Source: Alphaproteobacteria bacterium (GTDB taxonomy: Bacteria; Pseudomonadota; Alphaproteobacteria; Micavibrionales; Micavibrionaceae). From it: DNA of 64,000 bases. The translations under genes and the position numbers were made by a program. Positions 1 to 64,000 of the stretch are shown here, one piece after another. Under the pieces are notes generated by a model. The model ran no database searches, was not told the origin of the DNA, and saw nothing but the letters and a program-made list of their open reading frames with translations. The stretch spans positions 124,001 to 188,000 of the forward strand of contig NZDE01000013.1 of NCBI GenBank assembly GCA_002690045.1, given 5' to 3'. Numbering within the stretch: position 1 is the first letter of the stretch; every line of letters begins with the position of its first letter.

Positions 1-1
1 G

Positions 2-1933
2 ATGACGGTAATGTTTATTAATCGTCCGCTCGAATTATCGTCTTTCCCAACAATCTTGCTTGTTGTGACGGCGCTCCGCCTTGGTTTGAACGTTGCATCT
101 ACGCGTTTGATCCTGTCAAATGGGCATGAGGGAGATGGCGCCGCGGGTTCGATTATCTCGGCTTTTGGCTCATTTATTATTCAAGACAATTATGTCGTTG
201 GCGGTATTGTTTTTGCGATTTTGATTATCGTAAACTTTGTCGTTATTACCAAAGGTTCTGGGCGTATTGCGGAAGTGGCTGCGCGTTTCACATTGGATGC
301 GATGCCTGGTAAGCAAATGGCGATTGATTCTGATTTGTCTGCAGGGTTAATTACCGAAGATGAGGCAAAAACACGCCGTAAAGAGTTAGAACAAGAAAGT
401 ACATTCTTCGGTGCGATGGATGGTGCCGCGAAATTCGTCCGTGGTGATGCGATTGCCGGATTGCTGATTACTGTTGTTAACGTTATTGGCGGTATTATCA
501 TTGGCGCGGGGATGAAGGGGCTTACCCTTGCCGATGCTGCATCGACTTATACTTTGCTCACGATTGGTGATGGCCTTGTTTCGCAAATTCCTGCCTTGAT
601 GGTTTCTGTATCGGCAGGTCTATTGGTGTCCAAGGCTGGTGTTGATGGCACGGCAGATAAAGTCCTGCTTGCACAATTTGCAAAATACCCCAAAGCCATT
701 GCGATGAGCTCGTTCATGCTGTTTGTTTTGGCGATATCGCCGGGTATCCCGTTTGTGCCGTTCTTTATATTATCTGTTGCGGCGGGTGGTTTGTCGTATT
801 TAGCTTATGCTGCAGAACAGAAAGCTACGGCACAGCAAGTTGAGCTTAAAGCGCTTGAAGCCAAGCAGCAGGGGCAATTGCCGGGCGGTGAAGCGAAGCC
901 TGCGGAAGAGCCAATTTCACAAACTTTGGCGATGGATATTATTCGTATTGAACTTGGCTATAACTTACTGGCGCTTGTTCAAGGTGAGAATAAACTAACC
1001 GATCAAATCAAAGGTCTGCGTCGTCAGTTCGCTGAAGATATGGGCTATATTCTGCCGTCCGTGCGCATTCAGGATAACTTGCAACTGCCGAGCAATAGCT
1101 ACGTTGTCCGTATTAAAGAGGTTGAATCAGGTCGCGGCGAAGTGCGCCCAACAATGTTTATGATTATGGATCCGTCAGGTGACCCAATATCGCTTCCGGG
1201 CGAAAACACGGTTGAACCGACCTTTGGTCTGCCTGCAATGTGGATTGATGAGAAATATCAAGAAGAAGCGCATTTCAAAGGCTATACTGTGGTTGATGCG
1301 GCGACCGTTATTTCAACGCATATTACTGAAATTGTTCGTGATAACATGTCGGACTTGCTGTCTTATGCGGAGACGCAAAAACTGCTCGATGAATTGCCAG
1401 AGCAATATCAGAAACTTGTTACGGATGTTATTCCATCACAAATTTCTGTTGGAGCGCTTCAGCGTATCTTGCAAAACCTTGTGTCAGAGCGTGTATCTAT
1501 ACGTGACTTGCCAACTATTTTGGAGGGTGTGGCTGAGGCATCAGGCATCACGCGCAACGTATCGATGATTACCGAGCATGTGCGTTCGCGTCTTGCGCGT
1601 CATATTTGTGACCGTAATACAAGCCATAATGGTTATATGCCGCTTGTGTCGCTTTCACCAAATTGGGAACAGGCATTTTCTGAATCGTTGGTTGGCAACG
1701 GGGATGAAGTGCAACTAGCCATGGCGCCAACGCGCATGCAGGAATTTATTGCAGCTGTGCGTGATAAGTTTGATACTTTAAACGCACAGGGTGAAATGCC
1801 TGTGCTGTTGACGTCACCTGGGATACGTCCTTTTGTACGTTCGGTGATTGAACGTTTCCGTCCGCATACAGTGGTCGTATCACAGAATGAAATTCATCCA
1901 CGCGCTAAAATTAAGACCGTTGGGCAGATATAA
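2..1933 (+). CDS. flhA: Flagellar export gate protein FlhA (5' end outside window)
   Basis: FlhA is the large inner-membrane component of the flagellar type III export gate; its cytoplasmic domain docks chaperone-substrate complexes. The 643 visible residues begin inside the conserved FHIPEP-family signature (RPLELSSFPTILL, then TALRLGLNVASTR), so roughly the first 50 residues lie before the window; family members are about 690-700 residues. Further hydrophobic segments run to about residue 270. The soluble cytoplasmic domain starts near PISQTLAMDIIRIELGYNLL and reaches the end without interruption. The first in-frame ATG here is not the true start. The gene stops at TAA and is followed by a bidirectional terminator. 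Family assignment is secure. Confidence 0.97.
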   Translation: MTVMFINRPLELSSFPTILLVVTALRLGLNVASTRLILSNGHEGDGAAGSIISAFGSFIIQDNYVVGGIVFAILIIVNFVVITKGSGRIAEVAARFTLDAMPGKQMAIDSDLSAGLITEDEAKTRRKELEQESTFFGAMDGAAKFVRGDAIAGLLITVVNVIGGIIIGAGMKGLTLADAASTYTLLTIGDGLVSQIPALMVSVSAGLLVSKAGVDGTADKVLLAQFAKYPKAIAMSSFMLFVLAISPGIPFVPFFILSVAAGGLSYLAYAAEQKATAQQVELKALEAKQQGQLPGGEAKPAEEPISQTLAMDIIRIELGYNLLALVQGENKLTDQIKGLRRQFAEDMGYILPSVRIQDNLQLPSNSYVVRIKEVESGRGEVRPTMFMIMDPSGDPISLPGENTVEPTFGLPAMWIDEKYQEEAHFKGYTVVDAATVISTHITEIVRDNMSDLLSYAETQKLLDELPEQYQKLVTDVIPSQISVGALQRILQNLVSERVSIRDLPTILEGVAEASGITRNVSMITEHVRSRLARHICDRNTSHNGYMPLVSLSPNWEQAFSESLVGNGDEVQLAMAPTRMQEFIAAVRDKFDTLNAQGEMPVLLTSPGIRPFVRSVIERFRPHTVVVSQNEIHPRAKIKTVGQI

Positions 1934-1958
1934 GCAGGTAAGCTTAATGTATTAAAAA

Positions 1959-1985
1959 AGCGCCATGAATGATGGCGCTTTTGCT
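1959..1985. terminator. Bidirectional intrinsic terminator
   Basis: Perfect 8-bp stem AGCGCCAT / ATGGCGCT (1959-1966 and 1972-1979) with a 5-nt loop. It has T-rich sequence on the + side and a run of A on the other side, so it can stop both flhA and the convergent gene ending at 2002. Confidence 0.85.
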
Positions 1986-2001
1986 TTTTATTATTGTGAC
2001 T

Positions 2002-4242
2002 TTATCTTAACACAGACAGAATGTTTGAATAATTATCTGTCCAGACTTTAAAGTCATCTGGGGCGTTTGTTTCGTTCCATCCTAATGATTTAACATGCGT
2101 GAGATAATCTTCATTATTTGTCATGATAACAAGCTGTGCAGGATAAGACGCCAATTTCGTGTCTCCAATTTCAGTTAGTTCATCTTTGTATTTTTTAAGA
2201 GTGGTTAGACCTAAGGCCTCACCGATAGTATGCATGACGGGTTCCAAATCTAAAAAGCGGTTAGATATATGGAAGACCAGAACGCCGTCATCCTGAAGTT
2301 TTTCTTGGTATAGGCGCGCCGCATCAAGGGTGATGAGGTGGACAGGAATATTGTCAGAGCTGAAAGTGTCAACGACAATCATTTTATATTTTTCGTCTGG
2401 CTGTTTGCTAATCTCTATACGGCCGTCTCCTAAGTGATTTGTGTATTCGCTACCGCAATCAGATAGATAGGTAAAGTAGTTAGGGTCTTCGGCTATTCTG
2501 ATGACGTCAACATCAATTTCATAGAAATCATAATGACGCTGCGGTTGTGTATAGCAAGCCATTACACCTATGCCGAGTCCTAATATGGCAACATTATGTT
2601 GGCCTTTTGTCGAAAGGCTTAAAGCGTTGAATGCATCATTAAACGGCCCTTTTGCGGCGTAATATCCGGTTTTGACTAATTTGTGTTCTTCGGCGACTGG
2701 TTGGTTACCGTGCTGTGTTGTGCCGTGGAATAATGTGCGGACAAGGTTGTTTTCCGTTATGCGTTTTACACCAAAGAAGTTACGCGAGACTAAAATATTG
2801 TTGTTGCCGTCAAGTAAGTTTTGGTAGGCAGCAAATGACGGGAAGGTTAGTAAGACGATAGCACAGAATGCAAATGTCTTACGGGCGTTAATGGTGGTCA
2901 TTAAGCACAGACCGCAAAGCAGTCCAATAGCCATTTGTATGCCTTTATGCGGCATAAATTGCGCCGTGATGCCAAAGACTAATACAAATGTGGCAATGCA
3001 TAATGCTTCGCTGTTTTTAGTGATTAAGCTTGGCACTGTTAATTTTGCCCATAGGCCGCTGAACAAAAATTTTTGCTGCCCAATGTAAAAAGCGTAGGTG
3101 GCAAGTCCAAGAACGAGTGGGTATTCAAGCGGGTACGTCATTAATTGCGGCGCGATAATCGCGTTAAAGAATCCACCTAATGCGCCACCTGCGGACATGA
3201 ATAAATAAAACTCTGTCAGGTGTGTTTTGTAAGGGCGGGTATTGACCAAGCTGCCGTGGCAGGCCAGCGCAACAAAGAAAAATGTCACGAGATTAAGTGG
3301 GATTATAAAGGCTGGTATGAAATGTACCTGTTTAAAGGCAATCGATGTAATTACCGTGATGATAATACACAGGCAGCTTATATATATTGAGGCGGTGTTT
3401 GAAATGATTGGCTTGCGTGCAAAGACAATAACAAATGTCAGTATATAAAGCGTTAGCGGCAAAATCCAGAATAGTGGGGCGGAGGCAATGTCCGTCGTGA
3501 TATGTGTTGTTACGCCGAGCATAAGGGATGATGGGATGAAGGCTAGGAGCAGCCACCTAACGCGTGCGCCCCATGTTACTTTTGTCTCTTCGTCTTCTAT
3601 TTCATCGTTCTGGATAGCGCTTTGTTTTTCGCTATATGACTTCCAGATTAACATGGCGCATAGGATGAATGCGCCGATTAATATAATGTAACCATACATC
3701 CAGGACATAGTTTGGTTGTGAAGGTTTAATAAAGGTTCAATCAGCACCGGATATGCTAACAAGGCGGCTACCGACCCGAAGTTACTTGCGGAGTAAAGAA
3801 AATACGGATTGTGCGCATCTTTATGGTCACTATGTGTAAACCAGCTTTGTAGCATAGGCGCGGTCGCGGAAACTAAAAAGAATGGTCCGCCAATGGTTGT
3901 TAGCATTAAGCCAATTTGCCAAAATGTTGGGTCGCTGTTATAGGGGGGCTCTAGGCTAGCATCTACGCCAAATGGTAAGCTTATTATAAAAGCTGTAACT
4001 AGGCAGACATGAATTATGGCTTGCAGTTTTGCGGAAAGAAGCTTTGTTGTTCCATGCGCATAGGCATAGCCAGCAAGTAGACAGAGCTGAAAGAATAGCA
4101 TAGATGTATTCCACACTTGCGATGTCCCGCCGAGTAGAGGCAGAATCATTTTAGAAAACATGGGTTGGACTGAAAAAAGAAGCACGGCGCTTAAGATGAG
4201 GGTTAGGCTATAAACGGGGACATAAAGCGATGTTTTGTTCAT
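2002..4242 (-). CDS. Fused multi-pass membrane / spermidine synthase-like protein
   Basis: A 746-residue protein in two parts. The first ~480 residues contain many hydrophobic helices, resembling the transporter-like half of fused MFS/spermidine synthase proteins. The last ~240 residues look like a spermidine synthase-type Rossmann domain, with a glycine-rich motif AILGLGIGVMACY, an acidic strand end FYEIDVDVIRIAED and a later VVDTFSSDNIPVHL segment. Proteins of this architecture are common, but their substrate is generally unknown, and true polyamine synthesis should not be assumed. It is monocistronic and converges on flhA. A short acidic linker (IEDEEETKV-like) divides the membrane part near residue 215. 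Confidence 0.8.
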   Translation of the reverse strand: MNKTSLYVPVYSLTLILSAVLLFSVQPMFSKMILPLLGGTSQVWNTSMLFFQLCLLAGYAYAHGTTKLLSAKLQAIIHVCLVTAFIISLPFGVDASLEPPYNSDPTFWQIGLMLTTIGGPFFLVSATAPMLQSWFTHSDHKDAHNPYFLYSASNFGSVAALLAYPVLIEPLLNLHNQTMSWMYGYIILIGAFILCAMLIWKSYSEKQSAIQNDEIEDEETKVTWGARVRWLLLAFIPSSLMLGVTTHITTDIASAPLFWILPLTLYILTFVIVFARKPIISNTASIYISCLCIIITVITSIAFKQVHFIPAFIIPLNLVTFFFVALACHGSLVNTRPYKTHLTEFYLFMSAGGALGGFFNAIIAPQLMTYPLEYPLVLGLATYAFYIGQQKFLFSGLWAKLTVPSLITKNSEALCIATFVLVFGITAQFMPHKGIQMAIGLLCGLCLMTTINARKTFAFCAIVLLTFPSFAAYQNLLDGNNNILVSRNFFGVKRITENNLVRTLFHGTTQHGNQPVAEEHKLVKTGYYAAKGPFNDAFNALSLSTKGQHNVAILGLGIGVMACYTQPQRHYDFYEIDVDVIRIAEDPNYFTYLSDCGSEYTNHLGDGRIEISKQPDEKYKMIVVDTFSSDNIPVHLITLDAARLYQEKLQDDGVLVFHISNRFLDLEPVMHTIGEALGLTTLKKYKDELTEIGDTKLASYPAQLVIMTNNEDYLTHVKSLGWNETNAPDDFKVWTDNYSNILSVLR

Positions 4243-4444
4243 GCGGCTAATCTTTCTTGCAGAATGTGTAAATTTTGTTTGATTATATGGGGTTAAATGG
4301 ATTGCTGCAAGGCGCTAATGGTTGCGTGTTCAATGTAATATGTCTATGTGTTGTGCAGTATAAAGAAATTTTGCAAAATATACTCTAAGTTGTTATGCTT
4401 GTGACGGTATTATTTGTATGAAAGCAACCTCATGGGGGAACAGC

Positions 4445-4966
4445 ATGAGTTACGACTTTAGCCGCGTAAGAGTAGTTCTGGCTGAGGATATTAATATGAT
4501 GCAGGACTTAATGAGTTATGCATTGGACTGCCTTGGCGTGAAGCATATTCTTAAAGCATCTGATGGTAAGGCGGCTTATGATTTATGTGTGCAGCAAAAT
4601 CCTGATGTTGTTATATGTGACTGGCAGATGCAGCCAGTTGATGGTTTAAGCCTAGTCAAAAAAATTAGACAAGATGAAGGGGCCTCAACGCGCACTGTAC
4701 CAATTATTATGGTGACGGGCTATGCATCTGAAGAATATGTCGCCGCAGCGCGTGATGCTGGGGTAAACGAGTTTTTGGTTAAGCCATTTACTGCAGAATC
4801 TTTGGCGAATCGTTTGTCAGCTATTGTTGAACGCCCACGATCTTATGTTGAGGCCCCGCATTATTTTGGTCCAGATCGTCGTAGAAAGTCGATGAAAGTC
4901 GCTTATAAAGGTCCGAAGCGCCGTGATGAAGATATGGGCGATGACCAGTGGTCTGTTGATATTTAA
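4445..4966 (+). CDS. CheY-like single-domain response regulator
   Basis: A receiver-domain protein of 173 residues with the usual signature: an acidic pair near the start (VVLAEDINMMQ), the phospho-acceptor Asp in VVICDWQMQPVDG, the conserved Thr in IIMVTGYA and Lys in FLVKPFT. A basic, probably disordered tail (FGPDRRRKSMK, GPKRRDEDMG) of about 45 residues follows and there is no DNA-binding domain. The ATG at 4445 is chosen because GGGGGAA lies 5 nt upstream; an upstream ATG at 4418 has no ribosome-binding site. It is followed after 20 bp by an unknown helical protein and then flhF, so a role in motility control is likely but inferred. Confidence 0.88.
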   Translation: MSYDFSRVRVVLAEDINMMQDLMSYALDCLGVKHILKASDGKAAYDLCVQQNPDVVICDWQMQPVDGLSLVKKIRQDEGASTRTVPIIMVTGYASEEYVAAARDAGVNEFLVKPFTAESLANRLSAIVERPRSYVEAPHYFGPDRRRKSMKVAYKGPKRRDEDMGDDQWSVDI

Positions 4967-4986
4967 TGATTATTTTTAGGTGATCC

Positions 4987-5472
4987 ATGGTAAATAAGGC
5001 ACGTATTTTTAAAGTTGATAATGGTCTAAAGCGTAAAGTAGGCGGCGGTGGCTTTTCATCTGTTTCATTGGCACGTGTACAAGAGCGCTTTGATGCCTGT
5101 CAAAATTCACCCGCTATGTTTAAAGACCTTGCGGAGAAATGTTTGCACGATATGCGCCGTAACATATTCTTGCTTGAGCGCGGTAAGGATTTGAATGTAC
5201 GGATGTTGCGCGCCCCGATATTGGATTTAAAATCAAATGGGCAAATGTTTGGTTATAAGTCCATCACATCAGTTTGTAATAATGTGCTTGATTTGATGCA
5301 AAGAAGTAAAGCTGTAAACGGTGATTTACAAGATTTGTATAAGATCATCTATAATACTATTAAGTTATTGGTCGATGGTGAAATTGCCAATGACCAAGAT
5401 AAGATGGTCAAAGCATTTCAATATGAGATTGAGCAAGCCTGCGAACGTTTCCGCAGGAAATACGGCGCCTAA
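4987..5472 (+). CDS. Unknown helical protein of the flhF cluster
   Basis: A 161-residue protein I do not recognise. The first ~30 residues are basic and glycine-rich (RKVGGGGFSSVSLAR); the rest looks all-helical, with segments such as MFKDLAEKCLHDMRRNIFLLERG and a charged C-terminus ending FRRKYGA. It has no signal peptide or membrane helix. Its position 20 bp behind a CheY-like receiver and before flhF suggests a cytoplasmic partner of that receiver. A CheZ-like or histidine-phosphotransfer-like role is conceivable, but neither catalytic signature is clear, so this is only a hypothesis. Confidence 0.7.
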   Translation: MVNKARIFKVDNGLKRKVGGGGFSSVSLARVQERFDACQNSPAMFKDLAEKCLHDMRRNIFLLERGKDLNVRMLRAPILDLKSNGQMFGYKSITSVCNNVLDLMQRSKAVNGDLQDLYKIIYNTIKLLVDGEIANDQDKMVKAFQYEIEQACERFRRKYGA

Positions 5473-5637
5473 AAAATAAAAAAAATTCAAAAATAATCCA
5501 CATTAGGGATTCACATAGGCTTTGTTTACGTTTATCTTGTAGAATAGTGATTCTAGAAAATATATACTGTAACTAGGGTCAGGTTCTTATACAGCTTTTT
5601 AAGGCTTTGTCCCGCAAATAAAGAGAATTACCTATCC

Positions 5638-6774
5638 ATGCGACTCAAGTCGTTCTACGCAAAAAGTATGACGGAAGCAATGAAGATGGTGCGCGATGCA
5701 CTTGGCGAAGAAGCGATCATCATTGCGACTAGAGAAGAAGACGGGGGGAAATCTGTACGTGTGACGGCGGCAATTGAGCCTGAACGTATGCATGTTGGCG
5801 CAGGTGCGAATGCAGCAGAAGATCCTGAATATATTGGTCGTGGGGAAAGTGATTACGGTATACGAAAAGAAGATGATATGTTTGATGAATTAGACATTGA
5901 TGGTAAAGGCCCTGCGTTCGAAATCGGCAATGACGGTATTGCGTCGGCGGATGACTGGTTGCAACATGATGATGAAGATGATGAAGCGGCGATTGTCGAA
6001 GAGCTCACGGAAGTCATGCTGCGTCATTCTGTGCCAGAAGAGGTCACGGATCAGATTATTTCTTGTGCGACAGTACTCGGAATGAATGACGCTTATTTGG
6101 CGCTTAGCACGGCGCTTGAGCACTTGTTTACGTTTAAGCCAATTCAGGCGCGTCCACTTAAGAAGCCGATTATGCTTGTTGGTGCGCCGGGGGTGGGCAA
6201 AACCCTCACATCAGCAAAACTTGCCGCGCGTGCGGTGATGAATAATATGACGACCACTGTCATTACAACAGACACATTACGTGCAGGGGGCATTGAACAG
6301 CTTCAGGCCTTTACACGCATTTTGAAAATTCCATTGGTGAAAGCAACATCACCTGCAGCATTGGCCAAAGCGGTTGATCAGGCTAAAGGCTGTGACCAAA
6401 TTGTCATTGATACAGGCGGTGCGAATCCGTTTAACCGTGATGATATGAAGGCGCTTGCGACTTTAGCAGCGGCGGCAGATGTTGAGCCTATACTTGTTAT
6501 GGGCGCGGGCGCTGATGCAGAAGAAAGCGGTGAAATTGCACGGGTCTTTTCAACAATGGGCGTGCGCCGCATGTTGACCACTCGTCTGGACGTTGCGCGC
6601 CGTTTAGGGGGCTTGCTAAACGCGGCACATGAAGGTGGCCTGAGTTTTGCAGAGATGAGCGATACGCCACAAGTGGCGGACGGGTTGCAAGGATTGAACC
6701 CGAAAAAACTAAGTAAAATTTTAATGCCTTCACAGGTATTAAACAAAAAGGTAAACTTTAATTCGAAGAAGTAG
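5638..6774 (+). CDS. flhF: Flagellar biosynthesis GTPase FlhF
   Basis: FlhF is an SRP-type GTPase that selects the site of polar flagellar assembly. This 378-residue protein has the typical N-terminus (MRLKSFYAKSMTEAM), an acidic low-complexity middle (residues ~85-125), and the NG GTPase domain with P-loop GAPGVGKT at residues 182-189. DTLRAGGIEQLQAF and a DTGGANPF switch follow. The G4 element reads TRLD rather than the TKxD of Ffh. It starts a block with flhG (15-bp gap) and the FliK-like gene. The 165-nt leader is very A/T-rich and contains a small inverted repeat TAGAAT-N4-ATTCTA near 5540. Confidence 0.95.
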   Translation: MRLKSFYAKSMTEAMKMVRDALGEEAIIIATREEDGGKSVRVTAAIEPERMHVGAGANAAEDPEYIGRGESDYGIRKEDDMFDELDIDGKGPAFEIGNDGIASADDWLQHDDEDDEAAIVEELTEVMLRHSVPEEVTDQIISCATVLGMNDAYLALSTALEHLFTFKPIQARPLKKPIMLVGAPGVGKTLTSAKLAARAVMNNMTTTVITTDTLRAGGIEQLQAFTRILKIPLVKATSPAALAKAVDQAKGCDQIVIDTGGANPFNRDDMKALATLAAAADVEPILVMGAGADAEESGEIARVFSTMGVRRMLTTRLDVARRLGGLLNAAHEGGLSFAEMSDTPQVADGLQGLNPKKLSKILMPSQVLNKKVNFNSKK

Positions 6775-6789
6775 TCAGGAATCATAATT

Positions 6790-7635
6790 ATGAATGATGC
6801 ATCGGTAACAGACAAAACACCAAACGCGCAGAGTGGGAAGCCTGTATTTCGTCGTGGTAAAAATATTATTGCTGTCGCCAGTGGTAAGGGTGGTGTCGGT
6901 AAAACATGGTTCTCGATTACACTTGCGCATACCTATGCACAAATGGGGCACAAAGTCCTATTGTTTGATGGTGACCTTGGTCTGGCGAACGTTGATGTGC
7001 AGCTTGGCTTGATGCCAAAACGTGATTTGAACGACGTTATTCGTGGTCGTTTAAGCATGAGTAAAGTGATTCAGCCTTATGAGGATGGCGGCTTTGATAT
7101 TATTGCAGGCCGTTCTGGCCAGGCGTCTTTATCTGCGTTGCCATCACAGCGTTTGGCGCTTCTGCGTGATCAGTTATTGGACGTTGCCGGTAAATATGAT
7201 GTGGTGATTATCGACCTTGGTGCGGGCGTTGATCGTACGGTGCGTATGCTGTCATCTATGGCAACGCGTACATTGTTAATTTCGACAGATGAGCCAACAT
7301 CATTGACCGATGCATATGCCTTTATCAAACTAGGCAGCGCTGCAGGTATGTCAAAATATGTGAGTGTGGTTGTGAACATGGTGCAGGGCGCTATGGAAGG
7401 GGAAAAGACCTATAAAACATTGCTGCGTGCATGTGAAAACTTCTTGCGCATTAAGCCGCCGCTTGCGGGAATTGTGCATATGGATTCACGCGTGAAAGAT
7501 GCAATACGTTCTCAAACGCCAATTCTTAAACGTTCACCAGGCGCGGAAGCGGCTATGGATGTTGAGAAAATCGCGCGTCAAACAATGCGCGATATGGCGG
7601 AAGAGCGCAAGAAAATGGCAGCGGCGGGGCAATAA
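6790..7635 (+). CDS. flhG: Flagellar number regulator FlhG (MinD-like ATPase)
   Basis: FlhG (FleN/YlxH) is a MinD/ParA-family ATPase that limits flagellar number and acts with FlhF. The 281-residue protein has the deviant Walker A motif GKGGVGKTW near residue 35, the switch region LLFDGDLGLANVDVQLG, and VIIDLGAGVDRTV in Walker B position. The C-terminal part (ARQTMRDMAEERKKMAA) could form the amphipathic membrane-binding helix typical of the family. AGGA precedes the ATG at suitable spacing. It lies 15 bp behind flhF, the standard pairing. Confidence 0.95.
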   Translation: MNDASVTDKTPNAQSGKPVFRRGKNIIAVASGKGGVGKTWFSITLAHTYAQMGHKVLLFDGDLGLANVDVQLGLMPKRDLNDVIRGRLSMSKVIQPYEDGGFDIIAGRSGQASLSALPSQRLALLRDQLLDVAGKYDVVIIDLGAGVDRTVRMLSSMATRTLLISTDEPTSLTDAYAFIKLGSAAGMSKYVSVVVNMVQGAMEGEKTYKTLLRACENFLRIKPPLAGIVHMDSRVKDAIRSQTPILKRSPGAEAAMDVEKIARQTMRDMAEERKKMAAAGQ

Positions 7636-7674
7636 GCTTTGCCTGCATGCTTTTCTGCTATGGTATAATAAAGC

Positions 7675-9834
7675 ATGAGTGATTTACGCCTTCAGAATCT
7701 TTTACAATCCATGCGACAGAATGTCGTTATTAGCAAAGATAATTTGAAGTTATCGGCTGTCAATTTCACGGTGCAGCCACCGCAATTCCCAGACGTCATT
7801 CAAAACTTCCTAAATGCACAAGTTGAAATTTTGCAAGCAAAGCAGAATTTTGATTTGAAAAATGCTGTGCTCGCGCAGTTGCGTGTAGTGGATGTATCTG
7901 CAAATCAAAAAGATAAAGTCGATATTCAGCTGGCCTTTAAGGGGGAAGTATTCACGATAAGCTTAAAAGCCAGTGAAGTGCCGCAAGATGTTATACATGG
8001 CGGGCAGCGCTTGGCTTTGAATGTTGTGGCAGCTGACACAGCAAAGCCGCAATATAACTTGATTTTAATTGACGATCATGTCACGGCCAAAACGTATGTA
8101 TCGTCGCAGACTGTGGCTGAAAGCCAAGAAGTTGAGATGCCGCTCAATACTCCGCCGCTGCGTGATGATGATTTTGCACATATGGTAGGGCGCCTTAAAA
8201 AATTAGAAGATATTGAACAAAAGATTGATGCCTTGCGTGAGGTTATACCGCGCAGTCAAGAAAACATGAAGTCCGTTCTGCGCAGTTTTTCAATTGATTT
8301 GATGGCGCGGCAGGATGTGATTGTTCCGCCTGATATTGAGCCGCAAATTTTGCCTATTCAAATTACGAAGGCCCTGATCGCACTTCCTCAGGATTATACG
8401 GTGAAGCTTTCTGTCCCCGCAACGCAACAAATATTGACGTCATTTGTGTTTGAAGAGAATGATGATGCATCAAAAGCTGCAGATAGCCCCGTGCAGAAGA
8501 ATACGCCACATATAGTGTTGACGCAAAGTCCCGCGCAGCAAAGTGTCGAGCCTGCCGTGCCAGTAGCGCAATTGATCCCGGTCGTTAATGGTGACGCGGA
8601 TGTTGCAACGTTTTTACCGAAAGCTATGCCACCAATAGATGCGCCGCCGCGTCATACTGCACAGCCTGTTGTCTATGATGCGCAGCGCGCACCGAATATC
8701 CGCGATATGATGGGGCAGGATATTCGTAGCCCTGAAATTGTGGTGGTTGATGAAGGACGCAGCGATAAAACGGCGCGTTATAACGCGGAAAACCCGTTTA
8801 CATCATCAATTAAGGTCATTGATGAACGCGCCTTAAACGCAACGCAGCTTATGAATGGGCAGGCGGCAGGCATTAATGTTCGTGTAATTGGTGAAACGCA
8901 AAAGGGCGAAAAAATTGTGCAGCCTGATTGGCCGAACTGGCCTGCGCATAAGGCATTGGTTTTTGGTTTAAAAGACCCACGTGATATTGCGCGTTTTCAT
9001 GCGATTGAAACGGGGGATATTATTCCTGTCGAATTGCCGCAAGTTTCTGATGATGTAGATGTGCCCATACATCGAAGCGCCGAACGTGATGCGGTGCAGG
9101 CGCAATGGCCGAAAAGTTTATCGCCATTTATGGCGTCTGCGAACATGGCGAATGGCTTTGCGCAGTTATTTAATGGAGATTTGCAAAGTTTCACAGCAGC
9201 TTTGGCGTCTTCACCTGCCGTTCTAGCAAATCAAATGATGGTTCCGAATATTGCGAAACCTGCAGAGATGCCCGCGGCGTTATTGTTTTTGGTTGCTGCA
9301 TTACGTAGCGGCGATGTAGCGCAAATGTTTGACGGGAAGATGGACGAGCGCTTTGCTAAGCTCGGGCGTTTAGATGTGTTGCGGAGTTTCCTTAAAGATA
9401 CTGCTGATGGCAGTGATATACTAAGCCGTCAAGAACAAGGGCGTAGTGCTACAGAGTGGCGAAGCCTGATGATGCCGATGCTAAATGATGGCCAAATTAG
9501 TGCAATAGCATTGCATTGGTCACAACATGGCGGCGGTCAGGGACAGGGCGGCGAAGGTGAGGATGCGCCTAAACGCTTTGTGCTCGATTTTTCTTTAAAC
9601 ACCATGGGGGATGTGCAGTTAGATGGGCTCTTTCAAGATAAGCGTTTGAACATTGCACTGCGTCTTGAAAAGCTGCCAAGTGATGCTATGGCGGCGCGGA
9701 TACGTGAATTTTATTATGATGCGCTTGATCAAGTCGGTTTAAGTGGAGATTTGCGCTTTCAAACGATGCGCCCGCATGCGGTGTCATTTGTTCCTGAAAG
9801 TGATGTTGGGCTGCATGCGGATAGGCTAGAATAA
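7675..9834 (+). CDS. Putative flagellar hook-length control (FliK-like) protein
   Basis: A 719-residue protein whose last ~110 residues (FVLDFSLNTMGDVQLDGLFQ, then LNIALRLEKLPSDA and ALDQVGLSGDLRF) resemble the C-terminal Flg_hook domain of FliK. That domain switches export specificity when hook length is reached. The centre is rich in Pro, Ala and Gln, as expected of a FliK ruler region. It has no signal peptide. It lies 39 bp after flhG, consistent with a flagellar function. The start is not well supported: there is no Shine-Dalgarno, and an extended -10-like TGGTATAAT ends 5 nt before the ATG. Assignment is by domain resemblance and context, not certain. Confidence 0.6.
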   Translation: MSDLRLQNLLQSMRQNVVISKDNLKLSAVNFTVQPPQFPDVIQNFLNAQVEILQAKQNFDLKNAVLAQLRVVDVSANQKDKVDIQLAFKGEVFTISLKASEVPQDVIHGGQRLALNVVAADTAKPQYNLILIDDHVTAKTYVSSQTVAESQEVEMPLNTPPLRDDDFAHMVGRLKKLEDIEQKIDALREVIPRSQENMKSVLRSFSIDLMARQDVIVPPDIEPQILPIQITKALIALPQDYTVKLSVPATQQILTSFVFEENDDASKAADSPVQKNTPHIVLTQSPAQQSVEPAVPVAQLIPVVNGDADVATFLPKAMPPIDAPPRHTAQPVVYDAQRAPNIRDMMGQDIRSPEIVVVDEGRSDKTARYNAENPFTSSIKVIDERALNATQLMNGQAAGINVRVIGETQKGEKIVQPDWPNWPAHKALVFGLKDPRDIARFHAIETGDIIPVELPQVSDDVDVPIHRSAERDAVQAQWPKSLSPFMASANMANGFAQLFNGDLQSFTAALASSPAVLANQMMVPNIAKPAEMPAALLFLVAALRSGDVAQMFDGKMDERFAKLGRLDVLRSFLKDTADGSDILSRQEQGRSATEWRSLMMPMLNDGQISAIALHWSQHGGGQGQGGEGEDAPKRFVLDFSLNTMGDVQLDGLFQDKRLNIALRLEKLPSDAMAARIREFYYDALDQVGLSGDLRFQTMRPHAVSFVPESDVGLHADRLE

Positions 9835-9838
9835 GAAA

Positions 9839-9881
9839 AAGGCCTTTGTAATGCATCCTGTGGACGCCGTACAAAAGCCTT
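9839..9881 (+). terminator. Terminator-like hairpin after FliK-like gene
   Basis: The arms AAGGCCTTTGTA (9839-9850) and TACAAAAGCCTT (9870-9881) pair over 11 of 12 positions around a 19-nt loop and are followed by TATCTTTT. Confidence 0.6.
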
Positions 9882-9894
9882 ATCTTTTCAATAT

Positions 9895-9920
9895 GCCGCC
9901 TTGTTTTTTTTATTGGCGGC
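9895..9920. terminator. Second hairpin with T-rich loop
   Basis: GCCGCC (9895-9900) pairs with GGCGGC (9915-9920) around a 14-nt loop that is almost all T. The T run is in the loop rather than after the stem, so this is not a classical terminator. Confidence 0.35.
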
Positions 9921-10024
9921 TTCTCCCTTGTTTGTTGCTTGCGGCCTCCCAACCGATTTATAAAAAGCAACTTTCAATCCCTGAAACTTTTCAACTCACC
10001 TAAAACGTTTAATCACTCAAATGA

Positions 10025-10039
10025 TTAACAATTTGTTAA
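10025..10039. promoter_or_regulatory. Candidate CtrA box TTAA-N7-TTAA
   Basis: TTAA-CAATTTG-TTAA matches the CtrA consensus exactly and is itself nearly palindromic. It lies about 180 bp upstream of dapB. The CtrA consensus is established for alphaproteobacteria and a CckA-type kinase is encoded in this window. In an A/T-rich spacer a chance match is possible. Confidence 0.4.
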
Positions 10040-10219
10040 TGGATAATCACATAATACGTATAATGATTATTTTGTCAAACATTTTTTGTAACATTGTTTC
10101 GTGCTGCACTGCGAATTTGATATATTCTTTTTAAAAAATGATTTGAGTCTTTGATTTTTTCTAAGTTATAGGCTAAATTGAGGGGTAAAAAAATTTCATA
10201 AAACTGTGTGTAATTGAAA

Positions 10220-10996
10220 ATGAAAATAGGCATTAGTGGAATAAATGGCCGTGTTGGGCGCGTTTTAAAAAGTTTAATTGTCGAAAATCCAGACCAATAT
10301 AAAGACATTAATTTGGTTTTTGGATTGGCGCGTTATGCAGCGTCTGATTTAACGTTGGACGTCACCGATGATGCAGATACTTTTTTTGATGGTGTTGATG
10401 GCGTTATTGATTTTTCATTGCCGGATAATTTTGTGCGCTTGGCGGAATTGAATTGTGATAAATACGGTAAATTCATGGTGTCTGGTACGACAGGTATGGA
10501 TGCCGCGCAGATGGATGCAATTGAGGTTGCCGCACAGCATGTGCCGATCTTACATGCAGGAAATATGTCACTTGGCGTAAACTTGCTTTGTGCATTAGTG
10601 CGTCAAAGCGCCGCACGTCTTGGCGTGGAATATGATATTGAAATAGCGGAAACGCATCACCGCATGAAGCGCGATGCCCCTTCGGGCACGGCGTTAATGT
10701 TAGGGCGCGCGGCGGCGGATGGGCGCGAAGTGGCGCATGATGATGTTGCTGTGTTTGGTCGCCACGGCGCAGATGTACTGCGTAAAGAGGGGGAAATTGG
10801 TTATGCTGTACAGCGTGGCGGCGGTGTGATTGGCGCGCATGATGTTAGTTTCTTTGGTGGTAGTGAGGAATTAACGCTGTCGCATAAGGCGTTAGATCGC
10901 GCTTTATTCGCTGAAGGCGCGATATTCGCAGCGCGCTGGCTTAAAGATAAACCCGCAGGGCGTTTATATTCTATGCAGGATGCACTTGAAATTTAA
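10220..10996 (+). CDS. dapB: 4-hydroxy-tetrahydrodipicolinate reductase DapB
   Basis: DapB performs the NAD(P)H-dependent reduction step of the diaminopimelate/lysine pathway in the cytoplasm. The 258-residue product has the N-terminal nucleotide-binding motif GISGINGRVGR, the VSGTTGMD segment, and the catalytic signature THHRMKRDAPSGTALMLG carrying the His and Lys residues of the active site. Length is near the family norm (about 270 in E. coli). The ATG at 10220 is preferred over a TTG two codons upstream; no strong Shine-Dalgarno is visible for either. It overlaps the tail of the convergent ogt gene by 4 bp. Confidence 0.95.
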   Translation: MKIGISGINGRVGRVLKSLIVENPDQYKDINLVFGLARYAASDLTLDVTDDADTFFDGVDGVIDFSLPDNFVRLAELNCDKYGKFMVSGTTGMDAAQMDAIEVAAQHVPILHAGNMSLGVNLLCALVRQSAARLGVEYDIEIAETHHRMKRDAPSGTALMLGRAAADGREVAHDDVAVFGRHGADVLRKEGEIGYAVQRGGGVIGAHDVSFFGGSEELTLSHKALDRALFAEGAIFAARWLKDKPAGRLYSMQDALEI

Positions 10997-11508
10997 GCGG
11001 CAATTGCTTTTTCATGGATGAGGATTTCACGTTTCATGGCGCTACCCCATAAATAATTCCCTACGCCGCCACTTTTCGGTAATACGCGGTGACATGGCAC
11101 AATTAATGATACAGGGTTGCGCGCAACCGCACTGGCTGCAGCGCGAATGGCCTTGGGGTTACCGGATTTTGCAGCAAGTTCACTATATGTGCAGCTTTCA
11201 CCGGATTTGATATTTAGTAAATGTGCCCAGATATTCTTTTGGAATTCTGTGCCGTGAAGGTCAAGTTTTAAATGGCTAGGCCAGATGCCGTTTTGCCAAA
11301 ACTGTGTTATGCCCTCGATATAAGCTAAAGTCATATCTGCGTTGTCTTGAATATCATTTGTCGATACGCCAAGGTTTTTGGCTATGCGCTGCTTTAATTG
11401 TTCTACACTATGTGCGGCGTCGATGAAATAGAGACCGCATAGGCCGTTATGAGATACGGCAATTAAGGCATCGCCGCATGGCAGTGGGCATTTTACTGTG
11501 TAAATCAT
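10993..11508 (-). CDS. ogt: Methylated-DNA-protein-cysteine methyltransferase
   Basis: This enzyme repairs O6-alkylguanine by irreversible transfer of the alkyl group to its own cysteine. The active-site motif VPCHRVLPKSGGVGNY is present near the C-terminus, preceded by the DNA-binding helix-turn-helix region (YSELAAKSGNPKAIRAAASA). The ATG at 11508 gives 171 residues, the usual length, and has AGGGA about 10 nt upstream. An extended frame starting further upstream would run into uvrC and is not supported. It sits just downstream of uvrC on the same strand, so two DNA repair genes are adjacent and possibly co-transcribed. Confidence 0.93.
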   Translation of the reverse strand: MIYTVKCPLPCGDALIAVSHNGLCGLYFIDAAHSVEQLKQRIAKNLGVSTNDIQDNADMTLAYIEGITQFWQNGIWPSHLKLDLHGTEFQKNIWAHLLNIKSGESCTYSELAAKSGNPKAIRAAASAVARNPVSLIVPCHRVLPKSGGVGNYLWGSAMKREILIHEKAIAA

Positions 11509-11524
11509 GGTGTATATCCCTAAC

Positions 11525-13393
11525 TTATTCATGAAAATGATTATAGATTTTCTCCGCGATTTGCAAGGATATGCCTTCAACCTTTTGCAATTCAGTCACA
11601 TTGGCGTTTGATACTGCATCCGCTGAACCGAAGAAGGTGAGCAGGGCTTTTTTGCGTTTGGCGCCGATACCGTCAATTTCATCAAGGATAGATTTATGCA
11701 TGGCTTTGCCGCGTTTACTGCGATGCGTGCCAATGGCGAAGCGGTGAGATTCATCGCGCAGGCGCTGCAAATAATGCATGGTTGGGTCGCTATGCGGTAG
11801 GGTGAAGCTTTTAAACTTGCGGCTATGGAATTCTTCGCGTCCAGCGTTACGGTCAGGGCCTTTGGAAATAGCAACGACATTGAGGTCATCTTCAAAAATG
11901 CCAAGCTCTTCTAATGCTTGATGCACGGCATTTAACTGTCCTAAGCCGCCATCAATAAGCAGTAAGTCTGGCCACACATTTTTTTGGTCATCGGCATCTA
12001 ATTGATGGAAGTTTTTGAAACGACGAGAGATGACTTCACGCATCATGGCAAAATCGTCTGATGCGGCGCTGCTTTTAATGTTAAATTTGCGATAGCCTGA
12101 TTTTTCGAAACCTTCGCCAGTGGCACAAATAATAGCGCCGATCATATTTGTACCGCCTGTGTGGGAGTTATCAAACACTTCAATGCGTTCAGGTGGTGTC
12201 TCTAATTTGAATATCTTCGCAAGGTTTTCAAGGTGGCGATGGTCGCTCTCGCTCATCAGGATTTTACGTTTTAAAGATTCTAATGCGTTGTTTTCAACAA
12301 ATTGCATCAATTTTTTCTTATCGCCACGCTGTGGGGCGCTGATGGATGTTTTCTTGAGCGCCTTTGTTGATAGCGCATCTTCAAGCAGCGTTTGTTCAGC
12401 GTCCGCTATATCTTGATTGAGCATGATTTTCGGCGGAATAGGGTGACGTAAATAAAACTGCGCTATAAAAGCGGGAAGGATCTCTTCTATTGTTTCTTCT
12501 TTATTATGGCGCGGAAAGTAAGATTTATTGCCAAAATTTTGTCCGCCGCGGAAGAAGAAAACCTGAATGCAGCTGCGCCCCTCGCGTAATACGGCGGCGA
12601 ATATATCAACGTCGCCTAAGCCTGCAATGTTGATATCTTGATGGGCTTGGATGGCGTTTAAGGCTTTGATCCGGTCGCGATATTCTGCGGCGCGTTCAAA
12701 GTCTAATTCATCACTGGCGCGCTGCATTTTTTCGGACATGTCTTTTAAGACCAGATCGCTTCTTCCTGTTAAAAAGGCGCGGGCATGGTCGACTTGCTCC
12801 GCATATTCGGCTTTGGATACTTTGTTCACGCACGGGGCGGTGCAGCGTTTGATATGATATTGTAAGCAGGGCCTAGAGCGGTTGGCGAAGACATTATCGC
12901 TGCAATTTCTAAGCAAGAAGGCTTTTTGTAGGAAGGCGATGGTACGGTTCACTGCGCCTGCATTGGCAAAAGGGCCAAAATACTCGATGCCCTTTTTCTG
13001 GGCGCCGCGATGTTTTTCAAGCATAGGGTAATCATGGTCGTTAGTAATCATGATATAGGGGAATGATTTATCATCCCGCAGCAAAATATTATATTTGGGC
13101 TTTAGCTGTTTTATAAGGTTTGCTTCGAGGAGTAGGGCTTCGGCTTCAGACGCGGTTTCGATAAACTCCATGCTGCGGGTCTGGGAGATCATGCGCAAAA
13201 TTCGGCCGCTCTGGCGCTGTGGCTGTGTGTAGTTGAGGACGCGTTTTTTTAGTGCTTTGGCTTTGCCGACATAGAGCACCTCGCTTTTTTCATTGAGCAT
13301 GCGATACACCCCCGGCCGGTTCGGTAGGGTTTCGGTAAATTTTTTGATGATGGTAATACCCTGCGTGAGGGGCATATCGGCTTCAGTTGTCAT
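11525..13393 (-). CDS. uvrC: Excinuclease ABC subunit C (UvrC)
   Basis: UvrC makes both incisions in nucleotide excision repair. The 622-residue protein has the N-terminal GIY-YIG nuclease (GVYRMLNEKSEVLYVGKAKA), a cysteine cluster typical of UvrC (FLLRNCSDN, RPCLQYHIKRCTAPC), the UvrB-binding UVR motif (ELDFERAAEYRDRIKAL), the RNase H-like C-terminal nuclease (IEVFDNSHTGGT, LLIDGGLGQL) and two helix-hairpin-helix motifs at the end (LDEIDGIGAKRKKALL and VEGISLQIAEKIY). All domains are in order and length is normal. An SOS box was not seen upstream. Confidence 0.98.
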   Translation of the reverse strand: MTTEADMPLTQGITIIKKFTETLPNRPGVYRMLNEKSEVLYVGKAKALKKRVLNYTQPQRQSGRILRMISQTRSMEFIETASEAEALLLEANLIKQLKPKYNILLRDDKSFPYIMITNDHDYPMLEKHRGAQKKGIEYFGPFANAGAVNRTIAFLQKAFLLRNCSDNVFANRSRPCLQYHIKRCTAPCVNKVSKAEYAEQVDHARAFLTGRSDLVLKDMSEKMQRASDELDFERAAEYRDRIKALNAIQAHQDINIAGLGDVDIFAAVLREGRSCIQVFFFRGGQNFGNKSYFPRHNKEETIEEILPAFIAQFYLRHPIPPKIMLNQDIADAEQTLLEDALSTKALKKTSISAPQRGDKKKLMQFVENNALESLKRKILMSESDHRHLENLAKIFKLETPPERIEVFDNSHTGGTNMIGAIICATGEGFEKSGYRKFNIKSSAASDDFAMMREVISRRFKNFHQLDADDQKNVWPDLLLIDGGLGQLNAVHQALEELGIFEDDLNVVAISKGPDRNAGREEFHSRKFKSFTLPHSDPTMHYLQRLRDESHRFAIGTHRSKRGKAMHKSILDEIDGIGAKRKKALLTFFGSADAVSNANVTELQKVEGISLQIAEKIYNHFHE

Positions 13394-13552
13394 AAAAATT
13401 TTTCTCTAGTCTCAGCCCTTGGTAATATTGGGTTTAAATAAGATAGTCATTCATGCATAAAGTTTCAATCAAAGAAAATTATTTGACATATTATTTCAAA
13501 TATTCTATTCAAACAATAATTGCAACTATGCAACTATTTGTGTGAGGAAATT

Positions 13553-14146
13553 ATGAGTAGACTAGAAAAGCCGGAGCTATTCCGGTTAACCAATCGTGAC
13601 GGCATCACGATATATCAATGCCGAGTAAATAATCTTAAACAAGCATTAGAAATGGCTGTCGCCGAAGGCGTAAAGCTTCATAATTTGGATCTATCTTATC
13701 AAGATTTATCCTTCGTGAATTTGGATGATGCGCATTTATATGATGTGTCTTTTGCAGGCGCAAATATGATTGGCGCGAATCTTAGCGAAGCAATGATCCA
13801 GAAATGTGATTTTACAGAGGCGAGCTTGCTCGGTGCATGCCTCGCCTATAGCACCATTTCGCAAACATGCTTTGTGAATACTGAATTTGCTGGGGTTGAT
13901 ATATCGTGTGCGCGCTTCTTTTATAACAAATTCATTGGTGGAAACGTCTTTTTTCTCGACTTTTCTAGTGCCGATAAATTTGTGGGCACATATTTATATG
14001 ATGATAAGCGCGAAAGATTTATGGATTTGCAGCAATATTGTATTCGGCTGTCGATGAATGGTAAACACTATATTATCAATGACATGGATGTTTATGTGCG
14101 TGGCAAAATTTGCCAAATGCAGCATAAGTTCAATGACTTTTTTTGA
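13553..14146 (+). CDS. Pentapeptide-repeat protein
   Basis: A 197-residue protein with a run of degenerate A(D/N)LXX-type pentapeptide repeats between about residues 50 and 130, for example DLSYQDLSFVNLDDAHL and GANMIGANLSEAMIQ. Such repeats fold as a right-handed quadrilateral beta helix. Flanking parts do not match a known domain. There is no signal peptide. Start 13553 follows GAGG 5 nt upstream; an ATG 33 nt earlier lacks one. Functions in this family range from DNA-gyrase protection to unknown, and none can be assigned here. Confidence 0.8.
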   Translation: MSRLEKPELFRLTNRDGITIYQCRVNNLKQALEMAVAEGVKLHNLDLSYQDLSFVNLDDAHLYDVSFAGANMIGANLSEAMIQKCDFTEASLLGACLAYSTISQTCFVNTEFAGVDISCARFFYNKFIGGNVFFLDFSSADKFVGTYLYDDKRERFMDLQQYCIRLSMNGKHYIINDMDVYVRGKICQMQHKFNDFF

Positions 14147-14262
14147 GTAATCAATATTGACCACTGCATATGTATATATGCTTATGAACATATGGTGTTG
14201 CACAGGATAATGTTTATGTTGTTAACTAGAATAGTATAAAATTTTAGGAGCAACATATTCAC

Positions 14263-14652
14263 ATGGTTGGTAAGCAAGAAAACAAGGTCGCGGTACAGGT
14301 CGCTGCGCTAAGTGAAGAAAATTTTAGTGCGACAACAACATTTTTGAACGTGTTGGAGACTTTGCGGCAAATTGACAGTGAATTTCCATTGCAATATAGC
14401 ATTTGTTTGGCGCAGATTTCTATGGAAGAGGGCATGTCCCTGACGGAGCTTTCACAAAAAATGGGGCTCGGCCTTTCTACTGTGTCTCGTATTGTTGGTG
14501 CGCTGTCTAAATACCGCCAAAACGGTAATCCATATGGCTTGATTGAACTAAAAATATCGCCTGAAGAGCGTCGTAAGAAAGCCATATATTTGACGTCTAA
14601 AGGGCGTGATGTCTTGGCACAGATTTATAAAGCGTTAGATGCTGATGTCTAG
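14263..14652 (+). CDS. MarR-type winged-helix regulator
   Basis: A 129-residue transcription factor with a MarR/winged-helix core: GMSLTELSQKMGLGLSTVSRIVGAL forms the helix-turn-helix and LIELKISPEERRKKAIYLTSKGRDVL the wing and following helix. The ligand and targets are unknown. AGGAG lies about 12 nt before the ATG, a rather long spacing. It is a single gene before tRNA-Leu with no obvious divergent target, so it may act elsewhere. Confidence 0.82.
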   Translation: MVGKQENKVAVQVAALSEENFSATTTFLNVLETLRQIDSEFPLQYSICLAQISMEEGMSLTELSQKMGLGLSTVSRIVGALSKYRQNGNPYGLIELKISPEERRKKAIYLTSKGRDVLAQIYKALDADV

Positions 14653-14797
14653 GCTGAATTGAAGCTTAGTATAAAATCCGTATAAATCTTGCGCTTCTTC
14701 TATATTAGCGCTTGATGCCTATGAAGATTTAATGTAAATATGTCCCTCGGTTAAGCAGACTACCGACTATTTTATGCTTAGCTCTTATCACAAATGC

Positions 14798-14884
14798 GCG
14801 GGCGTGGCGGAATCGGTAGACGCTGCGGACTTAAAATCCGTTTCCCTTTTGGGAGTGGGGGTTCAAGTCCCCCCGCCCGCACCA
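14798..14884 (+). tRNA. tRNA-Leu (anticodon UAA)
   Basis: 87 nt including an encoded CCA. The acceptor arms GCGGGCG (14798-14804) and CGCCCGC (14874-14880) pair perfectly, with A as discriminator. The anticodon loop CTTAAAA gives UAA. A long class II variable arm and a T loop GTTCAAGTC are present. Confidence 0.96.
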
Positions 14885-14988
14885 TTTTTTCCTTTAAATT
14901 TACTTTATTATTGCACCATATTTCTATTACCTATGATTATAGGTTTCGCTCTATATGGCTTGTCCTAAAGTGAATTTAAAGGAAAAAA
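14885..14988. repeat. Dispersed palindromic element, copy A
   Basis: Starts directly after the CCA of tRNA-Leu. The outer arms, 14885-14904 and 14969-14988, pair over 19 of 20 positions. Inside lies a nested palindrome, ACCTATGATTATAGGT, followed by the family signature ATATGGCTTGTCCTAA. The whole could fold into one long hairpin. Confidence 0.8.
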
Positions 14989-15006
14989 CTGCACTATACC
15001 TCTGTG

Positions 15007-15095
15007 TTATTATTGCGTCATATTTCGTTCGCCTATGTTTATAGGCGTCACTTCATATGGCTTGTTCTAAAAAGAATTATAAAGAAAAAACGCGC
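15007..15095. repeat. Dispersed palindromic element, copy B (tandem)
   Basis: It repeats copy A in direct orientation with a 102-nt period (TTATTATTG at 14905 and 15007). The core CGCCTATGTTTATAGGCG is a perfect 7-bp stem with a 4-nt loop, followed by CATATGGCTTGTTCTAAA. The left outer arm is replaced by the end of copy A. Confidence 0.8.
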
Positions 15096-15119
15096 TATAT
15101 TTCTATGCGCGTTTTTTTT
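15090..15119. terminator. Bidirectional intrinsic terminator
   Basis: ACGCGC (15090-15095) and GCGCGT (15107-15112) form a stem with an 11-nt loop. A run of T follows on the + side and a run of A precedes it. It can end both the tRNA-Leu transcript and the convergent lipoprotein gene. Confidence 0.8.
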
Positions 15120-15138
15120 ATCTCTATGAAGGCTGTTC

Positions 15139-16158
15139 CTACTCAATATCCATGAAAATACGGTGGCCGTATTTTTGGTTTGGTGGGAGTGGACGGGCTT
15201 GGCTGATACGTGCGTTACGTTTTAGCGAGAAGACAAGCTGTGTGCCGCCATTTTGACCGGGTTGGGCGTTATAGGCGCTGATGGCGTCAGATGAACTGAC
15301 TTTCTTGGCCATTTGTGCGCTCCATGCTGCATTAGGCAGGTCAACAATTAGGATTTTTTCATTGTTATCTAGGTCATAACGGAAGTCTGCGGCGCTGGTT
15401 AAATCCAACACCACGCGGTCGCGCCCCTTATATTTGCCAAAGCGTATGCCAGTGACATTTGTGCCGGCGGCCATTTTTGGCGTAGCAACTTGCTTTGGCT
15501 GTGTGGGCGCTGCCTGTTGTGTTTGTGGCGCTGTGTAGTTGTTATGTGCCATGGCGTTGTGATTCATCATAGCGGGGGCAGTGCCTTGCGGTAAAATTTG
15601 CGTTGGCATTGGTTGGCCATAAGGCGCCATATGCGGCGGCGGCGTATTAGCGGCAGGCATAGCAGGCGCCATCATTGTTGTTGCGGGCGCTGCGGGCATC
15701 GCGTTATTTGATGGTTGCTGATATGCTGCATTGAGCGCGTGTGAAAGTTCACGGATAGATTCTTCCATGACAGATAAGCGACCAAGAAGCGGCGCAATGC
15801 GCTCCATATCTTGACGCATTAAGCCAATTTGCTGTTCCATGAATTGAAAACGGGCATATATTTCTTCGGTGCCTAGCGGTTCATCCATGCTCTGTGCAAC
15901 GGAGTTCATTTTTAGACCTTGCGGCTGCGCCATATCTGCTGCGCCATTATGTGACGTTTGTGTCTGTGGCGGGGTTGCCCAGCTATCCACGGGAATATTG
16001 TTTGCTTCTTCAGGGTATGTATAATTGTCATCTAGTGAAGGAAGTTTCTGTGAAAGACGTTCAAGCGCACCGCAACCTGTAAGTGAGACGGCAAGAACCG
16101 TTGATGTTACAAGAATACGTGCGTAGCCTTTAAGAGGGCTGATTTTAACTTTTTTCAT
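15139..16158 (-). CDS. AMIN-domain lipoprotein
   Basis: A 339-residue exported protein. A basic N-terminus and hydrophobic stretch end in the lipobox SLTGC (Cys near residue 28), so it is predicted to be a lipoprotein. A possible coiled segment (FQFMEQQIGLMRQDMERI) is followed by a long Pro/Ala/Met/Gln-rich linker. The C-terminal ~100 residues (VTGIRFGKYKGRDRVVLDLT onwards) resemble an AMIN domain, a periplasmic module that binds peptidoglycan or targets proteins to septa and secretion systems. GGTGAT 4 nt upstream of ATG 16158 supports this start over the ATG at 16170. It is a single gene; the specific role is unknown. Confidence 0.78.
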   Translation of the reverse strand: MKKVKISPLKGYARILVTSTVLAVSLTGCGALERLSQKLPSLDDNYTYPEEANNIPVDSWATPPQTQTSHNGAADMAQPQGLKMNSVAQSMDEPLGTEEIYARFQFMEQQIGLMRQDMERIAPLLGRLSVMEESIRELSHALNAAYQQPSNNAMPAAPATTMMAPAMPAANTPPPHMAPYGQPMPTQILPQGTAPAMMNHNAMAHNNYTAPQTQQAAPTQPKQVATPKMAAGTNVTGIRFGKYKGRDRVVLDLTSAADFRYDLDNNEKILIVDLPNAAWSAQMAKKVSSSDAISAYNAQPGQNGGTQLVFSLKRNARISQARPLPPNQKYGHRIFMDIE

Positions 16159-16388
16159 ATTTATCACCATTCAGAAATGACGGTCACATGCAGAAGCTGC
16201 ATACAGAATCATAATTTAATCCTATGGCCTGGGTAAATACAGGGCAAGATGACCGCGGCAAGGCACAGGACTTATCCCCACCTATATGTTGTGACTTTCT
16301 GCTTATTGACCTTGCTTGATTGTCATTTTTCTGGCACTATCTCTCTAACTTTTATTATATTATATATTTGATTATTAAGTTTTTTTTT
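16159..16388. other. Divergent promoter region
   Basis: 230 nt between the divergent AMIN lipoprotein and TonB-receptor genes. The half near the receptor is extremely A/T-rich. TTATCCCCA at 16272 resembles a DnaA box with one mismatch but stands alone. No convincing operator was found. Confidence 0.3.
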
Positions 16389-18338
16389 ATGACTAGATCT
16401 CTTTTTTTTCTGACGGCCGCGTGCGCCGCTATATTGGTTTCTACGCCTGTATCGGCGGATGAGATGTCTATCCAAGAGCTGATGGCGCTTGATATTGAAG
16501 GGCTGTCACAGGTGCAGGTGAGTTCTGCGTCTAAGCGTTTGGAGCATGTATCAGAAGCGCCGAGTGTGGTTAGTATTGTTAGTGAAGATGATATTAAACG
16601 TTATGGCGCGGTAAATTTGCATGATGTCCTTAACCGCGTACCAAGTCTGCAAGTTTTAAATAGCACTGCGAACCCGAATAATATGGTGACTTTGCGTGCG
16701 GCAAGTAATCAGCATTATCCTAATCGCATATTATTTTTAATTGATGGCCGCCCTGTACGCGATAGTTACGGCGGACATTTGAATTATGGGTTGTTTACGC
16801 ACTATCCGGTAAGCAATATTCAACAAATCGAAGTTATTCGTGGGCCGGGATCTGTTCTTTATGGCACAAATGCCTATGCGGGCATTGTGAATATTATTTC
16901 TAAAGAATCTTGTGAAGGTGGCTGCAGCGCTGTGCAAACGACATATGGGTCGTTTAATCGCCGTGATCAGGAGGGGAGTGTGTCATACGCGGGTGAAGAT
17001 TGGGCGATTTCTACGGCATTTAAGGCTACCGATGTTAAGGGGCAGCGCTTTACGATTAAAGATGAAACCTCTGCAGAGGGGAGTTATCGGGCCAGAGAAG
17101 AGGGGCATGGCGTTTTTGTTAAGGGGCATTATAAGAATTTAAATATGCTGGCTTTCGTTGACCGTACGGCGCAGTCTTCTTTGGGGATATTTGGGCGTTT
17201 TCCTGAATCAGATAGTGATGGTAAACGCGCGACTGTTGATGTTGGTTATGAGCATCACTTTGATGCTGCGGATACGAAGGTCGAAACGCACCTAACCTAT
17301 AACCGGACACGTTCAGGTTATTATACAGATGCGCCAGAAAGAAATAGTGATGATTTATTGATCGCTGAAGTGTCGTTGCAAACGCATGTGAATGACAACT
17401 TAAACCTGACCTATGGCGGTTTTTTTGAACATCAGGATGGTTACGTTGCAGACCGTGCATATCAACAGCATTTGCACAATATCTATGCGCAAATTGACTA
17501 TACTTTTGGCTCGGCATTTAAATTTGTCGGCGGTGTACAGTTAAATGATTCTGAATTATTTAAGGCCGATATCTCGCCGCGCTTAGCATTCATATACACA
17601 CCATATGAAAATATGGGTATGAAATTGCTTTATGGTGAAGCTTTTCGCTCGTCTACAGCGGTTGAGCGAGAAGTCTCCATTCCGAACGTGATTACAGGCA
17701 ATGTGAATATGCAGCCTGAAGTGGTTGAAACATTAGAGGCGCAGGCTTTTTATAATGATGATAATGCATATGTTGCGCTGACAGGCTATCGCAGCCGTAT
17801 GGATGATATTATTGCCCGCACGTCCAACCCTTTCGGTGCAGGCGTGTGGATTACGAATACCGGTGAACAAGTGTTCCACGGGGTTGAGCTTGAAGGGAAG
17901 TATTATTTCGCGGATGGCTGGCAGGTTATGGGATCTGCTTCTTGGCAGGAAGGGGAGAGCGATTCTGATATAGATGATCCAACTTTCTCTCCTAATTTTA
18001 TGGCAAAAATGGGGGTGTCCTATAAAACGGATTCATGGTCATTTGGTGTTTTCGATAGTTGGTTCGGTACGCCGCAAGATATTCGAGAGACTAATCCGTC
18101 GGTTTTGCAAGTTAATGATGCGCCGCAACCGTATCATTTAATCTCTACGAATCTAGATGTAAATTTGAATGCGTTTATACCTGCACTGGACGGGTATCCA
18201 GACATTAACTTTACCCTTTATGGCGAAAATCTTTTGGATGAAGATGTAAGCTTCCCAGAGTATAACCGTCAGAATATTAATTCGTTTCCTATCGAAAATG
18301 GTCGGGCTATTTACGGTCGTTTACGGATGACGTTTTAG
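16389..18338 (+). CDS. TonB-dependent outer-membrane receptor
   Basis: A 649-residue protein with a signal peptide (MTRSLFFLTAACAAILVSTPVSA) and a plug domain containing ASKRLEHVSEAPSVVSIVSE, NRILFLIDGRPVRDSYGG and the conserved IEVIRGPGSVLYGTNAYAGIVNI. A 22-strand-type barrel with many alternating aromatic segments follows, ending in F, as usual for outer-membrane insertion. The substrate is unknown; the receptor is near colicin/vitamin-type TonB receptors in style. The ATG at 16389 is chosen because it begins the signal peptide; no Shine-Dalgarno is visible. It faces a YfiR-like gene tail to tail with 6 bp between, and a hybrid kinase follows. Confidence 0.93.
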   Translation: MTRSLFFLTAACAAILVSTPVSADEMSIQELMALDIEGLSQVQVSSASKRLEHVSEAPSVVSIVSEDDIKRYGAVNLHDVLNRVPSLQVLNSTANPNNMVTLRAASNQHYPNRILFLIDGRPVRDSYGGHLNYGLFTHYPVSNIQQIEVIRGPGSVLYGTNAYAGIVNIISKESCEGGCSAVQTTYGSFNRRDQEGSVSYAGEDWAISTAFKATDVKGQRFTIKDETSAEGSYRAREEGHGVFVKGHYKNLNMLAFVDRTAQSSLGIFGRFPESDSDGKRATVDVGYEHHFDAADTKVETHLTYNRTRSGYYTDAPERNSDDLLIAEVSLQTHVNDNLNLTYGGFFEHQDGYVADRAYQQHLHNIYAQIDYTFGSAFKFVGGVQLNDSELFKADISPRLAFIYTPYENMGMKLLYGEAFRSSTAVEREVSIPNVITGNVNMQPEVVETLEAQAFYNDDNAYVALTGYRSRMDDIIARTSNPFGAGVWITNTGEQVFHGVELEGKYYFADGWQVMGSASWQEGESDSDIDDPTFSPNFMAKMGVSYKTDSWSFGVFDSWFGTPQDIRETNPSVLQVNDAPQPYHLISTNLDVNLNAFIPALDGYPDINFTLYGENLLDEDVSFPEYNRQNINSFPIENGRAIYGRLRMTF

Positions 18339-18344
18339 GTGTTC

Positions 18345-18854
18345 TTAGCGAATTACATTCGATATTTGTAACAATCTGGAACTTATTTTTAAATGTTTAC
18401 GCTCTGCTGCCTTCAGGTTTATCGAAAGCTGTACACGTCCGGATTTTTCTTCCATTAAAACCATTGCGCCGCTTTTTAACGCGGACATATCACTGCTGAC
18501 GATAAGTGTCTGGGCGTTGTTTGGGATGTTGTTTAGGGTTTTGTTATTGTCGATGTGATGAATATATAGCACATGACATTTAGTGGCATCTGCCAGAGTG
18601 TCGATGTCGATAATGTTTATTTTATCGCTGTTACGCATTTTTGCTATGAATATTAAATCTTTTCCGAAGGGATGATGACCGAATGTACATAACGTCTTTG
18701 GTGCTTTTGCTTTATTTTCCCACGAGACATAATCAAAAAATTTAAAAAGAAATACAGCTTTTACACGTTCTAATTGATCTGCTGCATGCGAAGGCGTGAC
18801 GCATATTAAACAATATGCGGTGACAACGGTTAATGCTCGGAAAACGCGTCTCAT
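18345..18854 (-). CDS. YfiR-like periplasmic protein (DUF4154)
   Basis: A 169-residue protein with a signal peptide (ending TPSHAAD). The mature part has the DUF4154 pattern: VKAVFLFKFFDYVSWEN at the start, LCTFGHHPFGKDL next, then CHVLYIHHI and a closing GRVQLSINLKAAERKHLKISSRLLQIS. YfiR in Pseudomonas is a periplasmic repressor that binds the sensor domain of the YfiN diguanylate cyclase. Here the neighbouring gene encodes a CHASE8-like hybrid kinase, a natural candidate partner. Only two cysteines are visible in the mature part. Confidence 0.87.
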   Translation of the reverse strand: MRRVFRALTVVTAYCLICVTPSHAADQLERVKAVFLFKFFDYVSWENKAKAPKTLCTFGHHPFGKDLIFIAKMRNSDKINIIDIDTLADATKCHVLYIHHIDNNKTLNNIPNNAQTLIVSSDMSALKSGAMVLMEEKSGRVQLSINLKAAERKHLKISSRLLQISNVIR

Positions 18855-19024
18855 ATGGTTGTGTCAAATTTTCTATATTTAAAAACGTCTTGACGTTTAT
18901 CGCTAATTCAGCGGGGTCATTATAAACTATTGGTTTAATAATGCTATGATATTTTTTTATAGTTATATACCTTAGGGATTAAATGGGCTAAAATATTGGG
19001 GCGTTTATATAATGGGAAGGTTGT

Positions 19025-21361
19025 ATGTTTAATTATCGCCAAATGTCGATACGCACAAAGTTGTTGCTTATTACGGTGGGAACCACATTCGTAACGCTCG
19101 TTGCTGTCATGAGCATTATGAATATTGGCGGTTATTTATTTACGAAAAAAGAAATTGAAAAACGTATAACAGTTATCAGTGATATTACTGCGCAAAGCTT
19201 GATATCATCTCTTGATTTTATTGATAAAGCAGCCGCGCTTGAAAATTTGCAAAGCTTAACATTTGAAAGCTCCATTAAATATGCTTGTGTATATGATTTA
19301 GCAAATAGCTTGTTCGCAGAATATACGCGGGAGGCGGGACAGGCATCTTGTAAACAAAGCTTGTTAAATAGTTCTGCCGTTGATGATTTTACGCATATTG
19401 TTGTAATTAGCCCTATTATGCGCTTCTCTGAGGAGCGTGTGGGGGATTTGTTGATTCACTATGATTTGTCGGCTTTTAATAAAAGCTGGATGTTAGATGT
19501 TCTTTTTAATGCTGGTATATTATTGGTTGTGATGGTCGTGGTGTATCTGATTGCAACGAAGATGCAGTCTATTATTAGCCGCCCTGTTATAGCCCTGCGC
19601 GATGCTGCGCATAACTTCGTTGAGAATGAAGATTACAGCATAGAGGTCCCGAAAACGTCTTATGATGAATTGGGCGATATGGTTAACGCGTTTAATTCCA
19701 TGGTTAAAAAAATGGAAGAACGTGATCACGCGCTTGTTCAGGCGATGGAGGAGGCGGAATCCGCAAACCGTATGAAAAGTAAGTTTCTGGCGAATATGTC
19801 GCATGAATTAAGAACGCCGCTCAACAGTATCATGGGGATGACTGAGCTGATTTTAGACAGTGAAGATGTTGATAAAGATACGTTAGAAATGTCTGGCGTG
19901 ATATATAAGTCGTCACAGAATTTGTTAGATATTGTAAACGATATATTGGATATCTCTAAGATTGAGTCTGGCTTATTCACGTTGGAAACTAAGGACTTAA
20001 ATCTGCATGATTTAATTGATAATTTGGTTGCTTCGTTGTCTCCAGTTGCAAGTCAAAAAGGCGTTTCACTCTCAGTTGATTATAAACAGGATGATCTGCC
20101 GATTGTTTTGGGTGACAGTTTGCGTATTAATCAGGTCCTTACCAATTTAGTTGGAAATGCAATTAAATATATTAAGGATCCATACCTTGAGGGCGGTGAG
20201 GTTGATACAAATGAGCAAGGCTATGTTCGCCTACGTGTATCATATAAAGCGCTAGATGCAGAGCATGTGGAATTTCATATTGAAGTTAAAGACAATGGCA
20301 TTGGCATACCCGAAGACAAGGTAGAAGCCATTTTTGAAAAATTCAGACAAGCTGATGATACGATTACGCGGCGTTTTGGCGGTACTGGTCTTGGTTTAAC
20401 AATAACAAAAGACCTTGTGCAAATGATGGGCGGTGAAATTGGTGTGCGCTCTACATTCGGGCTTGGTTCTGTTTTTTGGATTAAAATACCATTTGTTGTT
20501 TCTTCGCGTAAGTATATAGCAACACCTGCGCAAAGTGCGGTCTTTAGTGTGTCGCATAATGTATCTGAAATAACGAACCGCTTAGCTGTCGGGGATGTGC
20601 GTGTATTGGTGGCAGAAGATGTCGTGCTGAACCAGCAATATGTAACAAGACTATTAAAGCATATTGGTGTTGAAACATTTAAAATTGCAGCAAATGGGCG
20701 CGCGGTGTTGGATGAATATAAGACTGGCGGTTATGATTTAATTTTGATGGACTGCCATATGCCTGTAAAGAATGGTTATGAAGCGGCGCGTGAGATCAGG
20801 GAAATTGAAGCTATGCGCATTGATAATGGCGCACGTACTCCGATTATTGCGATGACTGCGGACGCCATGAAAGGCGCAGAAGAAAAATGTTTTGAAGCTG
20901 GCATGGACGCCTATATTGCTAAGCCAGTTGAAATGCAATATTTGAAAGAAGTCATGTCAAGCTGGGTTGATTTCTCAGACCAAGCCAAGCGTGGTTCAAG
21001 TGAGCGTGTGCATCTTACGGAATATGAGAAATCGCCACCGATTGACCTAAAGCTGATTCGTGGCTTTATGGGAGACCAGTCGGAAATCCAAAAATTTATA
21101 GATATGTTTAAAGTGCAAAGCGAAGACTTTATCCGAAAGCTTGAGGGCACATGTAAAGGTGGAGAATCCAAGGAGTGGGTTGAAATCGCACATGGGTTTA
21201 AAGGGTGCTCTATGATGATTGGGGCGCAAAAACTGGTTGTTGATCTACAACGCGCAGAAGAACTTCTTGTTGCCAAGAAATCGGACCGTGATCAAGTTCT
21301 AGAAGATGTTAAAGGTGAATACGAAAAGGTCATTACCTATCTTGAGCGGATAGAGCTCTAG
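19025..21361 (+). CDS. CHASE8-like hybrid sensor histidine kinase with receiver and Hpt domains
   Basis: 778 residues. Order: TM helix ~12-33; periplasmic sensor ~35-155 resembling CHASE8 ([33 protein letters not shown]); TM ~160-180; HAMP; HisKA with phospho-acceptor His260 ([16 protein letters not shown]); HATPase ([26 protein letters not shown]); receiver with Asp576 ([13 protein letters not shown]); and Hpt with His723 ([15 protein letters not shown]). It is thus a complete phosphorelay protein. GGGAAGG 4 nt before the ATG supports the start. CHASE8 is the YfiN sensor type, and a YfiR-like gene is divergent next to it. Its final output regulator is not encoded nearby. Confidence 0.93.
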
Positions 21362-22464
21362 GCTTTATTTAATAGCGCTTCATATAAAGCCAGATTTTGT
21401 TTCGCCATATGTAGGAATGTGAACTGTTCTTCATAAGCTGCACGGGCGGCTTTGCCCATATCTAGGCGTAATGTCTCATCTTCGATAATCTGTGTAATAG
21501 CGTTTGCGACCTCTTCGGCATCTTTGTGTTTAACCAAATAGCCAGTTTTTCCATGGGTTATGGACTCGCCGTTGCCTGCCACATCGGTTGCGATGGACGG
21601 CAGGCCTGCACGCATGGCCTCAATAATGGAGCGTGGGAAGCCTTCCCAATGCGTGATGAGCAAGAAGATATCGTGCTTTTCAAGAAGCTCTGGCACGTCA
21701 TCACGTTCACCAAGGAAATCAATTTTATCTGTTAGGCCTAATTCAACGGCTAATTGCTGCGTAGGGAGGCTGTCGCCATTACCGCATAGGCTGACATGCC
21801 AGTTCTTGTCTTCAATCAATTTAAGGGCGCGCAGTAGGGTGTCATGATCTTTCTGCGCGGCGAAGCGGGCTACCATAATCAGTTTAACCGGCTGCGCGGC
21901 GTTATCTTTCGGTGCGCGTGCTGGGGCTGGGCGCTCCGGCATACCGTTGTGAATGGCAATAATTTTTTCTGGTTTAGCGATTTTATGGTTTAAGGCCAAT
22001 TGGCGGTCATATTCGCTGACCGTGATGATTTTGCTACAAAATGGCGCGGCGCATTTTTCTATCCATTTATAAGCGATGCGTGCACCGTTTGATACGCCTT
22101 CGGTAAAGGCCCATCCATGTGCGGTGAATATGACTTTTGTTGGTAGGCCAATGGCGGCCATGCGCCCGACAATACCAGCTTTGGATGAATGGCAAGATAG
22201 AATATCAGGCTGATGCTTTTTTAAATAGCGGCGAAGCTGAATGATGGATTTAATGTCTTTAACAGGGTGTATTGGCCGCCCCATGTCATGCACTTCAAAA
22301 TAATCCGTGCCCATAGCTTTGATATGGTCAGATATAATGCCCGGCCAGCCAGAATATACAAGTGCTTCATGGCCTTGATTATTCAGCCATGTGCTTAAGT
22401 CACGAATATGGATTTGTACGCCGCCAAATTCATCAAGGCGTGTGACGAGAAACGCAATTTTCAT
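21358..22464 (-). CDS. Family 4 glycosyltransferase
   Basis: A 368-residue GT-B glycosyltransferase. The N-terminus has the [10 protein letters not shown] motif of nucleotide-sugar glycosyltransferases, and the C-terminal half has [14 protein letters not shown] and the donor-binding E-x7-E motif within [14 protein letters not shown]. It probably adds a sugar to an undecaprenyl-linked glycan or lipopolysaccharide at the cytoplasmic face. It overlaps the upstream WecA-like gene by 4 bp (ATGA-type coupling), and its 3' end overlaps the kinase gene by 4 bp. Sugar and acceptor are unknown. Confidence 0.9.
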
Positions 22465-23597
22465 TGTTCTGCCTTATTGTGTCGTTTGTATCTAATGTGA
22501 AATAGTTTCTCAAGGAAACGGATGAAATGATGTGATTTGATAACTAAAACAGCGTGCCCCAGCCATAAAACAACCCAGAGAGCCGTCATTAATGGTTCTG
22601 GCCAGTTGAATATACTTGCAGCGAAGCCAACCGCACCGAGGCCCGCGCCGAGCGTAATAATCATTAGGGTTGTGTCACCAACGGGGAATCCTGCGTGAAT
22701 GAAATGGTGGTGGAAATGGCGTAAATCAGGTGAAAATGGATGGCGGCCTTCATAGATACGCATGGCAAATAAGCCGAAAGCATCAATGATCGGCAGGGCA
22801 ATAATCCATGCGATAGAAATGGGCGTTAATGGTGCATTCTCACCTTGGGAAATATGGATGCAAAACCATGCAATGATTAAGCCAAGCCCCATGGAACCAG
22901 TGTCACCGAGGAATATGCAGGCCTTGTCACGCAATGGATGGCGCATGTTATAAAATAAGAACCCAGCGAGCGCGGCGGCAATAATGCCGATATGAAGCAT
23001 GGCTGCACTGTGGCCGCTGATATGCGCGGCGAGCATTAGCCAAAAAAGGATCATTAGGCTTTTACCACCGGCAAGGCCATCTAACCCGTCCATCATATTA
23101 ACGGCATTAATCAGATAAACGACGCAGGCGATGGAGAATATGGGCGCGAAAAACCAACCTAAATGCCAGTCGCCAAAGCCAAGCATATTGCCCATATTAT
23201 CAAGCTGCGCGCCACCGCCAAAGACGATAATACCTGCGGCAACGAAGTGAATAATGAATTTTAGTAATGCAGGCACAGGACGCTTATCATCAATAAGACC
23301 CGTGATAAGCAGTAAGGCAAGTGCCGCGTATAGGCTTAACAAAGCGGGCGTCAGCGTAAAGATAACGGCATTCAAGGCCAGAAATAGCGTGAAGATGATA
23401 AATCCACCAATTGGCGGAACAGGGGCATGATGGATTTTGCGTCCGCCTGGTTCGTCAACATAGCCGAGTTTAATGGCAAAGTGCCGTGTAGGAGGAATAA
23501 GCGCAAGCGTGGCTACGAATATAGCTAATAACGTTAGCCATATTGTGTGCACGCCTAGCGGCGCGTTTTCTAGCCATGTGCTCTGTAAAAAATCCAT
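22461..23597 (-). CDS. WecA/MraY-family sugar-phosphate transferase
   Basis: A 378-residue, multi-pass polyprenyl-phosphate N-acetylhexosamine-1-phosphate transferase. Visible family motifs: VNMMDGLDGLAGG (Asp-rich), FLGDTGSMGLG, and the histidine motif HFHHHFIHAG. The reaction starts an undecaprenyl-linked glycan, as WecA does for O-antigen and enterobacterial common antigen. The translationally coupled downstream glycosyltransferase probably adds the next sugar. Only two genes of a glycan pathway are here, so the final polymer is unknown. Confidence 0.9.
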   Translation of the reverse strand: MDFLQSTWLENAPLGVHTIWLTLLAIFVATLALIPPTRHFAIKLGYVDEPGGRKIHHAPVPPIGGFIIFTLFLALNAVIFTLTPALLSLYAALALLLITGLIDDKRPVPALLKFIIHFVAAGIIVFGGGAQLDNMGNMLGFGDWHLGWFFAPIFSIACVVYLINAVNMMDGLDGLAGGKSLMILFWLMLAAHISGHSAAMLHIGIIAAALAGFLFYNMRHPLRDKACIFLGDTGSMGLGLIIAWFCIHISQGENAPLTPISIAWIIALPIIDAFGLFAMRIYEGRHPFSPDLRHFHHHFIHAGFPVGDTTLMIITLGAGLGAVGFAASIFNWPEPLMTALWVVLWLGHAVLVIKSHHFIRFLEKLFHIRYKRHNKAEQ

Positions 23598-23668
23598 AAG
23601 ACATGTTATATACGCCTGATAAGCGCTTGCCTAGAGGTCAGGGCATCTTATAAAGCGGATTTTGTGAA

Positions 23669-23839
23669 TTAAAATGGATTAATATTATCAATGAAATTTG
23701 TAAAGAATTCCAGCAGTAGATCCGAATATGCGGCAAATGCGCCACCAAAAATGACAACAGCTAATGCACACATCAATGCATACTCCACTGCGGATGCGCC
23801 GTCTTCACGCTCTAAATAAGTTAATATAGTCTTCTTCAT
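23669..23839 (-). CDS. Flp/Fap-type pilin
   Basis: A 56-residue class IVb Flp pilin: a short basic leader, the processing region EDGASAVEYALM with the conserved Glu, then a hydrophobic helix (ALAVVIFGGAFAAY). The ATG at 23839 is preferred because GGGGTAGAG precedes it and it gives the normal pilin length. Tad secretion genes (TadA, RcpA, CpaA) are not in the window, so it may depend on a distant locus or have another role. Confidence 0.85.
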   Translation of the reverse strand: MKKTILTYLEREDGASAVEYALMCALAVVIFGGAFAAYSDLLLEFFTNFIDNINPF

Positions 23840-23925
23840 ATCTCTACCCCTTAGTATTATTAAGTCTATCATAGGTGAAGCTGTATGCGTTAATAGTTTT
23901 AAATCATATTTAAATAAGATTTTAT

Positions 23926-25662
23926 CTATTTTGTGTGTGTAAAACGCTGCGGGGACAGCTTTTTTAGCACATTTTGAGGTAATGCGCTTGCCCCATTATA
24001 GCTGATGATTTCTGATAAAATTATTCCGCCCATAATACTTGAAAGTAGGCCGTGCGATCCATGCGCTGTCGATACATAAAGGTTATCGCGCAGATGTCCA
24101 ATAATGGGAAAATGGTCGCGCGCAGCAGTGCGAAGGGCTGTGCGTGCGCCTGTGATTTGGCTCTGATCTATGTGCTGATCCTTGGGGAGGACGGCATTAA
24201 GCATGGCGAGATTATCAATATTATCCTGCGGGTCTAAATCTGTATCGTCACGCCAGCGTTGAAAGGATGATCCGCAGATAATTTCCCCGTCATTTGCGGG
24301 GGTAGTATAGCCGCCATAACATAAAACGGTGTTAAGGGCGACATTATCAGGCGCTTTCAGCGAAGTGATTTGCCCCCGCACGGTATGTAGGTTTAGGGGC
24401 TCTAGTTCAGGGAAATCTGCGAAATCAGCACCTGTGGCCAGTATGACCGCGTCATAGGCGGCATAATCAATGTTATCTATGCCGAGTTTTATATTAATAT
24501 TCGCACTAAATGCATGGCATAACTTATGTGGAGAGACGAAGCCAGAATCCGCTAAGTATAATGCATCATGCGGTAAATCTATGCCGCAGCAGGCTTCACT
24601 GTCAGCTGTGCTGATGAGGCGCATGTGATCATCATGCCAGTCCCAATTTTCTTTGGTGGCAGGCAGGCGGTCTTGTTTTTGTTCGTTATTCAATAAATGC
24701 ATTGCGCCGCATGGGGTGAAATCAATATCTGCGCCTATATTTTTAAATGTTCTGTACGCCACGGCATAGGCGGAGGAATAGAAAATAGACTCCGTATCGT
24801 ATTGTTTTCTAAAGCGTGGGTTATAAAGGCCGCGCGCATTGCCAGATGCTTTGGCAGCAAGACTATTTTCTTTTTCAAATAGGGTGATTTTATGGCCTGC
24901 TTGGGCAAGGAAATGGGCCGCAGCTGTGCCGCCTAGACCGCCGCCAATTATGGCTATGTTTTGTGGGGGCGCTTTTGTGATGGGCGTGTGTGGAGCGGTT
25001 TCTTCTTCGCTGAACGTGGCAACGAGCATATCGCGTTTTCGTCCGAACCCTTTGTCTTTCTTGACATCAAAACCTGCATCACGCATGCTGCGCTTTACAA
25101 ATCCTGCAGCGGTGAACGTCGCGGCGGTGGTTTCGCTATGGGCGCAGCGGCGCATAGCGCTGAATAGTGGTTCATCCCACATTTGTGGGTTTTTGGATGG
25201 GGCGAAACCATCTAAAAACCATGCGTCTATCGGCAGGGTTAATTCGGGTATCGCGTTGTTAATATCATCAAATATTAGGGTGAGTGTAATTTGTGGCGCA
25301 ATGTTTAGGCGATGCCACCCTTTGATGCGTAGCGGGTAATGTTTGATTAATGCATCAATTTTATCGCCAAAACGCGCTGCCCATGGGGATAGCGCATCTT
25401 TAATTACTTCGGGCGTTAGTGGGAACTTTTCAAAGGAAACAAAATGTAAACTTTGCTGTGGGGAAGCCGCTTGTTCAAACATGTCCCATGCGACAAAGAA
25501 ATTTAACCCTGTGCCAAACCCTGTTTCGGCGATTGTGAAATGGTCTTTGTTTAGCCAGTTTTGCGGCAAGTTGTTACCGCGAAGGAAGACGTATTCCGTT
25601 TCTGCAACGCCATCTTCAGGGGAGAAGTAAATATCATCAAATTCTTCGCTGCGAATGGTCAT
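23926..25662 (-). CDS. mnmC: Bifunctional tRNA mnm5s2U34 enzyme MnmC
   Basis: MnmC completes 5-methylaminomethyl-2-thiouridine at tRNA wobble position 34. The N-terminal half is the methyltransferase MnmC2 (ETGFGTGLNF near residue 46, then WFLDGFAPSKNPQMWDE). The C-terminal half, from about residue 230, is the FAD oxidase MnmC1 (IAIIGGGLGGTAAAHFL, AAKASGNARGLYNPRF). At 578 residues it is shorter than the E. coli protein (about 668) but both domains look complete. It is last in a tight - strand operon with gloB and two methyltransferase genes. Confidence 0.95.
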   Translation of the reverse strand: MTIRSEEFDDIYFSPEDGVAETEYVFLRGNNLPQNWLNKDHFTIAETGFGTGLNFFVAWDMFEQAASPQQSLHFVSFEKFPLTPEVIKDALSPWAARFGDKIDALIKHYPLRIKGWHRLNIAPQITLTLIFDDINNAIPELTLPIDAWFLDGFAPSKNPQMWDEPLFSAMRRCAHSETTAATFTAAGFVKRSMRDAGFDVKKDKGFGRKRDMLVATFSEEETAPHTPITKAPPQNIAIIGGGLGGTAAAHFLAQAGHKITLFEKENSLAAKASGNARGLYNPRFRKQYDTESIFYSSAYAVAYRTFKNIGADIDFTPCGAMHLLNNEQKQDRLPATKENWDWHDDHMRLISTADSEACCGIDLPHDALYLADSGFVSPHKLCHAFSANINIKLGIDNIDYAAYDAVILATGADFADFPELEPLNLHTVRGQITSLKAPDNVALNTVLCYGGYTTPANDGEIICGSSFQRWRDDTDLDPQDNIDNLAMLNAVLPKDQHIDQSQITGARTALRTAARDHFPIIGHLRDNLYVSTAHGSHGLLSSIMGGIILSEIISYNGASALPQNVLKKLSPQRFTHTK

Positions 25663-25674
25663 AGATTCTGTGGC

Positions 25675-26403
25675 TTAGAAATTGTCTTTGGCTGTGCGCG
25701 CTTCGGCAAAGGTCTCTGCGCTTTCCGCGATAAGGAACGGGTTGCTTAGCTTTTCTGCGCGCAATGTTGTTGGTACGGTCGGGATATTATCCGCGCGGAG
25801 CTGGTTAAAGAAATAAAGTGCATTCTTTATCTCTTCGTTTTCTGGTAAATGCGCATTGGCAAATTCAGCATTCGCCAAAGTGTATTCATGTGCGCAATAT
25901 ATGGATGTAGCGTCAGGCAAGCTTTTGATACGCTGTAAGGATTCAAACATTTGCTGCGCCGTGCCTTCAAATAAACGCCCGCAGCCCATAACAAATAATG
26001 TATCGCCAACAAAGATTGTTTCCTGCGCGGGCATGTAATAACAAATATGGCCAATTGTATGACCGTCTGTACGGATGACGTTTATATCTGTGCCATCAAT
26101 ATTGATCTGATCACCATTATTTACAGCTATATCTAATGCCGGTAGGCGTTTTGCATCTGCGGCATGACCAATGATTTTACAGCCATATTTGGTGCGAAGC
26201 TGTTCCGCGCCGCCAATATGGTCATCATGATGGTGGGTTAGGAAAATATAATCAGGCTTTTGTCCTGTTTTGTCGAAATGCGCAATGACTGGCGCAGCAT
26301 CGCCAGGGTCAACAACGGCGATAGCGCCGCCATTTAAGGGGAAAATAAAAATATAATTATCGCTAAACGCGGGGATCAAATTTACCGTCATCATGATAGG
26401 CAT
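25675..26403 (-). CDS. gloB: Hydroxyacylglutathione hydrolase (glyoxalase II)
   Basis: A 242-residue metallo-beta-lactamase-fold hydrolase with the dinuclear metal motif THHHDDHIGG, then DGHTIGHICYY, FVGDTLFVMGCGRLFEG, and CAHEYTLANAEFA, which are characteristic of glyoxalase II. It hydrolyses S-lactoylglutathione in methylglyoxal detoxification. It lies between mnmC (12-bp gap) and an NDUFAF5-like methyltransferase gene (9-bp gap). Confidence 0.95.
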   Translation of the reverse strand: MPIMMTVNLIPAFSDNYIFIFPLNGGAIAVVDPGDAAPVIAHFDKTGQKPDYIFLTHHHDDHIGGAEQLRTKYGCKIIGHAADAKRLPALDIAVNNGDQINIDGTDINVIRTDGHTIGHICYYMPAQETIFVGDTLFVMGCGRLFEGTAQQMFESLQRIKSLPDATSIYCAHEYTLANAEFANAHLPENEEIKNALYFFNQLRADNIPTVPTTLRAEKLSNPFLIAESAETFAEARTAKDNF

Positions 26404-26412
26404 AATACGCCT

Positions 26413-27318
26413 TTATTCATCTGATGACAATATCGCGGTTAAGCTTGTTTCCGCGCTGCCTGGTTTTAATGGCTGCTGCTGTTTTGTTTTGTCAGGGGCC
26501 CAGCCAATAAGGTGAATGATTTCAAAGGTTACATCAAAGCGTGATTCATCTGTGAAGCCATTTTCTGTGCGGTAGATTTTTTCACAAGTGTCAAAAAATT
26601 GGCGGCTTAGGTTTTTCTTATTACGCGCGGTTAGGTAATTGCCTTCACCCATGGATTTTAGGTCATGGAAGAGTTTGAAGATGTTTGTATAGCTAACCTG
26701 TAAATGTTCGGAATCAACGACGGGTAAAGCAAAGCCCGCGCGCTGCATTAATGCGCCATATTGCTGTTTATCGGCGAAGGGGAATATATGCGGTGACATC
26801 CCACCGTAAAGATCTAACTCTGCGCGCTGCATGGCTTCACGCATTTCATAGAGCGTATCTGCCCCCGGCATGGCGGCGAGGAATAGGCCGTCCGGCCTTA
26901 ATGCACGCTGTGCCTGAACAAGCGCGCCAGGTAGGTCGTTTAAGCTGTGATGTTCAAATATACCGATGCAGGCGTCGAGGCTGTGGTTCGCGAAAGGCAG
27001 CCATTCTGCATCAGACTGCACAACTAAGATATTTGTATCAGGTAACGTGCGCGCCATATCGTGACAAAGATTTTCTGCATAATCACATAAGAATACAGTT
27101 TTGGCGTTAAGGGCGCTTATGATTTTTTGTAGCGTCTTTGCAGGCGTGCGCCCGCCATAAATTGCGACTTTATCGAATTTGAGGGTAATTACGGATAGGC
27201 GGTCAATGATGGATTGGGCAGCGTGATCGATTAGAAAGTTATAATCAGCAATTTCTGACGCATATTTATTGCGCTGGGTACGTTGGCGCGTTTTGTCGAA
27301 AATCGTGGCGTTTTGCAT
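26413..27318 (-). CDS. BioC/NDUFAF5-type class I methyltransferase
   Basis: A 301-residue S-adenosylmethionine-dependent methyltransferase fold. The early TIFDKTRQRTQRNKYA segment and the ALRPDGLFLAAMPGADTLYEMR segment resemble the alphaproteobacterial homologues of mitochondrial NDUFAF5 and of BioC. The motif I region is degenerate (KVAIYGGRTPAKTL), lacking the usual GxGxG. NDUFAF5 is known as an arginine hydroxylase of a complex I subunit, which fits a divergent cofactor site. Assignment to that family is likely; the reaction is not certain. Confidence 0.8.
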   Translation of the reverse strand: MQNATIFDKTRQRTQRNKYASEIADYNFLIDHAAQSIIDRLSVITLKFDKVAIYGGRTPAKTLQKIISALNAKTVFLCDYAENLCHDMARTLPDTNILVVQSDAEWLPFANHSLDACIGIFEHHSLNDLPGALVQAQRALRPDGLFLAAMPGADTLYEMREAMQRAELDLYGGMSPHIFPFADKQQYGALMQRAGFALPVVDSEHLQVSYTNIFKLFHDLKSMGEGNYLTARNKKNLSRQFFDTCEKIYRTENGFTDESRFDVTFEIIHLIGWAPDKTKQQQPLKPGSAETSLTAILSSDE

Positions 27319-27322
27319 GAGG

Positions 27323-30082
27323 CTAATCTATTTTACGGCGAAGTTTTTGATCTTTATCCGTCTTTGGTTTTTCTTTTTCTTCATATGCACCTAAGCTTTG
27401 CGCCTTAATGCCATTTTTGATTTGATCTATATTTTCGCTGCGGCCTTTTAGGCGCTGTAATAAACCTGTGCGGCCGTGGCTTTTGGCTTTCTTCTTCGGC
27501 GCGACGAGCGCTGTACCATCATTCGATGATGCGCTGCTGTCATTTGATGTATCGCTATTCTTTGCGGCACGTGCCGCGTCTGTAATACTGTTTTCAGCGC
27601 CACCTGTTTGACTTGGCGCAGCTAAAGTGCGGCCGCCCTTATTCGCGGGGGCAGGAACATGCGCGGATTGTCCGCTGTTTGACCCTTGGTTAACATACTC
27701 ACCCATTTCAGATATTGAGCGCGAATGATCCGCTGCGAATGATTTTGATAGTGACCATTTAACGGAAAGGTCGCTATCTTGACAGAATTGTTGATAGGCC
27801 ATAGCTACAACTTTGATGAAACTATCATGGTTATCCCAATAACACAGGCTTAAAAGACCCGCTGTCATGACATGTTCGGTTACGCCGGCTAGGTGACCTG
27901 CGCCGCCTGCGGCTTCGCTTACGGCAAATGGGAAGATGCGCTGCGGCGTGACGCCTAAATGTTTAAAGTAACTTGGACCAAGTGGGCTTACACATTTAGG
28001 ATCAACTTCAAATTTTTCGGCTATAAAGCGCTTGGCTTGTTCCATGGAATCTATGGAGTTTGGCAATTCAAAGCTGGGTACACTTACGGTTAAGGCGCTG
28101 CCTTTATAGCGCTGCGGTACGGGCATAAAGTCTGTGCAAATACCGGCCATAACCTCGCCGTTGATGTTTTTGGATAATGGTAGAACGACCGCAACATTTG
28201 TGGTTTGGGTGCTCGGTAGGAAGAAATCCATCTCATGCGAACTAATCCCCGCGCTGCCGCCTGAATCGGCGAGGCCTTCATCAACGAAGATAGAGTGCGA
28301 AATTTGAATTTGTCCGGCTGACCCTTTGGCCTTTTCAAAAGGTTGCTGCTTATCTTCGCGCAGACGGCGGATCAGGTCATTAACCTTAGTTTCTTTGATA
28401 TTTGGATTTTCTTTCAACTGAAGCGGCGATTCACTCCATGATGTTGCTTTCATCTTATATTTTTGCAGCAGGTTACGAATTTGGATTTCCAAACGGCTAG
28501 TTGGAATAAGGCCAACCGTAATCGCATTGAGAATATCCTGTGCATCCAACTCACGCAGCACGCCGCGTGTTTTGTAATGGTTGCTGTCCATCAAATGGTC
28601 AGATACCTGCATGGTTTTTTCGTCATGTTCGGCGATCTGTAGATAGTAAGTATCTATCTTCTCATCAATATGCTTCGGGTCGGTATAATACCCAGCGCCT
28701 TTTTCTAGTGTTGCGCCAAAGAATGGTTTAAGGCCAAAGAACTTATCGGCAAACTCTTTAACGCCTGCGCTGTCACCGTCATGATCGGTTGGAACATCAT
28801 CGGCGCGAACGCTGATTGCTTCAATCATGTGGCCTGACCATGAACGACCATCTAAATTATATGTGCCGCGTGGTACAGCATTGGCAAGGCCGCGTGGGTT
28901 GCCTTCATGGACATAGATTTTTAAAGATTGGTTCGCTTCGTCAATACGGTAGGGTAGAACATCCGCTGACGCTTCGGCGCGGGAAATAATGTCGATTAAC
29001 TCGCCATTATCTTTGTTCCGCATGGATGAGATTTGTAATTCACCGGTCGGCTTTTTTGAACGGCGGCGCTCACTAAGGCGTAAGCTTTGCTTGTGGTTAA
29101 TCTTGCGCACTAAGACCACCAATGAAGTCGGTGGATAGCTAAGTGTTACGCCGCTTTCATTATAGAGGTTAAATTGCCCATCAAAGTTCTCGGCAATGAA
29201 TTTTTCGTCCCATTGTTTTGCAGTGTAAAGCACACGTCCGCCGAGGGATTTTAGGTTCTTGCGGAAATCACGTTCAGTAAAGAAAGCGTATTCTTTGTCT
29301 AATTCGTTTCGCCACAGGTTACGGTCATGTTTACGCACCATGAATTCATAGGCCCATTTATAGGGAAGGCGGAACAGACGTGTTTTGGGGAAGCGCGGCG
29401 GTAATTCTTCAAGGAAGAACCCTGAATATTCATCATGGGAACGCGCTTGTTCAGAATACCATTCCAACAGCTCCGCATTTGTGAAGTCGTTGAAATCTTC
29501 ACTTAAACCGGGCTTGTCAGGGAATTCCATCAGAACGAACTGCCCAGGTTCTGGCATCACATAGTCCTGAATGAACATTGTGCCATCAGCCTTAAGAAGC
29601 GAGAAGTGGTGTTCTAATGCACGCGTAACGCAAAGGTCGCTATAGGCGTGGTTGGAATAAATTTCATATAGGATGCGGTTATTAATAATCGCATCGACGC
29701 TTTCGGGGCCAAGGTTAATACGGGAAATGTCACCTTGCATAAATTCGGTATTCGGCAAGCGGTAATTTTGACGGGCAAAGTTGATTGCGTCTTTATCGCT
29801 ATCGATGCCAACAAATTGCAGGTTCGGCTTTAACACAGCCATGGTGTATGTCAGCATACCATTGCCGCAGCCCATCACGGCAATTAACGCATTATCGTTT
29901 AGCAGCATATGCGCCAAATTATACCATGCGCGGCGGACAAAATGGGCAGGAATGTCTTTAAGAAGTTCTTTTTGTTCGTCGTTAATGAGGTGCGGCGGAG
30001 TCTTTTGATACATGCGCCGTATCAGGTCTACGTCATCGTCCCCTTGCGAGGCGCGGTTATGTCCTTGTTTTAACGATACCAT
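27323..30082 (-). CDS. Large methyltransferase-fusion protein of unknown function
   Basis: 919 residues. An N-terminal class I methyltransferase domain (residues ~45-200; motif I AVMGCGNGMLTY, then GIDSDKDAI and MQGDI) is followed by a basic linker (SLRLSERRRSKK). Next comes a mixed region with a Nudix-like look (YRIDEANQSLKIYVHEGNP, LDGRSWSGHMIEAISV), and a second such region near residue 640 onward (AVVLPLSKNINGEVMAGIC, VPQRYKGSALTVSV). The last ~150 residues are polar, repetitive in Ser/Asn/Gly/Ala and probably disordered. The Nudix resemblance is inferred, and no catalytic Nudix box is clearly visible. It is first in the operon ending with mnmC. Function is unknown. Confidence 0.7.
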   Translation of the reverse strand: MVSLKQGHNRASQGDDDVDLIRRMYQKTPPHLINDEQKELLKDIPAHFVRRAWYNLAHMLLNDNALIAVMGCGNGMLTYTMAVLKPNLQFVGIDSDKDAINFARQNYRLPNTEFMQGDISRINLGPESVDAIINNRILYEIYSNHAYSDLCVTRALEHHFSLLKADGTMFIQDYVMPEPGQFVLMEFPDKPGLSEDFNDFTNAELLEWYSEQARSHDEYSGFFLEELPPRFPKTRLFRLPYKWAYEFMVRKHDRNLWRNELDKEYAFFTERDFRKNLKSLGGRVLYTAKQWDEKFIAENFDGQFNLYNESGVTLSYPPTSLVVLVRKINHKQSLRLSERRRSKKPTGELQISSMRNKDNGELIDIISRAEASADVLPYRIDEANQSLKIYVHEGNPRGLANAVPRGTYNLDGRSWSGHMIEAISVRADDVPTDHDGDSAGVKEFADKFFGLKPFFGATLEKGAGYYTDPKHIDEKIDTYYLQIAEHDEKTMQVSDHLMDSNHYKTRGVLRELDAQDILNAITVGLIPTSRLEIQIRNLLQKYKMKATSWSESPLQLKENPNIKETKVNDLIRRLREDKQQPFEKAKGSAGQIQISHSIFVDEGLADSGGSAGISSHEMDFFLPSTQTTNVAVVLPLSKNINGEVMAGICTDFMPVPQRYKGSALTVSVPSFELPNSIDSMEQAKRFIAEKFEVDPKCVSPLGPSYFKHLGVTPQRIFPFAVSEAAGGAGHLAGVTEHVMTAGLLSLCYWDNHDSFIKVVAMAYQQFCQDSDLSVKWSLSKSFAADHSRSISEMGEYVNQGSNSGQSAHVPAPANKGGRTLAAPSQTGGAENSITDAARAAKNSDTSNDSSASSNDGTALVAPKKKAKSHGRTGLLQRLKGRSENIDQIKNGIKAQSLGAYEEKEKPKTDKDQKLRRKID

Positions 30083-30255
30083 TTATGCTCTATAACCTAA
30101 GTTTCTTCGCTTACTTATGATAAGATTGGTAGAAACTTAATTTTTTCTTTTATAGTATTCACTACTAATATATTTACGTAAAAAAAGCAATTCTTTTTTT
30201 TAGCGTAGAACTGGACTATAGTGCATTTTTATTGTCGTAAACAAGGGGAGTGCGA

Positions 30256-30972
30256 ATGATTCTCAAAGTTATGCTGGATTTAATTGTACCGCCGCGCTGT
30301 CCGATATCTGGGGATATTGTCGGCGAAACTGGGCAATTGTCACCAGACATATGGAATCAGATACATTTTATCGCCGCGCCTTATTGTGATACATGCGGCG
30401 TTCCCTTCACGGCATCTCTGGCGGTTGAGGATGGTACGATATGCGCGTCATGCATAGCAGATGCGCCCGAATATGACAGCGCGCGGGCGGCTGTGGTTTA
30501 TGATGATTTAACGCGGCAAATGGTGCTGCGTTATAAACATGGTGACCATTTATATTTGGCGCGCGCCTTTACCCCATGGATGGAACGTGCAGGTTATGAT
30601 GTGATATCAGCGGCGGATTATATTTTGCCTGTGCCGCTCCATTGGACGCGGCTGTTAAAGCGGCGCTATAATCAGGCGGCAATACTGGCTAAGGCCTTGG
30701 CGGAACGGCAGGGAAAGATATATGCGCCGTCACTATTGAAGCGCGTGCGGGCAACATCCCCACAAGGCCGCCGCCGCGCCAAAGACCGAAAGAGCAATGT
30801 TAAAAACGCCTTTGCTGTCGCAGATCAAGGTAAGTTGCACGGCAAGACGATTTTATTAATTGATGATGTCATGACATCAGGCGCAACCGTCAATGAATGC
30901 GCCAAAGCGTTAAAGGGCGCTGGGGCAAATAAAGTGCATATTTTATCCGTGGCGCGCGCGGTTAAGAAATAA
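30256..30972 (+). CDS. ComF-family phosphoribosyltransferase
   Basis: A 238-residue ComF-type protein: an N-terminal cysteine pair set (CPISGD, YCDTCGVPF, TICASCIAD) that could bind zinc, then a phosphoribosyltransferase domain with the PRPP loop ILLIDDVMTSGATVNECAKAL. In competent bacteria ComF supports DNA uptake; elsewhere its role is unclear. GGGGAG lies 6 nt before ATG 30256, so this start is preferred over the GTG two codons upstream. It is divergent from the 919-residue methyltransferase gene. Confidence 0.9.
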   Translation: MILKVMLDLIVPPRCPISGDIVGETGQLSPDIWNQIHFIAAPYCDTCGVPFTASLAVEDGTICASCIADAPEYDSARAAVVYDDLTRQMVLRYKHGDHLYLARAFTPWMERAGYDVISAADYILPVPLHWTRLLKRRYNQAAILAKALAERQGKIYAPSLLKRVRATSPQGRRRAKDRKSNVKNAFAVADQGKLHGKTILLIDDVMTSGATVNECAKALKGAGANKVHILSVARAVKK

Positions 30973-30976
30973 AACG

Positions 30977-32194
30977 CTATGCTGCTTTATACGGCGCAAG
31001 GCCATAGCGCATAATCATGTGGCGGAGGACGCTGTGTTTTTCGAGGGTTTTTAGGCCGAAGCGGCGGAGCATTTTTAATGTGCCTGAATCGTTCGCGACA
31101 TATTTATTTAAGCGGTAAGAAAAATTGTTGCGGAGGGTTGAATCTTTCATACGCGCATCGGCATATTTTTTTAATATGATTGGGCTGGCGCAATCTATAC
31201 CGCAGCTAAGCGCATTGTAAATTTCATTATAAAGCTGCGCGACATCACGAAGGCTGGTGTTCAAACCTTGCGCCCCCATCGGGTGTAGGACATGGGCCGC
31301 CTCAGCAATGAGGACGATGCGGTCTTGCCAGAGTTTTTCGGCATGTGATGATGTAAGCGGCACGGCCTCGATAGGGGTTTTTAGGGATAAATGCCCAAGT
31401 AGAGCCTTGCTGCGCGCGTTGATTTCGGCTTCTTGGTCGTCTTTGTCTTCTGCCATCCAATATTCGGCTTGGGCGTCTTTTTCAACCCAGACGAGGGACA
31501 CGCTATTATCTGGTAGCGGGACGAGGGTGAATGGCCCGCCTTCATAATGAAATTCGGTTGATGTGAAGTTGTGATGATGTTCACAGTCTAAAATACAGGT
31601 TAACGCTTGCTGCCCACTTTGTTTGGTTGTGACGGCTATATTGGCAAGTTCGCGCGTTTTTGAATTGCGGCCATCCGCGCCGATAAGCAATTTGGCGTTT
31701 AATGTTTTGCCCGTGCTAAGTGTGACGCTAACATTCTGTGGGGTATTTTCTATGTCCGTGATTTCATTTTCAAAATGCAGGGTGATATTTTTATGTTTTA
31801 AGGCTTTTTGCATTAAAGCTTTCAGCAAAATTACATTGGGAATATTTAGGCCAAAGCGCGTCAGGTCAAGCTCGTCTGCGGCGAAGGTTATGGCGTGGTC
31901 ATTGTCTTTATCCGCATCAATGATTTGTAAGGCGCGCAGTTCATCGCAATAGGGGGCGATAGCATTAGATATGCCGATTTTATCAAACAAAGCGAGGTTG
32001 TCATTCATTACGGCGGTGGTGCGCGTACCGATGTCGGTGTTAATTGCGGGCATTTTTAGCATTTTACTGCTGGGCGATTTGATCGGGTCAATAAATGTAA
32101 TCTGCAACCCTGCATCGGCCAAAAGTAGGCCAAGCGTTAGCCCCGCAGTCCCCGCGCCTGAAATAATAATATCTGATTTCTTTGTTTTAAACAT
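30977..32194 (-). CDS. UbiH/COQ6-family FAD monooxygenase
   Basis: A 405-residue flavoprotein monooxygenase. It has the dinucleotide-binding motif SGAGTAGLTLGLLLADAG, the LLIGADGRNSKTRE (DG) motif and the second FAD motif IVLIAEAAHVLHPMGAQGLN. These are typical of aromatic-ring hydroxylases of the ubiquinone pathway (UbiH, UbiF, UbiI, UbiL, COQ6). Which ring position it hydroxylates cannot be told from sequence alone. It is convergent with comF and divergent from grxC. Confidence 0.88.
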   Translation of the reverse strand: MFKTKKSDIIISGAGTAGLTLGLLLADAGLQITFIDPIKSPSSKMLKMPAINTDIGTRTTAVMNDNLALFDKIGISNAIAPYCDELRALQIIDADKDNDHAITFAADELDLTRFGLNIPNVILLKALMQKALKHKNITLHFENEITDIENTPQNVSVTLSTGKTLNAKLLIGADGRNSKTRELANIAVTTKQSGQQALTCILDCEHHHNFTSTEFHYEGGPFTLVPLPDNSVSLVWVEKDAQAEYWMAEDKDDQEAEINARSKALLGHLSLKTPIEAVPLTSSHAEKLWQDRIVLIAEAAHVLHPMGAQGLNTSLRDVAQLYNEIYNALSCGIDCASPIILKKYADARMKDSTLRNNFSYRLNKYVANDSGTLKMLRRFGLKTLEKHSVLRHMIMRYGLAPYKAA

Positions 32195-32256
32195 TGCAAT
32201 ATAATCTGATTATACTAATTTCTTAGTGAGTTTTATTTTTTATGGAGTATAGGGCG

Positions 32257-32514
32257 ATGAGCGCGAAAGTCGAAATATATTATTGGACAACATGTCCATT
32301 TTGCACAAGAGCATTAAAATTATTGGACCGTAAAGGTGTAGCATATACCGGATATGATATTACAGGTGATGAAGATGCGCGGGCCAAAATGGTTGAACGC
32401 ACTGGCGGGCCACGTACTGTGCCGCAAATTTTCATCAATGATAAATTGATCGGCGGCTGTGATGATATTCACGAGCTTGATTATGATGGCAAGTTAGACG
32501 CGATGCTGGCTTAA
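32257..32514 (+). CDS. grxC: Glutaredoxin 3
   Basis: An 85-residue dithiol glutaredoxin with active site CPFC (YYWTTCPFCTRAL), the cis-proline segment RTVPQIFIND and the glutathione-binding GGCDDIHELD. It reduces protein disulfides and glutathionylated proteins in the cytoplasm. GGAG at 32244-32247 supports ATG 32257; an upstream in-frame ATG overlaps that element. Confidence 0.95.
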   Translation: MSAKVEIYYWTTCPFCTRALKLLDRKGVAYTGYDITGDEDARAKMVERTGGPRTVPQIFINDKLIGGCDDIHELDYDGKLDAMLA

Positions 32515-32525
32515 GTTATATTTTG

Positions 32526-32556
32526 GACACAAGGTGTTTTTAAAATGCCTTGTGTC
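32526..32556. promoter_or_regulatory. Palindrome between grxC and the HxlR regulator
   Basis: Perfect 9-bp arms GACACAAGG (32526-32534) and CCTTGTGTC (32548-32556) with a 13-nt loop containing TTTT/AAAA. TATAAT follows at 32570. It could be a terminator for grxC or an operator for the HxlR regulator. Confidence 0.5.
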
Positions 32557-32613
32557 GTGATATATTCAATATAATGTGTGTGTGCCTCACTCTGTTCTGG
32601 ATGAGGTTTTTTA

Positions 32614-33012
32614 ATGAAATATAGTGATTTGAAGGCTGTTGCGACGCGCTCACGCTGCCCAATTGCCGGTGCGCTTGATGTTATTGGTGATAAATGGACG
32701 CTGCTGATTATTCGTGACATGTTGTTGCTTGGCGCTGGGCAGTATCAGGACTTTTTAAAGGCGCCTGAGAAAATATCGACCAATATTTTGGCGGATCGGC
32801 TAAAGAAATTGGAAGCCGCGGGCGTGATTAAGAAAGCGCAGTATCAAAGTAATCCTGTGCGTTATTTATACAGCCTCACACCAATGGGTGAAGATTTACG
32901 CCCTGTCATGCTTTCCCTTGTTAAATGGGGCGGGCAGCATGTTGAAGGCAGCTTTGCGCCAAGTGATGCGCAAATCAAACAGATTGAAGAAAAAGCGCGT
33001 AAGCGCGCTTAA
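32614..33012 (+). CDS. HxlR-family transcriptional regulator
   Basis: A 132-residue winged-helix protein of the HxlR family: CPIAGALDVIGDKWTLLIIRDML near the N-terminus with the sensing-type Cys, FLKAPEKISTNILADRLKKLEAAGVI as the recognition helix, and RYLYSLTPMGEDLRPVM. HxlR regulators often sense oxidants or aldehydes through this cysteine. A palindrome with a TATAAT lies upstream, consistent with autoregulation. The downstream nitrilase-family gene is 14 bp away. Confidence 0.9.
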   Translation: MKYSDLKAVATRSRCPIAGALDVIGDKWTLLIIRDMLLLGAGQYQDFLKAPEKISTNILADRLKKLEAAGVIKKAQYQSNPVRYLYSLTPMGEDLRPVMLSLVKWGGQHVEGSFAPSDAQIKQIEEKARKRA

Positions 33013-33026
33013 GGGAATTGAGTTTA

Positions 33027-33866
33027 ATGGATAAGAAAATTAATGTCGCTTTGATACAAACATCGGCGCGCCCTGAAATTGCTGATAATTTGGCGTTAAT
33101 TGATGATGCGTTTATGACGGCGGCGGATGGCGGGGCGGAATTTATCCTGACGCCAGAAAATAGCTGCCACATGGTGCACCCATCCGCAAAGAAGTTGCGT
33201 AGCGCACCGGCGGAAAGCGGGCACCCATTTTTGGAGCATTTTACGAAGCGCGTTCAAGAACGGGGCGTATGGTTATTGCTCGGATCCCTTACCATTAAAG
33301 GGGACAATAATAAATTACTGAACAGATCGTATTTATTATCACCTAAAGGGACAATCGTTGCGCGTTACGATAAAATCCATTTATTTGATGTTGATACGCC
33401 AGACGGCGTGGCATATCGCGAAAGTCAGATTTTCGATGCGGGGGAGCGCGCGGCGCTTGTCCATAGTGATATTGGCCGCATTGGTATGAGTATTTGTTAT
33501 GATGTGCGTTTCCCGCATTTATACCGTGATTTAGCCCAGCGCGGGGCAGAGATTTTGACTGTGCCCGCGGCATTTACCGTACCGACAGGACAGGCGCATT
33601 GGGAGACTTTGCTACGCGCCCGTGCGATTGAAAATGGCGCGTTTGTTCTTGCGCCCGCACAGACAGGTACGCATGAAGGCGAACGTGAAACATGGGGGCA
33701 TTCGATGATTATTAACCCATGGGGGAAAGTTATTGCTGCAGCGGGCGAAGATGAAGGGATTGTGACGGCGGAGATTGATTTGGCCGATGTTGCCTTACGA
33801 CGTAGTCAAATTCCATCGCTTAAAAATGGACGCCCTTACAAGGTGGATGAATTGCGCGGCTTATAA
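33027..33866 (+). CDS. Carbon-nitrogen hydrolase (Nit-type amidase)
   Basis: A 279-residue nitrilase-superfamily enzyme with the Glu-Lys-Cys triad: Glu in ILTPENSCHM, Lys in YDKIHLFDVD, Cys in MSICYDVRFPHLY. The sequence resembles Nit1/deaminated glutathione amidases, which clear deaminated glutathione and other omega-amides. AAGGGAA 9 nt before ATG 33027 supports the start. The last 6 bp overlap the convergent gluQ. Confidence 0.88.
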   Translation: MDKKINVALIQTSARPEIADNLALIDDAFMTAADGGAEFILTPENSCHMVHPSAKKLRSAPAESGHPFLEHFTKRVQERGVWLLLGSLTIKGDNNKLLNRSYLLSPKGTIVARYDKIHLFDVDTPDGVAYRESQIFDAGERAALVHSDIGRIGMSICYDVRFPHLYRDLAQRGAEILTVPAAFTVPTGQAHWETLLRARAIENGAFVLAPAQTGTHEGERETWGHSMIINPWGKVIAAAGEDEGIVTAEIDLADVALRRSQIPSLKNGRPYKVDELRGL

Positions 33867-34700
33867 ACCTTCCGCGCTAAGGCGCTTTAGGTAATCACCT
33901 TTTTCAATCATATTTTTAACATCGTCAACGCTAAACCCTTTGGCGCGAATGTCACGTAGGGTCACGCTTTTATTGCGTTTGGCGAAGCGTTTGCCTTCAT
34001 GGTCGTAGAGTAATTTATGATGATGATACTCAGGCTCATCAAGGCCGAGCAAAGCTTGAATTACGCGGTGGATATGGCAGGCATAGAGGAGATCATCACC
34101 GCGGGTGACAAGGTTAATGCCCTGTGCATGGTCATCAATACAAACAGATAAGTGGTAACTGGTTGGCGTTTCTTTACGTGCTAATACCACATCGCCGAGC
34201 AAGTGCGGGTCAACATCAACTTTGCCGGCTTTATGGTCGTAAAATGTTAAGGGGGTGGATATGTGTTTTAGCGCGGCATCAATATTAAGGCGCAGGGCGT
34301 AGTTATGGTCGTCTGCCATATCAGTGATTTTTTTATGGCGGCAATGACCCGTGTAGAGCTTACCTTCTGGGCCGTGTGGGGCATCGGCGCTTTCGTTAAT
34401 ATCTTTGCGTGTACAGTCGCAGGGGTAAAGTACGCCCATATCGGTGAGCTGATCTAGCGCCGCTTGGTAAGCGGGCATGTTTTCAGATTGTTTGAGGACT
34501 GGCTTAACCCATTTAAGGCCAAGCCATGTGAGGTCTTCATATATCGCGTCATAGAATTCAGGGCGCGCGCGGGTTTGGTCAATGTCTTCTATACGCAGGA
34601 TAAATTCATCCCCCTGTGCGGCAGTAAACAGCGCGGAATAAGCATGACCTATATGCAGGTAGCCAGTTGGAGAGGGGGCAAAGCGTGTTTTTGTCGTCAT
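33861..34700 (-). CDS. gluQ: Glutamyl-Q tRNA(Asp) synthetase
   Basis: A 279-residue truncated class I glutamyl-tRNA synthetase homologue. FAPSPTGYLHIGHAYSAL holds the HIGH-type motif, a cysteine set (YPCDCTRKDI, TGHCRHKK) the likely zinc site, and RFAKRNKSVTLRD the KMSKS-equivalent. The anticodon-binding C-terminal domain of full GluRS is missing, which is the hallmark of GluQ. It adds glutamate to queuosine in the anticodon of tRNA-Asp. It lies 28 bp behind fliP on the same strand. Confidence 0.92.
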   Translation of the reverse strand: MTTKTRFAPSPTGYLHIGHAYSALFTAAQGDEFILRIEDIDQTRARPEFYDAIYEDLTWLGLKWVKPVLKQSENMPAYQAALDQLTDMGVLYPCDCTRKDINESADAPHGPEGKLYTGHCRHKKITDMADDHNYALRLNIDAALKHISTPLTFYDHKAGKVDVDPHLLGDVVLARKETPTSYHLSVCIDDHAQGINLVTRGDDLLYACHIHRVIQALLGLDEPEYHHHKLLYDHEGKRFAKRNKSVTLRDIRAKGFSVDDVKNMIEKGDYLKRLSAEGL

Positions 34701-34728
34701 AGCTTATAACTTGGGCTTAAAACTGGGG

Positions 34729-35511
34729 CTAGAAGCCAGGCGGCGGGCCGCTTTCAAATGACCGGACGAGTGAGCCTGAAATTAAGTTCCAGCCATCAAC
34801 AAGGACGAAGAAAATAATCTTGAAAGGCAGGGAGATCATCACCGGCGGCAACATCATCATACCCATCGACATCAAGATGGATGCTGTGACCATATCAATA
34901 ATCAAAAACGGTAAGAACAGCATAAAGCCAATTTCAAAGGCACGGCGCAGCTCCTAAATCATGAAGGCGGGCACGACAACGCGCAAAGGTAAGTCTTGTG
35001 GGCTTTCGACGTTTTGGACATTGCCAATTTCAGCAAATAGCAAAATGTCTTTTTCACGGACATGTTTCAACATGAAGGCGTGGAATGGCTCAACCGCGTT
35101 ATCAAAGGCGGTCATTTCATCTATCTCTTCATTGATAAGGGGCTGAATGCCTTGTTGGTAAGCGGCTTCCATCGTTGGCGCCATGATAAATAGCGTTAGG
35201 AACAAAGCAAGCGAGATTAGCACGGTGTTTGGCGGTGTTTGCTGAATACCCATAGCGGTACGCAGGAATGACAATACAACGATAATCCGTGTGAATGAGG
35301 TCATCATAATAAGGATAGATGGCGCAAGCGACAGGATGGTTATTAAGGCAACCATTTGAATAATGCGCCCTGTGACGGATCCGTTCGTGTTTTCTTCGCC
35401 GAAATCTAATGTAAAGGATTGCGCCCATACATCATGCGGCAGCAAGATGATGCCGCTTATTAGAGTGAGGAGGGCGATTATAAAAAAGCCGTGCTTATAT
35501 GTGCGGATCAT
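34729..35511 (-). pseudogene. fliP: Flagellar export protein FliP interrupted by an in-frame amber codon
   Basis: FliP is a core pore-forming component of the flagellar export gate. The frame from ATG 35511 to TAG 34729 would encode about 260 residues, normal for FliP: a signal-peptide-like start (ending HDVWA), LSLAPSILIMMTSFTRIIVVLSFLR, and the C-terminal [20 protein letters not shown] and [16 protein letters not shown]. At 34954-34956 the codon after FMI is TAG, where the family has serine (FMISEL), so TCG-to-TAG is a one-base change. The frame on both sides is otherwise intact. Translation would stop at 185 residues, without the last two membrane helices. It may be a real nonsense mutation, a sequence error, or read through. 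Confidence 0.85.
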
Positions 35512-35819
35512 GCGGCGCGCTCCTTACCTTGTTCGATATTTCTTAGATCTTCAGCATCCAAAGATATATTTTGTTCAATGACAAGGTCATTATGCTGCCC
35601 AAGCAGAATAAGATGCTGTTGATTATCGCGTTCGATCAATACAACACGGCGGCGCGCGTCGAGGGGCATGTTTTCAATGACTTTTAAGCGGCGTTTTGCC
35701 GGTGTAATCATCGCAGGTCCTGCAATGCCCAGTTTCTTTAACAGCAATGCAAGCCCCCCCATAAGCGCGAGGACAAAAAGCAATGCTGCTAAAAAATATG
35801 TTATTTCCTGTAAGTTCAT
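35508..35819 (-). CDS. fliO: Flagellar biosynthesis protein FliO
   Basis: A 103-residue protein with one N-terminal membrane helix (YFLAALLFVLALMGGLALLLK) followed by a cytoplasmic part with RRLKVIENMPLDARRRVVLIERDNQQHLILLG, the conserved FliO pattern. FliO helps assemble FliP complexes. Its end overlaps the fliP start by 4 bp, so the two are translationally coupled. A strong terminator separates it from the upstream gene. Confidence 0.9.
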   Translation of the reverse strand: MNLQEITYFLAALLFVLALMGGLALLLKKLGIAGPAMITPAKRRLKVIENMPLDARRRVVLIERDNQQHLILLGQHNDLVIEQNISLDAEDLRNIEQGKERAA

Positions 35820-35842
35820 GGCGCTTAGTATAAGCCCATAAA

Positions 35843-35887
35843 AAAAACATGTGCAGAGCGTTTATAAAGCCATGCACATGTTTTTGG
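35843..35887 (-). terminator. Intrinsic terminator
   Basis: A perfect 13-bp stem, AAAAACATGTGCA (35843-35855) with TGCACATGTTTTT (35873-35885). On the - strand it follows the gene ending at 35900 and is itself followed by T residues. Confidence 0.85.
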
Positions 35888-35899
35888 AATTTTGTTTAT

Positions 35900-36544
35900 T
35901 TATACGCCGGCGGGCTTTGGATATTTTTCGCTCACTTCGACGCTCCACATACTAACAGCTTTGCCGCTGTTGTTAGTCATGGCGCGTTTAATTAAGCTTC
36001 CTTCACGTAGAGGGTCGGTGACAAAATTATGGCCGACTTCGACTTGGTCGTAAACATCACAAGGGATATTCCAATTAAATGATTGTGCGTTCCATGGGTC
36101 TTTACCCATTAGAATTGGATTAAAGGTAAAGCGGCGCTCACGTAGCGTTAGTTCAACAGAACAAGAGGATTGATCTGCATTAGCTGGCTCTTGTTTGCCT
36201 GTAGAATGCATTTTCCAGCTAGACATTGAGCCAAGCTCTAACACAAAGCTGCCCCAACGGAATTCGTCTAGGACTTCTTGGCCTTTTTTGTAGTTATTGG
36301 TTTCATTACATGCTGTGGGCAAGGCGAACTGTGTTTCGTTGAAAATATCTTTGCCGTGCTTTGTTATATCCAGAGATACGCGCCCACCTTGTTTTACATT
36401 CATGTTTACGGCGCAGCTATCGCCCCAATCATTGTGAACCGTCTTATCTTGTTGGATCGTGTAAACATTGGACCCATATAAATATAATAAACCTAAGCCA
36501 GCTAACCCAAATGCGGCTTTAATTGATTTTGATTTTATCGTCAT
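35900..36544 (-). CDS. Hypothetical protein with N-terminal membrane helix
   Basis: A 214-residue protein that I do not recognise. A basic start and hydrophobic stretch (AAFGLAGLGLLYLYGSNVY) predict a membrane anchor or uncleaved signal, leaving a soluble exported part with four cysteines (SCAVNMN, TACNETN, SSCSVELT, IPCDVYD). Their even placement suggests two disulfides. It is monocistronic and closed by a strong terminator. No functional hint comes from the neighbours. Confidence 0.65.
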   Translation of the reverse strand: MTIKSKSIKAAFGLAGLGLLYLYGSNVYTIQQDKTVHNDWGDSCAVNMNVKQGGRVSLDITKHGKDIFNETQFALPTACNETNNYKKGQEVLDEFRWGSFVLELGSMSSWKMHSTGKQEPANADQSSCSVELTLRERRFTFNPILMGKDPWNAQSFNWNIPCDVYDQVEVGHNFVTDPLREGSLIKRAMTNNSGKAVSMWSVEVSEKYPKPAGV

Positions 36545-36608
36545 AACACACCTCTTAAAATTAATGCTTATGTTCTACAGTACGCGCGTACACATGTCAA
36601 GAATTATG

Positions 36609-36623
36609 TTAATAAAATTTTAA
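36609..36623. promoter_or_regulatory. Candidate CtrA box TTAA-N7-TTAA
   Basis: TTAA-TAAAATT-TTAA matches the CtrA consensus and lies in the divergent spacer between the gene starting at 36544 and the small membrane-protein gene. The spacer is A/T-rich, so chance is quite possible. Confidence 0.3.
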
Positions 36624-36647
36624 CCATATAGCTGTTAGTATATAAGC

Positions 36648-36669
36648 ATATACAGACCGGTCGGTATGT
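36648..36669. promoter_or_regulatory. TetR-type operator-like palindrome
   Basis: A 22-bp imperfect palindrome centred on ACCGGT: ATATACAG-ACCGGT-CGGTATGT, with 6 of 8 flanking positions paired. The GACCGGTCGGT core resembles operators bound by many TetR-family repressors. It lies 32 bp before the ATG at 36702. No TetR gene is in the window. Confidence 0.45.
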
Positions 36670-36701
36670 TTTAAGTGAAAAAATTAAAGAGGGCAAAGAT
36701 T

Positions 36702-36821
36702 ATGAGTGAGCGTGTTTCAGAGAATAAGAAGAAAGATTACAACGAAAAAGCATATTTACAGGTTGAGTATATCGCATTTGCCGTCTTTGGTTTTTATGTG
36801 GTGATGTCTTATTTATTCTAA
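36702..36821 (+). CDS. Small single-pass membrane protein
   Basis: A 39-residue reading frame starting MSERVSENKKKDYNEKAY and ending with a hydrophobic helix, YIAFAVFGFYVVMSYLF. GAGGG stands about 8 nt before the ATG. The charged N-terminus and C-terminal helix suggest a tail-anchored membrane microprotein. A TetR-operator-like palindrome lies just upstream, and a bidirectional terminator follows. No family is recognised. Confidence 0.6.
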   Translation: MSERVSENKKKDYNEKAYLQVEYIAFAVFGFYVVMSYLF

Positions 36822-36897
36822 TTTTTTGATGATTAAAAAATTGCGTGTGTGCAGTGGGTAAAGCGCGAAGGATCAAGGATTGGTTATGCGTGAATTT

Positions 36898-36929
36898 AAA
36901 AAAGCTTGGTAGGATGCCAAGCTTTTTTT
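36898..36929. terminator. Bidirectional intrinsic terminator
   Basis: The arms AAAAAAGCTTGG (36898-36909) and CCAAGCTTTTTTT (36917-36929) enclose a 7-nt loop. It can serve both the small + strand gene and the convergent gene ending at 36959. Confidence 0.85.
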
Positions 36930-36958
36930 GTGTCGTAAGTTATATAAACTATCATTTA

Positions 36959-37288
36959 TTAAGCAGATGGCTTTGGCGAGGCGTCAGCTTTTGTTGTCGC
37001 TTGCGCCGCTTTTGCTTGCTCACATGCAGCGCGTTCGGCGGCCATGGCTTCGCCGCGGCTTAGGCGTTCGCTACTTGAACGACCTTCACTGAAATCACGA
37101 CCGAGGCGTACACTACAGCGTGTTGATGCTGCATCTGTTTTTGCTTGCTGTGTGATTTGTGTTGGCGTTTCAATTGGCGCTGTCACTGATGCATCCGCAG
37201 CGCTGTTGTAAGCATTCGAGATAAACATGCCAGTGATGATTAAAGGTGTAGCAACTATTGCTGCTTTTGTGCTTTTCCAAAGAGTCAT
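36959..37288 (-). CDS. Hypothetical secreted protein
   Basis: A 109-residue protein with an N-terminal hydrophobic stretch (AAIVATPLIITGMFIS) that predicts export, followed by an Ala/Thr-rich, Glu-, Lys- and Gln-containing low-complexity body with two cysteines (STRCSVRLG, AACEQAKAA). No family is recognised. It converges on the terminator next to the microprotein gene. Confidence 0.6.
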   Translation of the reverse strand: MTLWKSTKAAIVATPLIITGMFISNAYNSAADASVTAPIETPTQITQQAKTDAASTRCSVRLGRDFSEGRSSSERLSRGEAMAAERAACEQAKAAQATTKADASPKPSA

Positions 37289-37378
37289 TATTTTATTCCA
37301 CTATTACCGTTTTAAGTGAAAATAATATAATACGAATTCACATGCAACGTCAAGTTTTATGTAAATTTAGTTTTGGCA

Positions 37379-38431
37379 TTATTGATCTAACGGTGTAAAA
37401 CCCTGTTTTCTCTTAAAGTTATGATGTGTATCAACAATGCGCACTGTGCCTGAGCGAGAGCGCATAACAATGGTTTGCGTATGGGCGCGGCCTGAGCGGC
37501 GCTTAACACCTTGTAACATTGCGCCGTCTGTAACGCCGGTCGCGCAGAACATGACATTATCTGGTTTGGCAAGTTCGTTAAGGCTATAAATTTTATCATA
37601 ATCGGTAATGCCGCAGCGTTCCGCGCGGGCGCGTTCATCATTATTGCGGAAGACTAAACGGCCAAGCATGCCGCCGCCTGTACATTGTAGGGCAGCTGCG
37701 GCAAGCACACCTTCAGGCGCGCCGCCTGTGCCGACATAAAGGTCAATGCCCTTATCTTCGTCGGTTGTCGCAATGACGGCGCTGACATCACCATCAGGGA
37801 TAAGGCTAATGCGTGCACCAGCGGCGCGGACGTTTTTAATCAAGTCTTGGTGGCGTGGGCGGTCAAGGATACAAACCATCAATTCACGCACATGCGCGTC
37901 TTTTTCTTTTGCTAGCTTTTTAAGGATATCTTCAATGGGGGCATCTAAATCGAGTATGTTCGGGTTAACACCTGGCCCCACAGCGATTTTCTCCATATAG
38001 GTGTCTGGGGCATTGAGGAAACCGCCTTTATCGGCAAGGGCAATACAGGCAAGTGCATTCATGCCGCCATGCGCTGTAATGGTTGTACCTTCAAGTGGGT
38101 CTAGGGCGATGTCAATTTCAGGGCCGCCGCGGCTATTGCCAACTTCTTCACCAATGTAGAGCATCGGCGCTTCATCACGTTCGCCTTCACCAATTACCAC
38201 GCGGCCGCGGATGCGTAGGCTGTTTAGGGCGCTGCGCATGGCATCAACGGCGGCGGCATCGGCGGCCTTTTCATCGCCGCAGCCAATCAATAATGAGGCG
38301 GCGAGGGCTGCCGCCTCTGTCACGCGACATGCTTCCAGCGCGAGGTTGCGATCCATCATAAAACTTTCGATCTTACCATCGTAATTCTTGTTGTCTTCGT
38401 GCTGTGTAGGGATCTTTTCCGCGGCGCTCAT
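37379..38431 (-). CDS. glpX: Class II fructose-1,6-bisphosphatase GlpX
   Basis: A 350-residue enzyme of gluconeogenesis that hydrolyses fructose-1,6-bisphosphate. Motifs: GEGERDEAPMLYIGEEVG and IDIALDPLEGTT (metal-binding), then GTGGAPEGVLAAAAL in the C-terminal half. In methylotrophs and autotrophs the same family may also act on sedoheptulose bisphosphate. Length is normal and the gene appears monocistronic. Confidence 0.95.
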   Translation of the reverse strand: MSAAEKIPTQHEDNKNYDGKIESFMMDRNLALEACRVTEAAALAASLLIGCGDEKAADAAAVDAMRSALNSLRIRGRVVIGEGERDEAPMLYIGEEVGNSRGGPEIDIALDPLEGTTITAHGGMNALACIALADKGGFLNAPDTYMEKIAVGPGVNPNILDLDAPIEDILKKLAKEKDAHVRELMVCILDRPRHQDLIKNVRAAGARISLIPDGDVSAVIATTDEDKGIDLYVGTGGAPEGVLAAAALQCTGGGMLGRLVFRNNDERARAERCGITDYDKIYSLNELAKPDNVMFCATGVTDGAMLQGVKRRSGRAHTQTIVMRSRSGTVRIVDTHHNFKRKQGFTPLDQ

Positions 38432-38522
38432 ATGTGTATCCTCTTCATAAACTATCAGGCAGAATCATATCTGGGCTCATTATAATATGATTAGGTATGA
38501 AATACTGCGCGCTATAAGGGAT

Positions 38523-38900
38523 TTATTCATCATCTGTGGATGAGTCGTCATCAAGCATTTCCATATGCGCCAATATGGCATCAAAGGGCGCGTTCTCACC
38601 ATTTGCGCGATAAAGGTAGGATAGGATTTCTGCAATTGCTGTAAAGGCCTCACTTGGAATAGGCGAATCTACATCAAAACTGGCCAGCATTTCGGCAAGG
38701 GCGCTATCTTGGCGGACTTTTATACCTTTTTCATAGGCGATTTTAAGAATCTGCTCGGCAATATATCCCTTACCAGTGGCTTTAATTGATGGCAAATAGC
38801 CTTTTTTGATGCCTTCTGACAGTGCAACAGCAGTTTGGCGTTCGGGTATTTTGCTTATTTTTGAAGTGCTTATGCTGTTATTTTTGTCATCTTCGGCCAT
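38523..38900 (-). CDS. FlhB C-terminal-domain-like protein (FhlB type)
   Basis: A 125-residue protein resembling only the cytoplasmic end of FlhB. QTAVALSEGIKKGYLPSIKATGKGYIAEQILKIAYEKGIKVRQDSAL and the IPSEAFTAIAEILSYLYR ending match FlhB, but the NPTH autocleavage site is absent. FhlB-type proteins can partly replace the FlhB C-terminal domain in flagellar export. ATG 38900 is preceded by AGGAT at 9 nt spacing. It is divergent from flgB, and full flhB is at 42202-43266. Confidence 0.85.
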   Translation of the reverse strand: MAEDDKNNSISTSKISKIPERQTAVALSEGIKKGYLPSIKATGKGYIAEQILKIAYEKGIKVRQDSALAEMLASFDVDSPIPSEAFTAIAEILSYLYRANGENAPFDAILAHMEMLDDDSSTDDE

Positions 38901-38916
38901 TGGCACAGATCCTGCA
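38901..38916 (+). promoter_or_regulatory. Sigma-54-type promoter for flgB
   Basis: TGGCAC-AGATC-CTGCA matches the -24/-12 consensus (TGGCAC-N5-TTGC) with one change, and both GG and GC are present at the correct distance. It would start transcription about 45 bp before flgB. It touches the start codon of the divergent FhlB-type gene. Confidence 0.65.
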
Positions 38917-38971
38917 TAGTATGTATCGGGTTTGAAACAGTTAGAGTAATTTTGACACGAGGACTGAAAAA

Positions 38972-39385
38972 ATGACAATAGAAAATCTTGCATTATTCAA
39001 AGCAGCGGGCGCAAAAATGAAATATTTGAATGCGCGTCAGCAGGTTATTGCGCAAAATATCGCGAATGCCGATACAGCAAACTATATTCCAAAAGACCTT
39101 ACAGAGGTTGATTTCGGCCGCGTTCTGGCGAAGGTTAGCGGCGATAACCGTGTGAATGTATCGACATCAATGGGCAGCCACATGACATCACGCAATCAAA
39201 TCGGTGACATTGGCGAAGAGCAGCAGCAATCAACATATGAAGTAACGCCATCAGGTAACGCGGTTAACCTTGATGAGCAGCTTGTAAAGTCAAACCAAGT
39301 GCAAATGGATTATAACATGATGCTGAATTTAATGCGTAAGCAGGTCGGTATGATGAAAACAGCCATTGGCGCAGGTAAGCAGTAA
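38972..39385 (+). CDS. flgB: Flagellar proximal rod protein FlgB
   Basis: A 137-residue rod protein: the N-terminal QQVIAQNIANADTANYIPKDL motif common to flagellar axial proteins and a C-terminal helix (QMDYNMMLNLMRKQVGMMKTAI). FlgB forms part of the proximal rod with FlgC. It heads flgB-flgC-fliE, under a sigma-54-type promoter. Confidence 0.95.
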   Translation: MTIENLALFKAAGAKMKYLNARQQVIAQNIANADTANYIPKDLTEVDFGRVLAKVSGDNRVNVSTSMGSHMTSRNQIGDIGEEQQQSTYEVTPSGNAVNLDEQLVKSNQVQMDYNMMLNLMRKQVGMMKTAIGAGKQ

Positions 39386-39427
39386 TAAACAATAAAAACA
39401 ATATATTAGCATAGGTTGGAGGATCAC

Positions 39428-39841
39428 ATGTCACAGTTATACGATACGTTACAAATTTCATCACATGGTATGCGCGTACAATCAACACGTGTGCGTGTTA
39501 TTTCAGAAAATATTGCGAATGCAGGTACGCTACCAACAACGCCGAACGAGACGCCATATCAAAAACAATATGTACAGTTTAAAAATGTTTTAGACCGTGA
39601 ATTAGGCCACAGCGTAGTGAAAGTTGATGAAGTTACCACACCAGATGAAGAGCAATATAAAATGAAATTTATGCCAAACCATCCTGGCGCGAATGAAGAT
39701 GGCTATGTGAAAGCGCCTAAAATTGATACTTTAGTTGAGATGATGGATATCCGTGAGGCGCAACGTTCATATGAAGCGAATTTAGGTATGTTTGACCAAT
39801 CACGCAGTATGGTTATGCGCACGATTGATTTGCTACGTTAA
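39428..39841 (+). CDS. flgC: Flagellar proximal rod protein FlgC
   Basis: A 137-residue axial protein with the N-terminal SSHGMRVQSTRVRVISENIANAGT motif and the C-terminal helix MDIREAQRSYEANLGMFDQSRSM. The ATG at 39428 has GGAGG 5 nt upstream, so it replaces a TTG 12 nt earlier. It is 42 bp behind flgB. Confidence 0.95.
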   Translation: MSQLYDTLQISSHGMRVQSTRVRVISENIANAGTLPTTPNETPYQKQYVQFKNVLDRELGHSVVKVDEVTTPDEEQYKMKFMPNHPGANEDGYVKAPKIDTLVEMMDIREAQRSYEANLGMFDQSRSMVMRTIDLLR

Positions 39842-39906
39842 TGATGGCTATTCAGGCGAAACAAGATATATGTTATAATAGGGTGGAAGTAGAGTAGGAG
39901 CAAATT

Positions 39907-40224
39907 ATGCCTATAGATGTTAATATGAATTCAGCGCAAGCAGCGAATATTTATTCGAACTCGGCAAAAAATGCCGGGGCGCAAAGTGTGGCACGTCCAG
40001 ATAGCGGCGCGAGTTTTAGCGATATTCTTCGTGAATCAGCAGAATCAGCCATTGATACAATGCATGAAGGTGAGCGTATGTCTGCGCGCGCTGTTATTGG
40101 TGATGCAGATTTAACTGATGTTGTGCAGGCTGTAACGGCTGCGGAAGTCACGCTAGAAACTATTACCGCAGTACGGGACCGTATGATTAGTGCGTATCAA
40201 GAAATTCTTCGTATGCCAATCTAA
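39907..40224 (+). CDS. fliE: Flagellar hook-basal body protein FliE
   Basis: A 105-residue protein with the FliE C-terminal pattern DVVQAVTAAEVTLETITAVRDRMISAYQEILRMPI. FliE joins the MS ring to the rod. AGGAG precedes the start. It ends flgB-flgC-fliE; fliQ, usually next in alphaproteobacteria, lies 830 bp on. Confidence 0.95.
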   Translation: MPIDVNMNSAQAANIYSNSAKNAGAQSVARPDSGASFSDILRESAESAIDTMHEGERMSARAVIGDADLTDVVQAVTAAEVTLETITAVRDRMISAYQEILRMPI

Positions 40225-40225
40225 T

Positions 40226-40298
40226 CTTTTTAACTTGTTTTATTACTGCGCCCATGCCACTTCGCTTTATGGTGCTTGTCCTAAGATAAGCTAAAAAG
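40226..40298. repeat. Dispersed palindromic element, copy C (degenerate)
   Basis: Starts 2 nt after the fliE stop codon. The outer arms (40226-40243 and 40281-40298) pair over 14 of 18 positions. TTATTACTGCG and GGTGCTTGTCCTAAG match the family, but the central CCTATG-TTATAGG stem is missing. Confidence 0.65.
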
Positions 40299-40347
40299 CT
40301 TAGACAACTCAGAAAAATAGCTTTTTCATTCCTCCAAGAATAGAACG

Positions 40348-40378
40348 CGCCCATATGGATATGAAATCCATATGGGCG
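40348..40378. terminator. Strong hairpin, likely terminator
   Basis: A perfect 13-bp stem, CGCCCATATGGAT (40348-40360) with ATCCATATGGGCG (40366-40378) around ATGAA. T-tracts are weak on both sides, so termination strength is uncertain. Confidence 0.6.
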
Positions 40379-40407
40379 TTGCTTTCTACCTTCGTTGAGG
40401 TGACAGA

Positions 40408-40707
40408 CTACTTGGTTACGCCATCATCGCCATTATAAAAACGCTGCAATCTGTGAAGCTCCCAGTCATTTAACTGTGGTTCAGTTAAGCCGCCACCCGC
40501 GGCAGGGTTTACTTTTTGGAGTTCAGCAGCTGTCGGAAGGGCTGACATATCTTTATATGAGTCAATGCCTTCTTCGTTGTTGTCAGCGACATGAGCGATT
40601 GGACGATCCATAGTTCTGTCCATATCCGCACTCTGCGCAATCGGGATGGCTGCGAGCAGTGCGGTTGTTGTAAAACCTATTAAAAGTGTCAAAGGTAAAG
40701 CTTTCAT
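40408..40707 (-). CDS. Hypothetical secreted small protein
   Basis: A 99-residue protein with a clear signal peptide (MKALPLTLLIGFTTTALLAA, cleavage likely near AQSAD). The mature ~75 residues are acidic and contain no cysteine; they end LHRLQRFYNGDDGVTK. No family is recognised. It breaks the usual flgB-flgC-fliE-fliQ-fliR-flhB order and is flanked by two copies of the dispersed palindromic element. Confidence 0.65.
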   Translation of the reverse strand: MKALPLTLLIGFTTTALLAAIPIAQSADMDRTMDRPIAHVADNNEEGIDSYKDMSALPTAAELQKVNPAAGGGLTEPQLNDWELHRLQRFYNGDDGVTK

Positions 40708-40732
40708 GATAGGGCTCCTAACATAAATTTAT

Positions 40733-40830
40733 AGTCGTTTGACTTCATTTTGCCACGGCGCCCTATGTCACTCGCCTATGCTTATAGGCTACGTCCCATA
40801 TGGCTGGTCTCAAAATAAATTGAAACAACT
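40733..40830. repeat. Dispersed palindromic element, copy D
   Basis: The outer arms 40733-40752 and 40811-40830 pair over 16 of 20 positions. The core GCCTATGCTTATAGGC is a perfect stem, followed by CATATGGCTGGTCTCAAA. It has the same orientation as copies A to C. Confidence 0.78.
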
Positions 40831-40985
40831 ATGGTTATTATAAATTCATGATGGCCAGCTAACCCTTGTACAAAAAAGTCCTGTGTACAAAAATTAAGTG
40901 GTCATACACTACGTGTATTATACATAACTATAGATTGTTTTCTGTTATGGTCAAGGGGGTGCCACAAATGATTATTTTGGATAGT

Positions 40986-41014
40986 GTTCTTGGCGTAGGG
41001 GATAACTCTTATAA
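40986..41014 (+). promoter_or_regulatory. Promoter-like sequence before fliQ
   Basis: TTCTTG (40986-40991) and TATAAT (41009-41014) with 17-bp spacing; the -35 is weak and the -10 perfect. It is about 42 bp before fliQ. Confidence 0.35.
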
Positions 41015-41055
41015 TCGTAATGACATAGTCTGTATGCTGTTTTACTCTTGTACCT

Positions 41056-41322
41056 ATGGAACAGGCCGAAATTATAGAATCCATCCGTGAAGCCATTTGG
41101 CTTATTATACAAATCAGTACACCGATTATGTTGGTGGGCTTGATTGTCGGTGTCTTGATTGCGCTTCTGCAAGCCTTGACGCAGGTTCAGGAAATCACAT
41201 TGGTATTTGTACCTAAGATTATTGCGATTTTCATGGCTATCTTCTTTCTACTGCCACACTATTCCTTGATTATGGTAGCCTATATGGAGCGTATTGCTGA
41301 CCGTATTATTGGCGGGGGGTAA
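41056..41322 (+). CDS. fliQ: Flagellar export gate protein FliQ
   Basis: An 88-residue protein with two membrane helices (IMLVGLIVGVLIALLQALTQ and IIAIFMAIFFLLPHYSLIM) separated by the VQEITLVFVPK loop that is conserved in FliQ. It is part of the FliP5-Q4-R1 export pore. It runs directly into fliR, the stop codon and next ATG being 1 nt apart. Confidence 0.95.
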   Translation: MEQAEIIESIREAIWLIIQISTPIMLVGLIVGVLIALLQALTQVQEITLVFVPKIIAIFMAIFFLLPHYSLIMVAYMERIADRIIGGG

Positions 41323-41323
41323 T

Positions 41324-42097
41324 ATGTCCGAATTGCAAAGCTTTATTACGCAGGGCGTTTTTGCATTCATGCTAACTTTTGTCCGTGTTGGTACGGCGAT
41401 GATGATCTTGCCCGGTTTGGGGGATACGCTCGTACCGCAACAAGTGCGTCTTTATATTGCACTTGGTTTTGCTTTTGTTTTATTCCCAGTGACGCAAGCC
41501 TATATGCCTAATCCATTGCCAGGCTCTGTTTTGTTGTTCTTATTGATTATCTTTGAATTTATCACGGGCATGTTCATCGGCACTGTGGCGCGGATTATGA
41601 TGTCGGCGCTTGATGTCGCGGGTATGATTATGTCGATGATGGTTGGCCTTGGTAACGCGCAGCTTTTTAATCCGCTCATGTCATCGCAAGGTTCGCTTCT
41701 TGGCGCGTTTCTGTCGATTGCCGGTGTGGCGTTGCTATTTGTGACGAATCTGCACCATTTAATGCTTTTGGGACTGCTGGAAAGTTATCATGCTTTTCCA
41801 GTCGGGCAATTGTTACAGGCGCAATCTATGGCTGAAATGATTGGGCAGGTTGTCGCATCGTCATTCCGCATTGGTATACAAATGTCTATTCCGTTAATCA
41901 TTATTGGTACGGTGATGTATATCGGCATGGGTGTTTTGGCACGTATTATGCCGCAAATTCAAGTGTTTATGCTTGCTTTGCCACTGCAGATCTTGATTGG
42001 TTTTATAACCTTGGCTGTGACGGCCGCAGCGATGCTATTATTCTGGCTTCAGGAGTTTGAAAACGGTTTGGTTTTCTTCCTTGAGCAAAGCTTTTAA
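41324..42097 (+). CDS. fliR: Flagellar export gate protein FliR
   Basis: A 257-residue multi-pass membrane protein with FliR features: FAFMLTFVRVGTAMMILPGLGDTLVP at the N-terminus, LAFEFITG-like LIIFEFITGMFIGTVARI, and the PQIQVFMLALPLQILIGF segment before the last helices. A GGGGGG run in the fliQ end supports the ATG at 41324 over an upstream TTG. It occupies the third position of the export pore operon. Confidence 0.95.
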   Translation: MSELQSFITQGVFAFMLTFVRVGTAMMILPGLGDTLVPQQVRLYIALGFAFVLFPVTQAYMPNPLPGSVLLFLLIIFEFITGMFIGTVARIMMSALDVAGMIMSMMVGLGNAQLFNPLMSSQGSLLGAFLSIAGVALLFVTNLHHLMLLGLLESYHAFPVGQLLQAQSMAEMIGQVVASSFRIGIQMSIPLIIIGTVMYIGMGVLARIMPQIQVFMLALPLQILIGFITLAVTAAAMLLFWLQEFENGLVFFLEQSF

Positions 42098-42112
42098 GAG
42101 GCGGCGTTAAAT

Positions 42113-42205
42113 ATGGTTTTAGGCGCATCGTTTATTCTTTCTCAACTTGATTCTGTTATGCTGAAAGCAGAATGGAACGCATATCACGATAAGGCTTGGG
42201 GATGA
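42113..42205 (+). CDS. Possible 30-codon leader ORF coupled to flhB
   Basis: MVLGASFILSQLDSVML and so on, 30 residues ending HDKAWG. The TGA stop overlaps the ATG of flhB (ATGA), and GAGG lies about 11 nt before its own start. It might couple flhB translation to fliR. It is short and may be chance. Confidence 0.3.
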   Translation: MVLGASFILSQLDSVMLKAEWNAYHDKAWG

Positions 42206-43266
42206 GCGAAGAACAAGACAATTCCCAGAAAACCGAAGAACCCACCCAGAAAAAGCTGGAGGACGCCCAAAAGAAGGGGCAGGTCCCGCTTTCGCGTGAG
42301 TTTAACAATTGGATGATCTTGCTGGGCGGGACAATTATTGTCGCCTTTATGTCTGGGCACCTTATGTATGAGCTATCAGCGCTTTTTAAGGGGTATTTTG
42401 AAATGGCGGGGGCTATTCCTTCTGTGGGGGGGGGTTTGGCAAGTATTCTGGGGGATGCGCTGTTTGATGTTTTGCGTCTAATGGTCTTGCCGTTTTTGTT
42501 TTTAATGGCGGTGGCTTTTCTTGCGCCTGTATTACAAATAGGTTTTATGTTTTCCCCCGAAGCAATTAAGCCAGATATTAAAAAAGGTAGTCCGATGGCA
42601 GGGTTTAAGCGGCTGTTTTCCATGCAGGCGATTATCGAATTTCTAAAAGGCCTTCTCAAAATAATCGTGGTTGGCGCGGTCGGTGTATTGCTTGTTGCGC
42701 CCTATATGGATGGCTTGGATCATTTTGTGGGGCTGCCAATGTTGGACGCGGTGGATGAGCTTCGTTCCATCACTTTGCGTGTCTTGTCAGGTATGTTATT
42801 TGCCTTATTGATTGTGACGTTGATTGATGTGGTTTACCAACGTTATTCGCATCATCAGAAAATGATGATGACGATGCAAGAGGTCAAGGATGAGCATAAG
42901 CAAAGCGAGGGTGACCCGCATATGAAGGCGCGCTTACGCCAATTGCGACATCAACGTGCGCAGCAGCGCATGATGCAGGCGGTACCATCTGCTGATGTGG
43001 TTATTACCAACCCGACGCATTTTGCTGTGGCGCTTAAATATGACCCTGAAGTAATGGACGCCCCGAAAGTTGTCGCCAAAGGGGCTGATAACATCGCTTT
43101 GAAGATCAAGGAGGTCGCCGCAGAGCATGGAATTGAGGTTGTTGAAGATAAGCCGCTTGCGCGTTCACTTTATGATTTAGTTGAAATTGATCAAGATATT
43201 CCTGTTGACCTGTATAAAGCGGTGGCGGAGATTATCAGTTACGTTTTCAAAAAACGTAAGAAATAG
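42202..43266 (+). CDS. flhB: Flagellar export protein FlhB
   Basis: A 354-residue membrane protein with an N-terminal acidic and basic region (QDNSQKTEEPTQKKLEDAQ), four hydrophobic segments, and a cytoplasmic domain with the autocleavage site NPTH (VVITNPTHFAVALKYD). The C-terminal YDLVEIDQDIPVDLYKAVAEI follows. FlhB changes the export specificity from rod/hook to filament. It ends the fliQ-fliR-flhB block. The ATG at 42202 is chosen over a TTG two codons upstream. Confidence 0.96.
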   Translation: MSEEQDNSQKTEEPTQKKLEDAQKKGQVPLSREFNNWMILLGGTIIVAFMSGHLMYELSALFKGYFEMAGAIPSVGGGLASILGDALFDVLRLMVLPFLFLMAVAFLAPVLQIGFMFSPEAIKPDIKKGSPMAGFKRLFSMQAIIEFLKGLLKIIVVGAVGVLLVAPYMDGLDHFVGLPMLDAVDELRSITLRVLSGMLFALLIVTLIDVVYQRYSHHQKMMMTMQEVKDEHKQSEGDPHMKARLRQLRHQRAQQRMMQAVPSADVVITNPTHFAVALKYDPEVMDAPKVVAKGADNIALKIKEVAAEHGIEVVEDKPLARSLYDLVEIDQDIPVDLYKAVAEIISYVFKKRKK

Positions 43267-43275
43267 GCGCTAACC

Positions 43276-43311
43276 TTAAAAAAAGAAAAAACCGGCTTAT
43301 AAAAGCCGGTT
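43276..43311 (-). terminator. Intrinsic terminator
   Basis: AACCGGCTT (43290-43298) pairs with AAGCCGGTT (43303-43311). On the - strand a T-rich run follows (complement of 43276-43289), so it ends the gene at 43340. There is little T on the + side. Confidence 0.8.
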
Positions 43312-43339
43312 AGTCGTTAACGGTCAAAATGTGCCGTTA

Positions 43340-43906
43340 TTAAAGCTGCCGATTATATTGTTCTTTTGCTGGGCAGTTTAAAGTTGTTGTGTTGCTTTGC
43401 TGTGATGGCGTGTCATTTGGTGCAACTTCGTATTGAACGTGTTTCGTAACGCCATTTGGGCCGCTGCGTGCAGTGTGTACTTCGCCATGAATGTAGTCAG
43501 CCAAGTTATCTGATGAAATGACAACTACATTGTTTGCATCTTCATTTTCAAAAAGTTGCATAAGCGCGTATTGCATGCCACCTGTATATTTTGATGTTAG
43601 ACATGTACTCTCAATGTCATATTTTTCTTGTAAATAGTCCTGAAAAACATGGCAGGCTTTTTTATGGTCGCTATGTGTGTAACCGTGGCAATTTAAAGCG
43701 TAATCTTTAAGGTCGCTTTCATCGTCTAGATAAACGGTTTTAAGCGCATCTAGGAAATAGACATTTGCCTCTTCGCCATTTTGTGATGACTGACAAACTG
43801 TCTTTATCATGTCCGCAGCACGTAGGCTGTCAACTAAACCATCTGTATAGACTAAATATACGTTTTTAGGGAGCTTGCCAGCTACATTTTTGAAATGATT
43901 ATCCAT
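43340..43906 (-). CDS. Hypothetical protein
   Basis: A 188-residue soluble protein without signal or membrane segment. The early LPKNVYLVYTDGLVDSLRAADMI and the later NVVVISSDNLADYI look like beta-strand/helix units of a Rossmann-like alpha/beta domain. Five cysteines lie in the middle and last part (NCHGYTH, KACHVFQ, TCLTSKY). No family is recognised. It is a monocistronic gene between flhB and cckA. Confidence 0.65.
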   Translation of the reverse strand: MDNHFKNVAGKLPKNVYLVYTDGLVDSLRAADMIKTVCQSSQNGEEANVYFLDALKTVYLDDESDLKDYALNCHGYTHSDHKKACHVFQDYLQEKYDIESTCLTSKYTGGMQYALMQLFENEDANNVVVISSDNLADYIHGEVHTARSGPNGVTKHVQYEVAPNDTPSQQSNTTTLNCPAKEQYNRQL

Positions 43907-44137
43907 TATCCTGTACCCCTGTTTTATGAATTATGTGTATTCTAAATTTGGCCGCATGTTACGCCTGTTTGGTAATATGTCAACCGCAACATGTGCTGCG
44001 TCGCAGTATTTTGTGTGGGCGCGTGGAATATATTGTGTATGAAAACATATGGTTTCAGGGTTCTGTATAAAAAATTAGTTGAACATGTTAAGTTGAAAAA
44101 TATTTTTTTCACCAATTTATCTGAGTAGTGGCTGGTC

Positions 44138-46723
44138 ATGAACAAAATGCCTGATCATAGTGAATTTATAGCGCAGCAGCATCGTAGCGCGGCGGTAGAA
44201 GCCGTCGAGAAAAAGCAAAACATGCAGTGGTCGTTCCGTTTGTTTTTATGGAGCATGTTTAGCGCTATTTTTGCGTTTCTGTTTGTTGCGTTATCTTTGG
44301 AACTGTACCGTTTAAAGCATTTTCCCGTTGGTGACCTTGTATATATGCTGATGGTCTGGGGGCTCAGCTTCCTCGCGATTTGGGTTTTTGTTAAACGTGC
44401 AAAACGTAGCTTGTTTAAAGAAACACAAAATTTTGATTACCGTGTACTTGATTCTGTGTTGGAAGGAAGCCGCGGCGCACGTCTGGTTACAGATACAGCG
44501 GATAATGCATTATATTATAATAAGCGTTTTCAAAAACTATGCCGCGGTTATGGTGTGCCAGGACTTGATGCTCTATCAAAACTATTTACGCAGAACGATC
44601 AGGCGCGCACGCATTTCTCAGCCTTAGCAGATAGTGCGCATCGTGGTGTGGAAGGGTCAATAGATTTACAAACCACGCTTGATGGGCAAGATCGCTGGTT
44701 TTTGGTGACGGCGCAGCCTTTGCAAAATTGGCCTGGTTATATTCATTGGCGCGTTGATGATGAAACCGAACGCTATATGGCACGTCAGGCAAAAGACGAA
44801 GAGCGTGAAAAACTTATAGATTTTACCGATAACGCACCGGTAGGCTTCTTTTCAGTCAATGAAGAAGGGCGCTTTGTTTTTGCCAATGCGACTTTTGCGC
44901 GTTGGCTTGGTGTTGATTTGAACACATTGTTGAATGAGGTGGTTTTACATTCATTTCTTCATGAGGTTCCTGATGATGCGCGTCCTTATGATATTATTCA
45001 GGGCGGCGGGGCGCGGCAGGTCGCGGAAATTCAATTAAAGGGCCCTGCAGGGCGTTTGTTTGATGCATCGGTCAGCCAGACTGTTGTGATGAATGATGAT
45101 AAAACCGTTCGTACGCGCGCCGTAGTGCATGATATATCAGCTGAAAGTGCGATGCGTCATGCGCTTAAGAAGTCGGAAGATCGTTTTGCGCGTTTCTTTG
45201 AAGAAGCGCCGCTTGGCATTATTATGATAGATCAAGAGTGCTTGATTAAGGACAGTAATCGCGCCTTTCTTGAATTAACCGGCTATAGCAGTGATGCGGT
45301 TCAACAAAAAGATTTTTTATCCTTCATACATGAGGAAGACCGCCATGACATAAAACGCCGCCTTTCCAAGATTGGCGGTAGCGACAATATTGAAGTGATT
45401 GATGAAGTGCGCCTGCGCAAAGCCGAAGGTGCAAATGGCGCGGATCAAAATGGCTATACTTACGCCATTGTCTATGGCCGTCATTTTGAAAATTTGCATG
45501 GCGATGACAGTATTGTTCTGCACTTTCTTGATACATCTGAAAAGAAATCATTGGAACAGCAATATGCGCAGTCACAGAAGATGCAAGCGGTTGGCCAGCT
45601 TGCGGGGGGCGTAGCGCATGACTTTAACAATCTGCTGACGGCGATTATTGGTTTCTGTGACTTGTTATTGCTGCGTCATAAGCCAGGTGATCCATCTTTC
45701 CAAGATATTATGCAGATTAAGCAGAACTCCAACCGTGCTTCTAACCTTGTGCGGCAGCTTTTGGCGTTTTCGCGTCAGCAGACATTGCGCCCGAAAGTGC
45801 AGGACATTACGGATATTTTGACTGAAGTATCGCATTTGGTACGCCGTCTGATTGGGCCGAACGTTGAATTTGAAATTCTTCACGGCGATAGCCTTGGTCT
45901 TGTGAAGGTCGATGGAGGTCAGATGGAACAGGTCATTATGAATATGGCTGTAAATGCGCGTGACGCAATGGATGGGGCGGGTAAGCTCAAAATTATGACT
46001 GAGCATTATTCCAACAAGAAGGGACGTAAAATCGGTGACGATGAAATGGCGCCGGGGCATTGGGTTAAAATTGCTATATCTGATACAGGGATGGGGATTG
46101 CACCTGAAAACATAAAGCGTATTTTTGAACCGTTCTTCACGACCAAAGACGTTGGTAAAGGCACAGGTTTAGGGCTCGCCACAGTATATGGTATTATTCG
46201 TCAGACGGGTGGTTTTCTGGATGTTGAAAGCGTGGTGGGAGAAGGGACAACCTTTATCGTTTACCTTCCGGTTGCCCAGAATACGTTTGAAGAAGAAGAT
46301 GATGATGTTCGCGAAGCCGTCGTTGCTGCTGCTGATGCACCACCGAAACCGAAAGATTTAACAGGGACAGCTAAAATCCTGCTTGTTGATGATGAAGATG
46401 CTGTGCGCAGCTTCTCTGAACGGGCATTGACGAATAAAGGCTATCAAGTCGTTGGTGCGGATAGTGGTGAAAGCGCACTTGCCGTTATTAATGAGCAAGG
46501 TATTGAAAATTTTGACCTCATTATCACAGATGTCATTATGCCGAATATGGACGGGCCAACGCTCGTTAATAAAATCCGCGAAATTACCAAAGACATTAAA
46601 ATCATATTTGTGTCTGGCTACACGGAAGAAAAGCTTAAAGAACATATGGATGAAAACATATTCTTCCTGCCTAAACCTTTCTCGCTCAAGCAATTGGCGG
46701 AGAAGGTGAAAGAGGTTTTGTAG
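44138..46723 (+). CDS. cckA: Cell-cycle hybrid histidine kinase CckA
   Basis: CckA phosphorylates or dephosphorylates CtrA and CpdR through ChpT and controls the alphaproteobacterial cell cycle. The 861-residue protein has two membrane helices (~30-85), PAS domains ([21 protein letters not shown], and [18 protein letters not shown]), a HisKA with [19 protein letters not shown], HATPase ([33 protein letters not shown]) and a C-terminal receiver with Asp in [14 protein letters not shown]. This order and the [11 protein letters not shown] motif are characteristic of CckA. It is upstream of recA. Confidence 0.93.
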
Positions 46724-46782
46724 GATAAAAAGAATTTTTGTTCTTGTATTTGTTCTCTTTTTGTTTTAAATTGATTCTATGA

Positions 46783-46797
46783 GAACAAAAAAAGAAC
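46783..46797. promoter_or_regulatory. LexA (SOS) box for recA
   Basis: GAAC-AAAAAAA-GAAC is exactly the reverse complement of the alphaproteobacterial LexA consensus GTTC-N7-GTTC. It lies about 125 bp before recA. It is part of a larger inverted repeat: TTTGTTCTC and GAGAACAAA face each other (46749-46789). Confidence 0.7.
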
Positions 46798-46921
46798 GAA
46801 CGAGTCTTGTCTTTGGTCTCATCAGTTTTAGAAATTTAAGAATTTTGGGGACGTGTTGACTGCGCTGGGCGTAAGGGCATTGTCACTTCCGTATAACTAT
46901 GCAATCTAATAGGAGAGCACA

Positions 46922-48022
46922 ATGGCTGTAACAAAAATGAAAACGCAGGATGACATGACAAAAAATTCATCAGAAAAACAAAAAGCATTAGATGCCGCTT
47001 TATCACAGATTGAGCGCGCATTTGGTAAGGGCTCCATTATGAAGCTTAATGGCGGCGAAAACCCAATTGAGATTGAGGCCGTATCAACAGGCTCGATCGG
47101 CCTTGATATTGGCCTTGGGATCGGTGGTTTGCCGCGCGGCCGTATCACAGAAATCTATGGTCCTGAAAGTTCAGGTAAAACAGCGCTTGCGCTGCATGTA
47201 ATTGCCGAAGCACAAAAAGCGGGCGGAACATGTGCAATTATTGATGCGGAACATGCGCTAGACCCGGGTTATGCCGCGAAATTAGGTGTACAGGTTGATG
47301 ACCTTTTGATTTCACAGCCAGATGCAGGTGAACAGGCGCTTGAAATTGCAGATACTTTGGTGCGTTCTGGTGCGCTTGATGTTTTGGTTGTTGACTCGGT
47401 CGCGGCACTCGTGCCAAAGGCTGAACTAGAAGGTGAAATGGGCGACAGCCATGTTGGTTTGCAGGCGCGTTTGATGTCACAGGCGCTACGTAAGTTGACG
47501 GGCTCTATTTCACGTTCACGCACAGTCGTGATCTTCATTAACCAAATTCGTATGAAAATTGGTGTTATGTTTGGTTCGCCTGAAACAACAACGGGCGGTA
47601 ACGCGCTGAAATTCTATTCATCCGTACGAATGGATATTCGCCGCATTGGTCAAATTAAAAACCGCGAAGATGTGGTGGGCAACCAAACACGCGTGAAGGT
47701 TGTTAAAAATAAAATGGCACCTCCGTTCCGTCAGGTTGAATTTGACATCATGTATGGTGAAGGCATTTCTAAAATGGGTGAAATCCTTGACCTAGGTGTG
47801 GCGGGTAATATCGTTGATAAATCTGGCGCATGGTTTTCTTATGATGGGCAGCGTATTGGTCAGGGCCGTGAGAATGCTAAGAATTTCTTGCGTGAAAATC
47901 CTGAAGTATCCAACAAGATTGAAACCGCCATTCGTCAGAATGCAGGTCTGGTTGCCGATAATATGCTTGTTGGCCCATCCAATGATGACGAAGTCGCCGC
48001 CGTTGCGGATGATGATAAATAA
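46922..48022 (+). CDS. recA: Recombinase RecA
   Basis: RecA forms filaments on single-stranded DNA, performs strand exchange and activates LexA cleavage. The 366-residue product has an extended N-terminus ([19 protein letters not shown]), Walker A GPESSGKT, the [13 protein letters not shown] segment, [20 protein letters not shown] (L2 loop) and an acidic tail ending VADDDK. AGGAGAG lies before the ATG. A LexA box is upstream and a strong terminator follows. Confidence 0.98.
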
Positions 48023-48042
48023 TTACGGGGATACCCACACGG

Positions 48043-48070
48043 AAAAGGGCGAATATTTCGCCCTTTTTTT
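48043..48070 (+). terminator. Intrinsic terminator of recA
   Basis: Stem AAAAGGGCGAA / TTCGCCCTTTT (48043-48053 and 48057-48067) with loop TAT, followed by T's. Confidence 0.88.
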
Positions 48071-48103
48071 ATTGGTGCTTAAGTTTACGTTGTTGCGACT
48101 ATC

Positions 48104-48277
48104 TTAAAAATCGACACATTTTCCTTTTAATTCCCAGTCGCCGTAGCGTGTTGGCTCTAAACCTTCTTGGCGGCCGCCATATTCCTTTTCGCGCTCAGCT
48201 GCGCTCTCTTTTGCATCTTGTGTGGTGCTTTCTATTTTTTGATCTTCGGCCTTGGCCTTTATCTGTGTTTTCGTCAT
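48104..48277 (-). CDS. DUF1674 protein (SDHAF4-like succinate dehydrogenase assembly factor)
   Basis: A 57-residue protein, MTKTQIKAKAEDQKIE and onward, with the DUF1674 C-terminal signature EPTRYGDWELKGKCVDF. The human homologue SDHAF4 assists flavinylated SdhA assembly. The N-terminal part is charged and probably disordered. The reading frame is complete from ATG 48277 to TAA 48104. It is divergent from the chorismate mutase-rsmB operon. Confidence 0.88.
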   Translation of the reverse strand: MTKTQIKAKAEDQKIESTTQDAKESAAEREKEYGGRQEGLEPTRYGDWELKGKCVDF

Positions 48278-48352
48278 AATTTAACCGCTATATATTTTGA
48301 TGTTTTGCGTTTTCCTGTATAACACTATATATACAGGGCAGGAGAAAAGACA

Positions 48353-48655
48353 ATGCAGATTTTAAAACCTTACCGAGAACGTATTGATGCTGTGGATCGA
48401 CAGCTGATTGATTTGTTTATTGAACGGTTTGGCATTATAGCAGAGGTCGGGCACTTAAAGGCGCGAGAGGGGATTGAGGCGGTTTTACAAGACCGCGTTG
48501 ATGAAGTGCGCAATAATGCTGTAGATATGGCGGGCGAGCATATCGACTCTGATTTTATATATAAGCTATGGACAGATATAATTAAATATAGCTGTGATCT
48601 GGAAGAAGATATTAAAGCCGATTATCGGCAAAGCGGTAAAAAGGTAAAGGCATAA
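48353..48655 (+). CDS. AroQ-class chorismate mutase
   Basis: A 100-residue all-helical chorismate mutase, converting chorismate to prephenate for Phe/Tyr synthesis. The arginine- and lysine-containing active-site elements are visible: YRERIDAVDRQLIDLFIERF, EVGHLKAREGI, and LQDRVDEVRNNA. No fused prephenate dehydratase is present. GGCAGGAGAA precedes the ATG. It is 3 bp before rsmB, so the two are one operon. Confidence 0.9.
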   Translation: MQILKPYRERIDAVDRQLIDLFIERFGIIAEVGHLKAREGIEAVLQDRVDEVRNNAVDMAGEHIDSDFIYKLWTDIIKYSCDLEEDIKADYRQSGKKVKA

Positions 48656-48658
48656 TCA

Positions 48659-50026
48659 ATGGCGGCGGATCATTCGCATAGGCAAAAAAATAAGGACGGT
48701 CAATCTTCCCCAAAACAAAAGGGGGATGATATATTATGGCCACGTAAGGTTGCGCTATCATTATTGCAATCTTTTTGGGAAGAAGAAAAATTCCTCGATA
48801 GTTTGTTTGAAAGCCATGGCGACTTTTTAAAGTTAAGTTCGCGCGACCGCAACTTTGTACGAATGATGGTTACAACAGCCGTGCGCCGTAGTGGACAGAT
48901 TGAAGATATTATGCGCCGCGGTTTTTCTGACCCGAAGCAAAAAATATCGCCATCAATTGTACGCTATCTTATGCATTTAGGTATTGCACAGATTGTTTTT
49001 ATGAATGTGCCTGACCACGCCGCTGTGAACACGACTGTAGAATTGGCAGTACGTTCAGGTGCAAAGCGTGCAAAAGGTTTCATTAATGCGGTGTTACGCC
49101 GCGCCGTTGAAAACGGTAAGAAATGGACAACGGAGCAAGACATCCCACGTTTAAATACGCCGTCTTGGTTGTTGAGTATGTGGGGGAAGGACTATGGCAA
49201 GGCGTATGCTGTAGAGATCGCGCAGGCAAGCCTTGCAGAAGCTGCGCTTGATTTTACGGTACTTGACCCACTCGATAAAGAGGATTGGGCAGAAAAACTA
49301 GGCTGCACAATACTGCCAAACGGGACTCTACGCCGCGTAGAAAACGCGCTTATCCCTGATTTGCAGGGCTATAACGAAGGTGCTTGGTGGGTACAGGATG
49401 CTTCTGCATCGTTCCCTGTGAAGTTAATGGGCGATGTATTAAATAAATCCGTTGCAGATTTGTGTGCTGCGCCAGGCGGTAAGACTATGCAGCTTGCCGC
49501 GCAAGGCGCGAAGGTTTATGCGGTTGATCGTTCCGCCACGCGTATGAAGCGTTTGGATGACAATATCGCGCGTACAGGGCTTCAGGATAATGTTATTACA
49601 GCTGTTTCTGATGGCGCATTGTGGAAAGCGCCAGAACAGATGGATATGGTGCTTCTTGATGCACCATGCACAGCGACAGGGACAATTCGCCGTAACCCTG
49701 ATGCTGCATGGCTTAAAAAGGCTGATGATGTTCAGGCTATGGTGAAAATACAGCGTGACTTAATGGATCACGCGGCGAATATGCTTAAATCCGGCGGTGT
49801 ATTGCTCTATTGCACATGTTCTTTGCAAAAAGCTGAAGGTGAGGGGCAGGTGAATGATTTTCTTTCCCGTCATGATGGCTTTGAAGTGCAGGCGATCCAG
49901 CCAAATGAAGTGCCAGAACTTAGTCAAGCCATTACCGATGAAGGGTATTTACGTTTACTGCCGTTTTATTGGGCTGCATATGGCGGACTAGACGGCTTTT
50001 TCGTTGCGCGTCTTATGAAGAAGTAA
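48659..50026 (+). CDS. rsmB: 16S rRNA m5C methyltransferase RsmB
   Basis: A 455-residue protein that methylates C967-equivalent of 16S rRNA. The N-terminal ~150 residues are the NusB-like RNA-binding domain (SSRDRNFVRMMVTTAVRR, VPDHAAVNTTVELA). The C-terminal methyltransferase has DLCAAPGGKTMQLAAQGA, the conserved LDAPCTATGTIRRNPDAAW (Pro-Cys) and YCTCSLQKAEGEGQ (catalytic Thr-Cys). Length and motif order match RsmB. Confidence 0.94.
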   Translation: MAADHSHRQKNKDGQSSPKQKGDDILWPRKVALSLLQSFWEEEKFLDSLFESHGDFLKLSSRDRNFVRMMVTTAVRRSGQIEDIMRRGFSDPKQKISPSIVRYLMHLGIAQIVFMNVPDHAAVNTTVELAVRSGAKRAKGFINAVLRRAVENGKKWTTEQDIPRLNTPSWLLSMWGKDYGKAYAVEIAQASLAEAALDFTVLDPLDKEDWAEKLGCTILPNGTLRRVENALIPDLQGYNEGAWWVQDASASFPVKLMGDVLNKSVADLCAAPGGKTMQLAAQGAKVYAVDRSATRMKRLDDNIARTGLQDNVITAVSDGALWKAPEQMDMVLLDAPCTATGTIRRNPDAAWLKKADDVQAMVKIQRDLMDHAANMLKSGGVLLYCTCSLQKAEGEGQVNDFLSRHDGFEVQAIQPNEVPELSQAITDEGYLRLLPFYWAAYGGLDGFFVARLMKK

Positions 50027-50042
50027 TGATAAAGCGCTATCG

Positions 50043-51281
50043 TTAGCGGATATGTTCACCTGAATTGAATTTATTTTCCAATATCTGTGCAGCATTGCGT
50101 GGGTCAACACGGCTATATGTGCTCATCGCTTTTGAGATATTTGCGTCTGACACAATACGGCTCGAGCCGCGCAGTGGCTGCGTTAGTAGGAAGAAATTCA
50201 TATAATCCGCTTTTGAGATATCAAGGCCGACACATATAATGGCAAGACCTTTACCGTATGGCTGTCTAAGAATGTCTTTAATTAAACCTGGGTCTAGGTC
50301 GCTTAACACCGCCAATTGGCAAATGAATGAGCGGAATTGTTTACGGCGTAAATGGCGGATCATAAGTGCTATGTCCAGTTCACCGTTATTTTTATATTTG
50401 AGCGCGGTTTGATATTCTTCATCCTGTTTGGTAATGCGCTCTGTATCCAAAAATGCTTCTTTATGCGAAACAATGCCAGCACTCTCACCGTCTTCATTGT
50501 CATCAAGTGCTGTTTGTTCATAGGCATCCATATGTGCGGTCGATAGGGCTTCCCCGTCAGACAGTTCATGTGATATGTCGTGAATTGCTTTGTTTAGCTC
50601 TTCGCTAGAATAATTGTATTTCTTCTGAATTTGGCGTTGTAGTGCTTCACCAACATGCTGATAGATATCAAGGATAATTGATTTTGATAGCTCATCGCGC
50701 GCGAGGAGGCCGTTTGCCAGTAAATGTTCTTTTTGTGCTTTTTCGGCAATTTTTCCGCCGGAATAATGCGTAAGACGAATGCTGAAGTTCTTAAGCAGCG
50801 CATTATACGTCATTGTATCATTGGTATCTGCTAACTTATTAATGATTGCGTCTTCAAGGCTACGTCTGCGTGCAATGCTTTGCCAATGTTCGCCGGTTTT
50901 TGTATTAATCAAATAAATCAAGTCATCGTCTGTTAATGTGACGGAATTTTCAAGAATAGGGCGAGCAACGTCAATTTCGTTGTTAGCAAGCTCAAATGAT
51001 AATTTATGTGGAGCGCCATCTATAACGGATATACGGTCAGCTATGGCTGCTTTTAATTTGGATTCTGCCTCTTTAATGAGTGCAAGAAGGATTTCTGTCA
51101 CCAAAGCTTGTTCTTCTTCGGTAATATTATCTTCGGTTAAAATCTCCTCAACAACATCGGAAATGCGGTTTTGTGAAAACACTGTGCCGAAAATATCTTG
51201 CTTATATTCATTATAGACATCGTGAAGCTTAACCATCAAATGACCAAGGTTTTCTGATTTTTCTAATGGTGAGAAATCCAT
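50043..51281 (-). CDS. DUF2336 protein
   Basis: A 412-residue all-helical cytoplasmic protein. The segment ISVIDGAPHKLSFELANNEIDVARPILENSVTLTDDDLI and the following repeats match DUF2336, a family largely confined to alphaproteobacteria and formed of HEAT-like helical repeats. The central LSDGEALSTAHMDAYEQTALDDNEDGES insert looks disordered. The C-terminal half (LKYKNNGELDIALMIRHLRRKQFRSFICQLA) is also repeat-like. The function is unknown. The ATG at 51281 is chosen over an upstream TTG. Confidence 0.82.
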   Translation of the reverse strand: MDFSPLEKSENLGHLMVKLHDVYNEYKQDIFGTVFSQNRISDVVEEILTEDNITEEEQALVTEILLALIKEAESKLKAAIADRISVIDGAPHKLSFELANNEIDVARPILENSVTLTDDDLIYLINTKTGEHWQSIARRRSLEDAIINKLADTNDTMTYNALLKNFSIRLTHYSGGKIAEKAQKEHLLANGLLARDELSKSIILDIYQHVGEALQRQIQKKYNYSSEELNKAIHDISHELSDGEALSTAHMDAYEQTALDDNEDGESAGIVSHKEAFLDTERITKQDEEYQTALKYKNNGELDIALMIRHLRRKQFRSFICQLAVLSDLDPGLIKDILRQPYGKGLAIICVGLDISKADYMNFFLLTQPLRGSSRIVSDANISKAMSTYSRVDPRNAAQILENKFNSGEHIR

Positions 51282-51506
51282 ATGCAATCTCTTAACTCTC
51301 TATTTTTTTATATTTACTTACGGTCTACAGGGCATTCCCTAATGCCAGATAAACGTATATAAGAACCAAACACACTAAACTATTGTATTAGGTAATTCTT
51401 ATGATTGTGTTAATTTTTTTGCATTTGTGTAAAATTTATATCGTGTTTTAGGTAAATTTTATTTGTGTCTCTTGATATCACACATGTTAACGGGCGAGGG
51501 GCATGA

Positions 51507-51538
51507 AAAAAAGCGCTACATTTTTGCAGCGCTTTTTT
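51507..51538 (-). terminator. Intrinsic terminator of rplT
   Basis: AAAAAAGCGCT (51507-51517) pairs with AGCGCTTTTTT (51528-51538); the loop is 10 nt. Confidence 0.88.
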
Positions 51539-51561
51539 AAAATTCATTATACGTTTAAAGC

Positions 51562-51939
51562 TTATGCCGCTTTTTTCGTTTGCTTGTCTAGGGCTGCTTG
51601 TGCTTGTTTCGCAATATCAGCAAAGCCTTTTTCGTCGTGAATAGCAATGTCTGACAATACCTTACGGTCAAGGTCGATGCCAGCCAATTTCATGCCGTTC
51701 ATTAGGCGAGAATATGTCATGCCGTTTAGACGTGCAGCAGCGTTAATACGCTGAATCCAAAGACGACGGAAGTCACGTTTTTTGTTGCGACGGTCACGAT
51801 ACGCGTATTGAAGATTCTTCTCAACGCGTTGTACAGCTGTTCTGAAACAGCTCTTCGCACGACCGCGCGCGCCTTTCGCCATTTTAATAATTTTACGGTG
51901 ACGCGCATGCGCCGTAGTACCACCTTTTACACGTGCCAT
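51562..51939 (-). CDS. rplT: 50S ribosomal protein L20
   Basis: A 125-residue basic protein: [20 protein letters not shown], then [20 protein letters not shown] and [20 protein letters not shown], all classic L20. The length is near the 117-120 norm with a short Lys-rich tail. It overlaps the rpmI stop codon by one base (TAATG). A terminator follows. Confidence 0.97.
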
Positions 51940-52193
51940 TAGTTGCCTCCATTCGCAGCAGTTTTCTTATGTGCTGCTTTGTTTTTGTTTTTACGGTTGT
52001 AAGGAAGCCAGCTACGTAGAACGATACGCGCATCAGCAGCACATAGAACACCAGTGCGGCGTGCTTTGCGTTTCATTTTTTTAGGCTTATTCATCATCAT
52101 GTGGCTTGTAAAAGCACGACCGGCTTTTATACGGCCAGAACCAGTGACTTTGAAGCGTTTCTTCACACTGGATTTGGTTTTTATTTTCGGCAT
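51939..52193 (-). CDS. rpmI: 50S ribosomal protein L35
   Basis: An 84-residue basic protein, [20 protein letters not shown], then [17 protein letters not shown] and [13 protein letters not shown], as in L35. It is about 18 residues longer than the usual 65 owing to a Lys/Asn/Ala-rich tail. The infC gene that commonly precedes rpmI is absent here. Confidence 0.95.
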
Positions 52194-52342
52194 TTTCTAC
52201 TCCTTAAACAAAGTTAGGATTTTTAAAAAAGTGATTGAGGCATGCCAATTTCGCCAAACCACTTTATTTCAAACAGCGTTTTATAACGCCCTAATATATA
52301 AGAGTCAATAAAATTAAGCATAGAAAACGTATTATTAGGCGT

Positions 52343-52771
52343 TTACCGTATGATTGGGCTAAAGTTCTGCGCGATGTCTATTATATTTGCGCGTTGCATA
52401 TCATCAATGACGCTCTTGACGAGCTTGATACGATCAGACGTATTATGACGTGCAACATCATGAAACTTTTCTTTATGTTCATCTGCACCGTTTAGTCCAA
52501 AATTGGCAGCGTGCATAGCTTTCTCGCTGGCATAGGCTCTTAAATCATCATCATTTACTTGGTCAAATATATGCGCAAAAATTTCAGCATAATCATCAGC
52601 AAGCCTTATTTTTAAGGGCAGTTTAATATCAAAGCCTATATCTTGCAGGTGCGTGCGTACGTTCTCAGCGGTTTGGTCGTTAATGTCAGCTTTCTGTATG
52701 ACGGGATTCATGGAGCTAAAAATACTAACAAGTAACTTTCCTGTGGCTGATGTTGATAAAGGCTGTGTCAT
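52343..52771 (-). CDS. Hypothetical protein, paralogue of the upstream gene
   Basis: A 142-residue, soluble, probably helical protein. Residues about 12-70 (KLLVSIFSSMNP, VRTHLQDIGFDIKLPLKIRL, ADDYAEIFAHIFD) align with the protein at 52785-53138 (RLLTSIFNTADM, VRDTLQNQKFDIQMPIEIKT, ADEYATLFESAFN). The pair therefore share an unknown family. There is no signal peptide or membrane helix. The 13-bp gap to its upstream paralogue suggests one transcript. Confidence 0.7.
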   Translation of the reverse strand: MTQPLSTSATGKLLVSIFSSMNPVIQKADINDQTAENVRTHLQDIGFDIKLPLKIRLADDYAEIFAHIFDQVNDDDLRAYASEKAMHAANFGLNGADEHKEKFHDVARHNTSDRIKLVKSVIDDMQRANIIDIAQNFSPIIR

Positions 52772-52784
52772 ATTATTGGATCCT

Positions 52785-53138
52785 TTAATAAATCTCTTGC
52801 TGTAATTTTGTTGCGACTTTTATTACATTTTGCCCTTTAAGGTATTCGATAAGTTTTTCGGCTTGTAGCTCAACCGTTTTGGGGCTTGGTATTTTTTGGC
52901 GGTCTATAAGGTTCATGGTTGCGGCGTTAAAGGCGCTTTCAAATAATGTCGCGTATTCATCAGCCGTCTTTATTTCAATGGGCATTTGGATGTCAAACTT
53001 TTGATTTTGCAGGGTGTCGCGCACGCATTGCTGCATGGTTTTGTGCTGTCGTCCAGCTTGCCCGACCATGTCAGCCGTATTGAATATGGATGTTAACAGC
53101 CTGATACTTGTAAGTTTTCGTGGTCGAATTGCGTGCAT
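52785..53138 (-). CDS. Hypothetical protein, paralogue of the downstream gene
   Basis: A 117-residue protein, basic at the N-terminus (MHAIRPRKLTSIRLLTSIFN), sharing the LL-SIF, VRxxLQ, FDI-P-I and ADEYA core with the 142-residue neighbour, and ending VIKVATKLQQEIY. ATG 53138 is chosen because GGAGGG is 8 nt upstream; this element lies in the 3' arm of a terminator-like hairpin. Function unknown. Confidence 0.7.
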   Translation of the reverse strand: MHAIRPRKLTSIRLLTSIFNTADMVGQAGRQHKTMQQCVRDTLQNQKFDIQMPIEIKTADEYATLFESAFNAATMNLIDRQKIPSPKTVELQAEKLIEYLKGQNVIKVATKLQQEIY

Positions 53139-53166
53139 TAAAAAACCCTCCGTAGTAGAGGGTTTT
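53139..53166 (-). terminator. Terminator-like hairpin holding the ribosome-binding site of the next gene
   Basis: Perfect 9-bp arms AAAACCCTC and GAGGGTTTT (53142-53150, 53158-53166) with a 7-nt loop. On the - strand a run of T follows, then the ATG at 53138 at once. GGAGGG of the hairpin is the Shine-Dalgarno. It follows gpt. Confidence 0.75.
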
Positions 53167-53205
53167 ATAGCAAAATAAATCTTAAGTGTCAATTTATATG
53201 TAAAA

Positions 53206-53685
53206 CTACTTCTTGCGTGTTTCGGCCAATGGCGCAACATATTGTACAGTCATATCCCAAGGGAAGTGAATCCATGTGTCTTGGGATACTTCAGTGACAA
53301 AGGTGTCAACTGTTGGGATGCCTTGTTCCTTGCCGTAAATTGCGGCGAAATGCGCTTTTGGTAAATGTTCACGTGCGATGCGGAATGTGTTGCCGCTATC
53401 TACAAGGTCGTCAATGACAAGCCAGCCTTCGCCATCACCTGCAGCTTCTGGGCCTTTGAGGATGTTTGCATTGCGCTGATTGTCGTGGTCATAGCTAGAA
53501 ATACAGTATGTTTCCATCAAGCGAACATCCAATTCACGCGCGATAATACAGGCAGGTACCATACCGCCACGGGTAATGGCAACTATACCTTTCCATGGGC
53601 CTTTATCAATTAGGCGCCAAGCAAGGGCTTTGGAATCACGGTGCATTTGTTCCCAAGTGATGAGGAATTCTTTATGAGCGGACAT
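53206..53685 (-). CDS. gpt: Xanthine-guanine phosphoribosyltransferase
   Basis: A 159-residue purine salvage enzyme, transferring phosphoribose from PRPP to xanthine or guanine. Motifs: [19 protein letters not shown] at the N-terminus, [19 protein letters not shown], and the PRPP loop [27 protein letters not shown] supports ATG 53685; a longer frame upstream lacks support. It is followed by the hairpin of the paralogous pair. Confidence 0.92.
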
Positions 53686-53713
53686 CGGCTTTCCTTGTAT
53701 TTTGTTCAGTAAA

Positions 53714-53737
53714 AAGGGCACATATTTATGTGCCCTT
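53714..53737 (-). terminator. Intrinsic terminator
   Basis: AAGGGCACAT (53714-53723) pairs with ATGTGCCCTT (53728-53737), followed on the - strand by TTT. It ends the HDAC-like gene upstream. Confidence 0.85.
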
Positions 53738-53779
53738 AGATAGCATATTTAATTCAAAAAAGTGAAGTAAAAATGTTGT

Positions 53780-54793
53780 TCACGCAACTTTTTTATCGCC
53801 TTTGGCTAATTCTTGCGAATAGGCGTTTAATGTTTCGACATGGCTTTTAACGCAGCTAGCAAGGACGTCAGGGTTATAGCCACCCTCCATAACAGAAACA
53901 AGACGGCCATTGGCGTATTTCTGTGCAATGTCCAGAAGGCGCATGCTCATCCAGTTAAAATCTTTTTCGAGCAATAGTTGACGGCCTGGTGCATCGTTAA
54001 ATAATGCATCGCCTGGTGGGTCATCACGATGCGCGTCAAAGCCAGCGGAAATGATAACCAGTTCAGGTCTGAAAGCCTCTAGCGCAGGAAGGATTTCTGT
54101 GTTGAATGCATCATAATACATTTCAACGGGCGCTTTTGTTGGCATTGGGTAATTTAATGTATGGTCGTTTTTTATGGTGTTTTCATCTTTGTTATACGGC
54201 CAAATATCACTTTCTTGGAAAGATATGAACAAAGTGTTATGGCCGTTATGTTCACGGTTATGATCCAATATTTGCTGCGTGCCGTTACCGTGGTGTACAT
54301 CAAAATCAAGTATAGCGACGCGTTTCAGGCCATATTGTTCAATTGCGTGGGCGGCGGCCAAGGCAACATTGCCGAATACGCAAAAGCCCATAGAGCCTTC
54401 ATATAAAGCGTGGTGCCCTGGTGGGCGACCAGCTGAGAACGCGACCTTATATGCGGCGTTTGCACCGCAAACTAAATCAACAGCTTTGATCGCACCGCCA
54501 GCTGAACGGCGTGCGGCATTTAATGAGCCTGATGAAAGGATGGTGTCTTCATCAAGATTAACCGTGCCTGTAGTTGGGACAGTATCTTTGACCTTTTGTA
54601 GGTAGCTTTCGGCATGACCGCGTAGGATTTGCGCATCATCGGCTAGGGGCGATTCAAAAAAGTCGAATTCGTTCTTTTGCGCGCTTGTATGTAAAGCGGC
54701 CTGCACTTTTTCAAGGCGGATGCGGTTTTCAGGGTGCTTGTCGCCCGTGTCATGGGCAAGACATTCGTCATGTGTAATAATAGCTATAGACAT
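53780..54793 (-). CDS. Histone-deacetylase-superfamily amidohydrolase
   Basis: A 337-residue zinc-dependent deacylase of the HDAC/AcuC/acetylpolyamine amidohydrolase group. Motifs: HPENRIRLEKVQAAL, RPPGHHALYEGSMGFCVFGN (the catalytic His pair), VAILDFDVHHGNGTQQI (zinc Asp and His) and IISAGFDAHRDDP. Substrates may be acetyl-lysine in proteins or acetylated polyamines. It is encoded 30 bp from a tandem GNAT acetyltransferase on the same strand. Confidence 0.92.
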   Translation of the reverse strand: MSIAIITHDECLAHDTGDKHPENRIRLEKVQAALHTSAQKNEFDFFESPLADDAQILRGHAESYLQKVKDTVPTTGTVNLDEDTILSSGSLNAARRSAGGAIKAVDLVCGANAAYKVAFSAGRPPGHHALYEGSMGFCVFGNVALAAAHAIEQYGLKRVAILDFDVHHGNGTQQILDHNREHNGHNTLFISFQESDIWPYNKDENTIKNDHTLNYPMPTKAPVEMYYDAFNTEILPALEAFRPELVIISAGFDAHRDDPPGDALFNDAPGRQLLLEKDFNWMSMRLLDIAQKYANGRLVSVMEGGYNPDVLASCVKSHVETLNAYSQELAKGDKKVA

Positions 54794-54823
54794 GTGTGTT
54801 AGACCTATTTATTGGCAGTAAGG

Positions 54824-55870
54824 TTATGGTTTAGGGATCAGACTGTCACGTTTACTCGTAGAGATATTTTGATCTTTTATTCCGTACATGACAAGTGTAG
54901 ACGCAATGTTATGCGCTTCCATTTGCAAGATTTCTGCATTTTGTGTGTTCATAAGGCGGTGGCCAAGGGAATCTGTACTTTTAATTGTCCAGACAAGGTG
55001 GCCTGTACGATCTGTTGAATGAGCATCTTCACGCACTTCATGCATGATTGCCCATAGCGCCTGTTGGTATTCAAGTGCATCATCGGTTAGGGCAATCATC
55101 GGTTCGGCCTTGATGCCCGTAACTGTACGGAATGTTGAATAATTTGAATTGATGAAATTAAGAGCCTTAATGCCGCCACGGTCATCACGGCAGATATAGA
55201 CATCTGCATTGTGGTGCGTAATGGCGTCTTTTATACGATCAATAAGGTCGTCCGTCGTTACGGATAGCGGGTGACGGCTATGGTTGTTGTAGCTGTCAAT
55301 GCTGGCGCGAAGGGCTCTTAAATCAGACTTATCAGCGCGCTTAACGGTGAAATGTGTATTGATAAGCTCTAAAACTGGGGTCATACCGTTTTGTAGGACA
55401 TGGTCAATATCATAGAGTTCTTTGTCGAGGCGGTTTGCGCCGATTTTATTTTCGTAGAAATAGAATGTTGCAGGTTCGTTATTCATCGCAACCGCCCACT
55501 GTACGAAAGACATTTGGCCTTTTAGCGCGGTGTCTATTAACTGATGGAATCCATAACTGCCTGCGCCGCGGACATGTTGGCGGACATGGTCTTGCACAAA
55601 AATATCTTCCAAATATAAGCCAGCGCCGTTTTCGGTGATGGTTTCGTTAAAAGCCATATAGCCGATAGGATTTAACCCCATTTTACGGTGATATATTAAC
55701 TGAATATTTGCCGTAGGCTGTGCAGCCTTTAAAAAGTCCTGCCGTAATTTTGATGTCGTGCCGATAAATTTGGAGTGGTGGTGCTTGGCTTGTCCGTTAA
55801 TGAGGGCAGGCAAGAAACGTATGTTCTTGCTGTTTACTGGACAGGCGTAAAAATCGCTTGTCGAAACCAT
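54824..55870 (-). CDS. Tandem GNAT-type acetyltransferase
   Basis: A 348-residue protein with two GNAT-like halves. The first (residues ~1-165) has YMAFNETITENGAGLYLEDIFVQDHVRQHVRGAGSYGFHQL, with the acetyl-CoA binding motif RGAGSYG, and FYFYENKIGA. The second (~166-348) starts FTVKRADKSDLRALRASI and has the VYICRDDRGGIKALNFINSNYST segment, but its CoA motif is weak. Target unknown. It is transcribed just before an HDAC-like deacylase. Confidence 0.8.
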   Translation of the reverse strand: MVSTSDFYACPVNSKNIRFLPALINGQAKHHHSKFIGTTSKLRQDFLKAAQPTANIQLIYHRKMGLNPIGYMAFNETITENGAGLYLEDIFVQDHVRQHVRGAGSYGFHQLIDTALKGQMSFVQWAVAMNNEPATFYFYENKIGANRLDKELYDIDHVLQNGMTPVLELINTHFTVKRADKSDLRALRASIDSYNNHSRHPLSVTTDDLIDRIKDAITHHNADVYICRDDRGGIKALNFINSNYSTFRTVTGIKAEPMIALTDDALEYQQALWAIMHEVREDAHSTDRTGHLVWTIKSTDSLGHRLMNTQNAEILQMEAHNIASTLVMYGIKDQNISTSKRDSLIPKP

Positions 55871-55939
55871 AATCCCTCCAAATGCATTTTGATGAGCATC
55901 GGATTATAATATTTATTTACAGAATATCAAGATAATTAT

Positions 55940-56458
55940 TTAGGCGCGGTCATCGCTTGCCGAGGTGACGATGATATTTTCAATGCGCCATAGGTCAGCG
56001 CTGTCTTTTTTAACGCGGAATATAACGAGGTTTTCTTTGCCGTCATGGTCTATCATGCTGACTTTCTGGATGACCATGCCGTTTATGTGGTTTTGACCAA
56101 GAAATTTATAAGATGTATGGTTGAAAAGCAGGCGCATATTATCACGAACTTCGCGCCAATATTTTTTTGATGTGCCATAGCTTTCTTGTTGATTTACGCT
56201 GATTAAGTGATATGCACGGTCTGCATCACGGGTGCGGATGGCACGGACGTGGCGCTCAATTAACTCGTGCACAGGATCATTCATCATGGGGGCGATATTC
56301 AGTGACTTAAAATGCGCTGAATTGCTGATAACATTTTGATCTGCCGCAAAAACTTTTGTGGATAGAGCGAAAAGGAGAAGCGCCGTACTCAAGGCCATTA
56401 AAATATATCTTGGTACGACATCGGAATAACAAATGACTTTACTGCGCCCTTCTGGCAT
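55940..56458 (-). CDS. DUF4864 exported protein
   Basis: A 172-residue protein with an N-terminal hydrophobic stretch (YILMALSTALLLFALSTKVFA) predicted to be a signal peptide. The mature part, VHELIERHVRAIRTRDADRAYHLISVNQQ then WREVRDNMRLLFNHTSYKF and a closing LWRIENIIVTS, matches DUF4864, a NTF2-like family. Function unknown. The start is uncertain; a later Met at residue 21 is also possible. Confidence 0.7.
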   Translation of the reverse strand: MPEGRSKVICYSDVVPRYILMALSTALLLFALSTKVFAADQNVISNSAHFKSLNIAPMMNDPVHELIERHVRAIRTRDADRAYHLISVNQQESYGTSKKYWREVRDNMRLLFNHTSYKFLGQNHINGMVIQKVSMIDHDGKENLVIFRVKKDSADLWRIENIIVTSASDDRA

Positions 56459-56512
56459 GCTTATTTGTTCCTAATTTTTGTTCTATAGAGTCAGTTACCA
56501 TGGTATAAGAAT

Positions 56513-57313
56513 ATGATTAAAACACCGTTAATTTTTATCCCTTTATTGCTTTGTTTTTCCTTTGTTTTTCTGGGTGAGACAACGTTACCCGCTAAAGCGC
56601 AAAACGCGGTGATGGGCTATACGTATCCGTATGATGATGGTGAACTTGAAGGGCAGTTGGGTGAAACGCCCGTTGTTATGGAGCTGTTTTCATCGCAGGC
56701 CTGTATGTTTTGTCCTATGGCGGATCAGTTTATCGCGGATTTAAAGAAGCGAACGAACTTAATCGTTCTCGCTTGTCATGTTGATTATTTTGATGTGCGG
56801 GAAGGGGCGATTTCAACGCCTGAATGCTCACAGCAGCAGCGTGATTATGCGCGGATGATCCGTGGCGCGACTCTTTACACCCCGCAAATTGTTGTCAATG
56901 GCGCGGCGGATTATGTCGGTTACGAATTTGATTATCTGATGGATGAAGTAATTGAAGCGTCAAAAGGCGCTGCACTTCAAAAATTAGCTGTCACGGCAGT
57001 TGATGAAGCTAGTGCAAATGGTCAAAAACGTTATGATTTGGATTTATTGCCGTTTGCTGATGTTTCGGGCTTAGATATATGGCTATATATGGTTGAGAAA
57101 GACCATAACATCACCATCGCTGAGGGCGCGAATAAAGGCAAAAAGCTGCCTTATGTCAGTATTGTCCGCCAGAAAGAGAAAATTGGACGCTGGGACGGGC
57201 GGGCGCAGAAAGTCGGTTTTTCCGTCGCGGCGCGCGCGGAATTTGATTCCTTTGTCGTGCTTCTTAAAAATGACCGCGGTGTAATATTGGGCGCAAATCA
57301 AATAAAATTATAA
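56513..57313 (+). CDS. DUF1223 secreted thioredoxin-like protein
   Basis: A 266-residue protein with a signal peptide (ending LPAKAQNA) and a DUF1223 domain: VVMELFSSQACMFCPMADQFIADL carries a CxxC-like CMFC, and VACHVDYFDV, YTPQIVVNG follow. The family has a thioredoxin fold and is widespread in alphaproteobacteria; function is not known, though a redox role in the periplasm is likely. It is divergent from the DUF4864 gene. Confidence 0.88.
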   Translation: MIKTPLIFIPLLLCFSFVFLGETTLPAKAQNAVMGYTYPYDDGELEGQLGETPVVMELFSSQACMFCPMADQFIADLKKRTNLIVLACHVDYFDVREGAISTPECSQQQRDYARMIRGATLYTPQIVVNGAADYVGYEFDYLMDEVIEASKGAALQKLAVTAVDEASANGQKRYDLDLLPFADVSGLDIWLYMVEKDHNITIAEGANKGKKLPYVSIVRQKEKIGRWDGRAQKVGFSVAARAEFDSFVVLLKNDRGVILGANQIKL

Positions 57314-57324
57314 TTATTTCAATG

Positions 57325-58203
57325 CTAGATTTTAGGGCTGACCAGTGCTAGCTGATTAAGCGCCGTGTTATCTTTGTAATGTGGATTTTCAACACTGATG
57401 ATATGTGTGTCATTTAGCTTATCAAAATCAGGGCGTAGCATGCTGATGGTTATTGGTTCACATTTTACAGCATAAATCTCACTATGGTGGTCAAGCTCAC
57501 TTAAGGCTTTTGATGCTAATTCTTCTAGGTTTTTCGGGCTGAAATGATCGTCAAGGTTATAGAATAGTTTCACGACAGCTCTGCCGTTAAGGTCAATATC
57601 CAGAACGGGTGCAAATGAAAAATCATCATCTTCAGGAGCAAGCGTGTAATCCTCACCGCTTATATGCACAACGCAATTAAAAAGCTGCCGCAATTGGTTC
57701 GGTGTATTCGTTATTATGACGCTGTCTTGGGACATGAGTGTAATTTTCTTGCCGTTATCGAGCGCGGCGCCAGATTGGTCTGATTTGTAGTTATGTAGGC
57801 CTAAAACGTTTTCGATTACGCCTTGAATATGTCTGGTTTTTTCAAATTCAGCGAATTGATGGCCTGGATAGTTTTGGTCGTAAAACGCTAGTGGTAAATT
57901 CATCATGATACCGATTCTTTCTATGAGAAAGTCTTGTTCCTTACCAGATGTATCCCAAAATAATTTTGAATTTTCTGATGCGACTAATTTTTCTAGTGGC
58001 TTGAAACCCTCTGCGAAGTAAATGCCTTTATCAGCGCATTCATTTATAATACGCGTATTCATCGCGTCTTCTAATGCTGATAAATCACCTTTTGTAAAGT
58101 TCGGAAGGGGTAGACCTGTAAGTGCAGGGTGTTTGATAGTGGATAATGAATTTACAGAAGCGTTCGCTGGTCTTTCGAAATATGCCTTTAACTGAATCCC
58201 CAT
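57325..58203 (-). CDS. Hypothetical protein
   Basis: A 292-residue soluble protein that I do not recognise. It has no signal or membrane segment. The N-terminal half contains FYDQNYPGHQFAEFEKTRHIQGVIENVL and the C-terminal half mainly beta-type segments (DFSFAPVLDIDLNGRAVVKLFYNLDD). It lies downstream of pheS but is separated from it by a strong terminator. Confidence 0.65.
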   Translation of the reverse strand: MGIQLKAYFERPANASVNSLSTIKHPALTGLPLPNFTKGDLSALEDAMNTRIINECADKGIYFAEGFKPLEKLVASENSKLFWDTSGKEQDFLIERIGIMMNLPLAFYDQNYPGHQFAEFEKTRHIQGVIENVLGLHNYKSDQSGAALDNGKKITLMSQDSVIITNTPNQLRQLFNCVVHISGEDYTLAPEDDDFSFAPVLDIDLNGRAVVKLFYNLDDHFSPKNLEELASKALSELDHHSEIYAVKCEPITISMLRPDFDKLNDTHIISVENPHYKDNTALNQLALVSPKI

Positions 58204-58315
58204 AATGTTATGTCCCTTACATGGTCTGTTCTTATTGATTTATGGTATTTGTGCCTTACCATAGGTGCGCCTTATGGAAACGTCAAGCGAATTTATTATA
58301 TTGCCCTATAACGTA

Positions 58316-58346
58316 AAAAGCCGCATGGTTTTTTCCTGCGGCTTTT
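58316..58346 (-). terminator. Intrinsic terminator of pheS
   Basis: AAAAGCCGCA (58316-58325) pairs with TGCGGCTTTT (58337-58346). A T-run follows on the - strand, 28 bp after the pheS stop codon. Confidence 0.85.
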
Positions 58347-58373
58347 CTTTGTGTTCGTTTGTGCTTTTATGCC

Positions 58374-59447
58374 TTACAGGCGTTCAACCGGATTAAAGCC
58401 GTAATGGTCGATCCAGCGGACGTCGCCTTCGAAGAATGTACGAAGGTCTGGTATGCCGAATTTTAACATGGCGAGGCGTTCAATGCCAAGGCCGAAGGCG
58501 AAGCCTTGGTATTCTTCAGGGTCTAAACCGCAGTTTTTAATGACGTTCGGGTGCACCATGCCGCAGCCCAAAACTTCAAGCCAGCTATCGCCCGCGCCGA
58601 TGGTTAGGCCGCCATCTTTGCGGCTACAGCCAATATCAACTTCGGCGCTAGGTTCAGTAAATGGGAAGAAAGATGGGCGGAACTGCATTGGCAATTCGTC
58701 AACTTCAAAGAATTTCTTGGCGAATTCGAGGAGGCAGCCTTTTAAATGCCCCATATGTGTGTTTTTGTCGATGACTAAACCTTCACATTGGTGGAACATT
58801 GGTGTGTGGGTAATGTCGTAATCTGAACGATATGTACGCCCCATCGCTAAAACCTTTAAAGGCGGCTTTTTGTTAAGCATAGCGCGAATTTGCACTGTTG
58901 ATGTGTGGGTACGCAAAAGTTTCTTTGCCGCTTCACCTTCGGCTTCAGGATCATCCGGAAGGTAGAATGTATCATGCATTTCACGCGCAGGGTGTCCGAC
59001 TGGGAAGTTTAGTGCTGTGAAATTGTGAAAGTCATCTTCAATGTCTGGGCCTTCTTCTAATGTGAAGCCCATTTCCGCGAAAATGGCGGCAATCTCATCC
59101 ATTGTCTGGGTGATCGGGTGGATGTGGCCTTGACGCTCTGGGCGTGTGGATAGAGTAATGTCTGCGCGTTCGCTTTCAAGGCGTAGCTTTAATGCTTCGT
59201 CCTTTAAGCGTTTGGTGCGCTCTTCTAATGTGCCAGTTATGTCGTTTTTAAGGACGTTAAGCGCTTGGCCCATTTCTTTGCGCGTTTCAGGATCCATACC
59301 GCCCAATGTCTTCATAACATCGGTCAGGCGGCCTTTTTTACCCAAAACTTTTACGCGGGTTTCTTCTAGGCTTTCGAGGTCGTTTGCCGCCTCGATCATT
59401 TCTGTCAGCTCGTTTTTTAACTCGGCAACATTCACAGAACTGCTCAT
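58374..59447 (-). CDS. pheS: Phenylalanyl-tRNA synthetase alpha subunit
   Basis: A 357-residue class II synthetase subunit. The N-terminal coiled coil (ELTEMIEAANDLESLEETRVKVLGKKG) is followed by the catalytic core: HPITQTMDEIAAIFAEMGF, RTYRSDYDITHTPMFHQCEG, GLVIDKNTHMGHLKGCL, and GFAFGLGIERLAMLKFGI. It needs PheT to form the alpha2beta2 enzyme. The ATG at 59447 has GAGG 12 nt upstream; an ATG at 59459 has no room for one. pheT is not the next gene. Confidence 0.96.
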   Translation of the reverse strand: MSSSVNVAELKNELTEMIEAANDLESLEETRVKVLGKKGRLTDVMKTLGGMDPETRKEMGQALNVLKNDITGTLEERTKRLKDEALKLRLESERADITLSTRPERQGHIHPITQTMDEIAAIFAEMGFTLEEGPDIEDDFHNFTALNFPVGHPAREMHDTFYLPDDPEAEGEAAKKLLRTHTSTVQIRAMLNKKPPLKVLAMGRTYRSDYDITHTPMFHQCEGLVIDKNTHMGHLKGCLLEFAKKFFEVDELPMQFRPSFFPFTEPSAEVDIGCSRKDGGLTIGAGDSWLEVLGCGMVHPNVIKNCGLDPEEYQGFAFGLGIERLAMLKFGIPDLRTFFEGDVRWIDHYGFNPVERL

Positions 59448-59543
59448 TTTTACGCTCATCCTCTAAATCAAAACTTTCTCTTTACGGTGATAGAGGATAT
59501 AACAACAAAAGTAAATATTTTAACAGCAATATTCATAGTAAAA

Positions 59544-60545
59544 ATGCGATTTGTACATTCTCTATTCACTATCTTTATTATATTGATCCTCGCTCTGGGT
59601 GGTTTGGGGCTTTATACCGTTAACATGGTGACGAAGCCCAGTGCGCTTAGTGAGGACCGTTTGATTGAAGTGCCGCGCGGCTGGGGCATGAACCGCCTTG
59701 CGCATTATTTGGAAGATGAAGGCATTATTGAAAGCGCCCTGATGATGAAGCTCTGGGCGCGCGCAACGGCGCAAGGCGCAGAGCTTAAAAGCGGCGAATT
59801 TATGATTGCGTCGGGGAGCTCAATGCTCAGTGTGCTTGAAGAGTTCACTGAAGGCGTGGCGCATCAACGTCAAGTCACTGTGCCAGAAGGCGCAACGAGC
59901 TATGAGATTGTACAAATTTTAAATGCGGAAGCGAACCTAACGGGGGATGTCATTTTAAATATTCCACCAGAAGGTAGCTTGCTGCCTGAAACGTATAACT
60001 ATACCAAGGCCGAAACGCGCGCCGATATAATTAGCCGCATGACAAATGCGCAGAAGCAAGTACTTGATAAATTATGGCCCACCCGCGCCGAAAATTTGCC
60101 GTTTGAAACGCGAGAAGAAGCTTTGATCCTTGCATCAATCATTGAAAAAGAAACCGGCATAGGCGGTGAACGTGCGCGCATTGCAGGGGTGTTTGTTAAT
60201 CGCCTGCGTATTGGTATGCCGCTGCAAACTGACCCAACAGTCATTTATGCCCTTACCCTGGGTAAGCATCAAAATGATGGGCAGGGGCCGTTAGGGCGGC
60301 GCTTGTTGTCAAAGGATTTAAAAGTCGATTCACCTTATAATACTTATCGCTATAAAGGCCTGCCGCCAACACCAATTGCCAATGCTGGACGCGCTGCGAT
60401 AGCCGCCGCGTTAAACCCAGAAACGCATAAATATCTCTATTTTGTGGCTGATGGTACAGGCGGGCATGCTTTTTCTAAAACTTTGGCGGAACATAACGCT
60501 AATGCCGCTAAATGGCGCAAAATCCGCAAGGCGCAAGGGAATTAA
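59544..60545 (+). CDS. mltG: Endolytic murein transglycosylase MltG
   Basis: A 333-residue membrane-anchored lytic transglycosylase that cleaves nascent glycan strands. It has one N-terminal helix (FTIFIILILALGGLGLYTVNM), a LysM-like RLIEVPRGWGMNRLAHYLEDEGII, and the YceG catalytic domain with the active Glu in ILASIIEKETGIGGERARIAG and LQTDPTVIYALTLGKHQ, then SPYNTYRYKGLPPTPIANAG. ATG 59544 is the usual position, but no clear Shine-Dalgarno is visible; a GTG at 59487 is possible. Confidence 0.92.
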   Translation: MRFVHSLFTIFIILILALGGLGLYTVNMVTKPSALSEDRLIEVPRGWGMNRLAHYLEDEGIIESALMMKLWARATAQGAELKSGEFMIASGSSMLSVLEEFTEGVAHQRQVTVPEGATSYEIVQILNAEANLTGDVILNIPPEGSLLPETYNYTKAETRADIISRMTNAQKQVLDKLWPTRAENLPFETREEALILASIIEKETGIGGERARIAGVFVNRLRIGMPLQTDPTVIYALTLGKHQNDGQGPLGRRLLSKDLKVDSPYNTYRYKGLPPTPIANAGRAAIAAALNPETHKYLYFVADGTGGHAFSKTLAEHNANAAKWRKIRKAQGN

Positions 60546-60549
60546 AGTC

Positions 60550-61230
60550 CTAACAACATGACGAGCTATGCTCGCAGCAGCCATTTTCCGCAACGGACAT
60601 TTCAAGCATTGTGCGCAAGCATTTTGCGCGGCTTTCGCAAGTCGGGGATTCAAGAAGGGCTTGTTTTTCCTGCGCTGAAAAAGGGCAGATCATCGATAGC
60701 GCCGTAATCAGCATATGATTGGGCGTTTCTTTTATTGTTTGCCAACAGGCGCTTAACTGATGTGTGTCAAAATATTGTTTGAGCAGACGGTTTAGTCCAT
60801 CGCGGTCGAGCTGAAAGGCATTTTCTCCGCTCATATCGTCGCTATAGCCATCCCATGTAACTTGTGCGGTGCGGTAGCCATTTGCAGATAGATTTTCGTC
60901 TTTAATTTTAAAACGGTTTAGGCCAGAGAGCATAATTTCGTATCGACCATCAGGTGTTTCGCTGAAATTCGTGATACGCCCTACGCAGCCGACGGTGTAG
61001 AGGTTTAGTTGGTCCGTTTTTGTTTTTTGTTCTTCATCAAGGGGCGCTTTGGGTTGGATCATACCAATTAAACGGTCGTGTTTAAGGGCGTGATCTATCA
61101 TCGCGATATAGCGAGGTTCAAATATATTTAACGGCAGCACGCCTTTTGGTAATAAAAGCACGCCCGTTAACGGGAAAATTGGAATTTCCTTTGGTAGCTC
61201 TTCAAAAGTTTGTGTCATTGGTGAAAACAT
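60550..61230 (-). CDS. LON-substrate-binding-domain protein
   Basis: A 226-residue protein consisting mainly of the Lon N-terminal substrate-binding domain (EIPIFPLTGVLLLPKGVLPLNIFEPRYIAMI, GCVGRITNFSETPDGRYEIMLSGLNRFKI), without ATPase or protease parts. Function unknown. The last 15 residues hold four cysteines (ENGCCEHSSSCC), an unusual Cys-rich end. It converges with mltG, 4 bp away. Confidence 0.85.
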   Translation of the reverse strand: MFSPMTQTFEELPKEIPIFPLTGVLLLPKGVLPLNIFEPRYIAMIDHALKHDRLIGMIQPKAPLDEEQKTKTDQLNLYTVGCVGRITNFSETPDGRYEIMLSGLNRFKIKDENLSANGYRTAQVTWDGYSDDMSGENAFQLDRDGLNRLLKQYFDTHQLSACWQTIKETPNHMLITALSMICPFSAQEKQALLESPTCESRAKCLRTMLEMSVAENGCCEHSSSCC

Positions 61231-61272
61231 TTCTGTTTCGTCGCTTGTCTCTATGTGTTTCTTTTTTTCTTA

Positions 61273-61788
61273 CTATGACGCATTAAGCGCGTCCATATCA
61301 ACAATGATAGGATTATAGCCTAAATTTTCAAGGAATCGAACAAGCTCTTTTGGACAAAAACATATGGTTTGGGTGTTAATTAATGGGTGAACACAAATTT
61401 GTTGATGGTCAAACATGCGCGCATCTAATACGGCGGTGATGTCACGCTTGGCGTTGTTGTACAGCGCAAGAGGGGTAACCGACCCCGGTTTAACGCCTAA
61501 ATTTTCCCAAAGCCGCTCCGCAGAGCCAAAAGAAAAGCGCCCATGCTCTAAATGCGCGGCGAGGGCTTTTAGCTCTATTTCCGTTTTATCAAGCGCGGTA
61601 ACTAAAACCATGCGGCCTTTTTTATCTTTCAAAAACAAATTACGGCAATGCCCGCCATCTATCTTTTCATGAATATGCGTGCTTTCTTCGACAGTAAAAA
61701 CAGCCTCATGATGATGCAATTCGTAGGAAATACCTAAATTTTCTAGCTGGGTAACAATTTCTTCAGGGGTTGTGGGCATATCTAACAT
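61273..61788 (-). CDS. PrdX/YbaK-family aminoacyl-tRNA editing protein
   Basis: A 171-residue protein with the YbaK/ProXp fold: FTVEESTHIHEKIDGGHCRNLFLKDKKGRMVLVTALDK (the conserved Lys), FGSAERLWENLGVKPGSVTPLAL and VCVHPLIN-like VHPLINTQTI. Free-standing PrdX removes wrongly attached alanine from tRNA-Pro. The substrate is inferred from the family. Confidence 0.88.
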   Translation of the reverse strand: MLDMPTTPEEIVTQLENLGISYELHHHEAVFTVEESTHIHEKIDGGHCRNLFLKDKKGRMVLVTALDKTEIELKALAAHLEHGRFSFGSAERLWENLGVKPGSVTPLALYNNAKRDITAVLDARMFDHQQICVHPLINTQTICFCPKELVRFLENLGYNPIIVDMDALNAS

Positions 61789-61941
61789 ATTAATTTTACA
61801 TATATTTTTCGGCTTGGTTTGCAGTTATACTTCATATTATGGGAAAATATTTTATGCCGTAAAGGATTTAGTAAGAATTTTGCGCTAATTTGTATGCATA
61901 GATCGTAATTTTAATGTGTGTGTGACTAGAGAAGGACTAAA

Positions 61942-62133
61942 ATGAAGCCAGATAATGCAGTAGAAGGGGCAGAATTGCAAAATATGCTCGAAGGCTTGCA
62001 GATGATGCAGCCGGCCATGGGGGCGCCAGGGGCAGGCGTGATTGATGGTTTACGCCAGAACCTGAATATTCAGGATCCAAAACCAGAAGTGCAGGCGCCA
62101 CAAATACGCCAAGCGTTTGATATAAATTTATAA
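61942..62133 (+). CDS. Hypothetical small protein
   Basis: A 63-residue protein rich in Met, Gln, Pro and Ala (LEGLQMMQPAMGAPGAGVID), probably disordered. AGAAGGA precedes the ATG. It is 26 bp before the next hypothetical gene and probably co-transcribed. No family is recognised. Confidence 0.55.
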   Translation: MKPDNAVEGAELQNMLEGLQMMQPAMGAPGAGVIDGLRQNLNIQDPKPEVQAPQIRQAFDINL

Positions 62134-62159
62134 TTTGATAGGTATTTAAGGGGCATAAT

Positions 62160-62456
62160 ATGGACGCAGCTTTAATGAATGTAGAATTAGGACGTCTTCC
62201 CGATGGGGGCATCGTGTTGTGCGCGAACCCTGAGTTTCCAGAGCAGGTTAAGCGGGTGGAATACTACCGAGACCAAAAGCTATTTATGCTAATTTACGAA
62301 GACATCGACCATGAAGGTGAATTGATGCATTACGAAATGCAGGACGATGTCGATGAAGTCGTGCGTCATGCGCCGGGTCTAACATTAGTCGCTTGTAATC
62401 CGCGTTCAATGGCACCATATGGCTATAAAGTGCCGCTTGTTCAGGTCGGTGTGTAA
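62160..62456 (+). CDS. Hypothetical acidic protein
   Basis: A 98-residue, soluble, acidic protein: LGRLPDGGIVLCANPEFPEQVKRVEYYRD, then FMLIYEDIDHEGELMHYEMQDDVDEVVRH and a closing MAPYGYKVPLVQVGV. It has a compact alpha/beta appearance, two cysteines and no signal. No family is recognised. A strong terminator follows. Confidence 0.7.
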   Translation: MDAALMNVELGRLPDGGIVLCANPEFPEQVKRVEYYRDQKLFMLIYEDIDHEGELMHYEMQDDVDEVVRHAPGLTLVACNPRSMAPYGYKVPLVQVGV

Positions 62457-62482
62457 ACGCATAACTGTTCTGTAAACAAACC

Positions 62483-62510
62483 AAAACGCCCGCTGAAAAG
62501 GGCGTTTTTT
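62483..62510 (+). terminator. Intrinsic terminator
   Basis: AAAACGCCC (62483-62491) pairs with GGGCGTTTT (62500-62508), followed by more T. Confidence 0.88.
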
Positions 62511-62550
62511 CGTTTTTCCAAAAAAAAATAAAAAAATTTGAATTTTTCGC

Positions 62551-62578
62551 TTGCATTAGCTGCGTAAAAATATATATT
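62551..62578 (+). promoter_or_regulatory. Promoter for tRNA-Gly
   Basis: TTGCAT (62551-62556) and TATATT (62573-62578) separated by 16 bp, about 42 bp before the mature tRNA end. Confidence 0.5.
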
Positions 62579-62619
62579 TCGCTCTACCCACGGCGCGGAA
62601 CTTAGCGCCAAACACTTAA

Positions 62620-62694
62620 GCGAGTGTAGCTCAGGGGTAGAGCACAACCTTGCCAAGGTTGGGGTCGAGGGTTCGAATCCCTTCACTCGCTCCA
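62620..62694 (+). tRNA. tRNA-Gly (anticodon GCC)
   Basis: 75 nt including encoded CCA. The acceptor arms GCGAGTG (62620-62626) and CACTCGC (62684-62690) pair perfectly, with T as discriminator. The anticodon loop TTGCCAA gives GCC. The D and T arms are normal (GTTCGAATC). Confidence 0.96.
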
Positions 62695-62714
62695 TTTTCC
62701 CTTCTTGTAAGTTT

Positions 62715-62737
62715 AGCGCCATTTTGGCGCTTTTTTT
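62715..62737 (+). terminator. Intrinsic terminator after tRNA-Gly
   Basis: AGCGCCA pairs with TGGCGCT (62715-62721, 62725-62731) around TTT, followed by a T run. Confidence 0.88.
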
Positions 62738-62841
62738 GTGCCTTAAATACCTCTTTTTCGCATACGCAGCACACTATTAACTTGCCATTTTTATAATTAA
62801 TGTGCTTATTTACTTTCTATAATAATAAGGGAGTAATGAGT

Positions 62842-63384
62842 ATGGGAATGACACGTTTACAGCGTGCAGGGGCGATTAGCGTGATCGGGCTTTCTGCGGT
62901 GTTTATGAGTGCATGTTCATCAATCAGCCAAACTAATGCGGATTTGTTTTCAGGTATACAAGAAATTCAAACGCGCGTCGGTGGTTTACAGCATGGGATG
63001 AGCCTTTCTGAAGTATCTGCATCACTTAATGTTAATTTAGATGATTTTTATAAGTTAGATCGTGCAGCATTGCTGCGCGCGCAATACGGCGCAGAGCCGC
63101 GAATTAATGTTGATAGTGACCGTTTGCAGGATATTGGTGCGGAGCTTAGCCGTACGGAAGGATATGAGCTATCTTATAAAGATATTACCAAATCATGGTA
63201 TTTTTCAAATTTCGGGACGAAAATTAAGAATACCGTAGAAGGTGAAGAAATGAAGGTCGTTTTCATTTTTAAAGATGGAAAACTGGCTGAAACCGTAACA
63301 TCCGGCGGTAAGGTGAATGATGTGGATCGTGATTCCGTCATTCCACGTCCAGAAGAAATGATTAAATTAGGCCGCAGCCTATAA
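62842..63384 (+). CDS. Putative lipoprotein
   Basis: A 180-residue exported protein. Its start, MGMTRLQRAGAISVIGLSAV, leads to the lipobox FMSAC, so lipidation is predicted. The mature part has VGGLQHGMSLSEVSASLNV, a pattern seen in SmpA/OmlA-like lipoproteins, then an alpha/beta region and VVFIFKDGKLAETVTSGG. This resembles a BamE-like fold, but it is weak. AGGGAG lies 8 nt before ATG 62842, better than the ATG at 62836 (2 nt). Confidence 0.7.
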   Translation: MGMTRLQRAGAISVIGLSAVFMSACSSISQTNADLFSGIQEIQTRVGGLQHGMSLSEVSASLNVNLDDFYKLDRAALLRAQYGAEPRINVDSDRLQDIGAELSRTEGYELSYKDITKSWYFSNFGTKIKNTVEGEEMKVVFIFKDGKLAETVTSGGKVNDVDRDSVIPRPEEMIKLGRSL

Positions 63385-63463
63385 AGAATAACTAATAATA
63401 AACCAAATAATGTGGGGAAGGGCGGTTAGGTTTTTTTGTAAATCTGCCGCTCTGATATAAAAG

Positions 63464-63496
63464 TAAAGCGCCGCCTTATCACTAAGGGGCGCTTTA
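63464..63496. terminator. Hairpin between convergent genes
   Basis: TAAAGCGCC (63464-63472) pairs with GGCGCTTTA (63488-63496), extended by CCTTA/TAAGG with one bulged G. T-tracts are modest. Confidence 0.65.
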
Positions 63497-63518
63497 TATT
63501 ATATCTATGTTAGATTAT

Positions 63519-64000
63519 TTATCGCGCAGGGAACGCTTTAAACTTGGTCGCTTCGACGATGTCTACATCACGTGCAAGGTTTTGGGTACGCTCTGCAGCC
63601 ATTGCTTTGCTGACTGAATCGATTGATGTAGGGTTGCGTCCATAAAGGCCGATATATTCATTACACATTGTGCCAATTGGTTTAGATGCTGTTGGCGCGC
63701 TGCCCCATTGTGTCAGTGATGATGGAACAGAGAGTGTTTTGAATGTGTAGCTTAAGGATACGGCTTCTTCGCCTTCAACCGTTGGAATAACATCAGGTGT
63801 AAAGTTAACGAGGTTAACACTGTCAATATTAATGGCTTTACGCAATGTGCCTGTAACGGCGCCGTCAAATGTGCCAGCGGCTTCGGTGAAAATGGCCAAA
63901 TCTACATCTTTGCTTTCAAGTTTCTGGAGCATATCAACATTGTCTTTGGTTGGCACAAGTTTGATTTGGTCGGCATATTTATTGAATAATGTGGTGTAAA
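63519..64000 (-). CDS. C-terminal part of a substrate-binding-like protein (start outside window)
   Basis: An open frame running off the window edge; 160 residues visible. The text KLVPTKDNVDMLQKLESKDVDLAIF has the lobe-hinge look of periplasmic solute-binding proteins, and SVNLVNFTPDVIPTVEGEE and MCNEYIGLYGRNPTS follow. It may be a TAXI/NMT1-type solute receptor, but this is low confidence. No signal can be judged, since the N-terminus is not here. Confidence 0.5.
   Translation of the reverse strand, partial: YTTLFNKYADQIKLVPTKDNVDMLQKLESKDVDLAIFTEAAGTFDGAVTGTLRKAINIDSVNLVNFTPDVIPTVEGEEAVSLSYTFKTLSVPSSLTQWGSAPTASKPIGTMCNEYIGLYGRNPTSIDSVSKAMAAERTQNLARDVDIVEATKFKAFPAR

Follow-up and report, generated by a model that had tools for sequence, protein, structure and literature searches.

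Whether an in-frame amber codon in fliP marks a genuine loss of the flagellum, an error in the assembled sequence or a stop codon that is read through was the question raised by this locus. FliP forms the core of the flagellar export gate. In the window (by which we mean the whole stretch of DNA analyzed, 64,000 nucleotides), fliP lies on the minus strand at positions 34729–35511 and, when read through the amber codon, comprises 260 codons followed by a TAG stop. The ORF starts with the ATG at 35511 and its translation before the amber codon reads MIRTYKHGF...VVVPAFMI. The internal TAG is codon 186 (34954–34956, minus strand), at which relatives have Ser and rarely Thr; its context on the minus strand is 5′ TTC ATG ATT TAG GAG CTG CGC 3′. 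The natural stop of the gene is also a TAG (34729–34731, minus strand), and four codons beyond it lies a TAA. Upon re-reading the sequence, the coordinates, frame and codon given in the original prediction all held, as did its description of the two terminal stop codons. Neither a homopolymer nor a repeat is present at the amber site (TTCATGATTTAGGAGCTGCGC), where the longest run is of three.

The part of fliP located 5′ of the amber codon (residues 1–185; 34957–35511, minus strand) includes a signal-like segment and the first hydrophobic segments (hydropathy segments 5–30, 45–84 and 92–117), followed by a long stretch before the C-terminal segments. Residues 56–185 match positions 1–130 of TIGR01103 (E 4.6e-48). 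The 3′ part (residues 187–260; 34732–34953, minus strand) contains the C-terminal hydrophobic segments, with overlapping hydrophobic windows that span residues 190 to 244, and the first 66 of its 74 residues match TIGR01103 positions 132–197 (E 8.3e-34). As the profile is matched from 1 to 130 and again from 132 to 197, the position of the stop alone is missing, and the claim that both sides are conserved and in the same frame is thus supported. The PF00813 match (1–191) runs across the stop with 272.2 bits (cut-off 26.9) and one TAG inside; with TAG read as Ser, fliP gives a full-length match to that profile of 273.7 bits. The two halves taken singly reach 163.6 and 117.1 bits, both below the TIGR01103 cut-off of 217.45. 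FliP has solved structures; eight of their sequences match, including two from the related SpaP. The reading frame expected of FliP is interrupted by one internal TAG, and the observation is confirmed as real: one in-frame stop in an otherwise full-length match.

The start of fliP overlaps by 4 bases with fliO (35508–35819, minus strand), which is open and matches TIGR03500 (E 1.6e-13) with 50.5 bits, slightly below the cut-off of 55.25. The next gene downstream of fliP, identified by a profile match, is gluQRS (33861–34700, minus strand), encoding tRNA glutamyl-Q synthetase. On the plus strand, fliQ (41056–41322; PF01313), fliR (41294–42097; PF01311), flhB (42196–43266; PF01312) and flhA (2–1933, its 5′ end being just beyond the window) match their families without any stop. 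The other export-gate genes had been predicted to be intact; this is so for these four, and fliO is open with a score under its cut-off. FliF, FliG, a FliH-like protein, FliN, MotA, FlbD, FlhF, an FlhG-like ATPase, two rod-type proteins, FliE, FlgK, FlgE and FlgD are likewise open in the parts read, and so are the flagellins, FliD and FliS in the regions examined; FliO, FliH, MotA, FlbD and FlhF are among the matches below the curated cut-offs of the best NCBIfam models. Among the flagellar genes examined, fliP is the sole broken one. Between fliO and glpX, two minus-strand ORFs (35900–36544 and 36959–37288) match no NCBIfam or Pfam family; in the sister species, the same interval contains ORFs of different lengths.

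A second intact fliP, suggested originally as a test, was not found: a six-frame PF00813 search of the 2.88-Mb genome returned a single match. We then surveyed fliP in 58 genomes, counting the present one. A match was obtained in 55 of them, near full length in 53; the remaining two matches are fragments at contig edges that end short of the site. The internal stop is found in the present genome alone: the 52 relatives in which the site is covered, which provide the comparison that the original prediction had called for, are all free of it. As all 52 lack the stop, the interruption is not a chance arrangement of ORFs. We read codon 186 in 31 distinct relatives (30 loci returned plus one congener; the listing has 32 rows, the other congener appearing twice). 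Ser is encoded in 29 (TCG in 12, TCA in 8, TCT in 7 and TCC in 2) and Thr in two, so that Ser, proposed as the likely original residue, is well supported. The best 80 further named loci listed, from genomes partly the same as those 31, have Ser in 79 cases and Thr in one; two apparent stops among them are, by eye, natural ends. The proposed change from TCG to TAG requires one base, and TCG is the commonest codon (12 of 31), which makes it the likely direct ancestral codon, but the two congeners (FliP 88 and 83% identical in protein) both have TCT. The best named fliP match among those listed, from a Micavibrio sp. assembly, has 74% identity, which would place the organism near Micavibrio; the listing may omit entries of the present genome itself.

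Comparison of the sequence after the stop with that of the nearer congener gave a dN of 0.024 and a dS of 0.99. Among 69 positions downstream of the stop at which the congeners agree, one is specific to the present genome, and this is the last codon; upstream, seven of 138 such positions differ, and all but one of these seven precede residue 43. Judged from these substitution patterns, the 3′ part of fliP is a segment under constraint until very recently, and the nonsense change would therefore be very recent. The marks of a recent pseudogene, namely intact orthologues, a single disruption and a sole copy, are all found in fliP.

We next consider whether the amber codon stands alone in the genome. 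The DNA sampled was the whole of contig C13 plus 400 kb from both C12 and C11 (1,229,745 bases in all, 43% of the genome), and stops flanked by same-frame coding sequence were searched for by codon-usage scans, a Viterbi model and tblastn of sister genes. Beside fliP, this 43% of the genome contains four isolated nonsense codons in genes that are intact in the nearest sister species. At C13:220521, TAG replaces Glu (GAG in the sister) in a minus-strand gene (C13:219349–221010; L159 11346–13010) encoding a conserved protein of 560 residues, 85% identical in the sister and lacking a Pfam match at E 0.001. At C12:102806 (L181 2806, plus strand), TAG stands for Tyr (sister TAT) in a LolA-like gene, shortly past the signal-peptide-like region of its product. 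The remaining two are TAA codons: C12:295373, for Gln (sister CAA), in a minus-strand gene for a 3-hydroxyacyl-CoA dehydrogenase/enoyl-CoA hydratase (C12:293925–296327; L190), and C11:288217, for Tyr in the sister, in a plus-strand metallophosphoesterase gene (C11:287389–288558; L210). In the other congener (G002), the dehydrogenase/hydratase gene matches in two pieces and may be broken too, the codon at the site being CAA. Including fliP, the five cases comprise three TAG, two TAA and no TGA. The expectation from single-base neighbors is 0.0126 for TAG, 0.0192 for TAA and 0.0066 for TGA, and the probability of at least three TAG among five is 0.20; the distribution fits single-base mutation. 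As similar nonsense codons occur elsewhere in the genome, fliP is not special, and the interest of the case is lowered.

Several other ideas and candidates were discarded. Recoding specific to TAG, suggested by fliP and C13:220521, is weakened by the two TAA cases and by the ordinary proportions of stop types. A mutator acting through oxidative damage (G:C to T:A) fits these same two sites but not the change from CAA to TAA at C12:295373, and mutY runs uninterrupted through a contig overlap of 99 bases; a TAA flagged in the third match of the mutY search is, by eye, the natural stop of an nth-like gene. A further TAG at C13:106486 (118 codons open before it and 54 after), which the Viterbi model scored as interrupting a gene, was not counted, its match being found in one of 19 genomes, the present one.

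The number of nonsense codons depends on the settings of the scans. Codon scans gave 16, 13, 9 and 13 stops, of which fliP, C13:220521, C12:295373 and C11:288217 were pursued; the remainder, four of them translated, were taken as gene junctions or shadow frames. With a strict penalty, the Viterbi model made 4 nonsense and 16 frame-change calls; with a loose one, it made 7 nonsense calls, among them C13:353252, which by eye is a gene junction. As fliP and C12:102806 were missed at the strict penalty and recovered at the loose one, the count is a lower bound. Two of the 16 frame changes were kept as frameshifts suggested by the model only (C12:245914 and C11:298834, minus strand); one of them affects a transporter-like gene and falls in a run of seven G, where sequence errors are common. 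The gene-by-gene comparison started from 475 sister genes, 244 of which have an orthologue in the sample, and no frame break was found in these 244 genes in either direction. Six of its 22 stop rows were counted (fliP, C13:220521 twice, C12:102806, C12:295373 and C11:288217), while the other 16, and all 10 in the sister, were judged by eye to be overrun ends or shadow frames. In 643 kb of the sister genome, the Viterbi model called no nonsense codon at the strict penalty (four here) and one at the loose penalty (seven here), a TGA in L245; scaled by length, 2.1 and 3.7 calls were expected (P 0.12 each). The sister contigs C32, C33, C37, C49 and C88, as well as L032 and L173, were chosen for known cases or a paralogue, and the sister sample therefore leans to intact copies; C12:102806 came from its unselected part. 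The comparison is at most a weak hint that the present assembly is the worse of the two in nonsense codons.

Two of the three explanations offered by the original prediction, a recent nonsense mutation and a base-call error, survive these results, and readthrough is left unsupported. An ordinary nonsense event, in which a very recent substitution created the amber codon in the sole fliP, seems to us, by a little, the probable reading of the sequence data. That the consensus base is wrong and the real fliP intact is a serious possibility, if somewhat short of probable. An error would account for a 3′ part that is still constrained and for other examined flagellar genes that are open, and it explains just as well why all five nonsense codons lie in otherwise open genes. 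Five such codons in 1.23 Mb correspond to about 130 random substitutions, that is 1.1e-4 per base, which is plausible for a draft assembly, and the contamination estimate is 3.55%. The lack of frame breaks in the compared genes is expected of substitution errors and not of gene decay; real gene loss should leave frameshifts, of which only the two model suggestions, one at the seven-G run, are available. In a Micavibrio-like predator, moreover, selection on motility genes should be strong, and the sister sample has fewer nonsense calls. Against an error stand the length of the contigs (the longest of those examined being 662 kb) and the apparent mode of assembly. The start of C14 and the end of C17 (L216 and L217) have exactly 99 bases in common, inside mutY; the two contigs are probably adjacent in the genome, and the overlap, seen in this one contig pair, suggests a de Bruijn short-read assembly with k=99. 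With such an assembly several reads are expected to support the base, which would make errors from a single read unlikely.

Readthrough, either programmed or driven by a suppressor tRNA, could restore FliP and perhaps hold its level low. FliP is required in few copies, and even weak readthrough might suffice; the conserved 3′ part would also be explained, although recency alone accounts for it. We consider this very improbable. The suppressor tRNA with anticodon CUA that the original prediction had proposed to look for is not among the 38 tRNA genes found (Rfam model, typed by ARAGORN) in a genome estimated to be 98.85% complete. The RF1 gene prfA is open, with a match over the cut-off, and TAG is a normal stop, terminating fliP itself and, in the DNA sampled, 95 of 614 long ORFs; of the features of stop reassignment or suppression tested (a CUA tRNA, loss or change of RF1, avoidance of TAG), none was found. 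Programmed readthrough is expected to keep the stop in relatives, and it is kept in none of the 52 that cover the site, the two congeners included; in the other interrupted genes, the stop is TAG or TAA and replaces residues unrelated to Ser (Glu, Gln and Tyr). No likelier is it that the TAG is a real, maintained allele, with basal readthrough (requiring no dedicated tRNA) feeding one polar flagellum, or with a predator lineage switching to a non-motile, prey-independent or surface-bound life. Single mutations in stator genes (fliL or motA) cause such a switch of lifestyle in Bdellovibrio (PMC11323537). A search of the open-access literature found no paper combining readthrough with flagella. 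The most remote of these readings is a split FliP, in which translation stops at the TAG and re-initiates and the two fragments assemble. The TAGGAG created by the change does resemble a ribosome binding site, and the break falls just ahead of the C-terminal hydrophobic segments; however, the GTG at a good spacing after TAGGAG is out of frame, no in-frame ATG occurs before codon 197, which lies within the hydrophobic stretch at a distance of 27 bases from AGGAG, and a split fliP occurs in none of the 52 relatives.

According to the favored reading, that of an ordinary nonsense event, a single and very recent base change would have converted a conserved Ser codon into an amber codon in the only fliP, and this genome would have undergone several such point nonsense events, unrelated to each other. 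Provided that the base is real, translation would stop after residue 185 with loss of the C-terminal membrane segments. The FliP–FliQ–FliR export gate could then not form, and no flagellum would be made; the rest of the flagellar set would still be open, too little time having passed since the loss for these genes to decay.

Disrupted or mutated fliP is already known in several bacteria, and the present case is ordinary in this respect. In Burkholderia mallei, fliP contains a 65-kb insertion, accompanied by a frameshift in motB (PMC2743711), and PMC7677240 and PMC10654082 describe the accumulation of flagellar-gene mutations, fliP included, in laboratory cultures of C. jejuni and V. cholerae. 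These alleles share with ours a disrupted fliP in an otherwise near-complete flagellar set; ours differs in being a point amber, in a Micavibrio-like lineage, known from sequence alone. H. pylori has a phase-variable fliP, the off state or frameshift of which leaves cells aflagellate (PMC11394524). Its switch operates by slippage in a run of eight C, whereas here we have a substitution; as no repeat is present at the amber codon, no fast reversal is expected. Premature stops arising from one-nucleotide substitutions are reported for fliF and flhA of B. melitensis (PMC7410920). Point nonsense in flagellar genes is common to both cases, but several genes are broken in Brucella and here, among those examined, only fliP.

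Taken alone, the fliP case matters little, being either a base error or an allele with loss of function. Were the allele shown to be real and common in a wild Micavibrio-like population, this would suggest that a lineage thought to consist of swimming hunters is able to lose its motility. Isolated nonsense codons in the present assembly should not be taken singly as recoding.

Two observations were made on the tRNA genes. A tRNA-Leu with anticodon AAG is encoded at C13:115002–115086 (L063), and the 38 tRNA genes detected include no tRNA-Leu with GAG; bacterial tRNA-Leu does not usually have an A at the wobble position. An adjoining pair of tRNA-Thr(UGU) and tRNA-Gln(UUG) occurs twice, at C8:21712–21895 and C12:329865–330030, and may have arisen by duplication or belong to the 3.55% of the assembly estimated as contamination.
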